A DNA stretch of 64,000 bases from Mesostigma viride. Taxonomy: Eukaryota > Streptophyta > Mesostigmatophyceae > Mesostigmatales > Mesostigmataceae. The position numbers and the translations under genes were made by a program. The notes below the pieces were generated by a model. The model worked only from the letters and a program-made list of their open reading frames with translations, did not search any database and was not told the origin of the DNA. Below, piece after piece: positions 1-64,000 of the stretch. Location of the stretch: NCBI GenBank assembly GCA_009746045.1, contig RPFO01001338.1:189887-253886 (forward strand). Reading direction: 5' to 3'. Position 1 is the stretch's first letter. Each line of letters begins with the position of its first letter.

Positions 1-213
1 TTCAAGATTCAAGATCTACTATTTCCCGCGGCGCCGAATCTTTCACCAGGTCGATCATGATTCCACAACCGGCTGGATCCCTTTTTATGACGCTGGAAAC
101 CTGCCCTTTCAGTACAGTTATTGCTTGTCCTTTTTGTCCTTATTGTTTACTAGAGTAACCCGCTGGCTCCGCCCAGCCCAAAACAGGGTCCCTTTTTTTT
201 GGCAGTACTTCGC

Positions 214-276
214 CCCGCTGCCCGCTGCCCGCTGCCCGCTGCCCGCTGCCCGCTGCCCGCTGCCCGCTGCCCGCTG
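214..276. repeat. 7-bp tandem repeat (CCCGCTG)n
   Basis: About nine head-to-tail copies of the heptamer CCCGCTG. A short recurrence of the same words (GCCCGGCTGCCCGCTGG) lies at about 323-340, just before the foldback element begins. The repeat keeps reading frames open on both strands, so the small ORFs across it are not evidence of a gene. Confidence 0.95.
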
Positions 277-350
277 GAATAGTACGGTGCTCGCTTCGCT
301 GGCGGATCGGTGCGCAGTACGCTGCCCGGCTGCCCGCTGGAATAGTACGG

Positions 351-2000
351 TGTTACGTCGCGTAACAATTTGTTGTAGTTACGGACGTAAATTAGGTCCT
401 TTGCCTCGGTCGTTCACCTAGGTTACGTGTAGTTTGTACTGGGACACTGTTGTCCTCGTGACAGTACTGTGGTGCATTGGATGCTTTTGGGCGTCGCGCC
501 GCGTACTTTACTAGTGGTTCTTATCCTTCGGGCAGAATGTAGTGGACCAGCGTGCATCTGTACATTTGTAGGCGAGGGCCAGGTCGGCCCGAGCATGCTG
601 GACCGTTGGTGATCATTTATGCACGTTCTACCCCTCGTGTGTGCACTCGGCGTGTGTTGAATGAATTAACACATGTTAGCTTGGGTCACGGCAGTGTAGT
701 TGTGTTTCCTTCCTCTATTCCTGGAGTAAACGGGTTCGTGTAAATGGCTTATGGTGTATTACAGTAATACATACGTGAATGCATTGAGATCTGCTCCGTC
801 TCGTTCGTCTTTCGCTAGGGGATCTACCTCCACCTCTACCTCTAATGGGCCTGATACTACCTAAACTGGTCAGGCCTCCTCTACTCAAACCTCTGGCGAA
901 AGACGAACGTGACGGAGCTGATCTCAATGCATTAACGTATGTGTTACAGTTAGCTGAGATACCTCGAGGCTGACTTGTGGCCGGAGCCACACAGGGGAAC
1001 ATACAGTGTGACCGGAGTTATTCTGGCGGAGACAGAATAACGGTGCCGAGCGCCGCCGGTTGTGGCGCGACGCACACACGTGTACGCAAGTTATGTAGCT
1101 AGCAACTAGTCTAGTGGACGTTGTGCGTAGTAACGTTGCTCCAGGTCTAGAAGCCTCTAGAACCTGGACACGTGGCGGACAAGTGAGCGTAGTCCAGTTG
1201 TCCTAGGGATCTCGTGTGAGTGATGTGTCCACGACATATAATGTGTGCCCACATATGGAGTGAATAATGACAAGGAACGCCCCGATCCCTGGCGTTGCTG
1301 CAGCCATCATTCTCACACTGAGTCCCCAACGTCTCCGACGTACATCTATATATCTAACTGTTACTATAATACGCCATACAACCATTTACCAAAACCCGTT
1401 TACTCCAGGAATAGAGGAAGGAAACACAACTACACTGCCGTGACCCAAGCCTAAATGTGTTAATTCATTTAACACACGCCGAGTGCACACACAAGGGGTA
1501 GAACGCACATAAATGGTCACCAACGGTCCAACACGCTCGGGCCAACATGGCCCTCGCCTACAGATGCACGCTGGTCCACTACATCTACTGATGCACGCTG
1601 GTCCACTACATTCTACCACAGGATCAGGACCACTAGTAAAGTACGCGGCGCGGCGCCCAACGGCACCCAATGTACCACAGTACTGTTACGAGGACAATAA
1701 TGTCCCGGTAGGAGCCTAAACGTAAACCTAGGGACAACCGAGGCAAAAGACCTAATTTACGTCCGTAACTACAACGAATTATTACGCGACGTAACAGCAC
1801 GCTGGTCCACTACATTCTACCACAGGATCAGGACCACTAGTAAAGTACGCGGCGCGGCGCCCAACGGCACCCAATGTACCACAGTACTGTTACGAAGACA
1901 ATAATGTCCCGGTAGGAGCCTAAACGTAAACCTAGGGACAACCGAGGCAAAAGACCTAATTTACGTCCGTAACTACAACGAATTGTTACGCGACGTAACA
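351..2000. mobile_element. Long-inverted-repeat (foldback) element, non-coding
   Basis: The left end TGTTACGTCGCGTAACA at 351 is mirrored at 1796 and again at 2000. The left arm, about 351-770, is the diverged reverse complement of about 1360-1796, so the arms are over 400 bp each. The last 204 bp (1593-1796) are repeated in tandem as 1797-2000, giving two right ends. Inside, 771-943 forms another hairpin (GCATTGAGATC ... GATCTCAATGC), and 948-1364 is the inverted counterpart of 44788-45187. No transposase is visible. The flanks (AGTACGG on the left, CCTCCCC on the right) show no target duplication. The long arms resemble Foldback or MULE-type elements, but the superfamily cannot be fixed from this copy. 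Confidence 0.75.
1593..2000. repeat. 204-bp tandem duplication of the foldback element's right end
   Basis: Segments 1593-1796 and 1797-2000 match almost base for base. Both start GCACGCTGGTCCACTAC and end in the inverted-repeat terminus CGACGTAACA. The element therefore carries two consecutive right termini. Confidence 0.9.
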
Positions 2001-2480
2001 CCTCCCCCCCCCCACTAATTCGAGCCGCTTGCGGCGTCTGAGAAACGAAATCTTGTCCGCTGGGCTCTCAAAGATGAGAAGAAGCGGAGGCGCCCCTGCC
2101 TTACCCCGCGCGCGGGGGAGGCGGTGGGCGGTCAGCTTGATCTCACCAAGAAGGCCCATGCGTGCAAGGATTTTGCTCTCAAACGCACGTGCAAGCTTCT
2201 CGGAATTCTCACCTGCTTCCATGTCGAAGTTCTTGAGTATGGCGTTGAGGCTGCGCTTGGCGAGCTCGGCCTCCTCGCGGAGGTCAAGCGTCTGCCGCTA
2301 GAGCTGGGCTGCGACGGCGGAGGTGGTGGAGGTGGTATGTTGCTTGAGCATGTCCGCCCAGGTCGTGATGGGAGGAGCATCGCCGGCCAGGCCAGCCGGG
2401 GCTGGCTTGGCGGCAATGTCCTTCACTGCCTGGGCGGTGAGGCCTGCTGTGTTCTGCAAGACCTCGATTGGGATGATGCC
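2001..2480 (-). pseudogene. LINE ORF1-like fragment (broken)
   Basis: Read on the minus strand in pieces of different frames, this stretch gives a coiled-coil-like segment (motifs LQNTAGLTAQAVKDI, then TLDLREEAELAKRSLN-like). It is followed by a basic segment ending near LLLIFESPADKI and FLRRRKRLE. This layout resembles the nucleic-acid-binding ORF1 of L1-type LINEs. The coiled-coil part recurs at 6300-7200. Frameshifts prevent a continuous reading. The left edge abuts the foldback element at 2000. The link to the LINE 3' fragments nearby is inferred from adjacency and from the composite copy at 5933-7200. Confidence 0.55.
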
Positions 2481-2754
2481 CTAACCATAAACCTGGAAAA
2501 TGCATTAGATGTGTTGGCTATATAGGCGGGCTAGGCCTGTAGAGCCACCTGCCTCGAATTGTTGTGCACACGGCACGCAACAGGTTGCCCGTGTCGAGGT
2601 AAGGCTGGCCGGGCGCACATGACGTGCCCGGCCAGCCACCTCCTTGTACATTGTGGTCAAATTGGGCATGGTCAGGAGCCTTTTGGATGGCATAGGAAGT
2701 GTTAGTGTGCCTTAATACTCAACTATTCTGACCTGGCCTGGCCCCAAGGGCATT

Positions 2755-3205
2755 CCCAAAAGGGTAGGGAAACATGTCACGAACTACAATAAGACATGTT
2801 GCTGGACGACCTACTAGTGGTCCCAGCCCAGTTTGAATACCGCATGCACTCTCTCTCCCTTCTTAGGACTGCCATGCAGAACAAGACGCGGTGGCAGAAG
2901 ATTGTCAAGGCTCACACGCCCGACCCTGTGGGCAACAAGCCACCTCCCCCCAAGATCGAGGAGGAGGCGTTTTGATCGGAGTAGTGTAGTTAGGATTTTT
3001 CTAGACTAGATAGATTTAATAGCGTTAGGTTATAGTTCGATTACGCGGCTCCCTCCAGTCCACCATCCATCAAGGAATATGCGCTACATGATCTCCCAAC
3101 GGAGGCATGTTATAATTTAATTAATTATAATTAATTATAATTAATTAATTAATTAATTAATTAATTAATTAATTAATTAATTAATTAATTAATTAATTAA
3201 TTAAT
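2755..3205 (+). mobile_element. 5'-truncated LINE copy (3' end, plus strand)
   Basis: A degraded coding tail (about 2790-2976) corresponds on the plus strand to the same C-terminal peptide as the better copies at 4555-5004 and 39455-39895 (VVPAQFEHRIHSLSLL, then TAMQNKKRWQKIV). The shared 3' UTR follows, with the tail GATCTCCCAACGGAGGCATG. It ends in a long AATT/TTAA microsatellite (about 3113-3204). Absence of the 5' part fits target-primed reverse transcription with 5' truncation. No functional protein can be made. Confidence 0.75.
3113..3204. repeat. (TTAA)n microsatellite, LINE 3' terminal repeat
   Basis: Almost pure AATT/TTAA tetranucleotide DNA directly follows the LINE tail. Similar AATTA or AATTT runs end the other copies of the family (4030-4071, 4452-4475, 5930-5947, 16540-16556), so the microsatellite appears to be part of the element's end rather than independent DNA. 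Confidence 0.85.
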
Positions 3206-3466
3206 AGACACGTGACTGCGTCACGTGAGCATAAGTCCTCAGTGGGAGGGGAACATGGGATGGAATGGATGGTGTAAGCTATCTAGGTCCTAGTTCCAGG
3301 GGTGTGGGCACCGCGGCCCGAATCGCTATGAATGCCATACTTGGTCACACGCGGAGCCCCCACAGGCTTGGGGGTGGTCTCCTTCATCACTACTTGCCAT
3401 CTATCCTTGTGCACCATCTGCCTCCATATTACAGACAAACCAGGAGGCTGCCCGGGTGTGAGCCCG

Positions 3467-3960
3467 TCATGCACGTCTAGTGTAGCACATGTCTGGACAT
3501 GCCGAGTCTATCACGAAAAGTCCACGGGTGGCGGCCCTGCCGCGCACGGCCGGGGGCACGCCAGGTGAGTCGTCATATCGCCCAGGCTGGGCGGGCTTGG
3601 TGCCAGCTAGTCTATCTGATGTATCTACCTGATGATCTGTGCGGGCCAGGTGCCCGGCTAGGCCCAGGCGCCTGTGCCTAATAATGTGGGAAACATATGG
3701 CAAATCAGCGTACAAATCCTCATTACTAGTCAGTGCAATCCAAAGGGGATGTTAAGGGCCTTGCGCAGCATCTTGGTGACGTTGCCGTCGAGTCGTTGCT
3801 CCAGCTCCTGCGTCAGTGTCCAGGTCTTGGCGCCGTAGGTCAGGATCGTCAGAATGACGACCTTGAAGAGGTCACGCTTGACGATCCGGGGTAGGGCGGG
3901 GTTGCTCCACCAGCGGTTTAATTTAATACTCACTACTGTTGCCTTCCTTAGCGTCTGCAC
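3467..3960 (-). pseudogene. LINE C-terminal fragment
   Basis: The minus strand encodes the segment LTYGAKTWTLTQELEQRLD followed by MLRKALNI (3730-3960). It continues in another frame with IIRHRRLGLAGHLART (within 3467-3715). The LTYGxxxW and RRLxxxGHxxR motifs are typical of the region downstream of the reverse transcriptase in many LINE proteins. A frameshift lies around 3716-3730. The catalytic reverse transcriptase and endonuclease domains are absent. It belongs to the same family as 39455-40110. Confidence 0.7.
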
Positions 3961-4029
3961 AGGTGGCCAACTGCCAAAACTAAAAACTTTAACGTTTGTA
4001 CTCAGAATGAGCTCAGATTTTGTGGCAAT

Positions 4030-4116
4030 ACTTCATTGGCTATTAAATTAAATTAAATTAAATTAAATTATAACATGCCTCCGTTGCAGGAGATCATGCA
4101 GCACATATTCCTTGAT
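4030..4116 (-). mobile_element. LINE 3' tail fragment (minus strand)
   Basis: An AATTA repeat is joined to AACATGCCTCCGTTG, then GGAGATCATG, then TTCCTTGAT. This is the reverse complement of the family's 3' terminal sequence. Similarity stops near 4116, so this is an extreme 5' truncation or was cut by later insertion. Confidence 0.7.
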
Positions 4117-4475
4117 ACAACATACCTAGTCACATGCACCGCTAACGCACGGTAAACATGCAACCAGCCATGTAGCCTTAGTAGCTTAGTCCTTGTTGTA
4201 CAGCCATGCTACGTCTTGGCTATGACCAGTTTACTCGCTCACGCTCCTTGTTATGCCATGCTCACATGGGTCTTATTGCACCCACAGATTGCCGGATCGT
4301 TAGCGTGTCCGTTTAGCTAACGTGCCCGAATGCAGCTGTGGCATGCCTTTGGCATGAAGGAGACTGGGGGTCTCTGCCCTTTCTCCTGTTGTGCACACAC
4401 AGGGATTAAAAGCACTTCGGTGCTCCGTGACTCCCCAACGGGAGCACGAGTTAAATTAATTAATTAATTAATATT
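4117..4475 (+). repeat. SINE-like segment with a LINE-related tail
   Basis: This non-coding stretch ends GTGACTCCCCAACGGGAGCA followed by an AATT repeat. The same ending recurs at 15586-15640. It resembles the LINE tail (GCTACATGATCTCCCAACGG plus an AATT repeat) but is not identical. A short element that borrows a LINE-like 3' end and the same microsatellite is the usual arrangement for a SINE mobilised by a partner LINE. No clear Pol III promoter boxes were found, so the class is tentative. Confidence 0.4.
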
Positions 4476-5004
4476 CCTTGATGGGGGTGGAGGTGGAGGA
4501 AGCCGCGTAATCGAACTAAGCTAACTCTAAGCTATCTAGTCTATAAAATCCTAACTACACTACTACTCGAAGCAAAACGCCCCTTCCTAGCTCTTGGGGG
4601 GGCCGGGGTGGCTTGCCCACAGGGGCTGGCGTGTGACCCTGGACAATCTTCTGCCACCGCTTCTTGTTCTGCATGGCAGTCCAAAGAAGGGAGAGGGAGT
4701 GGATGCGGTGTTCAAACTGAGCTGGGACCACTAGGTCAGCCAGCAACATCTGGGTGTAGTTCATGGCAGGTTTACTGTTAGCATCCTGGGAATTAATGTC
4801 CTTGGGGCCATGGCCAGGCCAGGTCAAAATATGCTGCCCTGGCTGGCCAAGCCGCTGGGGGCCGGCCAGACCAAGGGCGGAGTGTCGATATGTGTAGTAT
4901 TTGTTAATAATATCGATCTCCCCATGCTCTAAATATGTGTCTACTATGATAAATGATTTGAGATATTTTTTGCAGCCTAAAAATGTGCCGTTTTTGCGGG
5001 GCAA
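4472..5004 (-). pseudogene. 5'-truncated LINE copy, C-terminal coding remnant
   Basis: On the minus strand, the end of the LINE protein reads as MNYTQMLLADLVVPAQFEHR, then IHSLSLLWTAMQNKKRWQKI and APVGKPPRPP. The family 3' UTR follows down to an AATT run at 4452-4475. The upstream part (about 4900-5004) does not match the other copies and may be flanking DNA read through. The fragment lacks enzymatic domains. Confidence 0.7.
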
Positions 5005-5190
5005 TTTATAACTGTAATAATAATACTCAACATTCCGGGGCTCCCATTAGGTAGTCGACCTCAGTATGTACGAAAATACAATTACTTACAGCAGAGTGAA
5101 ATCACTCAAACCAAAGCAAACGCTCAAGCTATAAACCTATATACAGAGCCATGTCAAAGCTCTATACTACGATAAGACCAATGGAAACTC

Positions 5191-5640
5191 CTAACGGGAG
5201 GAAACTAATGGCCCCAGCACCGCAAAATCAGCCTGCGTACGGCGGAGCATGATGTCAGCCATGGCCCGAGTCAGCGCCACCGACAAGCGCTGACGCCAAT
5301 ATGACGTCCAGGTCCGCGCCGACCATGGGGCCCGCTGGCCCTCCAGGTCCAGCCGGTCCTCCCGGAGCCGGCAAGACTCCTTGAAGAAGGCGGAGGTCAG
5401 GGGCCCCATGGCCCCAAACTCCTCCAGGACAAAGGGCACCACACGATGGCGCCCGACGTCGCCGTAGGCCAGGAGCTTGGCCCGCTCCGCCCCGCGGTCC
5501 GCCGTGTAACCTGCCGTGAGGGAGGCCCCAGCCACGTGGCTAAGAGCCAAGGGCCGCACCACCGAAACGTCAATAAGCAGATGCCGGCCACCCCCCTCAA
5601 AGTCCAGCACCACGATGTCAGGCCGGTGGTTGGGGGAATA
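5191..5640 (-). pseudogene. Retroelement C-terminal restriction-like endonuclease fragment
   Basis: The minus strand carries RPDIVVLDFEGGGRHLLIDV, then SVVRP, AERAKLLAYG and VPFVLEEFGAMG, ending with RQRLSVALTRAMADIMLRR. The order PD - DVxVV - K - P(F/x)VxExxG is that of the PD-(D/E)XK nuclease-like region found at the C-terminus of many algal and protist retroelement proteins. Codons continue upstream in frame to about 5640 (YSPNHRPD). The reverse transcriptase is missing and no start codon context is convincing. This is therefore a fragment of an element distinct from the neighbouring LINE family. The call rests on motif order only. Confidence 0.5.
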
Positions 5641-5929
5641 GAAGGCAGCATATGGGATAGAAAGCAGTATATGGGAATATCATATATCATTGAAACATGA
5701 GTAACTTTGCCCCCATTGTCCTAGGGGATATGCCCCTAAAGTAGCGTCTTTTGTCCGCGTTTTTGCGTAGTACCGGGCACTGAAAGGGGTATATACCCCA
5801 CATCAGTGGATGGGATGGACCCCCACACATCCCATTTACATGGAAAAATCATAGTTTGGGTGCCCCAAGGCCAGCTTTGCATGTTATTCCATATTATGGT
5901 TTTGGGGGGTCTGGCATAGGACCCTCACC

Positions 5930-7200
5930 TTAAATTAAATTATAACATGACTCCGTTCATGGGAGATCATGTAGCACGTATTCCCTTGCTGGATGGATGG
6001 AGGTGGGCGAAGCCGCGAAACCGAACGAAGATAACTCTGAGCTAATCTCATCTAGAAAACCCTAACTACTCTACTCAGCAAAGCGCCCCTTCCTTTTAGG
6101 GGGTTGCCCACAGGGGCCTACCTGTGAGCCTGGACAATCGTCTTCCACCTCTTCTTGTTGTGCATAGCAGTCCAAGCAAGAGCTAGCGCGTGAATGCGGT
6201 GTTCAAACGTTGCTGGGACCACTAGGTCAGCCAGCAACTGCTGTGTGTAGTTCATGGCAGGTTTACCCAGGTTTCTAGCAAAATTCTTAGGGCCAGGTCG
6301 AAGTTCTTGACGATGACGTTAAGGCTGCGTTTGGCGAGCTCGGCCTCCTCGCGGAGGTCGAGCGTCTGCCGCTGGAGCTGTGCTGCGACGGTGGAGGTGG
6401 TGGAGCCGTGGTGTGTTGCTCAAGCATGTCCGCCCAGGTCTGGGTGGGAGGAGCATCGCCAGCCAGGCCAGCGGGGGCTGGCTTGGCGGTAATGTCCTTC
6501 ACCGCCTGCACGGGCGGTGAGGCCTGCGGTGTTTTGCAAGCACCCAATGGCGATGGCGTTGTCCTCAGTGGAGGCGCTTAATTGCATGTCGATGTCGCGG
6601 AGCTGAGCGGTGATGTCCAGAGTCGGTGGAGTCGGGGGGGGGCGGGGGGGGGAAGAGGCGAGGAGGGTGGAGGTGGCGGTGGGGATGGCGGGGAGCTCAG
6701 CAGCCAGCGCGCGGCCCACAGCTGCCACATCTGCAGCGAGGGGAGTCACGTGCTGTGAGATGGCTTCTTGAAGGTGGAGGAGGAAGGTGGATTCGGTTAA
6801 GGGGGAGGATACCCAGAGGTCTTCGGCAGAGGATGGTAAAGAGGGCGGCGAGCTGAAGGCGCGGTCGGGACCAGCCGGGCAGGTGGTCAGGTCCGCGGTG
6901 GGTAAAGCGGCCATCAGGTCCATTGTGGAGGCCTTGATGGGAATACGTATAGAGGCGCTGGCACAGGTCAAGGAGGGAGGCGTACGACCCATAAAAGATG
7001 AGCTTTGGACAGTATCTTGATGGGTAGCATGTCGAAATAGCTGGGTCTGTTGACGTCAAAGGTGGGCTGGGGGCTGGCTTGGCAGCAATGTCCTTCACCG
7101 CCTGGGTGGTGAGGCCTGCGGTGTTTTGCAGGCACTCGATGGCGATGACGTTGTCCTTGAGGCACTTGTCCATCGATGTCACGGAGCTGGGCGGAGCTGT
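5930..7200 (-). mobile_element. Internally deleted LINE copy (ORF1 remnant fused to 3' end)
   Basis: On the minus strand the ORF1-like portion (about 7200-6300; LRDIDMQLSAS, CLQNTAGL and QRQ-type coiled-coil words) passes directly, near 6290, into the last few hundred bases of the LINE (about 6290-5948, ending in an AATTA repeat). The whole reverse transcriptase region is absent. The ORF1 part itself contains a partial duplication (the LQNTAGL segment appears near 6540 and again near 7120). A non-autonomous derivative made by internal deletion is the simplest reading. Confidence 0.6.
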
Positions 7201-7364
7201 GGGGAAGTATAAGCATAATTCACCTTACTGTGGGAAGAATCACCAGGAGCGACCGCTAGGGTCTGGCTCCATCTAGATAGAATAGACTGGTAGGATTGTG
7301 TGCCCCAGCCGGGCTTCTATCATATCCATACTCATCAATCCATCCATCCATCCATATCAGGGTG

Positions 7365-8082
7365 TGTAACAAGCAAAAATGACTTTGTTGTTACATCCTT
7401 TGTTTTGTGAATGTTTGACTTTTATTCGAGGACTTTTGGATCAGTATTGGGAAAGTTATGAGGTTTCCAAGAAGGCGGTACTTGAAACTTGTACTTTGTC
7501 AACCGACTGTTAGAAGCCCTTATTGGTCGTGGCCTGATCCACGTGGGGTTATAGTTTGTTGGTCGGTACTACCAAGTCTTAAATGTTCCTTTGGGACTTT
7601 GGTGCTTACTACAGATTCAGGATCTCATGTACAGATTCTGCCAGGCTGTTGGTGTTGTTGTTCTGTTTTGTGTGACTAGGATGGATACGAGGATCTTGTT
7701 TAGAATTCCATGATTTTGATTGGTTCTCTTCAGGCTAAGGTTGAGGCATGCTCGACAAGCACGTCGATATCAAGGACGTGGGGTCGCCATTGTTGCTACG
7801 TTGGTTTTGATTCATCATGGTATAATAAAGCTTGTCTTTGTTGTCCTGGCATTCATAAGAGCCCCTTGGCTATAGACGTCCTTCAGTTCCACAGAGGTCG
7901 TCTATACACGAGCTTGTCTTTGTGTCTACAAGGGGTTGTGATTCCCTAAATCACGTGCTGTGGAATTTCCATCTCAACGTTGCTCGGATACTTGAAGTTC
8001 TGCAACTCAAGAAAGCAACCCAGGTAAAAGATCTTTCATATTGGACTGTGGATGATGCTGATGATCATTTTTAGTCGTTACA
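7365..8082 (+). repeat. 5' LTR of the Gypsy-type element
   Basis: The LTR runs from TGTAACAAGC to TTAGTCGTTACA. Compared with the 3' LTR it has short indels (for example near 7400, 7691 and 7846) and few substitutions. Confidence 0.92.
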
Positions 8083-8083
8083 T

Positions 8084-8100
8084 TGGTATCTGAGGATCTC
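8084..8100 (+). promoter_or_regulatory. Primer-binding site, initiator tRNA-Met type
   Basis: TGGTATCTGAG starts 2 nt after the LTR. It resembles TGGTATCAGAGC, the common complement of the 3' end of initiator tRNA-Met used by many LTR elements; one mismatch is visible in the first ten bases. Confidence 0.7.
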
Positions 8101-8267
8101 TACTTTGGTGTTTCTCTTGAAGTTGTAACCTTCCGGGTAGTACAACGTTGATCAGATGTCTGTCATCCGAGAAGATTCATAGAGTTGCGGAAAACTTACG
8201 GTGATACAGAGAGAGACACATCCTTATGTGACTGTCTTGCTCTTTAACACTGGAAGTCAGCCGTAAC

Positions 8268-8565
8268 AGTTAGGTTAAATAGTGCCGGAACCTTCCGCCG
8301 AATTAACTTGGGTGCTCGGCAGTGGTTATTCCGGGCAAAATAGTGTGACGGACCGATTTGCCTCAGGCGGCAAAAGGTTCCGGCACTATTTAACCTAACT
8401 AAAACCCGTGCACCTTGGAGGTCAGGGGTCCGAATCCGGACAGCTCCGGCGCATTTACATTTGCGTGCTCAGCGACCTAGGCGGATGTCTCATATTCAAC
8501 CCACCCTCCACGAGGCCAGGTTTTAGTTAGGTTAAATAGTAGAGACCGTTGTCTCTACTAGGCAG
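8268..8565. mobile_element. Palindromic element, AGTTAGGTTAA family, type 1 (incomplete)
   Basis: Module 8268-8400 starts AGTTAGGTTAAATAGTGCCG and ends with its reverse complement, with an internal unpaired centre. A 124-nt spacer (8401-8524) begins AAAACC and ends GGTTTT. A second start of the same terminus follows at 8525 and closes early in a mini-hairpin (AGTAGAGAC ... GTCTCTACT). The right end is missing. A B-box-like GGGTCCGAATCC lies at 8426-8437, 25 nt after the first module. It sits in the untranslated leader of the Gypsy-type element. No protein is encoded. Confidence 0.75.
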
Positions 8566-8589
8566 ACGATCGCGACTTCATGTGGTAGT

Positions 8590-8823
8590 ATGAGTAGTTT
8601 GAAGACACAATCACCTTTACCCCCTACTAATCAAGGTGCAAGCGACCCGTCATCATCTCTTGAACCCATTGCTTGGGAAGGTGCTGAGACAACTACTCAT
8701 ACTCCACGGCGTCAACTTAATTTCAATCGTACTTCTATGACTGAAGTGAGGCGGGTTACACAATCACCTTCATCCCTACGGAACCAGGTGTGGGCGAACT
8801 TCTTCTCCTTCACCTCTCCCTGA
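8590..8823 (+). pseudogene. Short ORF in gag position of the Gypsy-type element
   Basis: A 77-codon ORF (MSSLKTQSPLPPTNQGAS...) is the first ATG after the leader. Its serine/proline/threonine-rich composition would fit the beginning of a gag, but no capsid or zinc-knuckle motif follows and the frame closes at once. The call is positional only. Confidence 0.3.
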
Positions 8824-11800
8824 AAAGGGTGTTGCATAAGCCATTATTAACGTACCACTAAGTCACCGTCCCTTTCTTTAAATTCGTGAAATATTTCATT
8901 GACAAGCGTCCTTACTTACGGGCTTTCGGCTGGCTGGCCGCATTGTGCTGAAGTCCGACCACCGCCCTGTCTGTCGTGGCTGCTGACGCCGCAGTCTCTG
9001 CCTAGCTCCAAACATCTTTATATATTGGCATTACGCAAGTGTTGCTACGTTTCGAGCAGGGCAATGCGGAGTGTTGGGCCAGTAGCTCAGCAGGTCCGGC
9101 TCCAGAATCCTGCTAGGAGCTGTCTTTTTTCCCTGCAGGCTCTGTTTTCGGCCAGGCTGACATGGCGCTACGGGTTATGGCTGAGCCGACGCACTGTTGC
9201 TGCCGACGGCACCTATCACCCGGTTTCCGGGTTGCGGCTGCACGCACGACCACCACCGCGACCGCCTGACGACGTCGCCGTCTAAGGTTGTTTTTTTTCC
9301 CGGTGCTGCTTTTCTTTGACGACATTTTTACGGTGTGGCTCAGGTTACACCTCGTGTCTTTTGAGGGTGGCTCCGGATGAGCGGACAGTAGGGATTAATG
9401 GCTGCCCTTTTATGCAAGGTTCCTTTTGCACTCACTTGAAAATCTTTCAGGATCCTTTTCTTCCGTGCATGGGCAGCCTACCCTTGCTGTTTAGGGACTG
9501 TGGCACGTCCTTAATTCACGCGTGGCCAAACATTTGTTTCAGATGTGGGGGAAACTCTTCATTTTCTTGTTGGGCATCATGATAGTGGAGGCGTTCTAGG
9601 TTGAGCTTTGGTTCCTCCCACGTGTATGGTGGTTTGGTTTTGGTGGGGAGGAGAACAACGGCATTTGTGTTGTTCCCACTATCATCATGGTACTATGGGT
9701 AGGGCGAGCTCCCTAGGAGTTGTCCAGATTGGTGGCAGCTACGTCTGGTTACCCTGAGCAATTTTTTGCGGGGGAGTGGACATCCTGGATGTCTGCAATG
9801 TAATTTCCAGACGGCATCACACATGCCAGGGCAGAACAACAGCATTTACGGGGTTTCCACTATCATACTTGGACAGCTGTGTCTAGTTACCCTGAGAAAA
9901 TTTCTGCGGGGGAGTGGATATCCCAGGTCTGCCAAAGGGTTGCCAGATGCTATCATGGAGGCATATGGCATGGTAGATGCCACCACATCAGGGGACATCG
10001 GGATACCTGCAGTGGGTTGTCCCCTAGAGGGTATCACACGTGCACCCATGAGTTGCCAGGTGTCTCTTGCATGGGTTGCCCACTTGCTAGACGGTGTCCT
10101 TTGACACATGTTCCCAGAGGGGGTGGACCACTTGCTTGACAACGTCCCTTTACAAGTGGGGTGTGGGTCACTTGCCAGTTGGGGCCCTTACCTGCGCCAG
10201 ACCATTGTGACCACGCATTTACTTCTCCCAGGACATGATGGTTACCACTGCTTGTTGGCAGATGGTCCCTGTTGGGCCTAGGAGGTGCACTAGGACAGCA
10301 AGTATGGACACCAGGGCTGCTGTCATAGTTCTTATCTGTGAATATATCTGATATAGTTCTCAGATCAGAATTTTTGACACTGGTCAAGGCGTTTTTAGGC
10401 CCATTTTTTCGACTTTTGGGCATTCTGCTGGCTGTTGGACCACCTCAGGCCCTTGTGCTCCTCCGGCTTAGGAGTTCTGGCTACCTGGCACTTGGTAGTA
10501 GCCCTGTTCGAGTCAGCTATCTTAACAGGTTGGCAGTCTGTGGCTTGCCTAGCTACTAGGCAGTTTTTCTGAGTGCCATAGTGAAGGTTGCTGGCTCCTT
10601 CTTGCAGCTGATTGACGTTCAGTCAGGGCAGTTGACAGCATGTGGTCCTTCTTCCAAGCAGCTTCCGGAGCCAAGCTCATTGGTGTCCGTTCCAGGCCTC
10701 CTTCAAGCAGCTTAGTCACTTTTCCACAGCGTGACCGGCGCAAGCAGCTAGTCTTGGTTGTCCAGTCAGGCAATAGCTGTGTTGGATATACCCACATGTG
10801 GGGGTGACGCTGATTGGGCGTTGTGGCAGTAGCCTATTGGGGGCTTGAGGTCAGTGGGGGATTGGTGACTTGTCTACGGCGGGCATGGCACATGGGGGCG
10901 ACGTTGGAGAGTATCATGGTGGTGGACTAGTGCTGTTGGTGGTGACTGCAAGCACTCATGGTGGCGACTGCATCAAGCACTGCATGGTGGCCGCTGGCGA
11001 CTCTGGTGACTTGGGGACGCCCAAGTGACGTGTATCTGTAATGCTGGTGCCTGCTCCTGACGCTGTGTTGGGTCCTGCCTGCTGGTGGACATCAATTAAG
11101 CCAGCCGTGTGCAGATGAGTAACCTCCTACCCTTGCTTTGCCCTGCTATGGACTTATCCTTGCTTGCATGGTGCCAGGATGGCTTGTTGTCTTGATAGTA
11201 CACCATCCGCCCTTGAGCTGATTGCTTGCACAGCATGACAGTGGTTGTATGAATGGGACTGCTTGCACGGGGGGTCTGGCATCATGTTTGCATGGGTAGG
11301 ATGTCCTTGTGGGTTGGGTGATGGGCGGGATCAACGGAGCTACAACTGTGGGGCCGGCTGGAATCTTTGGCATGACAGTGATGACAATGGTGCCCACTCC
11401 GTTGACTCTTAATTGAGGAGTTGGACTACTTGGTGCTGGGCGGGGGCTCACATGAGCTTAGAGGTGTGGGTTAGTTGGGGGACCCATTCAGCCCTCTACC
11501 ACCCTTACAACCTGCCTCATGTGCATCAGTATATCCGTGGTACACTGACATTAATACCATTTGGCAGTCTACGTGGTCCACGGACATGGATACTACTTTC
11601 CATGCTTTGACTAGGGGGACATGGTTCAGTCTACTTGCTAGGGCCCTGCCAAGCTGAGGGTGTATCTGTTTGATGACTGATGGCCTCATCCAGCATACCC
11701 TTACGCTGCCCTACTTGTGCAACCTTGTCTTGGGCTCCTTCGATCCTAATGCCCACATTACCTTGCATGGTAGTGCCACCTGGATGGTTGCGGGGAGTGA

Positions 11801-12600
11801 TGTTGTTGCTGGGGCCCTGCCAAGCTTGGGCACATCAGTTGGCTGATTGGTGATTGCTTTCAGTCTGCTCTCAAGCTGCCTTGTATGCAACTCTGTCTTG
11901 GACACTTTGCTGTAGTTCCCACCCCATCTTTAGTCATGAGGTGCATAGGACGTCTTAATAGAGCGACCCTGCAGGCCACCAGTGGTTTAGTGGGCTGAGA
12001 GACTTGCCTCCCCCACCCTTCTCTGGTTGGCTGGGCCTCTGTCTTCATGCGTATCCCATGGCGTTTGTTCCTGCTAGGTCATGCTGTCAATCTTGGGAAG
12101 CTGATACCAGGATTATTACAGCTTATTCTACGCAGAGGGGTGGAATTATTAGGCATGCTGGTAGTCTCCAGTTTACCAGTTATGCTGAGGGGGATTTGTG
12201 TGGGGAGCAGGGCGTGCAGGGGATTGGGCTGCACCTAACCCTTGCATGGGGGTAGCGTGTGCTACGATTTACAAGTTGGGGCATACCGTTCATAATGCTG
12301 GTGAGGCATTACTGATCTTCTGCTATCCCTCTCAAGGCTGTGGATGGTTTTCCCAGGCATCTTATGGAGAAATAGTGTGCCTTGTGATTATCATAGGCCA
12401 CTGGCTATGGGTTTGAGTGTACTAGCTACTAAGGAGATGTGGCTTTACCTCACTCTCACTCCTTTGGTGCGACTGGAGGGGGGGAATTTTGTTCTGGTGG
12501 GGAGGAGATCTGTGAGGATCATAGCGTGGATTCACCCTGGGATTTCAGTTCATCCTGTCGGGCTCACCTCATAGATCCCTGACTATGTGGTATCCTGGTT
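8824..12600 (+). other. Non-coding interior of the Gypsy-type element
   Basis: No ORF here has recognisable motifs. A local duplication is visible: GTTACCCTGAG ... GCGGGGGAGTGGA occurs at about 9748-9782 and again at about 9889-9918. Two copies of a phrase ending in GGGGCCCTGCCAAGCTxxG occur near 11640 and 11810. CpG is scarce over long stretches. It is either a decayed gag-pol or captured non-coding filler. Confidence 0.6.
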
Positions 12601-12799
12601 TCGCTGGCCATCGGTGGGCTATTTTGGCTGTGCTTTGTGGCACCTCCCCAACCTGCTGACGGGTACCCACTGGTGACAACCCTGTCCACGGCCTCTCTTC
12701 ATCATGGGTGTACTTCTGAGATACCCTTGCTCTTCCTGAGGCGACCCTGTTGGCGACGTCTTCCTGCTGGATTGCTCCTGCCTCTTGGTGACTGCACTT

Positions 12800-12960
12800 C
12801 CACCTGGGGCGCTGTTGACGTTTCCTCGTTCCAGTTTGCGTGGACTGACGGGTGTCAGCAGGCCTTGGACTTGCTGCAGCAGAAGCTCACGCCAGCCCCT
12901 GTGTTAGGATTGAGCATTCTTGGAATCCATCCAGCCTGCTATGACCTGTTGGTGATCTGA
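12800..12960 (+). pseudogene. Gypsy RT/RNase H junction fragment
   Basis: The peptide SSFQFAWTDGCQQALDLLQQ followed by KLTPAPVLGLSI matches the well-known F-x-WTxxCQxAFxxLKxxLTxAPVL signature. That signature lies between the reverse transcriptase and RNase H of Ty3/Gypsy pol. The frame ends a few codons later, so the downstream RNase H is lost or frameshifted. Confidence 0.75.
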
Positions 12961-13687
12961 GGGAGGTCCCCAGTTGGGATGGATTGGGGATTTATTATGG
13001 CTCGGTTACCTGCCACTCTGTTGTGGTGATACAGCATCTGTCCCTGACTACCTCTTCCCTTGAGAAGGGCTGGAATCTTTGGGTGTGCTGTGGTGACTAG
13101 CTTTGATGAGCCTTGGACCCTGGCAGCCCAGTTAGTTATGGGGGTTGGCTGTATAGAGGGTTAGCCTTGCTACATGACACTCTGCTTCCTGCCCTGATCA
13201 AGCAGTGAGAGTTGTCAGTATTTCGTGGCATGGATCCCTGTGGATGACCCGTTATCCCTGGGAATGTCAGGCTTGTCTTTCACCCGTGGACTCTAGCTGA
13301 GGGAGGGTGGTGTCCCAGAACATGGAGTGGCCTCGCCTTGTTTGGCTTAGGTGCCTTGATCCTGTTTACTCCTTCTTGGATTCATGTGGACTCATTGAAT
13401 CCGACGGGGATCTGAGTTGAGTGGGATGGACTCTGGTGGGAGTTTGGTTGGACTAAGCTGAGATGACATCCAGATTTTGGTGACCAGTTTCTGAGGATGG
13501 TTGAGGGGATCTGAGCTTGGATGGCACATGGAGAGTGACTTCTGTGTTGTACCCTCGACATATGGAGTGGTTCACCTAGGGCTTGATTCCTGGTATGATT
13601 AAGACACGTGGTTCATGTCCTGCATGCACGTCTTCGTGTACCAGACCAATAGTATATACCTGGAGGTTTCTACCTTGGTGCTGCTGA

Positions 13688-14500
13688 GTGGCCTATGTGG
13701 ATCATAGGAACTGCACGGGCCCCTGTGACCACTATGAGACTTTGGCCAAGGCGTTGGCTGCACTCAACAGAGAGGAGGGGGAGGTGAGCTCTGAAGGCTA
13801 TGTGGAGGAGGTCCTATCTCAGCTGCACACAAGCCTGTATGAGAGTGGCTCCCCTTTTGTGGCTCATCTGCTGCATAGGATGTATGCATTGTCACCAGGA
13901 CCTGAGATTGACATGAGGCCTGCTGAGGGGCAGGACATGCTGGCAGCCTTACCTGAGGCCTTGAAGGAGGCATTTACTCAGTTGCAGCCAGTGAGTATGG
14001 GAGAGGCTTCCTACATGGAGCTGTTGGAGTTTTCAGTTCAGAAGGGTGACTTTGATTTGGTTCCTTCTTCCTCCAGCTCTGCCAGAAGGTGTTTTCCTTT
14101 GGAGACTTCTAACCTCTTTTGCAATCCAGGGTTGCCCAAGTACACTGTGGAACTCAAGGTCCGTCAGACGCCACTAAGGGTGCTGGTGCCTCTGATAGGT
14201 GCTAAGTGGTCGGTGGTCAAGACCTTTCTGCAGTTCTGGTGGGCGTACAGATCATGGGTGAGCAGGCACAAGACGTCCTCTACTTGGGTGATGGACCCTG
14301 AGAGTCAGTCTGTGGTGCTCCTCTCCTATCCAGGGGCATGCCTTCGCTATGCTGCCCAGATGGTGGCAGGAGCTGCTGAGACTTGCGTGGTGTTGCAGGT
14401 CAGCAGGAACTGGCCAGAGTTGGCCCACATGGTGGAGCAGTTTCCCATGTGTGGACTCAAGGGCAAGGATGGCCTGAATGGGGATTGGTATAGCCTGTGA
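13688..14500 (+). CDS. Intact ORF of unknown function in the Gypsy-type element
   Basis: The ORF encodes 270 residues with an ATG at 13688 and is the only long open frame in the element. It lies between the pol remnant and the polypurine tract, where some LTR elements carry env-like or accessory genes. I do not recognise the protein. It has no signal peptide, no clear transmembrane helix and no zinc-binding pattern; it has an acidic start, a short serine run (PSSSSSARR) and an aromatic segment (FLQFWWAYRSWV). I count only 9 CpG dinucleotides in the 813 bases, far below what the base composition would give. The frame is nevertheless uninterrupted, so the composition is long-standing rather than recent decay. 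It may be an accessory gene or a captured host fragment; expression is unknown. Confidence 0.5.
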   Translation: MAYVDHRNCTGPCDHYETLAKALAALNREEGEVSSEGYVEEVLSQLHTSLYESGSPFVAHLLHRMYALSPGPEIDMRPAEGQDMLAALPEALKEAFTQLQPVSMGEASYMELLEFSVQKGDFDLVPSSSSSARRCFPLETSNLFCNPGLPKYTVELKVRQTPLRVLVPLIGAKWSVVKTFLQFWWAYRSWVSRHKTSSTWVMDPESQSVVLLSYPGACLRYAAQMVAGAAETCVVLQVSRNWPELAHMVEQFPMCGLKGKDGLNGDWYSL

Positions 14501-14848
14501 GGAACAGGGCTGAGAAGGAAAGGGGGCTTTGGATTGTGGTGTGAGGGGGGGATTCCAGGATGGATGATGGGGGGGCTCCATTCCAGTTCTGATGTTTCAG
14601 TCCAGAGTTCCAGAACTCCAGAATGATGACGGGATGACTTCCAGTATTGCTGTGTTTATCTGGGCTTGTAGTGGATAAGGATGTGACTTGTCTTCTTTAA
14701 GCACCTGTGACTAGATGTTTATGAGATAGGAGGCCCTGGCTTCAGGGATGTAAAACCCCACCTGCTTTTCCCAGGAGATGGTGGATTTCTGTTCAGTGTC
14801 ACTCCTCCTTAAAGAGTAGTTGATTTTGGGGAACTGGTGGTTCCAGTC

Positions 14849-14862
14849 TTGAGGGGGAGATA
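14849..14862 (+). promoter_or_regulatory. Polypurine tract
   Basis: TTGAGGGGGAGATA immediately precedes the 3' LTR. It is the expected primer for plus-strand DNA synthesis. Confidence 0.8.
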
Positions 14863-15582
14863 TGTAACAAGCAAAAATGACTTTGTTGTTTCATCCTTTG
14901 TTATTTTGTGAATGTTTGACTTTTATTCGAGGACTTTTGGATCAGTATTGGGAAGTTATGAGGTTTCCAAGAAGGCGGTACTTGAAACTTGTACTTTGTC
15001 AACCGACTGTTAGAAGCCCTTATTGGTCGTGGCCTGATCCACGTGGGGTTATAGTTTGTTGGTCGGTACTACCAAGTCTTAAATGTTCCTTTGGGACTTT
15101 GGTGCTTACTACAGATTCAGGATCTCATGTACAGATTCTGCCAGGCTGTTGGTGTTGTTGTTCTGTTTTGTGTGACTAGGATGGATACGAGTCCTGATCT
15201 TGTTTAGAATTCCATGATTTTGATTGGTTCTCTTCAGGCTAAGGTTGAGGCATGCTCGACAAGCACGTCGATATCAAGGACGTGGGGTCGCCATTGTTGC
15301 TACGTTGGTTTTGATTCATCATGGTATAATAAAGCTTGTCTTTGTTGTCCATTCATAAGAGCCCCTTGGCTATAGACGTCCTTCAGTTCCACAGAGGTCG
15401 TCTATACACGAGCTTGTCTTTGTGTCTACAAGGGGTTGTGATTCCCTAAATCACGTGCTGTGGAATTTCCATCTCAACGTTGCTCGGATACTTGAAGTTC
15501 TGCAACTCAAGAAAGCAACCCAGGTAAAAGATCTTTCATATTGGACTGTGGATGATGCTGATGATCATTTTTAGTCGTTACA
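14863..15582 (+). repeat. 3' LTR of the Gypsy-type element
   Basis: This is the near-identical partner of 7365-8082, starting TGTAACAAGC and ending TTAGTCGTTACA. Confidence 0.92.
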
Positions 15583-16489
15583 GGTAAATGCTACATACTC
15601 CGTGACTCCCCAACGGGAGCACGAGTTTAGTTAATCAACTAATTAAGAAATTGAACATTCAATTAGTTAATTATGAATTTGGTAAATTAATTAATTAATT
15701 GGCCATGTTGGAGATCTTGGGTCAGGAGTTCGATTTTACTCATTTTAGTACGTGCGTGCATGTGTAGGGGTTGAAGGTTCCTTTCATTATTAGCACCCAC
15801 GTGACACAGCTCTACGCGACAATACAGTTATCCCCCGTGCAGCTGAACCTTGCCCTGTCAAATGCTGCTAAAGGCGATCATGCATGCAAGAAGGGCCTTC
15901 CTCTTGACGACATTTTGTAATCCTTGGCATGACATCGGAACATGACACGTCCAGAATTAGCTTACTTGAACAATTGAAATCTTGAATAATTGTCTAGTGA
16001 CTTGTCTAGCTGACTTTCCACATCAGCTGCGCATAATGCATCCGATGACCATCGACCTCCGTTGGAAGGCCAGCACGCCACTGCTAACATGTCCTAACAA
16101 GTACAGTTTCCAAAACCACAAAGCAGCTACTAACAGGCCCTACTCTTTAGACAATCTGACCCATTCCACCTGGTCTGCAGCGCTGTACAATCCATACAAC
16201 GTGAGCACGAGCTTGCTGTGCATCACACAGCCCTACCTGGCCATGAACTGCACGGGCATCCCAGACCATCAGGCGTCCACTCAAGCTTTCCCAATGCCCA
16301 GGCTATCAGCTGCCAGGCCAGGATCCATCAGGCCGGCTGCTCCCCCCACCATCATGCTCATGGCATGTGCTCTGTGACGTCCCATGCACCACCCATGGTC
16401 GCTAGCCCAAGACAGCCACGCGGCTTCCGAAGTCTTCGCGCCTCTCCTCTCAACTCGAACTTACAACAACTCAATCTGGTCCTTCCCAT
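15583..16489. other. Intergenic, retroelement debris
   Basis: At 15586-15640 there is a second copy of the SINE-like ending (CTCCGTGACTCCCCAACGGG plus a TTAA-rich run). An AATT-rich stretch continues to about 15700. Nothing recognisable as a gene was found in the rest. Confidence 0.5.
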
Positions 16490-16557
16490 CATGGAATACG
16501 TGCTACATGATCTCCCAACGGAGTCATGTTATCATTCAATTTAATTTAATTTAATCT
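16490..16557 (+). mobile_element. LINE 3' tail fragment (plus strand)
   Basis: GTGCTACATGATCTCCCAAC, then GGAGTCATGTTATCATTCAA, then repeated AATTT. This is the family tail on the plus strand. It ends about 100 bp downstream of the TFIIE-beta stop codon. Confidence 0.7.
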
Positions 16558-16663
16558 GGTCCTTGTCCACCCAATATCCTACTAAGTTTCATGAAAGTGA
16601 CCCCCCTCCTAATGGGGTCAGCTTGGGCGTAGTCAATGAACGTTTGTCTTTCTAACCCACCCA

Positions 16664-19600
16664 TCAGCTGGGCCCCTGGAACAAATCCGGAAGGTGCATG
16701 TTGGTCAACTTCTTGCGTTTCACCTCGCGCCGCTTCTTCTTCCCGTCCTTGCCAACCACCGCGCGGCCCGCCGTACCTCGCTTGAGCCCGCTCTGCATCA
16801 TGCTGGCGACCGTGCAGAGCGGCTTGCTCCCTGCCTTGCGCAGCTCGCGCTCCAGATCGACGGCCTCCTTGGGGAGCTCGACCGCGTGGAAGAGGTCGGA
16901 AATGTCGCGGTCGACCGCCTGGATGGGCACGCGGGGGTCCCTGGCGTAGAGGACCAGCTGCATCATCTCGCTGTTCTGGAGGATGTAGATCTTGCCTGTT
17001 TCCTTGAGCATCTGGGGGCGCCCGGGAAGCGAAGGTTATGGGAGTGATAGATTGATCACTAGCAGTCAAGTACAAATTAATCTTATCAGTCTAATAATGA
17101 TCATTATTAAAAAAAGCAAGGTGCGTCATGTGGCATAAAGGGGGCAAGGAAATACGTGTGGCACCCACCGTAGAGTCATGACTCATGAGTGCCAACGACC
17201 TCCGAGGCGTTTGCGCCACCCATCTTGACGTCCTCTGTGCCATGCACCTTGATGTCTTTGCCACCCACCCACAACCGTGTACGTGTAGACACCCAGCCAC
17301 CACCCTGTGCCTTTAGCCACCCACCCGCCTGCCCGCCCGCCCGCCCACCTTGATGTCGTCCATGAGCCCCTCGTAGCAGTCCTTGAGCATGAGGATGCCC
17401 TGCTCGCGGTGCTCCTCGTCCGCCTTAACCCCTGGCTTGAACAGCATGATGCCCTCGGGTGTCTTCGACACGAGCGCGATCAGCTCCTCGCGGCTCTGCA
17501 CCGCTTGCTCCGGCTGGGGGGAGAACGGGCCAGAGAAGCAGATAACAAGAAAGCAGGACGGGCCAGAGAAGCAGATAACAAGAAAGCAGGACGGGCCAGA
17601 GAAGCAGATAACAAGAAAGGAGGACGGGCCAGAGAAGCAGATAACAAGAAAGCAGGACGGGCCAGAGAAGCAGATAACAAGAAAGGAGGACGGGCCAGAG
17701 AAGCAGATAACAAGAAAGGAGGACGGGCCAGAGAAGCAGATAACAAGAAAGGAGGACGGGCCAGAGAAGCAGATAACAAGAAAGGAGGACGGGCCAGAGA
17801 AGCAGATAACAAGAAAGGAGGACGGGCCAGAGAAGCAGATAACAAGAAAGGAGGACGGGCCAGAGAAGCAGATAACAAGAAAGGAGGACGGGCCAGAGAA
17901 GCAGATAACAAGAAAGGAGGACGGGCCAGAGAAGCAGATAACAAGAAAGGAGGACGGGCCAGAGAAGCAGATAACAAGAAAGGAGGACGGGCCAGAGAAG
18001 CAGATAACAAGAAAGGAGGACGGGCCAGAGAAGCAGATAACAAGAAAGCAGGACGGGCCAGAGAAGCAGATAACAAGAAAGCAGGACGGGCCAGAGAAGC
18101 AGATAACAAGAAAGGAGGACGGGCCAGAGAAGCAGATAACAAGAAAGGAGGACGGGCCAGAGAAGCAGATAACAAGAAAGGAGGACGGGCCAGAGAAGCA
18201 GATAACAAGAAAGGAGGACGGGCCAGAGAAGCAGAGAAGAAGAAAGGAGGACGGGACAGAGAAGCAGATAACAAGAAAGGAGGACAGGCCAGAGAAGCAG
18301 AGAAGAAGAAAGGAGGACAGGCCAGAGAGGCAGATAACAAGAAAGAGCATGCTCCAGCAGCGCATGCATGAGCCAATGAGGAAGGGCTTGGCTGCATTAG
18401 GAAGCGAGAAATGTGAGCTCCCACTGCAGCGCTCACTCCGGCTGTGAGGGGCACAAACGACCAAGAGTAGACCTAAGGAGCCAAAGCTTGCTCCGGCCGC
18501 AGGGAGATGAAAAGAAAGAACTCTTGAAAAGGAGAGTTTGGCTGCCGTAAGAAACAACAAGTAAGAACTCGCCCTCCCTACGCACACACAGCACAATGGT
18601 GGGCGTAAGAAATCAGAGTTTGGCTCCCGCTGCCGGAGCACGACCCAATTGAATAATCTTGAATACGGCTGTGGTCAGCCAGCCCAGAAAATAGCGGTGA
18701 CAACCTGCCTAGGCCATGGCAAAACAGACGCTAACATCAAGGAGACCACTAACATATTCGAAGCAAAACAAAAGCAGTTTCCCCTGGCTGGGTGGCCATG
18801 GCACAAGCCTCAAGGGCCACTTCAGATTACACATATTTTATGGTGTATCAATAGTTCCAGAGCCCCGCAAGGCAACCGCCTCCTGGGTGGGTGTATGGAC
18901 TTACACCAACAACGACAGTTTGCGACCATGAACCCGGCAGAGTGTAGCCCCACCAAGGGTCAACCGGTGGCCAAGCGACCCAAGACTTTACCAACACAGA
19001 CCAAGGCGGAAAGAAATACTCCTGGGAACAATGACAGAGGAAGAATGGGCTTGAAAGGGCGAATACCCTGAGGTGGTAGAATGGGCTCGATAGGGCGCCT
19101 AGCAGAGGTAGAATGGGCTTAATAGGGCGCATAGCAGAGGTAGAATGGGCTCAATAGGGCGCATAGCAGAGGTAAAATGGGCTCTATAGGGCGCATAGCA
19201 GAGGTAGAATGGGCTCAATAGGGCGCATAGCAGAGGTAAAATGGGCTCAATAGGGTGCATAGCAGAGGTGGAATGGGCTTAACAGGGAGCAAAAACAGCG
19301 GTGGTGGAATGGGCTCGATGGGGCGCATACTCATGATCCGTTCATGGCAAATGCATGGCAACGTTGAGAATCCGCGCCCTAGACATGGCGTGTCACTCCC
19401 CACCAAACCGCTGCTCTTGCACTAGCAGCAACACCGGCCCGTGCCGGTCCATGGAAATCTGATACTAGATTAGAGAGAAACACATGTGTGCAGATAAGGG
19501 TGGTGCAACGCTAGTTGGTGAATAAGGGCAGTGGGACACGGACTAGTGCTACGCCCATTACACCAACCCTGCCCTGCCGATTGTTGAGAACCTTGTGCCT

Positions 19601-20432
19601 TTCATCACACGACGTCAGACGGACTACTACTGCCACACCACGCCTGCCTCGCCTATTGTCCGCCCACCAAAACCAACCCTCGGACAGGGCGACCCGAACC
19701 CCTACTGCAGGGCTTGTCCTCGCAACGCCTAAACACACCTTGTACTCGTAGCGCGTGCCGTCAAATTTGATCATTGGCAGCGTGGCGAGCTTCCGGCCCA
19801 GCGTCGCGTGGAAGTTGAGCCCTTGCAAGTCCTTGCACGCGGCCTCGATCTCGCCAGGGGTCATCGGCCGCCGCGCCTGCCAGGTACAGCCCAGAGAATG
19901 TCCAGGGAGTTCAGAGCAGCACAACACGAGAGAAGCATAATGGTATTGGTTATTGCAAAAGCCATGTGCCCCCGTTGGAAATTATAGCCCGAAGAAACTA
20001 TAGCCTGGGGTCTGCTGGTAAACCCAGAAGGGATGTTCCTTTGCTCTGCAAGGGCGACCTCTGCTCAAGTGACCCTAATCCTAGTCGCGGCAGGCAGGGT
20101 GACGGGCGCGGGCTCACCTCGCGGAGGCAGACGATCACTTTCTTGACGAGGTTGTGAGCCTTGGCGTTTTTCTCGACATCGGCCTTCCGCTCGAGGTCGA
20201 ACCAAGCCGGGCGGTTGGGGTCGTGTAACTGGCGACTGGTAAGCGTCGTGGTTTCTTCCTTGACCACCGCTACGTGGGAGACAACCGAATCGGCAACCGC
20301 ACCGTGGGAGACAACCACCGTGGGGGTTGCAATAGGTTTACCCCCACGCCGCTCGTGGAGAACGGCATCCTTCAAAGCCAAATTCCGTTTCTGTTGCTCT
20401 TGAAATTTGCGATTCTTTTCCTGTAGCGACAT
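16664..20432 (-). CDS. GTF2E2: Transcription initiation factor IIE, beta subunit (four exons)
   Basis: Exons on the minus strand are 20432-20118, 19876-19739, 17513-17349 and 17011-16664. All junctions are phase 0, with donors GTGAGC, GTGTGT and GTGGGC and acceptors ending GGCAG, CCCCAG and CCCCAG. The product is 321 residues, close to the usual 280-300. The exons give, in order, a coiled N-terminus (MSLQEKNRKFQEQQKR), a first winged helix (LVKKVIVCLRE joined to ARRPMTPGEIEAAC, then FDGTRYEYK), a second winged helix (LIALVSKTPEGI, DCYEGLMDDI, GKIYILQNSE, ARDPRVPI), the segment DLERELRKAGSKPLC, and a basic tail (KKRREVKRKKLTNMHLPDLF). This is the TFIIE-beta architecture, closest in layout to plant homologues. 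TFIIE recruits and regulates TFIIH at RNA polymerase II promoters in the nucleus. Intron 2 is 2.2 kb and holds two minisatellites. No TATA box was seen upstream of 20432. Confidence 0.92.
17520..18350. repeat. 33-bp minisatellite inside TFIIE-beta intron 2
   Basis: About 25 copies of a 33-bp unit (GACGGGCCAGAGAAGCAGAT followed by AACAAGAAAGGAG) are nearly identical; a few carry GCAG for GGAG, and the last units are more diverged (GAGAAGAAG). Because 33 is divisible by three, four frames stay open for over 300 codons (for example an 11-residue GRAREADNKKG repeat). The array starts within 10 bp of the intron 2 acceptor and lies wholly inside the intron. Confidence 0.95.
19070..19335. repeat. 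32-bp minisatellite inside TFIIE-beta intron 2
   Basis: About eight copies of a unit reading GGTAGAATGGGCTCAATAGG followed by GCGCATAGCAGA show point variation between copies, and the last copies are more diverged. Confidence 0.9.
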
Positions 20433-21085
20433 GGCGGATGAACTTTGCGTCGGTGTACTTCTTGTACGGTGAAATAGCTCTAGATCGTTAGCAGCCTGGC
20501 ATACTGACCCCGACTAAAGGTCTTTGTTGCGGTAACCATCTATTGGCTAGCTCAACCGGCAAAGACCGCCTCTCAATTGACCCCATCAAGTCTGTCAACG
20601 GGTGCAGGCGATAGTCTCGTCCTACAAGGTGGACCAGCAGTAACCCTTTCCCGCACACCAGTTATCACTGCCAGGAACTTTACAAACTGCCATAGCTACC
20701 TTCTTCAGCGCGTATCCTTGGCCCTCGCCCACCATAGGTTCTTAACCGCGCTCACAGCCGTGCCATTTGTTCATTCGAAGCCCTCGAATAAACACCAGCA
20801 CTGGTATGTGAACTGCATACAAAATACATATACGTATTTTTTCCAGGTAAATAGGTGTACGTTTATTCCAAATATAGCCAATAGTTAATCGCCTAGGGCA
20901 TCAAGATGTCAGTGTACATATACGTATTTTACATCTGCTTTCCGAGTGACAGTGCTCCATCAGCCATTTTGCTCGTTCCGGTGTCGTCCCCGTCGTCCCG
21001 CTTTTGGACGGTTCAGTTCAGTTCAGTTCAGTTGTTTCCCACGCCGCACATGGGCCGCAGAGAGTCTATCTGGCTGTCCGCGACA
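20433..21085. other. Upstream region of TFIIE-beta, no gene seen
   Basis: This is probable promoter and intergenic DNA of the minus-strand gene. A phrase CATATACGTATTTT occurs twice (about 20827 and 20917). No ORF with recognisable features was found. Confidence 0.5.
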
Positions 21086-21093
21086 CTCCCGGA

Positions 21094-22425
21094 TAGGGTT
21101 GGGTCCACGAGTACTAAGTCCACGAGTAGAAAAGGCGAGTACCGAGTAGTGAGTACTACTCACTACTCGGTACTCGCCATTTTTTTGGAGCCCGAGTAGT
21201 ACTCCGTACTCGTACTCGCCGACTTTTTTTAGCCCGAGTAGTACTCGGTACTCGTACTCGCCGACTTTTTTTAGCCTGAGTAGTACTCGGTACTCGTACT
21301 CGCCGACTTTTTTGAGCTCGAGTACTACTCACTACTCGTACTCGTGAAAGTATCAGATACTCGAGTAGTACACGAGTAGTACTCATGAACCTGAGATGGT
21401 CGAGTAGTACTCGAGTAGTACTCATGTTCTGAGGACCCATTTCACCGGAAAATGTTCTGAGGACAATCATCATGGTTGTCATGAATAGCGAGACATTCGA
21501 CACGGGTCGACACTGGCTGGCCCGGCCTCACAAGTTCGCAGCCGGCTCGGAAAGGAAAAATGCACAGGTCGGACAAATACAAATAAAATGTGATTCAAAT
21601 ACTTTTGGCTGCTTACCGGTCGCCGTTGGATTAATCTAAATATTTTGGTCAAGGCCGGTTTCACCGTTGGATTAATTTAGATTTTTTGGTCAAGGCCGGT
21701 TTCGCCGTTGGATTAATCTAAATATTTTGGTGAAAACTTTTTCGCCGTTGGATTAATCTAAATATTTTGGTCAAAGCCGGTTTCACCGTTGGATTAATCT
21801 AAATATTTGTTGCCGAACGGGGTTCACCGTTGGATTAATTTAGTGGACTAAATATGCAACATTTATAAATCAAATGCGCAAATACGGCCAAATATCATTT
21901 ATATTTGTCCGACCTGTGGAAAAATGCCACCGGCCACTGCCCTGCCCACGGCTATGATCGCCGCCATCATTCTCTTCTTGTCATCATGTCGGACTTGCAA
22001 GGCTGTTGAGCATTATTATTTATTTGTTGTCTCTTTTCATAAAGTATTGTTATTTTCAGAAATTATATATATATTTGGCCCGTTACTTCATAGTTTTTTT
22101 TGTAAATTTTAGGGAAATTGTATCAGCCAATAGTATCGCAGGTACTCGAGTAGTACTCGAGTACTACTCGGTACTCGTACTCGCCGACTTTTTTTAGCCT
22201 GAGTACTACTCGTTACTCGTACTCGCCTACTTTTTTGAGCTCGAGTACTACTCGCTACTCGTACTCGCCTACTTTTTTGAGCCCGAGTAGTACTCGGTAC
22301 TCGTACTCGCCAAGTTTTTCTGAGCCCGAGTAGTACTCGGTACTCGTACTCGCCGACTTTTTTTAGCCTGAGTAGTACTCGGTACTCGTACTCGCTGCCA
22401 AAAATCCAGCGTGGACCCAACCCTA
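21094..22425. mobile_element. Non-autonomous hAT-type DNA transposon
   Basis: The ends are perfect inverted repeats (TAGGGTTGGGTCCACG / CGTGGACCCAACCCTA), flanked on both sides by the 8-bp target duplication CTCCCGGA (21086-21093 and 22426-22433). An 8-bp duplication with TAGGG-type ends is diagnostic of hAT elements. Both subterminal regions (about 21110-21420 and 22139-22400) are arrays of GAGTACTCG-type words, with units such as GTACTCGTACTCGCCGACTT followed by a T-run. In hAT elements such subterminal repeats bind the transposase. A further tandem repeat lies at 21617-21843. No transposase ORF is present. Confidence 0.9.
21617..21843. repeat. About 42-bp tandem repeat inside the hAT element
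   Basis: Six imperfect copies carry the core GCCGTTGGATTAATCTAAAT followed by ATTTTGGTCAAGGCCGGTTT. Copies vary between CACCGTTGG and CGCCGTTGG, and the last is shortened. Confidence 0.85.
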
Positions 22426-22443
22426 CTCCCGGAGCTACACCAG

Positions 22444-22582
22444 TGTATACAGGGGGGGGGTGGGGGGTGGGGGGTAGGGGTAGACCCCCCCCCATACCCC
22501 CAAAACTGGGGGGGCGGGGGGTAAAGGGTCGGAACCCCCCCCACACACACACAGAAAATGGGGGGATGGGGGGGGGGGGGGG
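22444..22582. repeat. G-run/C-run low-complexity DNA
   Basis: Runs of 6-14 G or C alternate with short spacers and one CA repeat. Several GGGG runs in a row could form G-quadruplexes. The piggyBac-like element lies directly at its right edge, and a C-run (24325-24337) follows soon after that element. Confidence 0.8.
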
Positions 22583-22586
22583 TTAA

Positions 22587-24303
22587 CCCTTAAATCGTCA
22601 CGGGTCCGTTATAATGGTCCCAGTCGAACTGGGACCATTTAAACGGACCGAGTTTGTGGCAGAACTGGGCGCCGCGCCACTTTGAATTTAACGGTCAACT
22701 CGACGGATCCTGAAAGCTGGCCACGTGGCCTATCCGCAGCACTTCTCAGACCGTCCATCGGACACTTGGCCAGGGTGCTACGCGCTTGCAAGTCCAGGGG
22801 GGTACCATGGTCGAACGAAGACGACGTGCATAAAAATAATTTTGTCGTGCATGCAATATTCCGGCTATGGCGAAGCAAAAGATGATTGGGGCAGGAGCAC
22901 GGATGATCAGATTGCGCTGAAATTTTGTGGAAATATTATTTATGTCATAAACATGCTGCATACCTAGCTGCGGAACAGATAGAAATGCGAATGTAGGCTT
23001 CGGAGCAATTTTTCCTTGCGGCAGCTCGTTAGGGCGGCCAGGCGATGAGCATGCCAGGGCTACGTCATTAATCGCAGCGAAAGTCCATTTGTTTGCGCAC
23101 TGATGCAATATATAAATTGTTTTTAGCATTTGTGGTTAGTGGCGTGTTGAAAAAAGCCGCGGTGGATACATCTACAATGTGGGGGTGCTGGCTCCCGCAA
23201 GCAAGGTAACGTCCGGTCTCCAGCTGGTACGTATTTGAGCGCTGGCGTCTTGTAAGAACCCAGTATATATAGTTTAACGTTTGGCACTTGTTCGTAGGCT
23301 TGTACTAGAAGGTTTGTAATCGTTTTTTTGTGGTTTGCTGCTTCTTTGCACAGGCTTGTCAATTGGTTGGTGTACGCCAATGTCGGGCAGATTTTAGCCC
23401 ATATTCACTTCCGTTCAGCCAATATTAGCCTTATGGTGGTGAGAACACGGTCGGGGTCGTTCATGGATAAGATATATGTAATACCAAGGTGATTATCCCT
23501 CGCTCATGCAGGTCGAAAGTAGTGTTTCCATGGCAAGCTTTCTGCACCACTTCATGTCTTGCTAGCTTCTTGTTGTGTGCTCCTTGCAAGCTAGAAACAT
23601 GACCCTGCTGGCATGGCAGCATGTCCAGCTTAAACCATTTGTTTTTCTCATCATTGACAACACTTTAGGGGTGCTTTTTTATACCTTTGCTGCACTAGTA
23701 ATCTCCACCTTGCTATGCCTCCTCCTTGCGACCGTCCGTGTGCGTATGGTTGATTGCACAAGCTTTATACCCAATGCATAGAATGGCAGTAGCTCTGTAT
23801 GCTGGGGCTGTGCATTTGGATGCATTTGTGGTTGTTTATGATGATGTTGGCCAGGTTGCCACAAAGAAACTATACGGTAGTGCTAGCGAAACACACCCTA
23901 AAAACTGGGGCCGTTATAACGGACTGAGTTATTTTGGGCATTTTGCTAGCTGTGGTAGGCAGCTCTCTGCCATTTCATGATGTGAGTGCATCTATGCCAT
24001 GCCTGTGAGTATAGCAAACTACCTTTGAAGGGCCAAGCCCAACTGATTTGTATAAATGGTTTATATTGCATGGTATAGGTCTCATACCCTTTTTTTTTGG
24101 TACCCCCTTGGGGGGCATGCTATTTATAGCACCCTTGGAGCATGGAAATGTGACCAACAACATGACCCCATCAAAACTTGATATAAAAGCATGCTTGGAT
24201 ACAAGGGTGGGCCAGAAAATGTTATTGGGCTTGATACTAGCGTGTTTGCAAAGATAGGTCAACTCAGTCCGTTCTCGTGGTCCCAGTCAAGACGGTTTAA
24301 GGG
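22587..24303. mobile_element. PiggyBac-like element, non-autonomous
   Basis: The ends are inverted repeats CCCTTAAATCGTC / GACGGTTTAAGGG (one mismatch in 13), bounded on both sides by TTAA (22583-22586 and 24304-24307). A TTAA target with CCC-starting ends is characteristic of piggyBac. A further inner inverted match (GGTCCCAGTC / GACTGGGACC) lies near both ends. The 1.7-kb interior has no frame longer than about 127 codons and no transposase motif. Confidence 0.75.
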
Positions 24304-24307
24304 TTAA

Positions 24308-25400
24308 GGGGTTTTGGATGCAGACCCCCCCCCCCCTGAAAAACTTTTACCAAGTTGGGTAGCGAATTGAGGAATCTAGATGGGCCGGCATTGGGTATGT
24401 TTCGGGGATGAATAGGGGTCATTTTGGTACCAAAATCATAGCCCTTGTACAAGTGCGTGTATAGACTGGCGGTATCATCAGTATACTGAATAAGTGCTGG
24501 GCAGTATTTCGACCCTTTCGACTGTATATGGCCATCCCTCTATCAATGTTTTTTTTAGTGGCGATATGCCGCCAAAAGTGGCGGTGTGGCACTATTTTTG
24601 GCAAAATGTGGCGGTGCCACCCACTTTGACAGGGCACCCAAGAACCCACAATTTGGCCGTGCTGTTCTACTTTGTAGTTTCGTTTCGCCACAGGGTGGCC
24701 GTGCCTGAAGTTCACTCTAGTACAGGTTACGCCACAATTGGCGGTGTCAGCCGGTCTTCCGGCCGGCGTTCCGCCACAAGCCTCCCTAGTACTAGAACTA
24801 CTATGAGTACTACTATGACTGACTGACTTACTGACTGCATAGTGCATGTACGTAGAGCCCGGCCAAGTGCCAAGTGGCAAGTGGCCCGCTGCCAGAGACC
24901 AGAGTGCACTGTGCAGACTGCAGCTTGTGTGCATTTTCACTTTTCAGGCTTCAGCTGGCTGGCGGCCTGGCGGCTGGCGCCTCAGTCACTCGCCAGCCAT
25001 ACTGTACAGTACTGTAGGTACTGCATTTACTAATGTGTTTCGACTTTCGGCACTACAGTAATCGTTTTGTTAAGCAGTGGCTGTAGTAGTAATCGTTGTT
25101 GTTAATTTACCAAGTAAGATCTTACGCCCGGCGCCGATGCCTGAGACGGAGACGCTCGCCCGCCTTGTGTACAGGCATTAGACCCCTTCTGAAAAAACTA
25201 CCCCGACTGAAGTACCCCGACTAAAATAGTCGGGATTTTTGTCGGGGTACACCGGTCGAAACGGCACGTTTCGCCCCTTCTGAAAAAACGGACACGGGTC
25301 GGACGGCAGCAGGTAGCCCTTGCACTCTGAGACCGCGTAAGGGGCCTGTTACGCTGGTGGCGCCACTGGCGCCAACTACTTACGCGGACAGCTACGATTT
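24308..25400. other. Intergenic, no gene seen
   Basis: The stretch contains GCCGCC/GGCGGT-rich words (24560-24790). It also has a small hairpin GTACCCCGAC ... GTCGGGGTAC (about 25212-25250), bracketed by the 16-bp direct repeat CCCCTTCTGAAAAAAC (25183-25198 and 25274-25289). Confidence 0.5.
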
Positions 25401-25484
25401 AAAATTTTGAATAACGCGCGTCGGCAATATTGCATGTTGCACTACAATTCACGACCGAATTCGTTCGGAAGTCGCGTGCACGAC

Positions 25485-26438
25485 ATGGCGGACGATGGGA
25501 ATGCGCCTGCGCCTGCGGCGGAAACGACCAGGACTAGGCTCACCTGGACAGGCGACAATGGTGGCCAACAACGCATGGACCTGCTGATAGGGCATGTCCA
25601 TGCGTTGGACAATGGGAAAGGGCGAGGATTTTGGACACAAATATGTGGAATTCTGGCTGGGGTGCCCCTTTTTGCAGGGTTCGACATAGTGGGCAAGCCA
25701 GAAAAAATTAGTGTGCCATTCAACGAACGCATGCAGCAGTTCCAGCGTGATTATGCCGACCGCCTGAAAGGCAATGGGGACGGTGGCCGGACGGGGCAGC
25801 CCCTCAACCTTAATGAAAGCGAGAGGCTGCTCCTGGACATCCACCGCAGGCGGGAGTCTTTCAATGCGTGCGAAAAGGCCGAGATGGAACAACGGGCAGC
25901 CCACGCCCAGCAAGTCGAAGACATGATCACTCAATCCGCCAACGGGACCCGCCCCAGGAAACGGACTGCAGCAGAAGCAGCCGCCGGATGCAGCTCGTTC
26001 GTGCCAACTGAGCCCATTCCCGGCCAGGAGCTGGAGCAGGACGATGCATCCGGCGGGGACTCATCCTCGGGCGGCAAGCGTCGCAGAGGCGGGGGAGCAA
26101 GCGCCTTCGCTGACAAGCTGCAGCAACTCGCCATGTACCAAGCTGAACATGCGGTAACGAAGCAAGAGCGCGAGGAGAAGGCGGCCATTGAGGAGAAGCG
26201 ATGGACGCAGGAGTACAACATCCGTGCCGACACCCTGGCCGAGGCCAAGAGGGCTTCACAGGTGCGCGAGGGACTGCAGCGAGAAGAGCTAGAGGAGAGG
26301 AAAGCGGCTCGCGCTGCCAAGGACGCACGAGATGACAAGGCACTTGAGTTACAGGCTAAAACAATGGAGAACATGATGGCGATGGTAGGGGGCATGCAGA
26401 CCATGTTCCTTAAAATCTTCGAGAAGTTGGACAAGTAG
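25485..26438 (+). CDS. Coiled-coil protein with possible Myb/SANT-like N-terminus
   Basis: The frame is open from 25407, but the ATG at 25485 (MADDGNAPAPAAETTRTRLT) is the more natural start, giving 317 residues. Roughly residues 18-110 hold a tryptophan (LTWTG), aromatic and hydrophobic positions (FWTQICGILAG) and a basic end (QQFQRDYADRLKG), loosely like the Myb/SANT-like DNA-binding regions of transposon accessory proteins. A basic nuclear-localisation-like patch follows (RPRKRTAAEAA and GGKRRRGGG). The C-terminal third is a long charged helix rich in E, K, R and A (QEREEKAAIEEKRW to ERKAARAAKDARDD), ending in a methionine-rich amphipathic segment (MENMMAMVGGMQTMFLKIFE). No introns are needed. 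It may be a host gene or the accessory protein of a DNA transposon; no terminal inverted repeats were found around it. Confidence 0.55.
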   Translation: MADDGNAPAPAAETTRTRLTWTGDNGGQQRMDLLIGHVHALDNGKGRGFWTQICGILAGVPLFAGFDIVGKPEKISVPFNERMQQFQRDYADRLKGNGDGGRTGQPLNLNESERLLLDIHRRRESFNACEKAEMEQRAAHAQQVEDMITQSANGTRPRKRTAAEAAAGCSSFVPTEPIPGQELEQDDASGGDSSSGGKRRRGGGASAFADKLQQLAMYQAEHAVTKQEREEKAAIEEKRWTQEYNIRADTLAEAKRASQVREGLQREELEERKAARAAKDARDDKALELQAKTMENMMAMVGGMQTMFLKIFEKLDK

Positions 26439-26734
26439 ATAGGAATGCAACCAAGTGTGGTAGTGCAGGGTCTAGGGTTATTATTGAATGACCCATTTCC
26501 CACGTGGATGGGATAATAATGTTGTGTACGTCCATCACCAACTAGAACATGGCACACATGTGTAGCCCCTTCTTATTTCTAGGTCTTGTGATTTTATATT
26601 TGACCTAATCAATATGTATAAATAATTCATTTGCAATGAGGGTCTCTATTGATTTCTATGCTACTTGCATACATGTTGTGACACAAAATTGGCGTGCACG
26701 TGTAAGCCGTGAGTATAGTGGGTTGATTGCAGGC
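26439..26734. other. Intergenic, no gene seen
   Basis: This is AT-richer DNA between the coiled-coil gene and the satellite. It may include the 3' UTR of the gene; no canonical AATAAA was recognised. Confidence 0.4.
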
Positions 26735-27920
26735 CACCCATCAAATGACCTTGGATTAGGCTGAAACTTGGAACGTGGGTTTTGGGTTAGCTAATCAAGA
26801 GGTATTCCAAGTTTCAGCCAAATCCAACATCATTTGATGGGTGGCCTGCAACCAACCCACTAGCACTCCTTACACGTGCACGCGTGCACGTAGCTACCCA
26901 CCCCAGCCTGCAATTGGCTACCCTTGACCCACCCATCCTTTGGAGCTGAAACTTGGTAGAACCCTTGGGTACCTGTCCCAAAACCCACCTTCCAAGTTTC
27001 AGCCAAATCCAACATCATTTGATGGGTGGCCTGCAACCAACCCACTAGCACTCCTTACACGTGCACGCGTGCACGTAGCTACCCACCCCAGCCTGCAATT
27101 GGCTACCCTTGACCCACCCATCCAGTGGAGCTGAAACTTGGTAGAACCCTTGGGTACCTATCCCAAAACCCACCTTCCAAGTTTCAGCCAAATCCAACAT
27201 CATTTGATGGGTGGCCTGCAACCAACCCACTAGCACTCCTTACACGTGCACGCGTGCACGTAGCTACCCACCCCAGCCTGCAATTGGCTACCCTTGACCC
27301 ACCCATCCTTTGGAGCTGAAACTTGGTAGAACCCTTGGGTACCTATCCCAAACTCCACCTTCCAAGTTTCAGCCAAATCCAACATCATTTGATGGGTGGC
27401 CTGCAACCAACCCACTAGCACTCCTTACACGTGCACGCGTGCACGTAGCTACCCACCCCAGCCTGCAATTGGCTACCCTTGACCCACCCATCCAGTGGAG
27501 CTGAAACTTGGTAGAACCCTTGGGTACCTATCCCAAAACCCACCTTCCAAGTTTCAGCCAAATCCAGCATCATTTGATGGGTGGCCTGCAACCAACCCAC
27601 TAGCACTCCTTACACGTGCACGCGTGCACGTAGCTACCCACCCCAGCCTGCAATTGGCTACCCTTGACCCACCCATCCAGTGGAGCTGAAACTTGGTAGA
27701 ACCCTTGGGTACCTATCCCAAAACCCACCTTCCAAGTTTCAGCCAAATCCAGCATCATTTGATGGGTGGCCTGCAACCAACCCACTAGCACTCCTTACAC
27801 GTGCACGCGTGCACGTAGCTACCCACCCCAGCCTGCAATTGGCTACCCTTGACCCACCCATCCAGTGGAGCTGAAACTTGGTAGAACCCTTGGGTACCTA
27901 TCCCAAAACCCACCTTCCAC
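26735..27920. repeat. 185-bp satellite, six copies, with an inverted leading edge
   Basis: Units starting TTCCAAGTTTCAGCCAAATC recur every 185 bp from about 26804 to 27920 with very few differences (for example CCTTTGG versus CCAGTGG). Each unit contains TTTGATGGGTGGCCTGCAAC, a CACGTGCACGCGTGCACGT palindrome and an internal inverted match (CCAAGTTTCAGC / GCTGAAACTTGG). The leading edge (26735-26783) is the reverse complement of the first part of the unit, so the array begins with a hairpin. Identical 63-64 codon ORFs on both strands come from the repeat. Confidence 0.95.
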
Positions 27921-27927
27921 GCCACGG

Positions 27928-28001
27928 ATTCACGCCTTAAGTTGGGTTCGTGGTTTTTGGTCAACCCAACTTCAGGCGTGAACCCAACTTAAGGCGTGAA
28001 T
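27928..28001. repeat. 74-bp inverted repeat next to the satellite
   Basis: ATTCACGCCTTAAGTTGGGT is mirrored by ACCCAACTTAAGGCGTGAAT, and a partial third copy (AACCCAACTTCAGGCGTGAA) lies in the loop. It may be a small foldback element or the edge of one. Confidence 0.85.
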
Positions 28002-29178
28002 GATTCTACTAAATTCTACTAGTTTGAACTTAAGATAATTAAACATACTATTCTGAACTACTTTGAACTCGGAATGCCAGTACGGCGCCGCGCCGCGCTG
28101 ACCCCGCTGCCGGTAGGGTCATTTGAGGAGGGGTGGCATCCAGCCAAGGGTCCGCGGTCACAAAAACCACCACCGCCGGACAAAAAAGGCCGGGCCCGCG
28201 GTCCAACCATGACGCGTGGACCGCAACCGGCACCCAACGCTGCTGGTACCACGGTAGCGTCCAGGACCATGGTACCCGCCGGCCGCCGCCGGCAAGCCCG
28301 AGAGCCGGTGCCACCCTCGGACTCCTATTTGCGGTAACTATCCCTACTACCCACTAAAATGAACATTCTACTACTATTCTTCTCTCTCCGTACTCCATTA
28401 TTCTGTCACGTTTTCAAAACAAACCCACATGATGCACACACCTGACGCACACATGATGCACATAATGACGTGGCATGCGCCTGATGGTTCAAGTGACTTC
28501 GCACGTGGCGGCCAGGAAAAGCCACGTGGCAGGCACAGGTACAGTACCTACAACATTATCCACGTGGCATATTTCTACTGGTCCATAGGCTACTGACCAC
28601 GGTCCTGAGCCAACCCGGCGTGACGTACAGCCCTAGTCTAACATATTACACCTGGCAGATTTCTACTGGCACGTTGTCAGTAAACCACGGTTCTGCTCAC
28701 CCAGGGCCCACGAACCGCCACAGGAAAGTTTTTTACCCTCAAACCCCGCGGTTAACCATGGGCCCCGCGAAAATCCACCACCGTCAGCCCCTGGGACAAC
28801 CCTCTCTGGTACCGCGGTTCCAGGAAATTTTGCCCGGGCATGCCACCCCTCCTGTCATTTGCTGCACCAAAAAGCCAGCCCGCCACACGTGGCCGTGCCA
28901 AGCCCAATTTTAATTGGCTTAAAGCCACACATTGGCCGAGTAAACTGAAGTCGGTTTTCATAGTTCGAAACGCCACAAGTGGCCTAGCGCCACTAGTAAT
29001 GAAAACCTTAAAAAAAACACTGCCCTCTATCCCTAGTCACAGCTAACTAAGTTAGCTGTTTTTTGTTTGTTTGTTTGTTTGTTTGTTTGTTTGTTTGTTT
29101 GTTTGTTTGTGTTAACTTCCTAACTAACTTCCAATCCCGCGCGCCGTGTGGCCGCCCTTCGACACAAAATTTGGCGCC
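28002..29178. other. Intergenic, with clustered CACGTGGC motifs
   Basis: No recognisable gene. The G-box-like word CACGTGGC occurs at about 28503, 28523 and 28561, and ACACGTGGCC near 28886. A (GTTT)n microsatellite sits at 29063-29110. Confidence 0.5.
29063..29110. repeat. (GTTT)n microsatellite
   Basis: About twelve uninterrupted GTTT units. The sequence just to the left is the palindrome CAGCTAACTAAGTTAGCTG. Confidence 0.97.
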
Positions 29179-29199
29179 AATCTACTGCGTAGAATTTCC

Positions 29200-32100
29200 G
29201 CGAAACAAAGGGCAGATTCGGATTCAGCACGAAAAGGTACGTCTAGCCATCTCTTCTGAGGGGCGGAACAGCTAGCCGTCACTTGAAACGTGTGGGTAGA
29301 AGGAGCAGGCCTTACGAAATTCGTAAGTCCGCCCCTCGCCTCACTGTTTCTCGTGACGGCTACCCCATTATGGCATTCGGTCAGTGAGCCACGGCTCGGA
29401 TTCGAAAACCCATCGGCAGGATGGACTAGGCCTGGGCCCCTCCACCTGGGTGGGCGAGTAGTCTCCTTGGAGCGTGACCTCCTGTACCCTCGGTTACCCT
29501 TTCACAGGCGCAATGACTATGGAATAGTTATCGCCACACCAGGTGATCCGCTATCACCAAGACACCTCCATAACGACTTTTCTCAATACCTGCTGCCATT
29601 ACCCAAACGTGGGTGTAATGCAGCCTTTCCAATCGCTTTGGTTCTGCTCACAGCACACTGCACAGTAGGTCTCTCTTTTAATGACTATCTCACGCCCACG
29701 CCCTGTGCATGTTGTGCCGTGTCTTTCACCTTTCGCAGGTCCAATCTCACCACGCCATGGGGACCTACACGGAACCTACCCGGCCTGGTCCGCTGGAGCC
29801 CTGCAATGACATGAGTCAACTAACACTGGTATCGTGGAATGTCAGGGGGCTGAACACATACGGGTCACACACACCAGGGCAGGGACAGCGAATACCTCGC
29901 ACACGAGAATTAGCAAATGCATTACACAACTTGCTCGAGCGCTACGTGGGCCCCTCGCATGAAATTTGGATAGGACTGCAGGAACATAAAATCCAAGAAG
30001 CTGCCACACGCACCGCCCTTAGAGCTGCTAGAGCACTTGCACCTAGGACAGTTCACCGTTGGGCATGGGCACGCGGTACACAAGGGGGCACTGCCCTCAT
30101 TCAATACCGTAAACCTCCCAACCCTACGCTGACATGCCAGGACTGGGCTATAGCTACCGACACAGCGGAGGCTAGATGGCAGGGCCGTTGGACGCGGCAG
30201 TCCATTACATGGGCAGGAAATAAGGGATACATTATTAGTGTATATGCCCCAACCGAGCCAACGGATCAAGCCTCATTCTACCCTTCCCTCTTCAAAATGG
30301 CCGCTGACCTTATCTCACAGGGGTTCGAAATTGCGTTGATGGGCGATTTCAATATAGACCTGGATGAACACCCCCCTATACGCACAGCGGCCTTCAGTAA
30401 ACAGATCATGGACCTGAACTTACAGGATGTCATCCGCTCACGAGACCACGGGCCCACTTGGCTGGCCACACGTTTAAATGTACGCACTACTCGTCGTCTT
30501 GATAAAATCTACATCACACCCGCATGGGCGGACCTAGTTTGCTACGCATCGGTCGACCGTTCTGTTAATTTTTCTGATCACTACCCACTCATCGTTACCC
30601 TTGCCCATCACACCAACTCCGCCCGGGGCCCCGGCATTCCCCGCTTAAACAAACACCTACTCGCGGACGATAAGTACTACCTTGAGATCATGACACGCTG
30701 GCAGTCGTGGAGAGCCAGCAAGGGTAGCTACACAGACTGCTGCAGCTGGATGCAGGAGGGCCTAGCTAACATTCTAGAATTTTCCCAACTGTATTCACAA
30801 AATATCCGCCGCCAGAAAGGACAGGACTATCGGTACTACCAACGCATAGTGAATAAACTCCAAGCGAAGCCTACCCTGTATCAATCGGAACTAACAAAAC
30901 TTCAAAGAGCTCAGACCGAACTTGACAAACTACGTTTCGAGCGTCACACATTAGCACTAGACTCAGAAAATCTGTGGTGGCACCAGGTAGGAGAGAGAAT
31001 GACCAAAGAGTTCTTTGCTCTGATTCCTACCCCTAAAGCTCACTCCTCTATCACGGAAATCCAAGACGAACACGGCAGCCACCGAGACATCACCTCCATA
31101 CTACAGAGTGGTCACCGTTACTACTCAGCTCTCTTTCTAAACGAACCCCATCCTGACTCATCTGCAGCCATGCAAAAAATCCTACATGCCATTCCCCGTC
31201 GCCTTACACCAGCTCAACAGCAGGAACTCGATCAAATCCCCTCCATGGAAGAGGCCACAACAGCTATGGAACACATCAAAACCGGTAGCGCCCCCGGGGT
31301 CGACGGTCTGCCTATTGAATTCTGGAAAACGTTCTGGTCCCTTCTACACATAGATTTCTACGAATGTATTCTTGAAATTTGGCGGCACGGTAAGGTGAGC
31401 GGCAGATGGGCTGAATCTGCGCTTATCTTACTGTACAAAAAAGGAGACAAGACTCTATGGAAAAACTACCGCCCAATCCGTCTCCTTACGGTAGCGTACA
31501 AAATCATCAGTAAAATAATCCAACGACGCTTATACACCGTCCTAGACTTCCTCATTGGTCCGGAGCAAGTGGGCTTTAGGGCCAATCTCCACATCAACGA
31601 CAGCATTACCCTCATCATGGACATTGTGGAAAAAGCCTGGCGCGACGATATAGAGGGTTTCATATTGTTTTGGGATTTTGAAAAAGCCTTTGACCGTATG
31701 TGCTGGGAATACCTAGAACACATTCTAACCGCACTAGGATTTGGCCCACAACTCATGACCGTCATTATGGGTATGATCAAATCCCTGGCTTGGTATTTAC
31801 TAATAGACGGACACAAGTCAGCGACCGGCGCTAGCTCACGATCGCTACCACAAGGAGATTGCATGTCCCCTATTCTATTTCTCTTGGCCCACGCAGGACT
31901 CTACTGGCTACACCAGAACGATCCTCGCATTCGGGGCTTCCCGACAGGTAACGGTAAAGGTATATTCCAAACGGCTTATGTGGATGACACAACAAATGTT
32001 TGTATCTCTCTGCCTGAAGTGCATGCTGTCATGGATAATATCACTACCTATTCTGTTGCCACACAACAACGATGCAATGTGCTCAAGTCCACGGGACTGC

Positions 32101-34368
32101 ATATCGGCAAAACCAACACCCTACGCTACGCCCTCCCCAACCTGGCTGTGACCTGGGTCAAGCCGGGGGATCACCACCTTTTGCACAATTGTCCCATCGG
32201 CTGCACACCCGAGGGACGCTTGGCTGAACAACGTTCTTTCATGTATGATGAAACCAACCACGTGGGCAAGCTTGCAGGCGTTCTCCTTACCGCAGGGCGC
32301 TGGGGGGCCGTCCACCGCATGAGCCTACGAGGGCGAACCCTGATCGTCAACCAACTGTTGTTCTCTAAGGTCTTGTATTATTGCCAAGCACACCCACCCA
32401 ATGATGCCACCACACAGCTCATCCAACGCCTTGGCAGCAATTTTGTCTGGAAACAGAAAGGCTTAATCTCCCACACGGTCCACGGATGGATCAACAGAGA
32501 GATGTCCTTCATGTCATGGGTGCACGGGGGCCTCGGGCTCCACAACATACAATGGCGTCTGTGGTCGCTGTATGCTAAACAAGTGATATCCGTTTTTATG
32601 GGCGTTAACACACACCCTGGCTGCATGCTTGCACGTGAAACGCTAGCCTCTCTTTCCACCCATGCTAGTGGCACCTCGTGGCAACTGGGGGCGGGCATAC
32701 TGGGCAGCACCCTTATTTCGTACAAAGGACTCCCATGGTATTGGCAGCGCATATGGACAGGTTACAATAAGCTCAAGCCGGGTCGCCTAGTCTTTCCTAC
32801 TACTAGAGAGGAGGTGGCACGGCAGCCACTCTTTTTTAATGACTTAATCACAGACGCTACTAACAAGCCCCTGGGCACTCTCCACGGACACAACCCGTAT
32901 GATGGCTTTCTGCGCGCGTCACCGCCGATTGTCAGGGTGCTGGACCTCTACCTGGGGCACGGCGCTGCGTACCGACGGCTCAGCTACGACGAGGTCAGCA
33001 CTTGGGTCTCCCACATGCCCTCCCTGCAAGCGTGGCAAACTCTTATAAGTGCGATACCAGCGGCGTGGCATGCATTGATGACTGCCCCACGCAAGCCAAT
33101 TATAACCGGCGACTGGGTTAGCTTCTACGCCGACGGAGTCACGCCTGCGTGCAAGGGTTTAGTCGTGACGGTTCTGCCACCTGAGGGGCTCCAACTACAA
33201 CTGCTGGACGCTATTTCTGGCCACAATGGGTGTCTGTATCAACTATCCACCTTATATGCGTACACGCCAGCTTCCCAGTGTCACCGCATACGCGTAGTCC
33301 CATGGTCTGTGCCAAGATCTTGCATGATCCAGCCGGACCCATTATCCCCGGTTGAGAGCATTACATGGCTACACGTGGGCAACACACGGCTCGATCTACT
33401 ACATCTGGACCCGGTTGAATTTGGATGGGTCTTAACCAAGGGGGACATCAGAACCAGCAAATGTATCTTTGAGTACACCGCAGATTGGGGTTATGATATC
33501 TTGTTGCATATGTACCATCAGCCCCACCCGGGCCGAGCCCGCTGGGGAATACATTGGCCGGGCTACACTTGGGTTAAGATGATTACCCTGGCGGTAGACC
33601 ACCCTCTCGTGGACCGCAGGGCCACTGATGTACAACACCTTTTGATGCATAGGGCGATAGGGGTCTGCGCCATGCTCCACGAGCGTTTTGGTCATGATGC
33701 ATCATGCCTGTGCACGCACCCTAGTGAAACCATTGAGCACAGGTTTCTTTACTGTAATCTCCCTGGGGTTTGGACGTGGCTCATTAACATCTGGGCCGCA
33801 TGGACGGCATCGCCACCCACTCTCCCAATCAGCGTGCGTACCATCATTTTCGGTATTGCTGGCACACCAGGGTCCGAGCTTTCAGTTTCCCAAGCAGAAT
33901 GGATATGGCTACGCACTACTATGCTATACGCGATCTGGACCATACGCAACGAGACAGTCTTTAAGGTCCGCGAGGAGTATACCCGCGGCGGCGTAGTCCG
34001 GCGCTTTATATACCTATGGAATGCGGCTATGCGCCGCTACTGGCTGTTAGCTCAGGAACAACACAGGGTGTGGGACCCAGGGCCCAATAACGACAAGCCC
34101 AGCCCGCTCCAGCTTTTTCATGATCTACTGGGCCGTAATCAGGTATTCACCAGTATGCCTCATGGCGACATCACTCAGGTCCAATGGCTTCCCTGGTCTA
34201 ATAACGCGCCCTATTAGCCTTTCACCTGTCACCGCCACACGTGTGTGTGCCCACCTTCATTAGGATTCGCTGATACTCATTTCCCCTCTCACCTCTTTGG
34301 TCCATAATTGGCTAATAAAATATTCTGATCTATCTGAATTGGCTAATAAAATATACCCATTTCCCCGA
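29200..34368 (+). mobile_element. Full-length L1-like LINE with 21-bp target duplication
   Basis: The same 21 bases, starting AATCTACTGCGTAG, flank the element at 29179-29199 and 34369-34389, which defines a complete 5.2-kb insertion. The 5' leader is about 610 bp. One long frame follows. The 3' UTR contains two copies of TTGGCTAATAAAATAT, each with AATAAA (34314-34319, 34345-34350). There is no poly(A) tail; the repeated segment takes its place. The intact frame and perfect target duplication point to a recent insertion. It is not related in sequence to the AATT-tailed LINE family elsewhere in the window. Confidence 0.93.
29811..34217 (+). CDS. LINE polyprotein: AP endonuclease - reverse transcriptase - zinc finger
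   Basis: The frame is open from 29709, but the ATG at 29811 (MSQLTLVSWNVRGL) lies just before the endonuclease, giving about 1468 residues. The N-terminal quarter is an APE-type endonuclease with all landmark motifs: SWNVRGL, GLQEHK, VYAPTEP, MGDFNIDLD, RRLDKIY and SDHYPL. The central reverse transcriptase has GSAPGVDGLP, NYRPIRLL, QVGFRAN, FWDFEKAFDRM, LPQGDCMSPILF and the catalytic AYVDDTTN. Near the C-terminus a C/H cluster (CLCTHPSETIEHRFLYC) matches the zinc-binding region of plant-type LINE reverse transcriptases. The protein would nick the target and copy its own RNA there. No inactivating change is visible. No separate ORF1 was found; a 174-codon frame in the leader (29290-29814) has no RNA-binding motif. 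Confidence 0.93.
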   Translation: MSQLTLVSWNVRGLNTYGSHTPGQGQRIPRTRELANALHNLLERYVGPSHEIWIGLQEHKIQEAATRTALRAARALAPRTVHRWAWARGTQGGTALIQYRKPPNPTLTCQDWAIATDTAEARWQGRWTRQSITWAGNKGYIISVYAPTEPTDQASFYPSLFKMAADLISQGFEIALMGDFNIDLDEHPPIRTAAFSKQIMDLNLQDVIRSRDHGPTWLATRLNVRTTRRLDKIYITPAWADLVCYASVDRSVNFSDHYPLIVTLAHHTNSARGPGIPRLNKHLLADDKYYLEIMTRWQSWRASKGSYTDCCSWMQEGLANILEFSQLYSQNIRRQKGQDYRYYQRIVNKLQAKPTLYQSELTKLQRAQTELDKLRFERHTLALDSENLWWHQVGERMTKEFFALIPTPKAHSSITEIQDEHGSHRDITSILQSGHRYYSALFLNEPHPDSSAAMQKILHAIPRRLTPAQQQELDQIPSMEEATTAMEHIKTGSAPGVDGLPIEFWKTFWSLLHIDFYECILEIWRHGKVSGRWAESALILLYKKGDKTLWKNYRPIRLLTVAYKIISKIIQRRLYTVLDFLIGPEQVGFRANLHINDSITLIMDIVEKAWRDDIEGFILFWDFEKAFDRMCWEYLEHILTALGFGPQLMTVIMGMIKSLAWYLLIDGHKSATGASSRSLPQGDCMSPILFLLAHAGLYWLHQNDPRIRGFPTGNGKGIFQTAYVDDTTNVCISLPEVHAVMDNITTYSVATQQRCNVLKSTGLHIGKTNTLRYALPNLAVTWVKPGDHHLLHNCPIGCTPEGRLAEQRSFMYDETNHVGKLAGVLLTAGRWGAVHRMSLRGRTLIVNQLLFSKVLYYCQAHPPNDATTQLIQRLGSNFVWKQKGLISHTVHGWINREMSFMSWVHGGLGLHNIQWRLWSLYAKQVISVFMGVNTHPGCMLARETLASLSTHASGTSWQLGAGILGSTLISYKGLPWYWQRIWTGYNKLKPGRLVFPTTREEVARQPLFFNDLITDATNKPLGTLHGHNPYDGFLRASPPIVRVLDLYLGHGAAYRRLSYDEVSTWVSHMPSLQAWQTLISAIPAAWHALMTAPRKPIITGDWVSFYADGVTPACKGLVVTVLPPEGLQLQLLDAISGHNGCLYQLSTLYAYTPASQCHRIRVVPWSVPRSCMIQPDPLSPVESITWLHVGNTRLDLLHLDPVEFGWVLTKGDIRTSKCIFEYTADWGYDILLHMYHQPHPGRARWGIHWPGYTWVKMITLAVDHPLVDRRATDVQHLLMHRAIGVCAMLHERFGHDASCLCTHPSETIEHRFLYCNLPGVWTWLINIWAAWTASPPTLPISVRTIIFGIAGTPGSELSVSQAEWIWLRTTMLYAIWTIRNETVFKVREEYTRGGVVRRFIYLWNAAMRRYWLLAQEQHRVWDPGPNNDKPSPLQLFHDLLGRNQVFTSMPHGDITQVQWLPWSNNAPY

Positions 34369-34389
34369 AATCTACTGCGTAGAATTTCC

Positions 34390-35222
34390 CGCCTCTTCAG
34401 TCTTACTGCAGGGAATCTGGTGCCGGTGACAGTACGGCGCAGCGGTCGGATCCGGACTGGACGTTGTAGTAATGTGTCCTACGCGCCGCGATTCGACTGG
34501 ATGGGCTGCGCGCGATACGCTGGATCTAGGCAACCACGTTTTCTGGAAGACGTGCTACAAACCTACCGAGAATCATCGGGGTGCTGGCCAGCACCGGGTG
34601 CCAATTCCCTGAGAATTATTTTTGGGAGAGAGTGCCATTGTGGCAGCCATAGAAGCTACTATCGGACCACTGGCGCGGGAGTAAACTCAACTCTACTCAA
34701 CCATACAAGTTCGATTTCATAAAAAATCTTCCCTGCCCGCTTTCAAAAATCAGCCATAGGCACAACTAGGCATTTCAGGCTATTTTTGGCATACCTGGGT
34801 CACCTTAACTGTTATATGGAAATAAACTAACACCCATTTCACCGGAAAAAAAATCAGCCATGTGGAGCTCAATTCTCCATTTCCCAGTGCGCATGTAATT
34901 CTTTTGCCTTTCAGTGTTTTATTGCACGCGGGTGTACTGTATCCCGTTTGTAATTCTCGAATAATTATTTGGGCATATCGCGGATAAGCTTGTGGCCAGA
35001 TATTGTAAATATTTACGGGACCAGGCTTTTGGGCTCGTTTGGTGGGCTTTTCACTGGTAATTAACATACCCGTTCTTGCGGTTTTCGCGGGAAATTGAGT
35101 TGCATTCAAGTCCAATTGCTTTCAGGCCGTCTGCCAACACGAGCCATTGGCCAGCCCGACAAGGCAGACCACGCCGGCTTAAATTCTAAGCCTAGCCGGC
35201 CGGCCTAGCCGGGCTTACACAA
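34390..35222. other. Upstream region of the VWA-domain gene
   Basis: No gene is seen. An inverted CCAAT box (CCATTGG) lies about 75 bp upstream of the VWA start codon, and a weak AT-rich TATA-like stretch (TTAAATT) lies about 40 bp upstream. The promoter assignment is tentative. Confidence 0.35.
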
Positions 35223-38200
35223 ATGGCGCCCTCTGTCGTGCAAAGCTTCTCGCTGGGTTCACTGGGCTCGCTTCTGGGCATCACCCCTGCCAAGGACATC
35301 CCCGGGTCAACGGAGCACCCCTCGCACCTGACCGTCGTGCTGGATAGGTCCGGCAGCATGGGTTCCTGGGTCGAGCGCTCCCTGATCGCCGTCCACGGCG
35401 CGCTGCTTCAGCTCGGTCGCAACCCCGAAGAACAGCTCACCCTGATCACTTTCGACGACGCCTCGAAGCGCGTGACGGTGGACGGCGGCGACCCGACGAT
35501 TGACCACCTGGCGACCCGCCTGAAGGACATCCGATGCCGCGGCAGCACCAACCTAGCTGGCACATTCTCCATCCTTCTGGACGTGATCCGCAGCCACGGC
35601 GCGCACGAGGGCCACGTCATCCTCGTCCTGTCTGACGGCGAGGTGTCGGACGGCCATGCCACCGCGCTCGCGGCCCAGGTCGCGGTGGACGCCCTGGCAG
35701 GGCACCGCGCCCCTATCACGGGCTGCCTCCTCCGCCTCATGACGAGCGAGATGGCCAGGCCAGACACACGCGCGCTTGCCTGCGTGGGCTCGTTGTTCAA
35801 CACCAGCAAGGCGGCTGTCATTGACGTCGACGTCGCACTCCGGGGGAGCGAAGAGGTCAGTTTGTTGCTGCTCACGCAGGCCATCGTGGAGGGGCTTGCG
35901 TCCGCACGCGGGGGGCCGACACGCATGGTCAAGCTGGCCGCGCCGGGGGTGGCGTTCCGACGATTTCCTGGCGCGGAGCCCATCCGGCGGCTCCACCTGC
36001 CATGTGGCGCGACCACGTACGTTCTCGTGGAGCGTGCCTCTGGTAGCAGCGCCGCCGATGCGGGGGACGGAGCCCACAATGAGGGTGGGGCATCCCATAA
36101 CCGGAATGTAGGGGGGGGGGCGGCCAGTGCCTCTGGTGGGGATGCGGGCGGGCAGCACCTGCCCCCAATGACAGCTGGCGCGGATATCCCACTTTTGAGC
36201 GGCGATACCAACACCCGCGTCGAGGGCGGGGATGGGGCAGCCACCCTGCCACCACCGCCCGCGCTGGCCTGGGTGTCCCTGGGTGACCACCGCGTGCCGG
36301 TCACGGACATGGGCGTGCTGACCCACGAAGAGAGCGTGGCGGCTTACCTCGAGTTTGTGGAGCAGCAGATCAAGATGTGGGCGCTCGTAGGGGGGGAGGG
36401 CCGCGCAGCGGCGACGGGGCGCGCACTCACTTGGTTCGATCAGCTCGACGCAATCCTGGTGGCCAGCCGGGCCAAGGCGCTGCAGGGAGGAGAAGGAGGA
36501 GGGACGGATGCGTTTGGGGGAATAACAGAGGCATCTCTGCAGGAGGATGGGAGTGGCATGCCACCAGGAGGTGCAGGGAGGGACGTGGTCTCTGTCATGG
36601 CGCGGGCGCGGGCGCTCGCAAAGACCGCCAAGGCCCGGTCGGCGTCGGTCATATCCCGTGTGCGTCAGCTGCGCAACGTGGGGCGGCTGGACCACCTGAA
36701 CGCGCAGCAGCAGGCCGACTGGCTGCGCGGCGCGCAGGACACGCGGTCGGGTCGCCAGCTGGCGAAGCGGGCGCTCGCGAGGGCGGGGGGACAGGACGAC
36801 GGTGGCGGCGTGGCCGACATGGTTGGCGCGGCGCGGGACGCGGTGGCCATTCTCGCAGAGGCGATCGCGCCATCAGGAGCAGAGGGCGGGGCAGACAGTA
36901 GCAATACCTCATCTCAAGCATCATCTGTGGGAGGGAGGGATGGGACGCCGGGGGGTGGGGCATCGGGTTTAGGAGGGGGTGGGGTTGGGCCTGGTGGGAA
37001 GGGGGCGATTCCCTTGGACGAGGACAAGTACGACGACGGCTCGGCCTCTTTTTATAGTCGGTCCAGCTTCCGAGAGTGCCTACACGCAGCTGCCGAGCTG
37101 GCGCCCGAGGCGGGCCAAATGGGGCTGAACGACATCGTGACATGCGTCGGCGGCGTGGGCGTGGCCATCCGCGCGCGCGTGGGGGACTATGTCGACCCCT
37201 GGACGTTCCGCGTCGACATGCTCTTTGCGGGCGTGAGCCTCGCCGAGTCCGACCTGTGGCTCGTGACGGCAACAGCGCAAGAGGATGCCCGTCAGGGGGG
37301 AGGGAATGCGGGCGTGCCGGATGGGCTGGAATGCCCCGGTCGTCCCGGGTGTTTGATCACGGGGGTGATCCCGTTGAGGGTCGTCGACGCCGAGGCCTAT
37401 GATCTGTACTCAGGCCCCGGCGTGCGGCCGCTCATGGAGATGCACGCAAGCACGTGCATGCGCCGCATGCTGGCGCCCGTGCCCGGCGACGTCATCGCGA
37501 TGACCACAGCGGGTGCGCTGCATCTGCTGCAGTCGCTCGGGGCACGCGGGGCGGCGCTGCCGGAGGTGGAGGCGCGTCTCCTGGCCGCGTTCCTGGGCAA
37601 CCTGTGCCGGCTGATCGGGCCCGTGTACCGGATTTACCCCTACGAGGAATTGTTCCGTGCGCTAGCGGCCACCACAGACACGCGCACGGTGCTGACCGCC
37701 GCGCGAGACGTGTCGGGCATCCTCAAGCCGGTCGCCGCCCTCCTGCGACTCTACGACAAGGACAAACCTGCGGCAACCCCCGTGGAGGCACCCGCCTCAT
37801 CCGGGGCCCCCAAGGAGGACCCGGAGCCCCTAGTCCCCTGCAGCTTCCACCAGGGACACCTGGCGCACGTCCTGCGGTCGCTCTTCCACCTGGACTGCTA
37901 CATGTCGGCGCGGCGCGCATTCCGCGACGCCCCTGACAAGGCCACAGCGAGGGAGGCGGCGGTCCAGTCGCTACTGGCGATCGACACAAGGGACACCCGC
38001 AAGGCCACCCCACTGGCGCCGCTGTTCGAGCCTGAGCTGGTCCCGCCGCCGGCCCACTACGACCAGCTCCCCGATGGCCCTCTCTCGGCGCTCCCTTGGC
38101 CCGCTTGGGTGCCGGACCACACCCTGGATGCGCTCCTGGGGCTGGAGGCGGTGTTGAACAGGCGGGCCGCGCCGGCGGACCCGACGGCCGTCTTCGGGTG

Positions 38201-39074
38201 TCCTCGCGAGGTCCTCCGCGCCGTGGGGGTCGTGCAGGGGATACTGTGTGGTGAGGCGGGGGACCGGGTGGACGCTGACACGGGCAAGTGCCGGCTGCCA
38301 GATATCACGAGCGAGGAGGACGCCGTGGCGTACCTGCGGTCCATCGTGAGGGCGCGGTATCAGGTGGACTATGTCAAGCGCGCGGCGAGCAAACGGGCGG
38401 CGGAGGAGAGGGAGGCGGTCGCGCAGGCGGTCGCCCGGTTGATGCGTGTGGGCTCCCTGGAGGAGTTCATGGAAGGGTTTGGCGTGGCCAGGCAAGGGGG
38501 CCCAGCGCAGGTTGTCGTGGCAAAGGCAGGCGAGAGGCCGCCGGTGTACACGATGGTGGACGGCATGCCTAGTGTCAGGATCTCCAACCGGCAGCACCCT
38601 GGGTTCTCCCAGGTCATGGCGGCGCTCACGGACGTGGACGCGGCCGTCAGCACGCCGCTTCCGTTCCAATCGGAGAAGATTGGGTTTGTGCTCGCGGGGC
38701 GTGACGTGCGCGAGGGGGATGCCGGGGAGCCCCTGTGGGAGGGCGGGAACATCTTCCGTGGCGACTGGGCACCATTCCAGCGCGTGCTCGAGCAACTGCC
38801 CAACGGGGCGCACGTGTGGGCGTGGCTGGAACACATGCGGTCACTGCACAAGGGCCACCGGTACCGCGGGTGGGGCACCGATGTCTCGCTGCCAAACCGC
38901 CACGGCCACAGCAACGATTTCGTGAGCTTCTTCGGGCTGGGCTTTGCGACGATGGCAGCCCTGCGGGCGGCGGTCCCTCTGGAGCAGTATGATGACTATG
39001 TGCAGAGGCATTGCGTGGAGAAGGGCTGCTGCCTGGAGCAAGCCAGGAAGGAGAAGCCGGCCCCAAAAACTTAG
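35223..39074 (+). CDS. Large von Willebrand factor A-domain protein, intronless
   Basis: The gene encodes 1283 residues. Residues of about 35-215 form a VWA domain with a complete metal-ion-dependent adhesion site: DRSGSMGS (D41, S43, S45), the threonine in CRGSTNLAGT (T109) and LSDGEVSDG (D138). Glycine-rich linkers with low-complexity GGG runs separate it from an alpha-helical middle part (for example RVRQLRNVGRLDHLNAQQQ) and a long C-terminal region (about 600-1283) I do not recognise, with conserved-looking aromatic stretches (PVYRIYPYEELFRAL, HRYRGWGTDVSLPNRHGHSN). There is no signal peptide or membrane segment, so it is probably intracellular. The codons are strongly GC- and CpG-rich, as are the TFIIE-beta exons, which suggests a genuine host-style gene. 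VWA domains usually mediate metal-dependent protein contacts; the partner is unknown. The 3.9-kb frame without introns is unusual beside a multi-exon neighbour. Confidence 0.88.
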   Translation: MAPSVVQSFSLGSLGSLLGITPAKDIPGSTEHPSHLTVVLDRSGSMGSWVERSLIAVHGALLQLGRNPEEQLTLITFDDASKRVTVDGGDPTIDHLATRLKDIRCRGSTNLAGTFSILLDVIRSHGAHEGHVILVLSDGEVSDGHATALAAQVAVDALAGHRAPITGCLLRLMTSEMARPDTRALACVGSLFNTSKAAVIDVDVALRGSEEVSLLLLTQAIVEGLASARGGPTRMVKLAAPGVAFRRFPGAEPIRRLHLPCGATTYVLVERASGSSAADAGDGAHNEGGASHNRNVGGGAASASGGDAGGQHLPPMTAGADIPLLSGDTNTRVEGGDGAATLPPPPALAWVSLGDHRVPVTDMGVLTHEESVAAYLEFVEQQIKMWALVGGEGRAAATGRALTWFDQLDAILVASRAKALQGGEGGGTDAFGGITEASLQEDGSGMPPGGAGRDVVSVMARARALAKTAKARSASVISRVRQLRNVGRLDHLNAQQQADWLRGAQDTRSGRQLAKRALARAGGQDDGGGVADMVGAARDAVAILAEAIAPSGAEGGADSSNTSSQASSVGGRDGTPGGGASGLGGGGVGPGGKGAIPLDEDKYDDGSASFYSRSSFRECLHAAAELAPEAGQMGLNDIVTCVGGVGVAIRARVGDYVDPWTFRVDMLFAGVSLAESDLWLVTATAQEDARQGGGNAGVPDGLECPGRPGCLITGVIPLRVVDAEAYDLYSGPGVRPLMEMHASTCMRRMLAPVPGDVIAMTTAGALHLLQSLGARGAALPEVEARLLAAFLGNLCRLIGPVYRIYPYEELFRALAATTDTRTVLTAARDVSGILKPVAALLRLYDKDKPAATPVEAPASSGAPKEDPEPLVPCSFHQGHLAHVLRSLFHLDCYMSARRAFRDAPDKATAREAAVQSLLAIDTRDTRKATPLAPLFEPELVPPPAHYDQLPDGPLSALPWPAWVPDHTLDALLGLEAVLNRRAAPADPTAVFGCPREVLRAVGVVQGILCGEAGDRVDADTGKCRLPDITSEEDAVAYLRSIVRARYQVDYVKRAASKRAAEEREAVAQAVARLMRVGSLEEFMEGFGVARQGGPAQVVVAKAGERPPVYTMVDGMPSVRISNRQHPGFSQVMAALTDVDAAVSTPLPFQSEKIGFVLAGRDVREGDAGEPLWEGGNIFRGDWAPFQRVLEQLPNGAHVWAWLEHMRSLHKGHRYRGWGTDVSLPNRHGHSNDFVSFFGLGFATMAALRAAVPLEQYDDYVQRHCVEKGCCLEQARKEKPAPKT

Positions 39075-39309
39075 CGGTGTGGTCTGCTCCTGTAGTTTTC
39101 TACTATTGGCTCGAGGCGTATTTTTCTCGTTTCTCGTTTTCAGGATTTAATCCAAAAAGTGGTTTTTCATTAAGAAATAACTTACACAGCCATTTTAAGT
39201 CACCCAGGTAAAGCTTTTGTGCTGAAGACGTATGGCTCATCAAAACACACCATATCTAGACATGCATATCTGTTTTCACATGGACCTCATGAAATCACAT
39301 CATCCCGCT

Positions 39310-40110
39310 AAAATAAATTCAATTCTAACATGCCTCCGTGGGGAGATCATGTAGCACATGTTCCTTGATCAATGGGGGGTGGAGGTGGAGGAAGCCGCGT
39401 AATCGAACTAACCTAACTCTAGTAAGCTATCTAGTCTATAAAATCCTAACTACACTACTCAGCAAAACGCCCCTTCCTCTTGGGGGGGGATGGCTTGCCC
39501 ACAGGGGCTGGCGTGTGAGCCTGGACAATCTTCTGCCACCGCTTCTTGTTCTGCATGGCAGTCCAAAGAAGGGAGAGGGAGTGGATGCGGTGTTCAAACT
39601 GAGCTGGGACCACTAAGTCGGCCAGCAACATCTGGGTGTAGTTCATGGCAGGTTTACCTAGCTTCCTGGGAATGTCCGTGGGGCCAGGCCAGGTCAAAAT
39701 ATGCCGCCCTGGTTGGCCAAGCTGCTGGGGGCCGGGCAGACCAAGGGCGGTGTCGACCTGGCTGGTGCGAGCAAGATGTCCTACAAATGCTATCCTACGC
39801 TGCCTTATCTCGTCCGAAATACGAGGCATACCCTGATACAAAGGCTCTAATGGCCTACGCTGGGAAAACCCTGCATTCAGGACCTGTCGGAGCATCCTGT
39901 AACCCGTGCCGTCGAGCTTAGCTGCCAGTGTGTCCGTGAGTGTCCACCGGCCTCGGCGCCATACGTAAGCACCGTGAGGACGAGGACCTTGAAGAGCATG
40001 CGCTTGCGGTGCTCGCCCAGGCCCTTCGAGCGCCAGTAGGTGTTGAGCGAACGGAGCCTGGCCCAGGCCAGGCCGATGCGGACATCATCCCATGGCACGC
40101 ATTTCTGCAT
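39310..40110 (-). pseudogene. LINE 3' end with C-terminal coding remnant
   Basis: On the minus strand the fragment starts with RIGLAWARLRSLNTYW and LFKVLVLTVLTYGAE. It changes frame near 39890, then reads RQRRIAFVGHLARTSQVDTA, MNYTQMLLADLVVPAQFEHR and TAMQNKKRWQKIVQAHTP. It ends in the family 3' UTR (ACATGCCTCCGTGGGGAGAT in plus-strand reading, about 39328). This is the longest copy of the AATT-tailed LINE family here. Reverse transcriptase and endonuclease are missing. It directly abuts the end of the Rep-like pseudogene. Confidence 0.75.
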
Positions 40111-40128
40111 TCACATGTGCTGGATTTT

Positions 40129-41300
40129 CTACTCCAGTTCAGACTCATAAGACTCGCTATCGCTGTCCACCCGAATAGGGCGTTGCTGCTGCTCCTTGTT
40201 ATTGCGGTCTTGTAACACTTTCTCAATGAGGGAGTCATCATCTAAGTCATTGTTGTTACGCGGAGGGCGTCGCACCTCATCGAGGATGGCGTCCATGTCT
40301 ATTGCCATGGCCTCCCTCTCGGCAGCCCGTTCTTGCCGCAGCCCAGCACGTGCGTTGGGAAACACGGGGGCCAGCTGATCTGTCTCAAAGTAAGGCTCGC
40401 GCGGATTAAACAGCGCTCGCTCTATGGCTCGTGCAATTACATGCAGTGAGTGGTCACCCAACTTTGGCTCTACCATGATCTCAAAAGCAGATTGGGCACG
40501 GGGATAGTCCAGACCCCTTCCAACTAGGAACTTTGCGTCTAGGGAGAAGCGACCTGTTTTGAACATGTGGGCCAGTGTCCTTATCAGGCTGGGGCCGCGG
40601 CTGATCTCATTGTGATGTTTGAACCAGTACACCGCAGCCCGTTCTAGTACATATGTTGTAGGCATTCAGGCCCATCCTGCCCTTCAGAGTGGGTGACCCA
40701 TGCAGCATATACTCTATCCTGCCCTCCTCCATCTCATCCATGTCAATGTCATGTTGGTACAAAATCTCAAAGCTCTGCTCATTCACTGACTTGAGCAGGT
40801 ACCCAATCATCCCGGAATAGTTGATCTTGTGGCTCTGCTTCACTTCCCTGATTGTAATCATTGGTTTGTGGTTGTCAAATCTGCCTCCTGCATCATCTAC
40901 TGGGTTTCCCCACCCCAGCGCTGCCTTAACTTGTAAGTTCCACCTTGTAAGTTCCAACTTGTAGGCCCATGTGGATGTGGCCTGAATTTCCATCAACATC
41001 TGTCTGTGCCTGCTTGTGATCTTCTATAACTGCCCCTCCTCAATCAATGATTGACAAGCCCTTGATTGAGCCCGTTCTTTTCATGGAAGGCAGTTATAAT
41101 GCCGATTTCCTCTGTTGTGAGGTGACGGCTTCCGCCAGACACGGTCATGTGGACTGTGAAGTTTTTCAGCCCAGTCTCAGCCTTGCACTTCTTAATTCTT
41201 GGCTTTCCGGGGCAACGAAGTCCTCCCCGGCACAACACCTTAAATGGCCTTTTTTTTTACATAAATTACATGGCCCATGGCAAGTTTATTGTCAGATTGA
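40129..41300 (-). pseudogene. HUH replication-initiator (Rep)-like gene, frameshifted
   Basis: Minus-strand pieces in successive frames carry, in the right order, the three motifs of HUH endonucleases of Rep proteins. Motif I-like FTVHMTVSGG is at about 41130-41165. A motif II H-x-H pattern ending in Q (GHIHMGLQ) is at about 40960-40985. A motif III Y-x-x-K (GYLLK) is at about 40792-40806. A short tandem duplication near 40930-40965 (CTTGTAAGTTCCA twice) and an in-frame stop near 41045 break the reading. The C-terminal piece (40129-40665) is acidic (DSDSESYESELE) and I see no helicase motifs. It could derive from a CRESS-type virus, a circular plasmid or a rolling-circle transposon; sequence alone does not decide. 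Confidence 0.5.
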
Positions 41301-41340
41301 CCTAGGATTGGATCCCACCACTCCCCGGGATGTGTCTGGC

Positions 41341-42239
41341 TAGTGGTGTAGTTGAGTCAAAATGTTAAGTTTACATAGTACTCCCTGCTTAAGTTAACTC
41401 CAGATCCAAGGCCAAAACTGGCCACCTAAACCACTTGCACTTGCATAGAAACAATAGTTGATCTCAGATTATGCTGTAACTTTGCAGTGGTGATGAATAA
41501 TAGTTGTTCTGACCTTGTACAAAGTTCTACGCCGTTTGGAGCCCTAGTTGGTGACCAATGCTTGCAAAATTTTGCTAGCATTTGTCATTAATGGCCATTT
41601 TAAATCAATATTTAACCCCAATAATGTCAGAATGCCACCAAAACTTATAAATTGCCATCATGCCAGCACCTGACGCATGGTCTCAACAAGTCATGAGCAA
41701 AAATTCAGATCATGTAGAGCCCAAAATGGTGACATTTGCCAGCAATTGTCGACATTTTTTGCTTTTTTACTCACAATTTTAACAACATTAACCACCAAAA
41801 CATTCTCCAAGCTGGGGCACATCATTTAAATCTTTGCAGGCAACTCAAGAATGACTAGTACAAACAGTGTGCAAAAACTTGGTGCATGTGAATGCCTGAG
41901 TGGTGACCATTGCTAGCAGAATCCATCATGTAAGGTAGGCATTGCCAGTATGCCACAAAGCTGTGATGTGCAGTGCATGTCCATATGTATACCCCATGAC
42001 ACCATGCCTCTAATAAACTACTTGGCACATTGCAAAATGGGAAGGAAAGGTGTACAATACATGCCACATCACTAACACAGCCATTTGAATGCTACCAACA
42101 CGCACCATGCATGATATACACTACGTGTAATACATGTCGAGAATATGCCGAGCGAGCATATCAAGGTGCAGTGACCCCAATGCTGGCACATGTCACCTGG
42201 CATCCACGTATGCTCACATGATATGGCATTGGCATATCC
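41341..42239. other. Intergenic, no gene seen
   Basis: AT-richer DNA without recognisable ORFs. Short words such as GTGACCAxTGC and TGCTAGCA recur loosely, but no clear repeat unit was found. Confidence 0.4.
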
Positions 42240-42289
42240 CATGTCTCCATCTCAATTGCACTTTGTGAGCACCAAGCCACCCATGCAGT

Positions 42290-43470
42290 CCCCCACCCAT
42301 GCAGCCACCTGGCCACCCACCCACACAACTGCTCACACACTCACGCGCCCGTGCACCCAGACATGCAGCCACCTGTCCTCCCACCCAGTGACCCACCCAC
42401 CCAGCCAGCCGCGCACGTGCTTACCCAACTTACACAACCATGCGTGCACCTAGGCACCCAGCCACCTACCAACCCACTTGGACATCCACCCACCCACCAA
42501 GGCACCTGCGCAACCCACACACCAACTAGGTAATAAGGAGGCAATTTCCCCCATCCAATGAGCCAACCACCCAACCACCCAACCACCTAAACACCCAGCC
42601 AGCTGCATGGCCCCATATGCACCCGTCCGGCCACCCACAGTTGACCCACCCACGCACCTACCCACTCAACCACTCACTGCCCCCGCACCCTTATACCCAC
42701 TGACCCACCGGCCACTGACCCACCCACACATGCATTTTCTCAGCCAGCACCCCGACACCTACCTCACCCCAAACCTGCACTAGCCCTTCACCCGCGATAG
42801 GTGAGTCGGTCCCAACCATAAACCCATGCACGCATCCATATCTGTGCGCCCACCCGTCCCTTCGCCCACCCACCCACATCTAGTCATCTACACATCCACC
42901 AGCCACCAACCAACCACCAATGGCCCACCCACCAACCCACACACACACACACATCGATCCCTAACCAACCAACCACCAACCCACCACCCTCAAAACCGTG
43001 CACTTGTTTCACTCATGCATCCAACAAAACACCCACTTCAAAGTCCCCAAAGCCTATCATCATCCAGCCACCTGCATGGCCATCTGCCAATAACCGACCG
43101 CCCTTGCACTCATCCACCCACCATGACCATCCATGCAGCCACCCACCCAGCTCTCCAACTGCCTGTGCTCCCACCTACGCAGCCAGCCATTTACGAAGGC
43201 ATCCACCTATCAGCCAGCCACCTGCCATTGAACCCACCCACGCCTAGTAGGCATCCCGTGAAGCATCTATAGCCCAAGCCTCCCACCCAAGGCTCTCTGG
43301 GCAATCAAACAACCAAACAACCAATCACCCAGCTACACAACCACCTAACCACCTATAACCACTCAACAAAACAATCACCGAACCACCTAACTACCCAACA
43401 CCCACACCAGCCAGGCATGTGCCCGCCTCGCATGCCCTCACCATTGCAACACCCCATACACGCCCCGCTT
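42290..43470. repeat. CCACCC/ACCAACC-type low-complexity DNA
   Basis: More than 1 kb is dominated by CCACCCACC, CCAGCCA and AACCAACC words, with strong C/A versus G/T strand asymmetry and no fixed period. Apparent proline/threonine/histidine-rich ORFs are products of this composition. Confidence 0.85.
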
Positions 43471-43472
43471 AC

Positions 43473-44047
43473 CTAGCCAGCCACACACCCAGCCAGTCTC
43501 CTGCCCCACTCACGCATGAAGGCAATATCAGCCATGCATGGCCTCACCTTGCACCACTTGCATTGCCTGGGTAATTTTGCATGAGACAGCTTCCATCTCA
43601 TTGTCAGCAACTGAAAAGGCTCTTTCTTCAAAGTAATGAATAAGCAACAACGTTGGAAACGTTCTCCCATTCCTCTTTAAAACAGTCTTTAAATCAGAAA
43701 GACAAGGGCAAGTATCTGGACAAGGTGCCAATAACCACTGCACCATGCTCTTGAGAAAATCCAGCTTTCTACCCTTTCAGAAGCTGCCTTGCGTTGGCAA
43801 CGATTCTGGGCGCTCTGGCTCCCTCACGTCGCTGCGCTTCTTTAATATCATTGGCTGCCAGGATATGCGAAGCTTGAGCCGAGCGTGTCGTGGCGAGGTC
43901 GTCTGCCCAACTCATCACATCTCGAAACCGCACTGCCGACTGATAAAAGCGATGCCCCCCTTTGCCTTTTGTATCTGGCGTCAAAAGAACAATGAACTCT
44001 CTTGGAAAACACTGTCGCAAACAGCTTCCTACAGGCATTATAAGCAA
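43473..44047 (-). pseudogene. Possible decayed ORF, unrecognised
   Basis: Two adjacent minus-strand frames look protein-like in composition: 43769-44047 (REFIVLLTPDTKGKGGHRFY, DVMSWADDLATTRSAQASHI, NDIKEAQRREGARAP) and 43528-43746 (LSDLKTVLKRNGRTFP, DNEMEAVSCKITQAMQVVQG). A stop and frame change lie between them. I do not recognise a family. It may be exons of a gene or an old transposon ORF. Confidence 0.25.
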
Positions 44048-44599
44048 TTTTCGCAGCTTTTACCGCACTTACTGCACATCCGAAAGACCATTAGCGGCCT
44101 TAGCGCGGAACCTTGGGCACACCATATCCTCTGGTGGCTTACTGCCGCAGGCTGGCAGTATAGGAACTTAGGTCGGGCATAGCTTAAAAAGCTGATTATC
44201 TGACGACAAAGATATGCATTGCATGAAGCAAGAAACAGACGGATTTCGCACCCCCATATTTATTCACGTCAATGCCGGACAATTGAAAGCGAAACTCAAA
44301 AAACGAAAACACTAACGTTTTCGGGAATATTATAACGAGCTGAGCTATCGTGCCGGGATTTTCGTATCCTCATGTGACCAAGACTTTGAGACACGTACCA
44401 CCGAGAAATCCGGTTTTCGCGAAAAACTGGTCCGCTGTGAAAAAAACTTTTTGCCCCGTTCAATGCCCGCGTCGCAATCACAGCGTATGTAAGTCCAAAA
44501 TTATTCAATGGATTGACCGTGATGTAAACTTGGTTTTGACAGCTCGAGCGGCTGCAATGACGCAAGTTTCAGAACGCTAGCTCATGCTCAACCGCCATG

Positions 44600-44785
44600 G
44601 GTGTTTTCGTCGTTTTCGTCAGTCGTGGCGCGGGAAAAATCTAGATCTCGGACGAATTCCGGACAATAGTTTATGTAAAAATTTGGCGGGGCTCGCGGTA
44701 TTGTGCCTTCCTCTTCATCATCGTTAACCGGTGCCTTATCTGGGGCTTCATCTGCGTCCAGCTCCTCTTCAAGGGCGCAGTTAGA
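44600..44785 (-). other. Short acidic open stretch beside the shared repeat core
   Basis: The minus-strand frame reads LEEELDADEAPDKAPVNDDE, then EEGTIPRAPPNF and YINYCPEFVRDLDF, ending at a stop near 44597. It directly adjoins the repeat at 44788-45187. It looks like the acidic end of a protein, but no start or domain is visible. Confidence 0.25.
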
Positions 44786-44787
44786 TA

Positions 44788-45187
44788 TATAGATGTACGT
44801 CGGAGACGTTGGGGACTCAGTGTGAGAATGATGGCTGCAGCAACGCCAGGGATCGGGCGTTCCTTGTCATTATTCACTCCATATGTGGGCACACATTATA
44901 TGTCGTGGACACATCACTCACACGAGATCCCTAGGACAACTGGACTACGCTCACTTGTCCGCCACGTGTCCAGGTTCTAGAGGTTTCTAGACCTGGAGCA
45001 ACGTTACTACGCACAACGTCCACTAGACTAGTTACTAGCTACGTAACTTGCGTACACGTGTGTGCGTCGCGCCACAACCGGCGCTCGGCACCGTTATTCT
45101 GTCTCCGCCAGAATAACTCCGGTCACATTGTATGTTCCCCTGTGTGGCTCCGGCCACAAGTCAGCCTCGAGGTATCTCAGCTAACTC
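44788..45187. repeat. Inverted copy of the foldback element's core
   Basis: This stretch is the reverse complement of 948-1364 with few differences and one indel-rich zone. Only the core is present here, without the long inverted-repeat arms, so the core is an independent repeat or the arms were lost. Confidence 0.9.
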
Positions 45188-46213
45188 CCATTATGTTTTC
45201 TTTCAGATTGGAACATGCTCCAAGTCTGACCTACCAACCGTTGCAAGGCAACCAGAGCCCATACAGTCACAACTGGATTAGAGAAGGGCCCCAGAAACGG
45301 ACTATACTGATGCTGACTGCTGATTTAACCCTGCCAAGCACTACGGGGGTTCCTCCCCCTCAATAGTGGGGAAAACATAAATGAGGTACTGCGGCCATTC
45401 GTCACACAGGACGTCATGCAGGTCACATGTCACAGCATATAAGGAGTGCCCAGTTTCCATCTTTGAAGGAGCGAATTGTCGTCATTTCCCTGGCATCTGT
45501 CACTGCAGATGGTAGAAAAAGGGGGGCTTGATTGCCACTTGTGGATGGAAACCCATGCAACATCCACTTCCCAAAAACCAATGGGATGACTCTGGTGAAA
45601 CCAGAGGTCTTCCCCAGGTGCTTATGACCTGATGTTTCGCCACTGCTGACCTGGGCCAGAGCAGCCAGATACCTGTGAGTGCCATGTGCATGGTGGTAAG
45701 CACAGGCAACTGACAAGTGGGAACTGGTTCTCCACTTGATTTGCACATGGCGAATGGGTGGACTGCCCATCACCCTACCACAGGTCCTGGGACCAGATGG
45801 CAGCATAAGACACAACAGGCACAGTCACAAGACTAAGATTGTCACACGTTACATGCACATGCACATGCACATGTACAAGGTAACCATGAACATGACCCAG
45901 CCACATAACAATGCCATGTACAAGTACTGTCACCATGACTGACACAATGACACACTTGTGAAGGATTGACAGCACACCTCCCAAGAGATGAGCTAACGAA
46001 ATTCCATGAGAGAGACGAGGTCAAAGAGACTCCATTTTATTCACCATAAAACAGGGCTTACAAGGCATACAGGTTCAGTTCCTCCCCAGGAGCTAGTGCT
46101 GATGATAAGACACCCCGTGGCCTGGGCCCGGGTCTGGGTACCCCTACCCCCTGACAGGGGTTGCCCCATAGTTGGGGTGGGGAGACTAGCCACCCTCCCT
46201 GGGGAGGGGTGGA
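45188..46213. other. Intergenic, possibly the 3' region of the Copia relic
   Basis: No gene is seen. A CATGCACATGCACATGCACA microrepeat lies at about 45850. The 45400-46200 part lies downstream of the minus-strand Copia RNase H relic and could hold its 3' UTR or LTR, but no second LTR copy was found. Confidence 0.35.
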
Positions 46214-46915
46214 CTAGGTGTCTACCGGCGGGGGCAGGCTGGCCTGCTTGCCGTAGGGGTTCATCATGTGATAGAGCAGTTGGTACTGCTCAGGTGCGAG
46301 CTGGGGCACCTTGGTCAACGCATCCGCGGCGTTGGCCTTGTCCGGCACATGATTGGTAGACTCCCAGTAGGTGCACTCCTGTTTCAGGATCACCCAGTCC
46401 AAATCAGTATGCACAGCATAAGGGTTGTCAAGGAAACTGAGGAGAGATTGACTGTCGGTGTGCAAGTGAGCCACCACCCCAGCCTGGCTGCCTGCTTGCT
46501 TCTGTAACCAAACTAGGACATGATTGAGATACCTGGCATGTAGCACAGCTGACACAACTGCCCTGCACTCAGCAGCATTGCTACTAACAGCTTTACGCCT
46601 ATGTAGCCTGCTATACCATGAGATGAGTGACATGGGCTTGTCAGCATTTTGTACAAAAAATAAGCCAGCCTCCCTAGCCTGCAGTTGAGTAATCTGCCGT
46701 GATTCCATGGAACTGTCCATTATAGCCTGAATGTGAATGGGCTTAAAGAGTTCCAGGGAGTGCAAGATAAGGGGTGGACCAGCCTGCAGGAGCTTGTTGA
46801 TAGCCTTGTGGCCTACCTGCATAAGAACTGCATGATCAACCCTGCTGACTACTGCCAAGTGTGGTGCACAAGTAGAACACAACCACCCCAGCTTGCCCCT
46901 AATGGTGGGACAGTG
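46214..46915 (-). pseudogene. Copia-type RNase H relic
   Basis: On the minus strand: IQAIMDSSMESRQITQLQAR, SLISWYSRLHRRKAVSSNAA, ECRAVVSAVLHARYLNHVLV, HLHTDSQSLLSF, then NHVPDKANAADALTKVP. These match, domain for domain, the RNase H end of the intact-looking Copia pol at 59100-59650 (IFVDSSMDARQVTK, SWYSRLQKRVCISSDVAECR, IPGEENPADALTKLP), so it is a diverged relative of that element. It is cut at its 5' side near 46915, just before the 16-bp palindrome at 46935. Confidence 0.8.
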
Positions 46916-46934
46916 TCCATCTTCCCAGTAAAAG

Positions 46935-48668
46935 TCCTAAATTTAGGACCAAGTGGAATTAAAATATATATATGCAAACATTAAAATTTGACCCTGGCAT
47001 TCGTGCCCATGACAGATAACACACTTTTTTAGTTTCTATCAAAAACCTGGGGTCAAATAATTACATTTAGTGCATGAATGGGCCCTGCCACCTGCCAGAC
47101 CTCAAAGCGCGAATTTGGCCAAAATGTGGGTTTTAGGACCATTAGGACCAATTAGTGTCAACGCATGACCATGCTATCCACACGGTCCCTTGAGCATCTT
47201 ACAAGCGCTAGGGGACCCTACGAGGCCTTGGGATGGCGGGGCAGCGTATAACAAGGCCATACCCTGCTGTGGCTGCCTCTATATATACGCGTGCTTAACG
47301 GTGTCACAGATGGTGCAGGTAATGCAATATACGGTTGCATGGTTGCTGAGGTTGCCCGGCTTGAACATGGCCCACCCCTTGCGGTAAACTTTCTCTAAGC
47401 ATATGCCAAACCTTCTTTGACATCACGGACATGCTGGCCAGCACCCAGCGATGAAAAAACAATGCATTTGCATTGCAACTAACACATGAATGCAGCCAAA
47501 TCAAGTTACAAAACAACGGTGTGCTAACATGCAACGCTTTGTGAGCGAATTCAGGGTGCATGTAACACGTAAACCATACTGTATATACTGTCTGAGAACA
47601 CCCTGAACGACTGCAGGCCATAGGACCATGGTTTATAACTAACACATGAGTAAAACTGCTCTTACGCATGTGTGTTTTAGCTGCAGCGGACGACGAAGAT
47701 AGAGACGTAAAAAATTGTATGACGTAAACCAACTATGTGTGACAGTTATGTGCACAGAGAGCGTCCCCTCTTTTTAGGCATAGCTGGCTGACTCAAAACA
47801 CCACGACAGCGTTGCCAGTTACACTCATGATCTAGGACACCCCGGCACGTACCTGCTACTTACGTCGCCTCATTCCAGATGGTTGCAAAAAAGTCGCTGA
47901 AATCCGCAGCGAGGTCAGCTTTCCGAGAGCTGAGCGCACCAAAGCTGGCCAACCGGTTCGACAATGATATAAACCACGCTTGTGCTGCGTTCTAGGTCCA
48001 AGAAATACCGAAAGTGAAGACCTATAAGGTGCGCTCGCTGCCCAGCCTGAACGTCCCTAAAACATGGTCGACAATGGAAATCGGGCAAGAATATCACGGC
48101 CCAGGCGCTCCCATGTCAAATACTCCGTTTCTAAACTCCAGACTATAATAAAAATCGTCCACAAAAATTTCCTGGCTTGATTCGCACCACCATTGCTAAT
48201 ACACTAACATGTTTGTGCCAAAATCGACCCTCCGCGAGCAGGCGATCTGCGACCCATTTGTGTTGTGCCGCTGTGCTACAGCGCTACACATAAAAACTTG
48301 CGCAGAAAATATTCACAGCCTTTAAGCATAACTAACAACCTTTCGTTTTTGCTACTGGGCGCCCGAAATGATAAACGCACGTGAAAACGCCGGCCACGAT
48401 TGTCAGGTCGCCATATCCACCTCACTTCATTCCCGCACCCACTTTTTCGCTCCAAAATCGGTTATATTTTTGGTCGAGGTACCTACTTTCCCGCCATTAT
48501 ACCCGGTACCCGGGTACGGAATCCGGGTACCATGTGCCGGTACCACGGGTCGGGTACATCATGCCGGGTACGGTGGACATGGGGTACGGTCCATATAGTG
48601 ACCCCCCCCCCGGTACCTCGGTTATAGTGACCACTAGGACGATTTAGGACAAAGTCCTAAATTTAGGA
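46935..48668. other. Segment bounded by two 16-bp palindromes
   Basis: GTCCTAAATTTAGGAC, a perfect palindrome, occurs at about 46935-46950 and 48652-48667. Related words (TTTTAGGACCATTAGGACCA; GGACGATTTAGGAC) lie just inside. The right part also has a cluster of GGTACC/CGGGTAC words (48503-48620). No gene is seen. It may be an insertion with palindromic ends that truncated the Copia relic; no target duplication was established. Confidence 0.35.
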
Positions 48669-48818
48669 CCGTGGGAGGCTTAACAACAGTCACAAGGTTT
48701 GATTTTAGTCTAGCTGCAGCACTTCCTTACAACTGTGCATGTAATCTGATGGAGAGTACATTGCACAGACCCACTGATCTGCTTGCTTCTGAAGCTGCAA
48801 CATTGTTGAAGCCCCAAC

Positions 48819-48852
48819 GGCAAAAAGGTTCCGGCACTATTTAACCTAACTG
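48819..48852. repeat. Fragment of the type 1 palindromic element
   Basis: The right half-end CGGCAAAAAGGTTCCGGCAC followed by TATTTAACCTAACT is almost identical to the module end at 8367-8400. The rest of the element is absent. Confidence 0.85.
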
Positions 48853-49609
48853 GCGCGCTGCCTGCACAAATTTAGTCTGTAAACTGTATCGAATTCGATA
48901 CAGTTTGGGTTCCCGCCAGAAACGGCACGGCACCGGTAGCGCCGCGCCACTTCTGACGGAGGACACGTGTCCGGTGGGTCCGGAGACACTTAGGGACGAA
49001 GGTGGTGCATAGGTTTGGGGGGTATATTCGCCATAGCCTGGTTATTACAACGTGAATTGAGACAGTATCATGTTCACGACTTTGGCGGGAAATTTTCACT
49101 CGCGCGCGCGCGTATCGAGATAATAATGGCTGCCAACGTGCCGTTATCACGGAAATTTTTGCGTCTCGCGGCCTGAGACGGTTCAGAATGTCGCTCAGAA
49201 TGACGATGCGTGTTTTTCGTAGATCAGGCATGGCCAGATTGGTAGGACTGGGAAAATACAGGTAGGAAAATACTGCCTTCTTGGTCGTCAGTGCCATATG
49301 AGTTATAGCTTACCATATTTCGATTTTCTCTGTACAGGCCGAGCAGTCTGCGCCAGCCCGAGCATCCAGGTTTGGTACAGGACATCTGCTGCAAGGTTTG
49401 CTGGGATTGCGGACGCGTTTGTAGGTCATCTTTGCACGGAATATCAACGTAGTAACCATAGCGGATGCATGCATGATGCGGCTATGGCGGCCTATGCCTG
49501 TAGCGCACTAGTATGTGTGAGATATGAGGGTCCCGGCCAGCAGAATCGGGGCGGGACGTGAATGAGCCAGGTACGGCAACGTGTTTGCGTGTTGTTTGCC
49601 GCGGAATAC

Positions 49610-50308
49610 AGTTAACGCCAAGCGCATTGGCGTGATCCTGATTCGGCATATCTCTGCGATTCCAGCGGCACCGGAACGAGTTCATTCCGACAAGTATCAA
49701 GAAAGTTATGGCGTTCCGACTTCCCGGTCGCGCGCGAGCGCGAGCCGGCTGTTCTTCTAAGTCGGACGTGAATATTTGCCGACGACATATGGGGTCGACA
49801 GTAATTCCTGGGCTGACAGGAATTAGGTGCTGTACCTACGACGGTATTGGATTAATACGTCGTACGCAGGAAATAGGAACCTTAACCTGTGGTCTGTTGG
49901 TACCGCAGGCTTAGTCCTGGACTTCTAGGTGCAGATGCAATAAGTCACTGTGGACTGCGCTCTGTGGTCACTGTGCCTGTATGGCAGACCTACTGTATAG
50001 GAACTGGGCGCTGTACAGGTAGTGAATACTGTACCGGGGGTGTTATTACTGAGCATACCTCTTAGGTTGCTCAGGACTAGCAAGCACAGTGCACAAGTAT
50101 ATAAACAATAGGCCAGTGCCATTTGGGCAGATCTCTTGCGAGCCCGCCTCACGTGTTGTGCCTTGACTTGGCAAGCGCGTATACAAGCCTCAAGTGTGTG
50201 AGCGCTGTAACATTATCCAATTTTAACAAAGCTCCGTTTCCAACCATATTCACACATTGCTGCATTGCAACCATATCCTTCACATTGCGTTTGATAGGAA
50301 CGTTAACT
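49610..50308 (+). repeat. 5' LTR of the Copia-like element
   Basis: AGTTAACGCC to AACGTTAACT; TSD AATAC sits immediately to the left. No primer-binding site matching a familiar tRNA was recognised just inside. Confidence 0.9.
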
Positions 50309-50401
50309 CAAATTACAACCAGTCTCAGCGGAACGGCCAGGAGGGTCGTTGCCGGTTGCGGTGTGCAGCGTTGACGACGCGAGGAGCTTGTCCGGTGGTG
50401 A

Positions 50402-51322
50402 ATGGTGCAGGAAGAACAACGGCAGCAGGATTTCCGGTTTCGGCAGTCTGCTGGGGGTTCGATTTCGCCTGAATTGCGTCGTGTCGTTCGGGATCTATCT
50501 TTATTGCTTGCAGATCGTCCGCCTGTTAATCGCAGCTTCGTGCAATTCGTCGACGACCAGGTCGAAGATTGGGAGCGAATTCTGCGGCACGTACAAACCA
50601 TCGTCATTCCGGAGCACCGGAGCATCGACGACCTCGAGCAGGAGCTTCACGGTTTGGTCGGCATCCAGACGGTGATTACAGCAGTAGCTGAGCGAGTGCG
50701 TGCGGAGTTGGCGGCAAGGCGAGGCGAGGTTGCGGAGGCAGCTGGCGCAGTGCGACACGAGTTTGTACCGACAGCAGCGGGTGCGGGTTTACCACGTACT
50801 TTCACAGGCGTCATCGGCGACGAGGGTGTTGCAGCGGGGCCAGTTAGGCGTGAACGACGCGGAGCGGAGCACTACAGGCGGCTTGCAGAGGTCGGGGCGA
50901 CAGCGGAAGCCATCACCGGAGGACAGCGCGCGGCAAGAGTCGGCAGGTTTCCGGAGCGAGCAAGGGTTCCTTTTCAGGAACTGCCCCAGCCCCTTCGCGT
51001 TCGTGTGACGCGTTGGGAGGAGTTTGCCCCTCTTGGGTACGATAGTGACCTTGAGGTGGGAGCAGGGGGTGTCGCTGGGCTAGGCGACGAGACACTTGGC
51101 GACCACGAGGTGCCAAGATACAATCCGCGGGGTGCCAACGACGGGTTGTCACCTGTCTACTATACCAACGGTGACGATTCAGTCATCGCGGGCCGACAGC
51201 GGGTCGACGACGGCGCAGCGGGGAGCAGGGTGCCAGAGCTGATTGTGGTGAGCGACAGCGACGACGACAGCGACAAGGAGAACCAGGACGCGCCTGGGGC
51301 CAGCCGTGGTGGTCTTGCCTGA
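50402..51322 (+). CDS. Extra ORF upstream of gag, with SUMO-interaction-like C-terminus
   Basis: The ORF encodes 306 residues and lies between the 5' LTR and gag. The N-terminal half is helical and charged (ELRRVVRDLSLLLADRPPVN, VEDWERILRHVQTIVIPEHR, VRAELAARRGEVAEAAGAVR). The middle is glycine/alanine- and arginine-rich. The C-terminus reads VPELIVVSDSDDDSDKENQ, a hydrophobic core followed by acidic/serine residues that looks like a SUMO-interacting motif with casein kinase sites. I do not recognise the family. Copia elements normally start directly with gag, so this is an accessory ORF or a captured host fragment. The frame is intact and GC/CpG-rich, unlike the CpG-poor pol downstream. Confidence 0.55.
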   Translation: MVQEEQRQQDFRFRQSAGGSISPELRRVVRDLSLLLADRPPVNRSFVQFVDDQVEDWERILRHVQTIVIPEHRSIDDLEQELHGLVGIQTVITAVAERVRAELAARRGEVAEAAGAVRHEFVPTAAGAGLPRTFTGVIGDEGVAAGPVRRERRGAEHYRRLAEVGATAEAITGGQRAARVGRFPERARVPFQELPQPLRVRVTRWEEFAPLGYDSDLEVGAGGVAGLGDETLGDHEVPRYNPRGANDGLSPVYYTNGDDSVIAGRQRVDDGAAGSRVPELIVVSDSDDDSDKENQDAPGASRGGLA

Positions 51323-51442
51323 GTGGTAACACTTGGCACTTTCCTTTCTTGTTCAGTAGCTTATATTGCTTTAATTGCTGCTTGGCCACTTGGCTGGCTG
51401 TAGCAGATCTGAACAAAGGCCATCATGGATGATGGAGCTATG

Positions 51443-53851
51443 AAAATGAGAATGAAAGGTGCGGTCCTTTATGGCACCGCCACCTTCATGACAGGCAATC
51501 CGGCCCAACCAGCCGATTCTTGAGACCATGCTTTATCATTAAAGCAACCAAAAGACATTTCAATTCCAATGAGATACATGACGAATTACAAAGAGTGTCG
51601 AGTTGTAATGTTGTAGTTATAAGAGCAGCTGTGAGGTCCCTTGGTTGACGCCACTGCAGGCCCCTTGTGGCGGCAGTGCGCGTGTGTTCCCGACCTAGTT
51701 CCTACTGGCATTCTTGCCAACGACGACCAGGGTGCCCGAAGGCCCTGTCCCTTGTCTCGTTCTCAGTCTTACACACATTCTTAACAAAACCAATACATTG
51801 TCATATCCGTCAGTCCATCCTCATGGCAACTGACTGCATGCAACCACTCACGGGGGCTGCTCCGGGCTGCTCGAACTATTTCACCCCATGAAGACAACAA
51901 ACCAGTTGTGAGGGAGAGAAACGGACGAACAACGACCACCATGGTTCGTTGCTCATCCTTCTATACTGCTCAAAGCTCAAACCTGGCGGCTGGCGCCACT
52001 AGCGCCACTTTAGACATCAGCCAATCATAACATTGTCTAATTTCCGACAAGCTAAACTTCAAGCTTTATCTGTCAAGCGAACACAAATATACAAGGGCAA
52101 ATCTATCGGCTATGCCAGGCACCGCCTGGGGCTTCCTTGCATTTGTGTCTGGTGTCCCACGTTGAAATCCTGAAATTGCACATCTGCTCAGTGCCTCGCC
52201 GGCTTGCTGCGTACCAGCATTCGGCAAACTGCCCTTGTGACGAATGTCAGTGAAATTCAGGTCCGCCCAAAAGTTCCGTCAGCAAATTCAGCGGACTTGG
52301 CGCGTGAGTACAATTGAGATCCGCGGCGTCAGTACCGGGCCGCGGTATAGCAACCCGCACAAGGCTGCGGACGTCAGAATTACGCTAAAATCTGAATTGC
52401 GGACGTGATAGATCACGGACGCGCCAGCTGTCGCGTTTGCGTGCCAGATCATCCTGGACTGGTCATTACCGCTACTTGGAATGCATCCACTATCAGCAGT
52501 AATCATGTGTGAGATATGCCACCTCCCCCCCACTATTTAGCTCACAACAACGTGAGAGCAAAAAGTGAAAGAAAGGCATCTCACACTAAAGAAGGAAGCC
52601 CAAAGAGAGCGTCATTCCAGGCAGCAGCAAAAAGAAAAAAAAAATCCAGCTGCTCAAAGATGCTTTTCCAGGATCAGCAACAACCTTAACATGCATGCTT
52701 TTAAAGGCTTAGCAATAACCCCTTCGATGGCTTTGTACAGGGAAAAGCCCTAACCTCTTCAGATGCTTTTGAAGGCTAAGCAATAACCTTTTCCTTGTGC
52801 TTCCCTGGGTGAAGCAGGAGGAACATCCAGGCTGGCCGGACTGAACCCATCATGGGTTGTTCGTCCGTTTAAAATGAGAATGAAAGGTGCGGTCCTTTAT
52901 GGCACCGCCACCTTCATGACAGGCAATCCGGCCCAACCAGCCGATTCTTGAGACCATGCTTTATCATTAAAGCAACCAAAAGACATTTCAATTCCAATGA
53001 GATACATGACGAATTACAAAGAGTGTCGAGTTGTAATGTTGTAGTTATAAGAGCAGCTGTGAGGTCCCTTGGTTGACGCCACTGCAGGCCCCTTGTGGCG
53101 GCAGTGCGCGTGTGTTCCCGACCTAGTTCCTACTGGCATTCTTGCCAACGACGACCAGGGTGCCCGAAGGCCCTGTCCCTTGTCTCGTTCTCAGTCTTAC
53201 ACACATTCTTAACAAAACCAATACATTGTCATATCCGTCAGTCCATCCTCATGGCAACTGACTGCATGCAACCACTCACGGGGGCTGCTCCGGGCTGCTC
53301 GAACTATTTCACCCCATGAAGACAACAAACCAGTTGTGAGGGAGAGAAACGGACGAACAACGACCACCATGGTTCGTTGCTCATCCTTCTATACTGCTCA
53401 AAGCTCAAACCTGGCGGCTGGCGCCACTAGCGCCACTTTAGACATCAGCCAATCATAACATTGTCTAATTTCCGACAAGCTAAACTTCAAGCTTTATCTG
53501 TCAAGCGAACACAAATATACAAGGGCAAATCTATCGGCTATGCCAGGCACCGCCTGGGGCTTCCTTGCATTTGTGTCTGGTGTCCCACGTTGAAATCCTG
53601 AAATTGCACATCTGCTCAGTGCCTCGCCGGCTTGCTGCGTACCAGCATTCGGCAAACTGCCCTTGTGACGAATGTCAGTGAAATTCAGGTCCGCCCAAAA
53701 GTTCCGTCAGCAAATTCAGCGGACTTGGCGCGTGAGTACAATTGAGATCCGCGGCGTCAGTACCGGGCCGCGGTATAGCAACCCGCACAAGGCTGCGGAC
53801 GTCAGAATTACGCTAAAATCTGAATTGCGGACGTGATAGATCACGGACGCG
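51443..53851 (+). repeat. 981-bp direct repeat pair inside the Copia-like element
   Basis: 51443-52423 and 52871-53851 match throughout with a constant offset of 1428 and no indel. The 447 bp between them contains the end GTTGTTCGTCCGTTT, which is the inverse of AAACGGACGAACAAC found inside each repeat (about 51920 and 53348). It is either a tandem duplication of a 1.4-kb unit or two LTRs of a small nested retroelement. The edges are not TG...CA and no target duplication is apparent. The 74-codon ORF present in both copies is a by-product. Confidence 0.85.
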
Positions 53852-53875
53852 ACAATCAACCAACAAGCGGGCTTT

Positions 53876-55027
53876 ATGGGCTTCGCGCGGCGCGGCGCTG
53901 GGATGGATGGACGAGATGGACGCGATGGACGCGGTGGACGCGATGGACGCGGGGACGGCCAGGCGCTGGGAGACCAGGCTGAGGTGCCAGATAATCAGAG
54001 CCAAGGATCGCAGGGCGGTCAGAACGCGCCAGCCGTAGATCAAGCGGCTCCTAAGCGACCGACAGTGGCTGAGGGGTACGCGGTGCTAGGCCAGTTTCAG
54101 TCCATCAAGGACAATTGGCAGCCCCGGGATGCTGAGAGGATGTTAGAGGGCATGAACTTGTACACGGAGATATACACCGGTGATAAGCTTCGCATCCTGG
54201 CGTCTAGTGCCTACATAAGGCAGTCGGCGAGGCGGCTGTTCAAGTTTGTTCGGGAGCGACACGCGGCGGGGGACACCTGGGCGGCGTTTATGACGCGACT
54301 CAGGTCGTTCCTGAGTGACAAGAGGACCATAGATGGGTCCCACCTGAAGCAAGAATACCTGGACTACAAGCCCATCAAGGGGCAGCTAGTGGTCCACGCC
54401 TTTGAAGACTTCGTCAAGCTGGGGGAGGACGCCATGGCCAAGGGCTTCTTCGTCGCAGATCGGATGGCCATGGGCGACATTCTCAAGTCGCTGCAGCTGG
54501 ATCCGGTCACCATGGATAATGTGACCATCCACATGCGACAGGTCCATGGCTGGGCAGCCATGACGGACCAGTTGTATGAGTGTTTCAGCGGCAAGTACGT
54601 GGGTGGTAAGCGCCCTCGTCAGGGTGATGAGGAGGCCACTGAACCCACGGTTAAGTCCATGAGGGGATCGGGCCACGGGGGCCCAGCGCCCTCGAGAGGG
54701 CCTGAGACCTCTTCAAGGGGTCGAGGAAGGTCCAGGAGGGGGCGTGACAGAAGGGCTGGACGGGGGACCCCGCCGAAGTCGGGACATCCACAGTCCCAGT
54801 TTGACTTCAAGAGGGTGGGTGGTCCTCCCAAGGCTGGGCCCAGCAGTGGGACCTCACGGGACATCAGTCAGGTGGAATGTTATTTCTGCCAGGGGAAGGG
54901 TCACTTCAGGAATGAGTGTCCCTCGTACCTGAGGCAGGAAGGTCAGAGCAAGCCAGCTCAGGGTGGCAGCAAGGACAAGGCTGGTCCATCCCAGGATAAG
55001 GGCAAGGGCAAGGCTGCTGATCATTGA
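53876..55027 (+). CDS. Gag of the Copia-like element
   Basis: 383 residues. It starts with an unusual GRDGRD tandem (MDGRDGRDGRGGRDGRG), followed by a helical capsid-like region (about 65-235; FQSIKDNWQPRDAERMLEGM, VRERHAAGDTWAAFMTRLRS, YECFSGKYVGGKR). An arginine/glycine-rich basic segment leads to a CCHC zinc knuckle CYFCQGKGHFRNEC (about 333-346). The tail is lysine/glycine-rich. Gag forms the virus-like particle and binds the element's RNA. The frame is intact. Confidence 0.85.
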   Translation: MGFARRGAGMDGRDGRDGRGGRDGRGDGQALGDQAEVPDNQSQGSQGGQNAPAVDQAAPKRPTVAEGYAVLGQFQSIKDNWQPRDAERMLEGMNLYTEIYTGDKLRILASSAYIRQSARRLFKFVRERHAAGDTWAAFMTRLRSFLSDKRTIDGSHLKQEYLDYKPIKGQLVVHAFEDFVKLGEDAMAKGFFVADRMAMGDILKSLQLDPVTMDNVTIHMRQVHGWAAMTDQLYECFSGKYVGGKRPRQGDEEATEPTVKSMRGSGHGGPAPSRGPETSSRGRGRSRRGRDRRAGRGTPPKSGHPQSQFDFKRVGGPPKAGPSSGTSRDISQVECYFCQGKGHFRNECPSYLRQEGQSKPAQGGSKDKAGPSQDKGKGKAADH

Positions 55028-55060
55028 CTTGAGCCTGCACACATCCCTGAACCCTGGAGG

Positions 55061-55875
55061 GTGCCCCCAGGGGTGTGTAATGTAGCTGCTAGTGACAGCA
55101 GTGAGGGGCAGCCCCATGCTCTAGTGAAAGAGCCTATTGGACACGATGGGGCAAGCTTGGTTACCACAGAGAGTATGCCAGCTGTAGCTGCAGTGGTTAC
55201 TCGCCAACGTGCCCGCCATGGCGGTGCTGCGCCTGAGGTAGGACCTGGTGATGTGGACCCAGGTGGATCTCAGAAGCATTCTGACCGTGCAGGACTGGCA
55301 CAGGATGGTCAGGATGAGGATAGGGCTGGAGACAGTCTGACAGGCACGACCCTGGTGCCTCCTGTACATAAGGGATCTGTACATACCTTGAGTGCTAATA
55401 ATGACAATAAAAGGTTTTCTCTCTTGTATGACATTGCCTCAAGGTTGCATACCATGTTTGGCCATGCAGCTCAGTCTTTGCAAGTTGCTAGACGGCTGGG
55501 AGGAAGTGAGTTGTACTCCATCTGCCAACAGGTTGCTCAAGCTTGCAAGTGCAGGCTAGTTGCTAGAAAGCCCAAGCAGTCTCATGCCAGGACTCCTATT
55601 TTGCAGCCAGGCCATGTGCAGGTAGATATTCAGAGAATCAGGGGTTTGAAGCTGCTGGTGGCAGTGGACAGATATACCAAGTACAAGACCCTACTAGAGA
55701 TCCTGCCTGACATGGAGAAGCCTACATTAATTGCTGCTCTGAAGTTGACAAGGAGCAGGTACCCTGGGTTGGAGTTGTTGCAGTGTGACATTCAGTTTGA
55801 GTGCTGTGAGAACCTGCCAGAGTTTCCAGAGTTGCTGATTACACCCAGGGAGAGCCACGGCCATGGCAAGGGGTG
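55061..55875 (+). pseudogene. Integrase region of the Copia-like element (first part)
   Basis: This frame begins after the gag stop and contains VAAVVTRQRAR, a degenerate zinc-binding region (LHTMFGHAAQ ... CQQVAQACKC) and the catalytic core with the first two acidic residues (HVQVDIQRIRGLKLLVAVDR, then LELLQCDIQFE). The third catalytic residue lies in another frame (VVERAIQEIKTVLL, starting near 55873), so a single-base shift near 55860-55872 separates the D,D part from the E part. No protease signature was seen upstream of the integrase, where Copia elements normally have it. Confidence 0.7.
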
Positions 55876-56783
55876 GTGGAGAGAGCCATCCAAGAGATCA
55901 AGACTGTGCTGCTGGTGGAGAGGATTCCAAGGACGTCATCTGCCATTGTGACATCTGCATGGCTACGTTCTGTGGAGGACAGGCTGAACCTGAGGACTCC
56001 CATGTTCTTTGGTGACATTGCCATCAATCCTCTTATGCTGCATACCAGGATGCTGCCAGCTGATGCTGAGCAGGCATGGAAGGAGAAGCTAGAGGCCAAG
56101 TTCCTCAAGCTGAGGCAGAAAGACAAGGGCTGGAGTGTCCTAGAACCTAACGTTGGACAACAGGTTGTTGTGTGGAAGGAACCAAGCTTTCCAGGGAAAC
56201 GTGGCAGCTGGCATGATGGGGTGGTGACCCGAGTAGAAGCCGCTGGCCATAAGTGCTGGGTGGCCATTGATGGCTCCCAAGCAGTGCACCGTCTGTCCTG
56301 GTCAAAGATCCGTCCCCGGGGAGGTAATCAAGGAGACCTCTTCCAGGTGCCCGCTGGTGTACAAGGCGGGGGTGACGTGGAGCTTCCTGATCAGGGTGCT
56401 ACAGCTGTATCGAGCCCTCAGGGTGACCCTGGCCCGGCCCCTGGGGTACCTTCACATACGGTGGTTGGGCAAGCAGGCGGACAGGCTGCACCTCCGGAAC
56501 GGCCCGACACCAGGCCTAGGGGTGTGCGTCTATCAGATATTGTACAGGCTTTGCAAAGAGCCAAGAAGGAGCCTAAGGTGTCCAAGCTTGTCCAGTTGGA
56601 TGAACCTGAGGTAGCTGCCATGGAGATAGATACCAATGCACAGGTTTCTGTCATGGGACCTCAGCATACAGGAGAACTGCTGGTCGGAGAACCAAGTTGC
56701 CCCTGGGTGTCTGATTTCAGTGGTACATGTAGGACGCATCTAAGGGTGTTGGCCGGAGAGGTTACTGCCCCTGTCATGGGTGT
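55873..56783 (+). pseudogene. Integrase C-terminus and protease-like segment
   Basis: It opens with the integrase glutamate motif (MVERAIQEIKTVLLVERIP) and continues through a helical region and a chromatin-binding-like stretch (WHDGVVTRVEAAGHKCWVAI). Near the end a retropepsin-like segment appears: AAMEIDTNAQVSVMG, reminiscent of the (I/L)DTGAxxSV active site but with N for G. The matching flap/ILG part (DVTFLVLEDYDGPVILGQNF) lies beyond the palindromic insertion. The coding frame on the two sides of the insertion is the same once the insert and one GGTGT are discounted. Confidence 0.65.
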
Positions 56784-57817
56784 AGTTAGGTTAATATTGT
56801 GCGGAAACCTTTTTGCCACTTGGGCTACTCAGGTTCCGCACAATATTACCGGCGATAACCACTCGCCGGACACTCAAGTTCACGACGTCGTGAACTTGAG
56901 TGTCCGGCGAGTGGTTATCGCCGGTAATATTGTGCGGAACCTGAGTAGCCCAAGTGGCAAAAAGGTTTCCGCACAATATTAACCTAACTAAAACCTAGCC
57001 TCTTGGGGCGAGGACGAATCACTAGGCTCGGAACACCCGTATGCATGAATATGATCGAATATAAGCATCTCGTTGGTGCAAATATCGATATGAATATGAT
57101 CGAATATGAGCATCTCCTTGGTGCGCATATGATTAGAGCCGGGTGCCAAATCGGAACGAATTATTCCCCCAAATAATCCGCTTCCGAGTGGATAATCGAA
57201 CCTGCGCCCCGCAAGGATCCAGGTCTTAGTTAGGTTAATATTGTGCGGAAACCTTTTTGCCACTTCGTCAACGTCGTGAACTTGAGTGTCCGGCGAGTGG
57301 TTATCGCCGGTAATATTGTGCGGAACCTGAGTAGCCCAAGTGGCAAAAAGGTTTCCGCACAATATTAACCTAACTAAGACCTGGATTCTTGCGGGGCGCA
57401 GGTTCGAATCCACTCGGAAGCGGATTATTTGGGGGAATAATTCGTTCCGATTTGGCACCCGGCTCTAATCATATGCGCACCAAGGAGATGCTCATATTCG
57501 ATCATATTCATATCGATATTTGCACCAACGAGATGCTTATATTCGATCATATTCATGCATACGGGTGTTCCGAGCCTAGTGATTCGTCCTCGCCCCAAGA
57601 GGCTAGGTTTTAGTTAGGTTAATATTGTGCGGAAACCTTTTTGCCACTTGGGCTACTCAGGTTCCGCACAATATTACCGGCGATAACCACTCGCCGGACA
57701 CTCAAGTTCACGACGTCGTGAACTTGAGTGTCCGGCGAGTGGTTATCGCCGGTAATATTGTGCGGAACCTGAGTAGCCCAAGTGGCAAAAAGGTTTCCGC
57801 ACAATATTAACCTAACT
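56784..57817. mobile_element. Hierarchical palindromic element, AGTTAGGTTAA family, type 2
   Basis: The element is 1,034 bp. It consists of three palindromic modules, P1 56784-56989 (206 bp, two perfect 103-nt arms around GACGTC), P2 57228-57375 (148 bp, its left arm shortened) and P3 57612-57817 (206 bp). The modules are separated by spacers 56990-57227 and 57376-57611, which are inverted copies of each other. The whole is thus itself a palindrome centred in P2. All modules start AGTTAGGTTAATATTGTGCG and end with the reverse complement. A 5-bp target duplication GGTGT flanks it (56779-56783, 57818-57822). A tRNA B-box-like GGTTCGAATCC lies at 57401-57411, 25 nt after P2. There is no coding capacity; the 61-codon ORFs on both strands are mirror images. 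Confidence 0.92.
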
Positions 57818-59671
57818 GGTGTGGATGTGACCTTCCTTGTCCTAGAGGACTATGATGGCCCTGTGATTTTGGGTCAGAATTTTCTGGGCAATCCTGGGAT
57901 TTCTATCAGAGCTACAGCTCTGAGAAGAGATGGCTGGGGGATGATTCCCCTAGAAAATTTCAGGACAACATTTCCAGTCAGGTGCAGGGCCAAGCCGGTC
58001 AAGGGTGTAAAATGGGATGAAGGGGAGGTGCCCCCAGCGGCCAGTTTGGTGATTCCAGCTGTGTTGCACCCCAGCAGTATTGGCATAACTCACAGGAGCC
58101 TTGCTGCACACTCTCCTTTGACATATGACCAGCTGGTCCAAGAGATGAGCTCGCCTACTTTGTTTGAGGCTTGGAAGCTCGCCTTCTCCAAGGCATTGGA
58201 GGAGTGGTTGCAGTTTGAGTGTGCTGCACCAACAGACAGACGTCCCCCAGCATCAAGGAAGCTTGCTTTAATATTTGTGCTGAAAAGGAAGGTTGTGGAT
58301 GAGGTATCAGTGCCCCATGTCAGACCTGTCCTGAATGAGTATCACGGCACGGGGAGTCTGCCAGGAGAGGAGCTATACACGCCAGGGATGCTACACGACA
58401 CATGGAGAATTTTGCTATGTCTCTACGTGGGGTTGCTGAACAGGGGAGCAGCTATGTCATCAGTGCTGCTGGACTTCAAGAGGGCATTTTTAAAATCTGA
58501 TCCAGAAGTGGCCAGGAGGGTGTGGAAGCAGGATGAGCCTTACTGTGTTGAGGTGCCTGCCATCTGGAAGCTGGAGCTGCATCAACAATTCCTGGTTATT
58601 CTGAAGGGCCTGGAAGGACTCAGGTCGAGCCCAATCATCTGGAGACTCACGCTGCAGGAAGCTCTGATCAGTGAGTGTGGCTTGAGAGTGTCTTCGGTTG
58701 ATCCCTGTTTGCTGCTGGCCCAATGGGAGGGTCTGCCAGTGTATGCTAGTTTGCATGGAGATGATCTGCATTTGCTAGCCCCCACGACCTGGCTGAAGAA
58801 GTTTATTCCTGTCATCAGTGGCAAGTTTTCACTGGGCAAGGAGCTGTGGCAGGAACCCAACAAGCCTGTAGTGTTCTGTGGAATGCAGGCTACCCTGTTC
58901 AGAAGGGACGGGGAGTGGAGTATCAGGCTTCAGGCTGGAGGAGATTATAAACAGACCATTGTGAAGGCCTTGCCAGAGAAGATCACCCAGGCTGCAGGTC
59001 CTGAGTTGAGAGGCATGTGGGCCTGGTTTGCCAGCATCTGTGGTCCGTCTTTGATGGTCCATAGCAGAATGCCTGATGAGGTGCTTGAGGATGAGAAGCC
59101 TCGAGTCATAGCCCGGTTGGTGGAGAGTACCCCTGATCTGATTTTGTCTGGGATTGACTTTGCCCAGCCTATCACCTTGGAGATCTTTGTTGACAGTTCC
59201 ATGGATGCTCGCCAGGTTACCAAGGTCAGGGGGAGATCTGCTGCTCTGTTTGCTTTTTATCAGAGCAGGGCAAGTTTGTTCAGCTGGTACAGCAGACTGC
59301 AGAAGAGGGTCTGTATCAGTTCAGATGTGGCAGAATGCAGGGCCATATGCGAGGGGATTCAGTCCAGCCTGTACATAAAGGAGTTAATGCTGGAGCTGGC
59401 TTCAGTTACCCCTTGGACCTTGCAGATGGAGACGTTGTTGCTAACAGACAGCATGGGTATGGTCCAGTTTGTTCACAAGCAGCTGGCCAGAAGCCGGGAC
59501 CTGGATTATTTGTTGCTGAAGGAGTTGGCCAGTTTGGTTGACTTAAAGCATATCCCTGGCGAGGAGAACCCTGCTGATGCATTGACAAAGCTGCCACACA
59601 AGGCCCCAGCCCAGTACAATGTACTGAGGAAGCTCATGAATGCTGACTGTCAAGTCGGTCTATCTGTCTAA
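57818..59671 (+). pseudogene. Copia-type reverse transcriptase and RNase H (pol, 3' part)
   Basis: After the insertion the frame reads VDVTFLVLEDYDGPVILGQN, then a Copia-type reverse transcriptase (SSVLLDFKRAFLKSDPEV, LKGLEGLRSSPIIWRLTLQE, VSSVDPCLLLAQWEG and the active site SLHGDDLHLL in place of YVDD). RNase H follows (ITLEIFVDSSMDARQVTK, LFSWYSRLQKRVCISSDVAE, LLTDSMGM, HIPGEENPADALTKLP). This part is uninterrupted for over 600 codons but has lost its upstream continuity. The first Asp of the YVDD box is retained as GDD, with H for V. Confidence 0.85.
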
Positions 59672-60478
59672 AAGCTGAGAGCTGGGTGCTTAAGTCTCTG
59701 GATATCAGGCTGGGAGCTTGATTGTACATAATCCTGAGCACACCTTGAGGGGTGAGACATGTCTCTGGTGTGGGAATGTCTGACATTGTCTCTGATGGAG
59801 AGATGTCTATCTGGGGTTTTCATCTCAGTCTGAGGTTTCCCCAGATCTGTGGTTTGTGGGCGGGGTTCGATTCCCTGGTGCCGTCTTAAGGCGGAGTTTC
59901 ACGGACTGGCTGACCCATCCACCATGCTGGTGAGGTGGCGACAGGTCCCCTGATTTTCCACGGTTGGAACGAGTATGGGAGCTTGTGTTTTGCATGTGCT
60001 TCGCGTAGATGTTGTGTCTGGTTCGATAAGGGGCAGCAGACCGGCGCCGACTCCCGTCTGGGGGTCAGCAATGTTTTCTGATGAGCTGTTGTGGGTGATC
60101 TGTGGGGTTTCGCCTAAGGTCCTGAAGGTTGTACATACTTCTCAAGTTCTTAGCTGAACACCTATGGGCTGCCACAGTTGGCCAACCTCTTGTACATGGG
60201 TAACACAACGAGCCTCCCGTGAAGGGATAGGGACTCATTGTAATTTGTTTGTGCTCCTGAACCAGTATGGGTGCTATGTACATATAATAAGGAATCCAAG
60301 CTGACTGTCATGCCCAGTGGGTTGTGACTTGTAGTCGGGGAGGATGTCCAGGAATCCAAGCTGACTGTCATGCCCAGTGGGTTGTGACTTGTAGTCGGGG
60401 AGGATGTCCAGTACCCATTGTGTGTGTTTGTATGTAGACTTGTGTGAGCTGCTACAGCTCAAGAAAAGAAAGGATTGG
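59672..60478 (+). other. 3' untranslated region of the Copia-like element
   Basis: No gene. A perfect 60-bp tandem duplication (60291-60350 and 60351-60410, starting GGAATCCAAGCTGACTGTCA) lies near its end. The purine-rich AAGAAAAGAAAGG (about 60461-60473), just before the LTR, is the likely polypurine tract. Confidence 0.75.
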
Positions 60479-61177
60479 AGTTAACGCCAAGCGCATTGGC
60501 GTGATCCTGATTCGGCATATCTCTGCGATTCCAGCGGCACCGGAACGAGTTCATTCCGACAAGTATCAAGAAAGTTATGGCGTTCCGACTTCCCGGTCGC
60601 GCGCGAGCGCGAGCCGGCTGTTCTTCTAAGTCGGACGTGAATATTTGCCGACGACATATGGGGTCGACAGTAATTCCTGGGCTGACAGGAATTAGGTGCT
60701 GTACCTACGACGGTATTGGATTAATACGTCGTACGCAGGAAATAGGAACCTTAACCTGTGGTCTGTTGGTACCGCAGGCTTAGTCCTGGACTTCTAGGTG
60801 CAGATGCAATAAGTCACTGTGGACTGCGCTCTGTGGTCACTGTGCCTGTATGGCAGACCTACTGTATAGGAACTGGGCGCTGTACAGGTAGTGAATACTG
60901 TACCGGGGGTGTTATTACTGAGCATACCTCTTAGGTTGCTCAGGACTAGCAAGCACAGTGCACAAGTATATAAACAATAGGCCAGTGCCATTTGGGCAGA
61001 TCTCTTGCGAGCCCGCCTCACGTGTTGTGCCTTGACTTGGCAAGCGCGTATACAAGCCTCAAGTGTGTGAGCGCTGTAACATTATCCAATTTTAACAAAG
61101 CTCCGTTTCCAACCATATTCACACATTGCTGCATTGCAACCATATCCTTCACATTGCGTTTGATAGGAACGTTAACT
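60479..61177 (+). repeat. 3' LTR of the Copia-like element
   Basis: This is the identical-looking partner of 49610-50308, followed by the target duplication AATAC at 61178-61182. Confidence 0.9.
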
Positions 61178-61182
61178 AATAC

Positions 61183-64000
61183 GCCTGCCATGCATTATAG
61201 TTGACGAGTTTATTGGTGCAGCATTTAGCAAGCTTCCATGCCTGCTGTAAAGAGTGGTATCAGCCCTGTGAGTGCTCAGTTTATGGCATTTCCTTAGAGT
61301 ATACCACCCCGTTAGTTCAGGTAGGCAACCCGTTTGCATTCCAGCACTTTTGCCAGTCTTTTGTAGCTTGTTATAATGCATTGCTGTGTTGCATGTCATA
61401 GATGGCTGTCTACGCGCGCGTAACCCACACGTACACGTATATGAGCGACAACAAGAACGCCCCAAGAGAATCGCAAAAGATTTCGAACAAAACAAGCTCG
61501 CAGAGGAAAGCACTGAAAGCAGATGACGTTCCCACAAATCTATACCTTGACCATCGTAAATCCCCTCGCCCAGGGCGAGCAACAACGGCCGCCGTTCTTC
61601 TACGATGAGGGGCACGAACTGTGCACGCCTCAATAATTTACTTACCGAAGTGGGCCGTAGAATCCTGGGAACAAAGCACCCTTTCCATGTTAGAATCCGA
61701 TTCGCTATCAATACTAATGCATCCTTCACGGTCGCGAACCCCCCCAGAACCACGGCATTTACTGCCGCTATCATGAATTCTATTTGATTCCGCAGTGACC
61801 AAACAATGCATAGTATCCCCCATGCCGATGGCATAAAAGAAAGCATAGAATATTGATGAACAACTACTCTCCGCCACAATCTAAATATCATGAACCATCG
61901 TCCTCAACATTCGGCATTTGGTTTGCATTTCTCCGCCCGGCCGAATAATGTGTGCTATTAAATTTCGCTATGGCCACTCGCAAGCACAGTGGCCCGCGCA
62001 CCTTTGCAACCCAACTTTTAATTCCAAGCCCAAAGGCAAACATTATTCCCGCGGACGGGGACCTTTAGTAAACGGCCGAGCCAAAGAACCTAGGCGCCGC
62101 GCTGCCCGCTGGTTAAGCCTGGTATAACCCCCTAAAAATTCTAAATCCAAGTCGCGTATATTTTCAAAAAATACGCGTATTTATTCGCGGCGCTTAAAGT
62201 AGCGTACAGATAGATTTTTAATATTATTCGAACCGTAACGGCGTACATAACAAACAACGGGATGGAAGGAAGATACGTTCAAAGCCCAAAGGTTAATTTA
62301 AGCTACGATGCCTTGCTAAACTAAGCTACGGCAGGCTGTGGCGCCGGGTGCGAGCTGAAGTGCCAACTGCCAAGGAAAAACAGAAACATGCATGACCCGA
62401 GTTTCGGAAAACTGGCCTCCCAAGCCTCTTTCGGAATCTCGTAGACTCTGTTAACCGAAAGGGCGGGTCAAATTCAATGCGCGGACGCCATCAAGGAGAG
62501 GGGGCGTGCAGTTAGAGAAAGCAGCTAACAGCGTGGAGCATTCAAACCAATGTTGTAAATTTAAAGGACGCAAAGATCGACCGCCACTACCAGAATTGTT
62601 AAAAACAGGATCCCAAGAAGGAGTGTGAGAGAAGATTAACAAAGGGTACAGTGAGTCAGTGACCTTCATGGAGGAGCACGGAACACCTTGGAAAGACTGA
62701 AAAATTGACTTTAAGGCCAGAAAGGAGAGCTCTTGGGACAGGGCTGGTGGCCAAGCGACCACAAGATCAAGTGTTGTCGGTGCTAGGAATTAGCAGTTTG
62801 CCCCCTGCTTGGAGATGCGCTGTTTCTCGGCATCCTCCACGACCACTGTGCAGAGTAACACAGAGCTGCTGGCTGCTTCCCACGATGATTTGATGATTTC
62901 CTTTGATGCATATTTGTTTTAGGAGACTAGGGACAGCCATTGAAGTCCAGAATTCTGATGCTGTAACGCCGATTTCCAAGGCCCTCGAGGAGGGGACCCC
63001 TGTCAGCCAACATGCAACAATGGGCAAAGGGAAAGAACCCGGCTACGATCCACCATTGAAGAGGAACTTGTACACCTCCAACCACCGACGGCGAGCGGCC
63101 CATGCAGCTTAGACCTAGCCAACGACCTGTAACGTCCCCCCCTCCACCTCCGGAGGACGACCTGCCTTCCTCAACGAAGAACCATGCCATCCACCGCCTG
63201 AGGTGGAGGGGAGGGCAACTCTGTCGTCGACTAACAGAGTAGTGTACGATGAGAACCGAGGAAGAACCCCCCCCCATAGAGGGGGGAATTTGGTTTTTTC
63301 CAAGGGATGATAACCCAGATTTGTCCCAGGTGGTGCACGGCCAGTGCACATGTTCGTGACCAATTTGAAGAAGATGATCGCCCTACCGGTTAGAAGTCAC
63401 CAACGACCTGACCTGTGCAGCATGACGCCCCTGTTCGACCGCTAGGACGAGGCGTGCTTACCAAGCAATGTTGAACGCTCGGCCAGATAAAAACAGTAAG
63501 TATTTTGAAATTGCTTAGTTTGGGTCAGATTTTCTTTTTATCACTAAGTTTTTCTGTCAAGGGATTTGGTGCGGCGAACCCCACGTAAAAATCTGTCACA
63601 TACTATCTGGGTCTTGCACTGTTATGCCGCGCTTTTAACCCATTAGTTCCGCAGAGCCATTTTGGCACGCTGTGCATACCCCCTAAAAATTAAAAAAAAT
63701 CATGACCCAGACCGCTACTCCAAATACCGGGCAAACCAAGATGCCAAGGAATATTTACACTTCAAGGGCTTTCAGAACAGCAAATAACATCTGAGCTTCC
63801 CCTTAGCGGGTTGCATGATATTCTAAACAGTCAAAGTTGGACAAAAGGACGAACATTTTTCATGCATCACCACCATGGAACCCCCTTTTCAAGGGGAGGG
63901 TTGTTAAACACCAACTGTCAAGGTTGGATAATTTATTAGGTAGTTCTGGCATCCCCATACCAGGGGGGCCACTCAGAATTGAGTTTTGCACATGGCACCA
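61183..64000. other. Region without a recognisable gene
   Basis: No ORF has identifiable motifs. The 62450-63360 part is more GC-rich and contains short open frames on both strands (for example a basic end PLKRNLYTSNHRRRAAHAA at about 63054-63112), which could be retroelement debris, but no domain is visible. C-runs occur at 63135-63141 and 63269-63275. Confidence 0.4.

Follow-up and report, generated by a model that had tools for sequence, protein, structure and literature searches.

An insert of 1,034 bp at positions 56784–57817 of the window (the whole stretch of 64,000 nucleotides of Mesostigma viride DNA analysed here) raises the question of what kind of element is built as a palindrome made of smaller palindromes, and how such a structure is moved and maintained. 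The sequence-only reading described the insert as P1-S-P2-S'-P3, and its coordinates proved exact. P1 (56784–56989), which carries the terminal inverted repeat end AGTTAGG, is a perfect 206-bp palindrome with two 103-nt half-arms, as had been claimed for P1 and P3 alike, and P3 (57612–57817) is identical to it. The spacer S (56990–57227, plus strand) has 238 bp and its inverted copy S' (57376–57611, minus strand) has 236 bp; S' is the reverse complement of S, as proposed, apart from one substitution and a 2-base indel. The outer arms of the insert, 56784–57193 and 57408–57817, are 410 nt each and 100% complementary. P2 (57228–57375) is a P module in which the greater part of the left arm is gone as far as approximately the palindrome centre, with the left arm retained to position 38, the right arm present from about the centre and some 5 filler bases; its length of 148 bp agrees with the loss of 58 bp relative to P1 noted earlier. 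The terminal 20-mer of the element occurs 6 times in the window with up to 3 mismatches allowed, compared to 0.00 occurrences predicted by shuffles.

The insert arrived as a unit. A direct duplication of GGTGT was found at 56779–56783 and 57818–57822, as the sequence-only reading had it, and the internal P modules have no 5-bp direct repeats around them. The upstream part of the interrupted open reading frame (ORF) occupies 55810–56783 in frame 1 and the downstream part 57818–59671 in frame 2, both on the plus strand. The two halves share a single frame once the insert and one duplication, 1,039 bp in total, are subtracted (55810 mod 3 = 1, 57773 mod 3 = 2, 1,034 + 5 = 1,039 and 1,039 mod 3 = 1), which supports entry of the element into an open frame in one piece and the earlier claim of arrival as a unit. 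A zinc knuckle lies upstream in the host ORF, and integrase-like, protease-like, reverse-transcriptase-like and RNase-H-like stretches can be recognised by eye along the ORF in the order typical of Copia, the last two in the downstream part. The upstream part has no confident Pfam match, the downstream part has no Pfam match, and Pfam and PDB searches gave no confirmation of the reverse transcriptase. The earlier assignment of the host gene to Copia is plausible from motifs and domain order, with no database match to confirm it.

The terminal 20-mer was searched on both strands of the 440-Mb genome, as the sequence-only reading had proposed together with an inventory of copies by modules and 5-bp duplications. 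There are 403 and 396 exact matches on the two strands, 799 altogether, compared to 0 and 0 for the reversed control. We studied 25 regions spanning the 100 of 799 matches listed, a non-random sample in contig order, and eight of these regions were also examined as wider stretches. The canonical copy consists of half-arm, half-arm', S, half-arm, half-arm', S', half-arm and half-arm', that is, P-S-P-S'-P with a length of 1,090 bp, and the spacer measures 235–240 bp in young copies. In copy L031 all 1,090 bp form a perfect palindrome, with 545-bp arms and zero spacer, and L021 and L030 have a single unpaired position each, each differing from L031 by one base. Among the matches listed, three P modules are found in 12 of the 19 independent copies with two ends (the window copy, L013, L014, L017, L020, L021, L025, L026, L029, L030, L031 and L035). 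Other arrangements are P-P in L011, a single P with the duplication TCGAC in L012, two P in L015 and L019, each of which has one P interrupted by 8 kb of retrotransposon-like sequence, P-S-P with the duplication CATGG in L027b, an older, rearranged copy in L038, and three P with half of P3 and part of S' missing in L027a. The copy L022 is the L021 insertion within an inverted duplication and was counted once: the two face opposite ways on the same contig (C2) at a distance of about 186 kb, their right flanks are identical over 484 bases, and they represent an inverted segmental duplication.

The element ends, AGTTAGG...CCTAACT, form terminal inverted repeats, and exact 5-bp duplications flank all 19 independent copies for which both ends were located among the matches listed (the twelve three-P copies together with L011, L012, L015, L019, L027a, L027b and L038, the last with AAATG on both sides). 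An initial table of 24 rows contained an exact 5-bp match in 17, of which two belong to L011 and one to L022, which repeats L021. The seven rows with no match comprise an internal boundary (L011a) and six copies with at least one end missing (L016, L018, L023, L024, L028a and L028b). Four duplications are additional to the table, namely those of L031, L035, the window copy and L038. No exact 5-bp match was found at L042a, L042b and L037, which are older and have a right end one base short. In L016, whose left half is gone, ATTAC occurs both close to the left break and in the right flank.

The description of the insert as having two levels of inversion captured the nesting correctly and undercounts its depth, since each 103-nt half-arm itself folds into two hairpins, a third level of inversion. 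A 15-bp stem pairs half-arm positions 9–23 with 51–65, and a 7-bp hairpin pairs positions 66–72 with 80–86; in the first half-arm of the window copy, on the plus strand, these correspond to 56792–56848 (loop of 27 nt) and 56849–56869 (loop of 7 nt). The folding of the half-arm has z = −7.6, and S as single-stranded DNA also folds better than its shuffles, with z = −3.2. In an alignment of young and old half-arms the two groups are set apart by one compensatory change from G-C to A-T in the second hairpin, and 3 of 14 older rows (L042:2669, L038:2247 and L037:2463) have a change that breaks a pair there. We rejected selection on this hairpin, as one compensatory change is too little and 3 of the 14 older rows break a pair. 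In a separate observation, the motif GGTTCGAATCC (window 57401–57411) recurs in young and old S modules alike, in 36 of 37, the sole exception being the S of the window copy; we take it to resemble a pol III B box. ARAGORN detected no tRNA in the window, and Rfam searches of S gave only hairpin-type matches far under the gathering scores.

Consistent with the earlier statement that the insert encodes nothing, no protein was recognised in it, and the best Pfam matches of three of its ORFs are below the curated cut-offs. The longest stop-to-stop ORF has 158 amino acids in the window copy and 95 in the canonical L031. No transposase or autonomous partner was seen in the regions of the 100 of 799 matches listed. 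The 8-kb interiors of L015 and L019 were considered as a possible partner and rejected, as they carry retrotransposon-like ORFs nested inside a P and no transposase; these two copies host retrotransposon-like insertions, whereas the window copy itself sits in a related-looking retrotransposon ORF. An ORF adjoining the element at L019:8969–9361 (minus strand) looks like a hAT transposase by eye and has no Pfam match.

The modules of one copy are far more alike than the modules of different copies. Perfect palindromes account for 30 of 35 complete 206-bp P modules (27 of 32 when L022 is excluded), and their central hexamers are of four kinds, GAC|GTC, ACC|GGT, GTC|GAC and AAC|GTT, each itself palindromic. 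Half-changed tips, one-sided intermediates, are seen in P1 of L025, P3 of L014 and the second P of L011. Half-arm position 44 is uniform in 15 of 18 elements (87 half-arms) and mixed in 3 of 18, compared to a mean of 2.4 and a maximum of 8 uniform elements in shuffles. Among 12 pairs of S and S', the mean difference is 0.67 within an element versus 5.59 between elements, a homogeneity matched in 0 of 10,000 permutations, also when the divergent L013 and L014 pairs are dropped; both the shuffles and the permutations leave inheritance from an already homogeneous parent element out of the null model. Variant cells in the same 12 pairs are mirrored in 33 cases versus one-sided in 8. Three mirrored variants (in L020, L029 and L035) are each confined to a single element among the 12, and in P1 of L013 the two arms show the same 17-bp deletion in mirror image. 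The arms do drift, as indicated by seven one-sided events in S and S'. The pattern suggests mutation followed by copying between arms, and inheritance from homogeneous parents could explain part of it.

Copies remain symmetrical, yet they often break at palindrome centres. We assembled 18 P regions chosen for irregularity, scored by the intact run inward from each side, with older copies left outside the count. In 12 of the 18 an endpoint of the lesion lies 7 bp or less from the centre, where uniformly placed endpoints would be expected in about 15% per lesion (probability 7 × 10^-7). The P2 of the window is one of the 12; its loss is private to the window copy and of this common type. The remaining 6 of 18 lesions are non-central, including P1 of L015, which was scored in this way because its region stopped short of the right arm. 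Centre breaks are also visible by eye in the older copies L036, L038, L041, L043 and L042/L037. The proposal that the loss in P2 is what allows the structure to be replicated is not supported, as copies with an intact P2 exist, the perfect palindrome L031 among them, and the loss resembles an ordinary central lesion. Cunningham et al. in 2003 reportedly described a centre-break revision of palindromes, and in both cases deletion begins at the centre and takes away one of the arms; that process concerns transgenes and cell lines, whereas ours is inferred from natural transposon copies. Asymmetric deletions at inverted (palindromic) junctions have been described elsewhere, and the pattern of P lesions fits that description (PMC8701086).

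These results lead us to interpret the insert as a young member of a non-autonomous family of DNA transposons of the foldback or MITE type that is moved in trans, exchanges sequence between its arms and breaks at its hairpin tips, a joint reading to which we assign a probability of roughly 0.78. A transposase made elsewhere in the genome would recognise the AGTTAGG ends and move the element. Judging by the pattern of variants, modules within one element may be rewritten from each other by copying guided by a hairpin or cruciform, or by gene conversion, and new mutations would then either be mirrored in the other arm or be left as recent one-sided changes. Hairpin tips would also be cut or skipped, and the loss in P2 of the window, like the other deletions that end at palindrome centres, could arise in this way. 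It is also conceivable, though improbable, that the element renews its own symmetry, with one arm, folded as a hairpin, templating the other whenever the element spreads. Every new copy would then begin as a perfect palindrome with its mutations mirrored, and a cellular transposon would be copying itself by a fold-back step resembling a rolling hairpin and not by simple cut-and-paste.

Two origins of the three-P layout deserve consideration. The element could be a composite: two palindromic MITEs flanking a captured spacer would have formed a P-S-P precursor, one P would have broken at its tip, and copying of the hairpin end would have resulted in an inverted dimer with a shared middle P. The existence of a P-S-P copy and of a single P, each with its own duplication (L027b with CATGG and L012 with TCGAC), is in line with this scenario, as are the frequent breaks at P tips and the internal P modules that lack flanking 5-bp direct repeats; the same two short forms are, however, equally explicable as deletion products of the three-P form, and we would place the composite origin somewhat short of an even chance. 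Alternatively, an autonomous element with long terminal P-S-half-P repeats may have lost its transposase gene, so that the repeats met. There are precedents in the proposal for Galileo that internal sequence was recruited into the repeats, giving TIR1-F1-F1-TIR2 (PMC3573991), and in some foldback families with coding relatives that bear composite repeats, such as Tm1, as described in PMC3169594. No coding relative was seen in the regions studied, however, the interiors of L015 and L019 being retrotransposon-like, and descent by deletion is a possibility that we entertain with some reserve.

Two other accounts fare considerably worse. Independent P MITEs could have landed side by side around an older S repeat, and single P and adjacent P-P arrangements do exist (L012 and L011); however, different sites show modules in the same order and at the same spacing, each site has a single outer duplication, and the inner P modules are not bordered by 5-bp direct repeats, making serial insertion very unlikely. 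Palindromes are in principle prone to chimeric fold-back reads, which could produce an inverted layout in an assembly. The three-P layout in 12 of 19 independent two-ended copies, with distinct flanks, duplications and private lesions, speaks against this, and because so many other copies have duplications of their own an assembly artefact is extremely unlikely. A two-module reading of the locus was rejected together with the artefact, as the layout recurs at different sites.

The non-autonomous transposon reading can be set against known systems, some of which the sequence-only reading overlooked in stating that it knew of no named family with such a layout. The M1/M2 repeats of Pithovirus are MITE-like palindromic units arranged as (M1-M2)1-8-M1, and rice MITE multimers are known as well, as cited in the same source (PMC10664404). 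According to that source, the Pithovirus repeats likewise consist of two alternating units with the same palindromic unit at the start and the end, are MITE-like, are more alike within a region than between regions, and have no established mover, hairpin nucleases being suspected (PMC10664404). In contrast, they have putative TA duplications, with one example described as having none, where the element here has 5 bp; M2 is itself palindromic, whereas S has only weak palindromic character and occurs in alternating orientation; and there are 1–8 units in a viral genome compared to usually three P here (PMC10664404). The 5-bp duplications in place of TA make our element Pithovirus-like and not a member. 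Snap-back MITEs and MITE multimers (those of rice as cited in PMC10664404) share with it a short palindromic non-coding structure and the joint movement of several units; in our element the three units form a fixed palindrome with inverted spacers and a third hairpin level.

The foldback transposons FB, Galileo (PMC3573991), Tetris (PMC4079207) and Tm1 (PMC3169594) are described as having very long modular inverted repeats with little or no unique middle, variants in module number, non-coding copies, and a suggested exchange or homogenisation of repeats. For the modules inside them, tandem repeats or other motifs have been reported, whereas those of our element are palindromes (PMC3573991, PMC4079207, PMC3169594), and their target duplications are 8–10 bp in Tetris (PMC4079207) and 9 bp in Tm1 (PMC3169594) compared to 5 bp here. 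As in the foldback class, modular inverted repeats make up almost the whole element, with 545-bp arms in L031 and one unpaired position in L021 and L030; as in MITEs, there are terminal inverted repeats, a fixed 5-bp duplication and no coding capacity. By these descriptions, the nearest layout is that of the Pithovirus repeats and the nearest class the foldback transposons (PMC10664404, PMC3573991, PMC4079207, PMC3169594). The element works like both and is assigned to no named family; it is set apart by its 5-bp duplication, its fixed three-P palindrome with inverted spacers and its third hairpin level. Viral contigs gave 0 matches. Two contigs of a single Thiomicrorhabdus MAG gave a match that covers only the terminal ~21 bases with no palindrome after them, and this was taken as chance. 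Transib transposons have 5-bp duplications and a terminal sequence beginning with CAC, and membership was rejected, as the element ends begin with AGTTAGG. A literature search of partial coverage yielded no description of this family, weak evidence that none has been published.

Long perfect palindromes tend to be unstable, and whether hairpin-guided copying aids the amplification of MITEs is a long-standing question. With a perfect palindrome of 1,090 bp among its members and many copies dated by divergence, this natural family offers a test bed for the handling of palindromes, in which their copying, upkeep of symmetry and breakage can be measured in a real genome, and it could show whether hairpin-guided copying helps a transposon to spread.

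Several further observations concern older copies and the surroundings of the insert. In aligned modules of the older copies L036, L038 and L041 there are nine 4-base insertions of the form XY-rc(XY)-XY (GA-TC-GA, TG-CA-TG, TT-AA-TT, CA-TG-CA, TC-GA-TC and GG-CC-GG), which resemble the footprints that a different DNA transposon, one making 2-bp duplications, would leave on excision. Seven rows of 4-base insertions in the same table do not have this form; five of these seven fall in a stretch of S in L036 that aligns poorly or belong to an alternative alignment. Elsewhere in the window, two long ORFs follow each other at 29685–34217 and 35196–39074, the first LINE-like with endonuclease and reverse-transcriptase domains and the second with 1,292 codons and a match to a von Willebrand A domain. 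Tandem arrays occupy 17520–18345 (33 bp × 25) and 26805–27919 (185 bp × 6), and the segments 1054–1282 and 44855–45083 form an inverted pair of 229 nt, 99% complementary and 43.6 kb apart.
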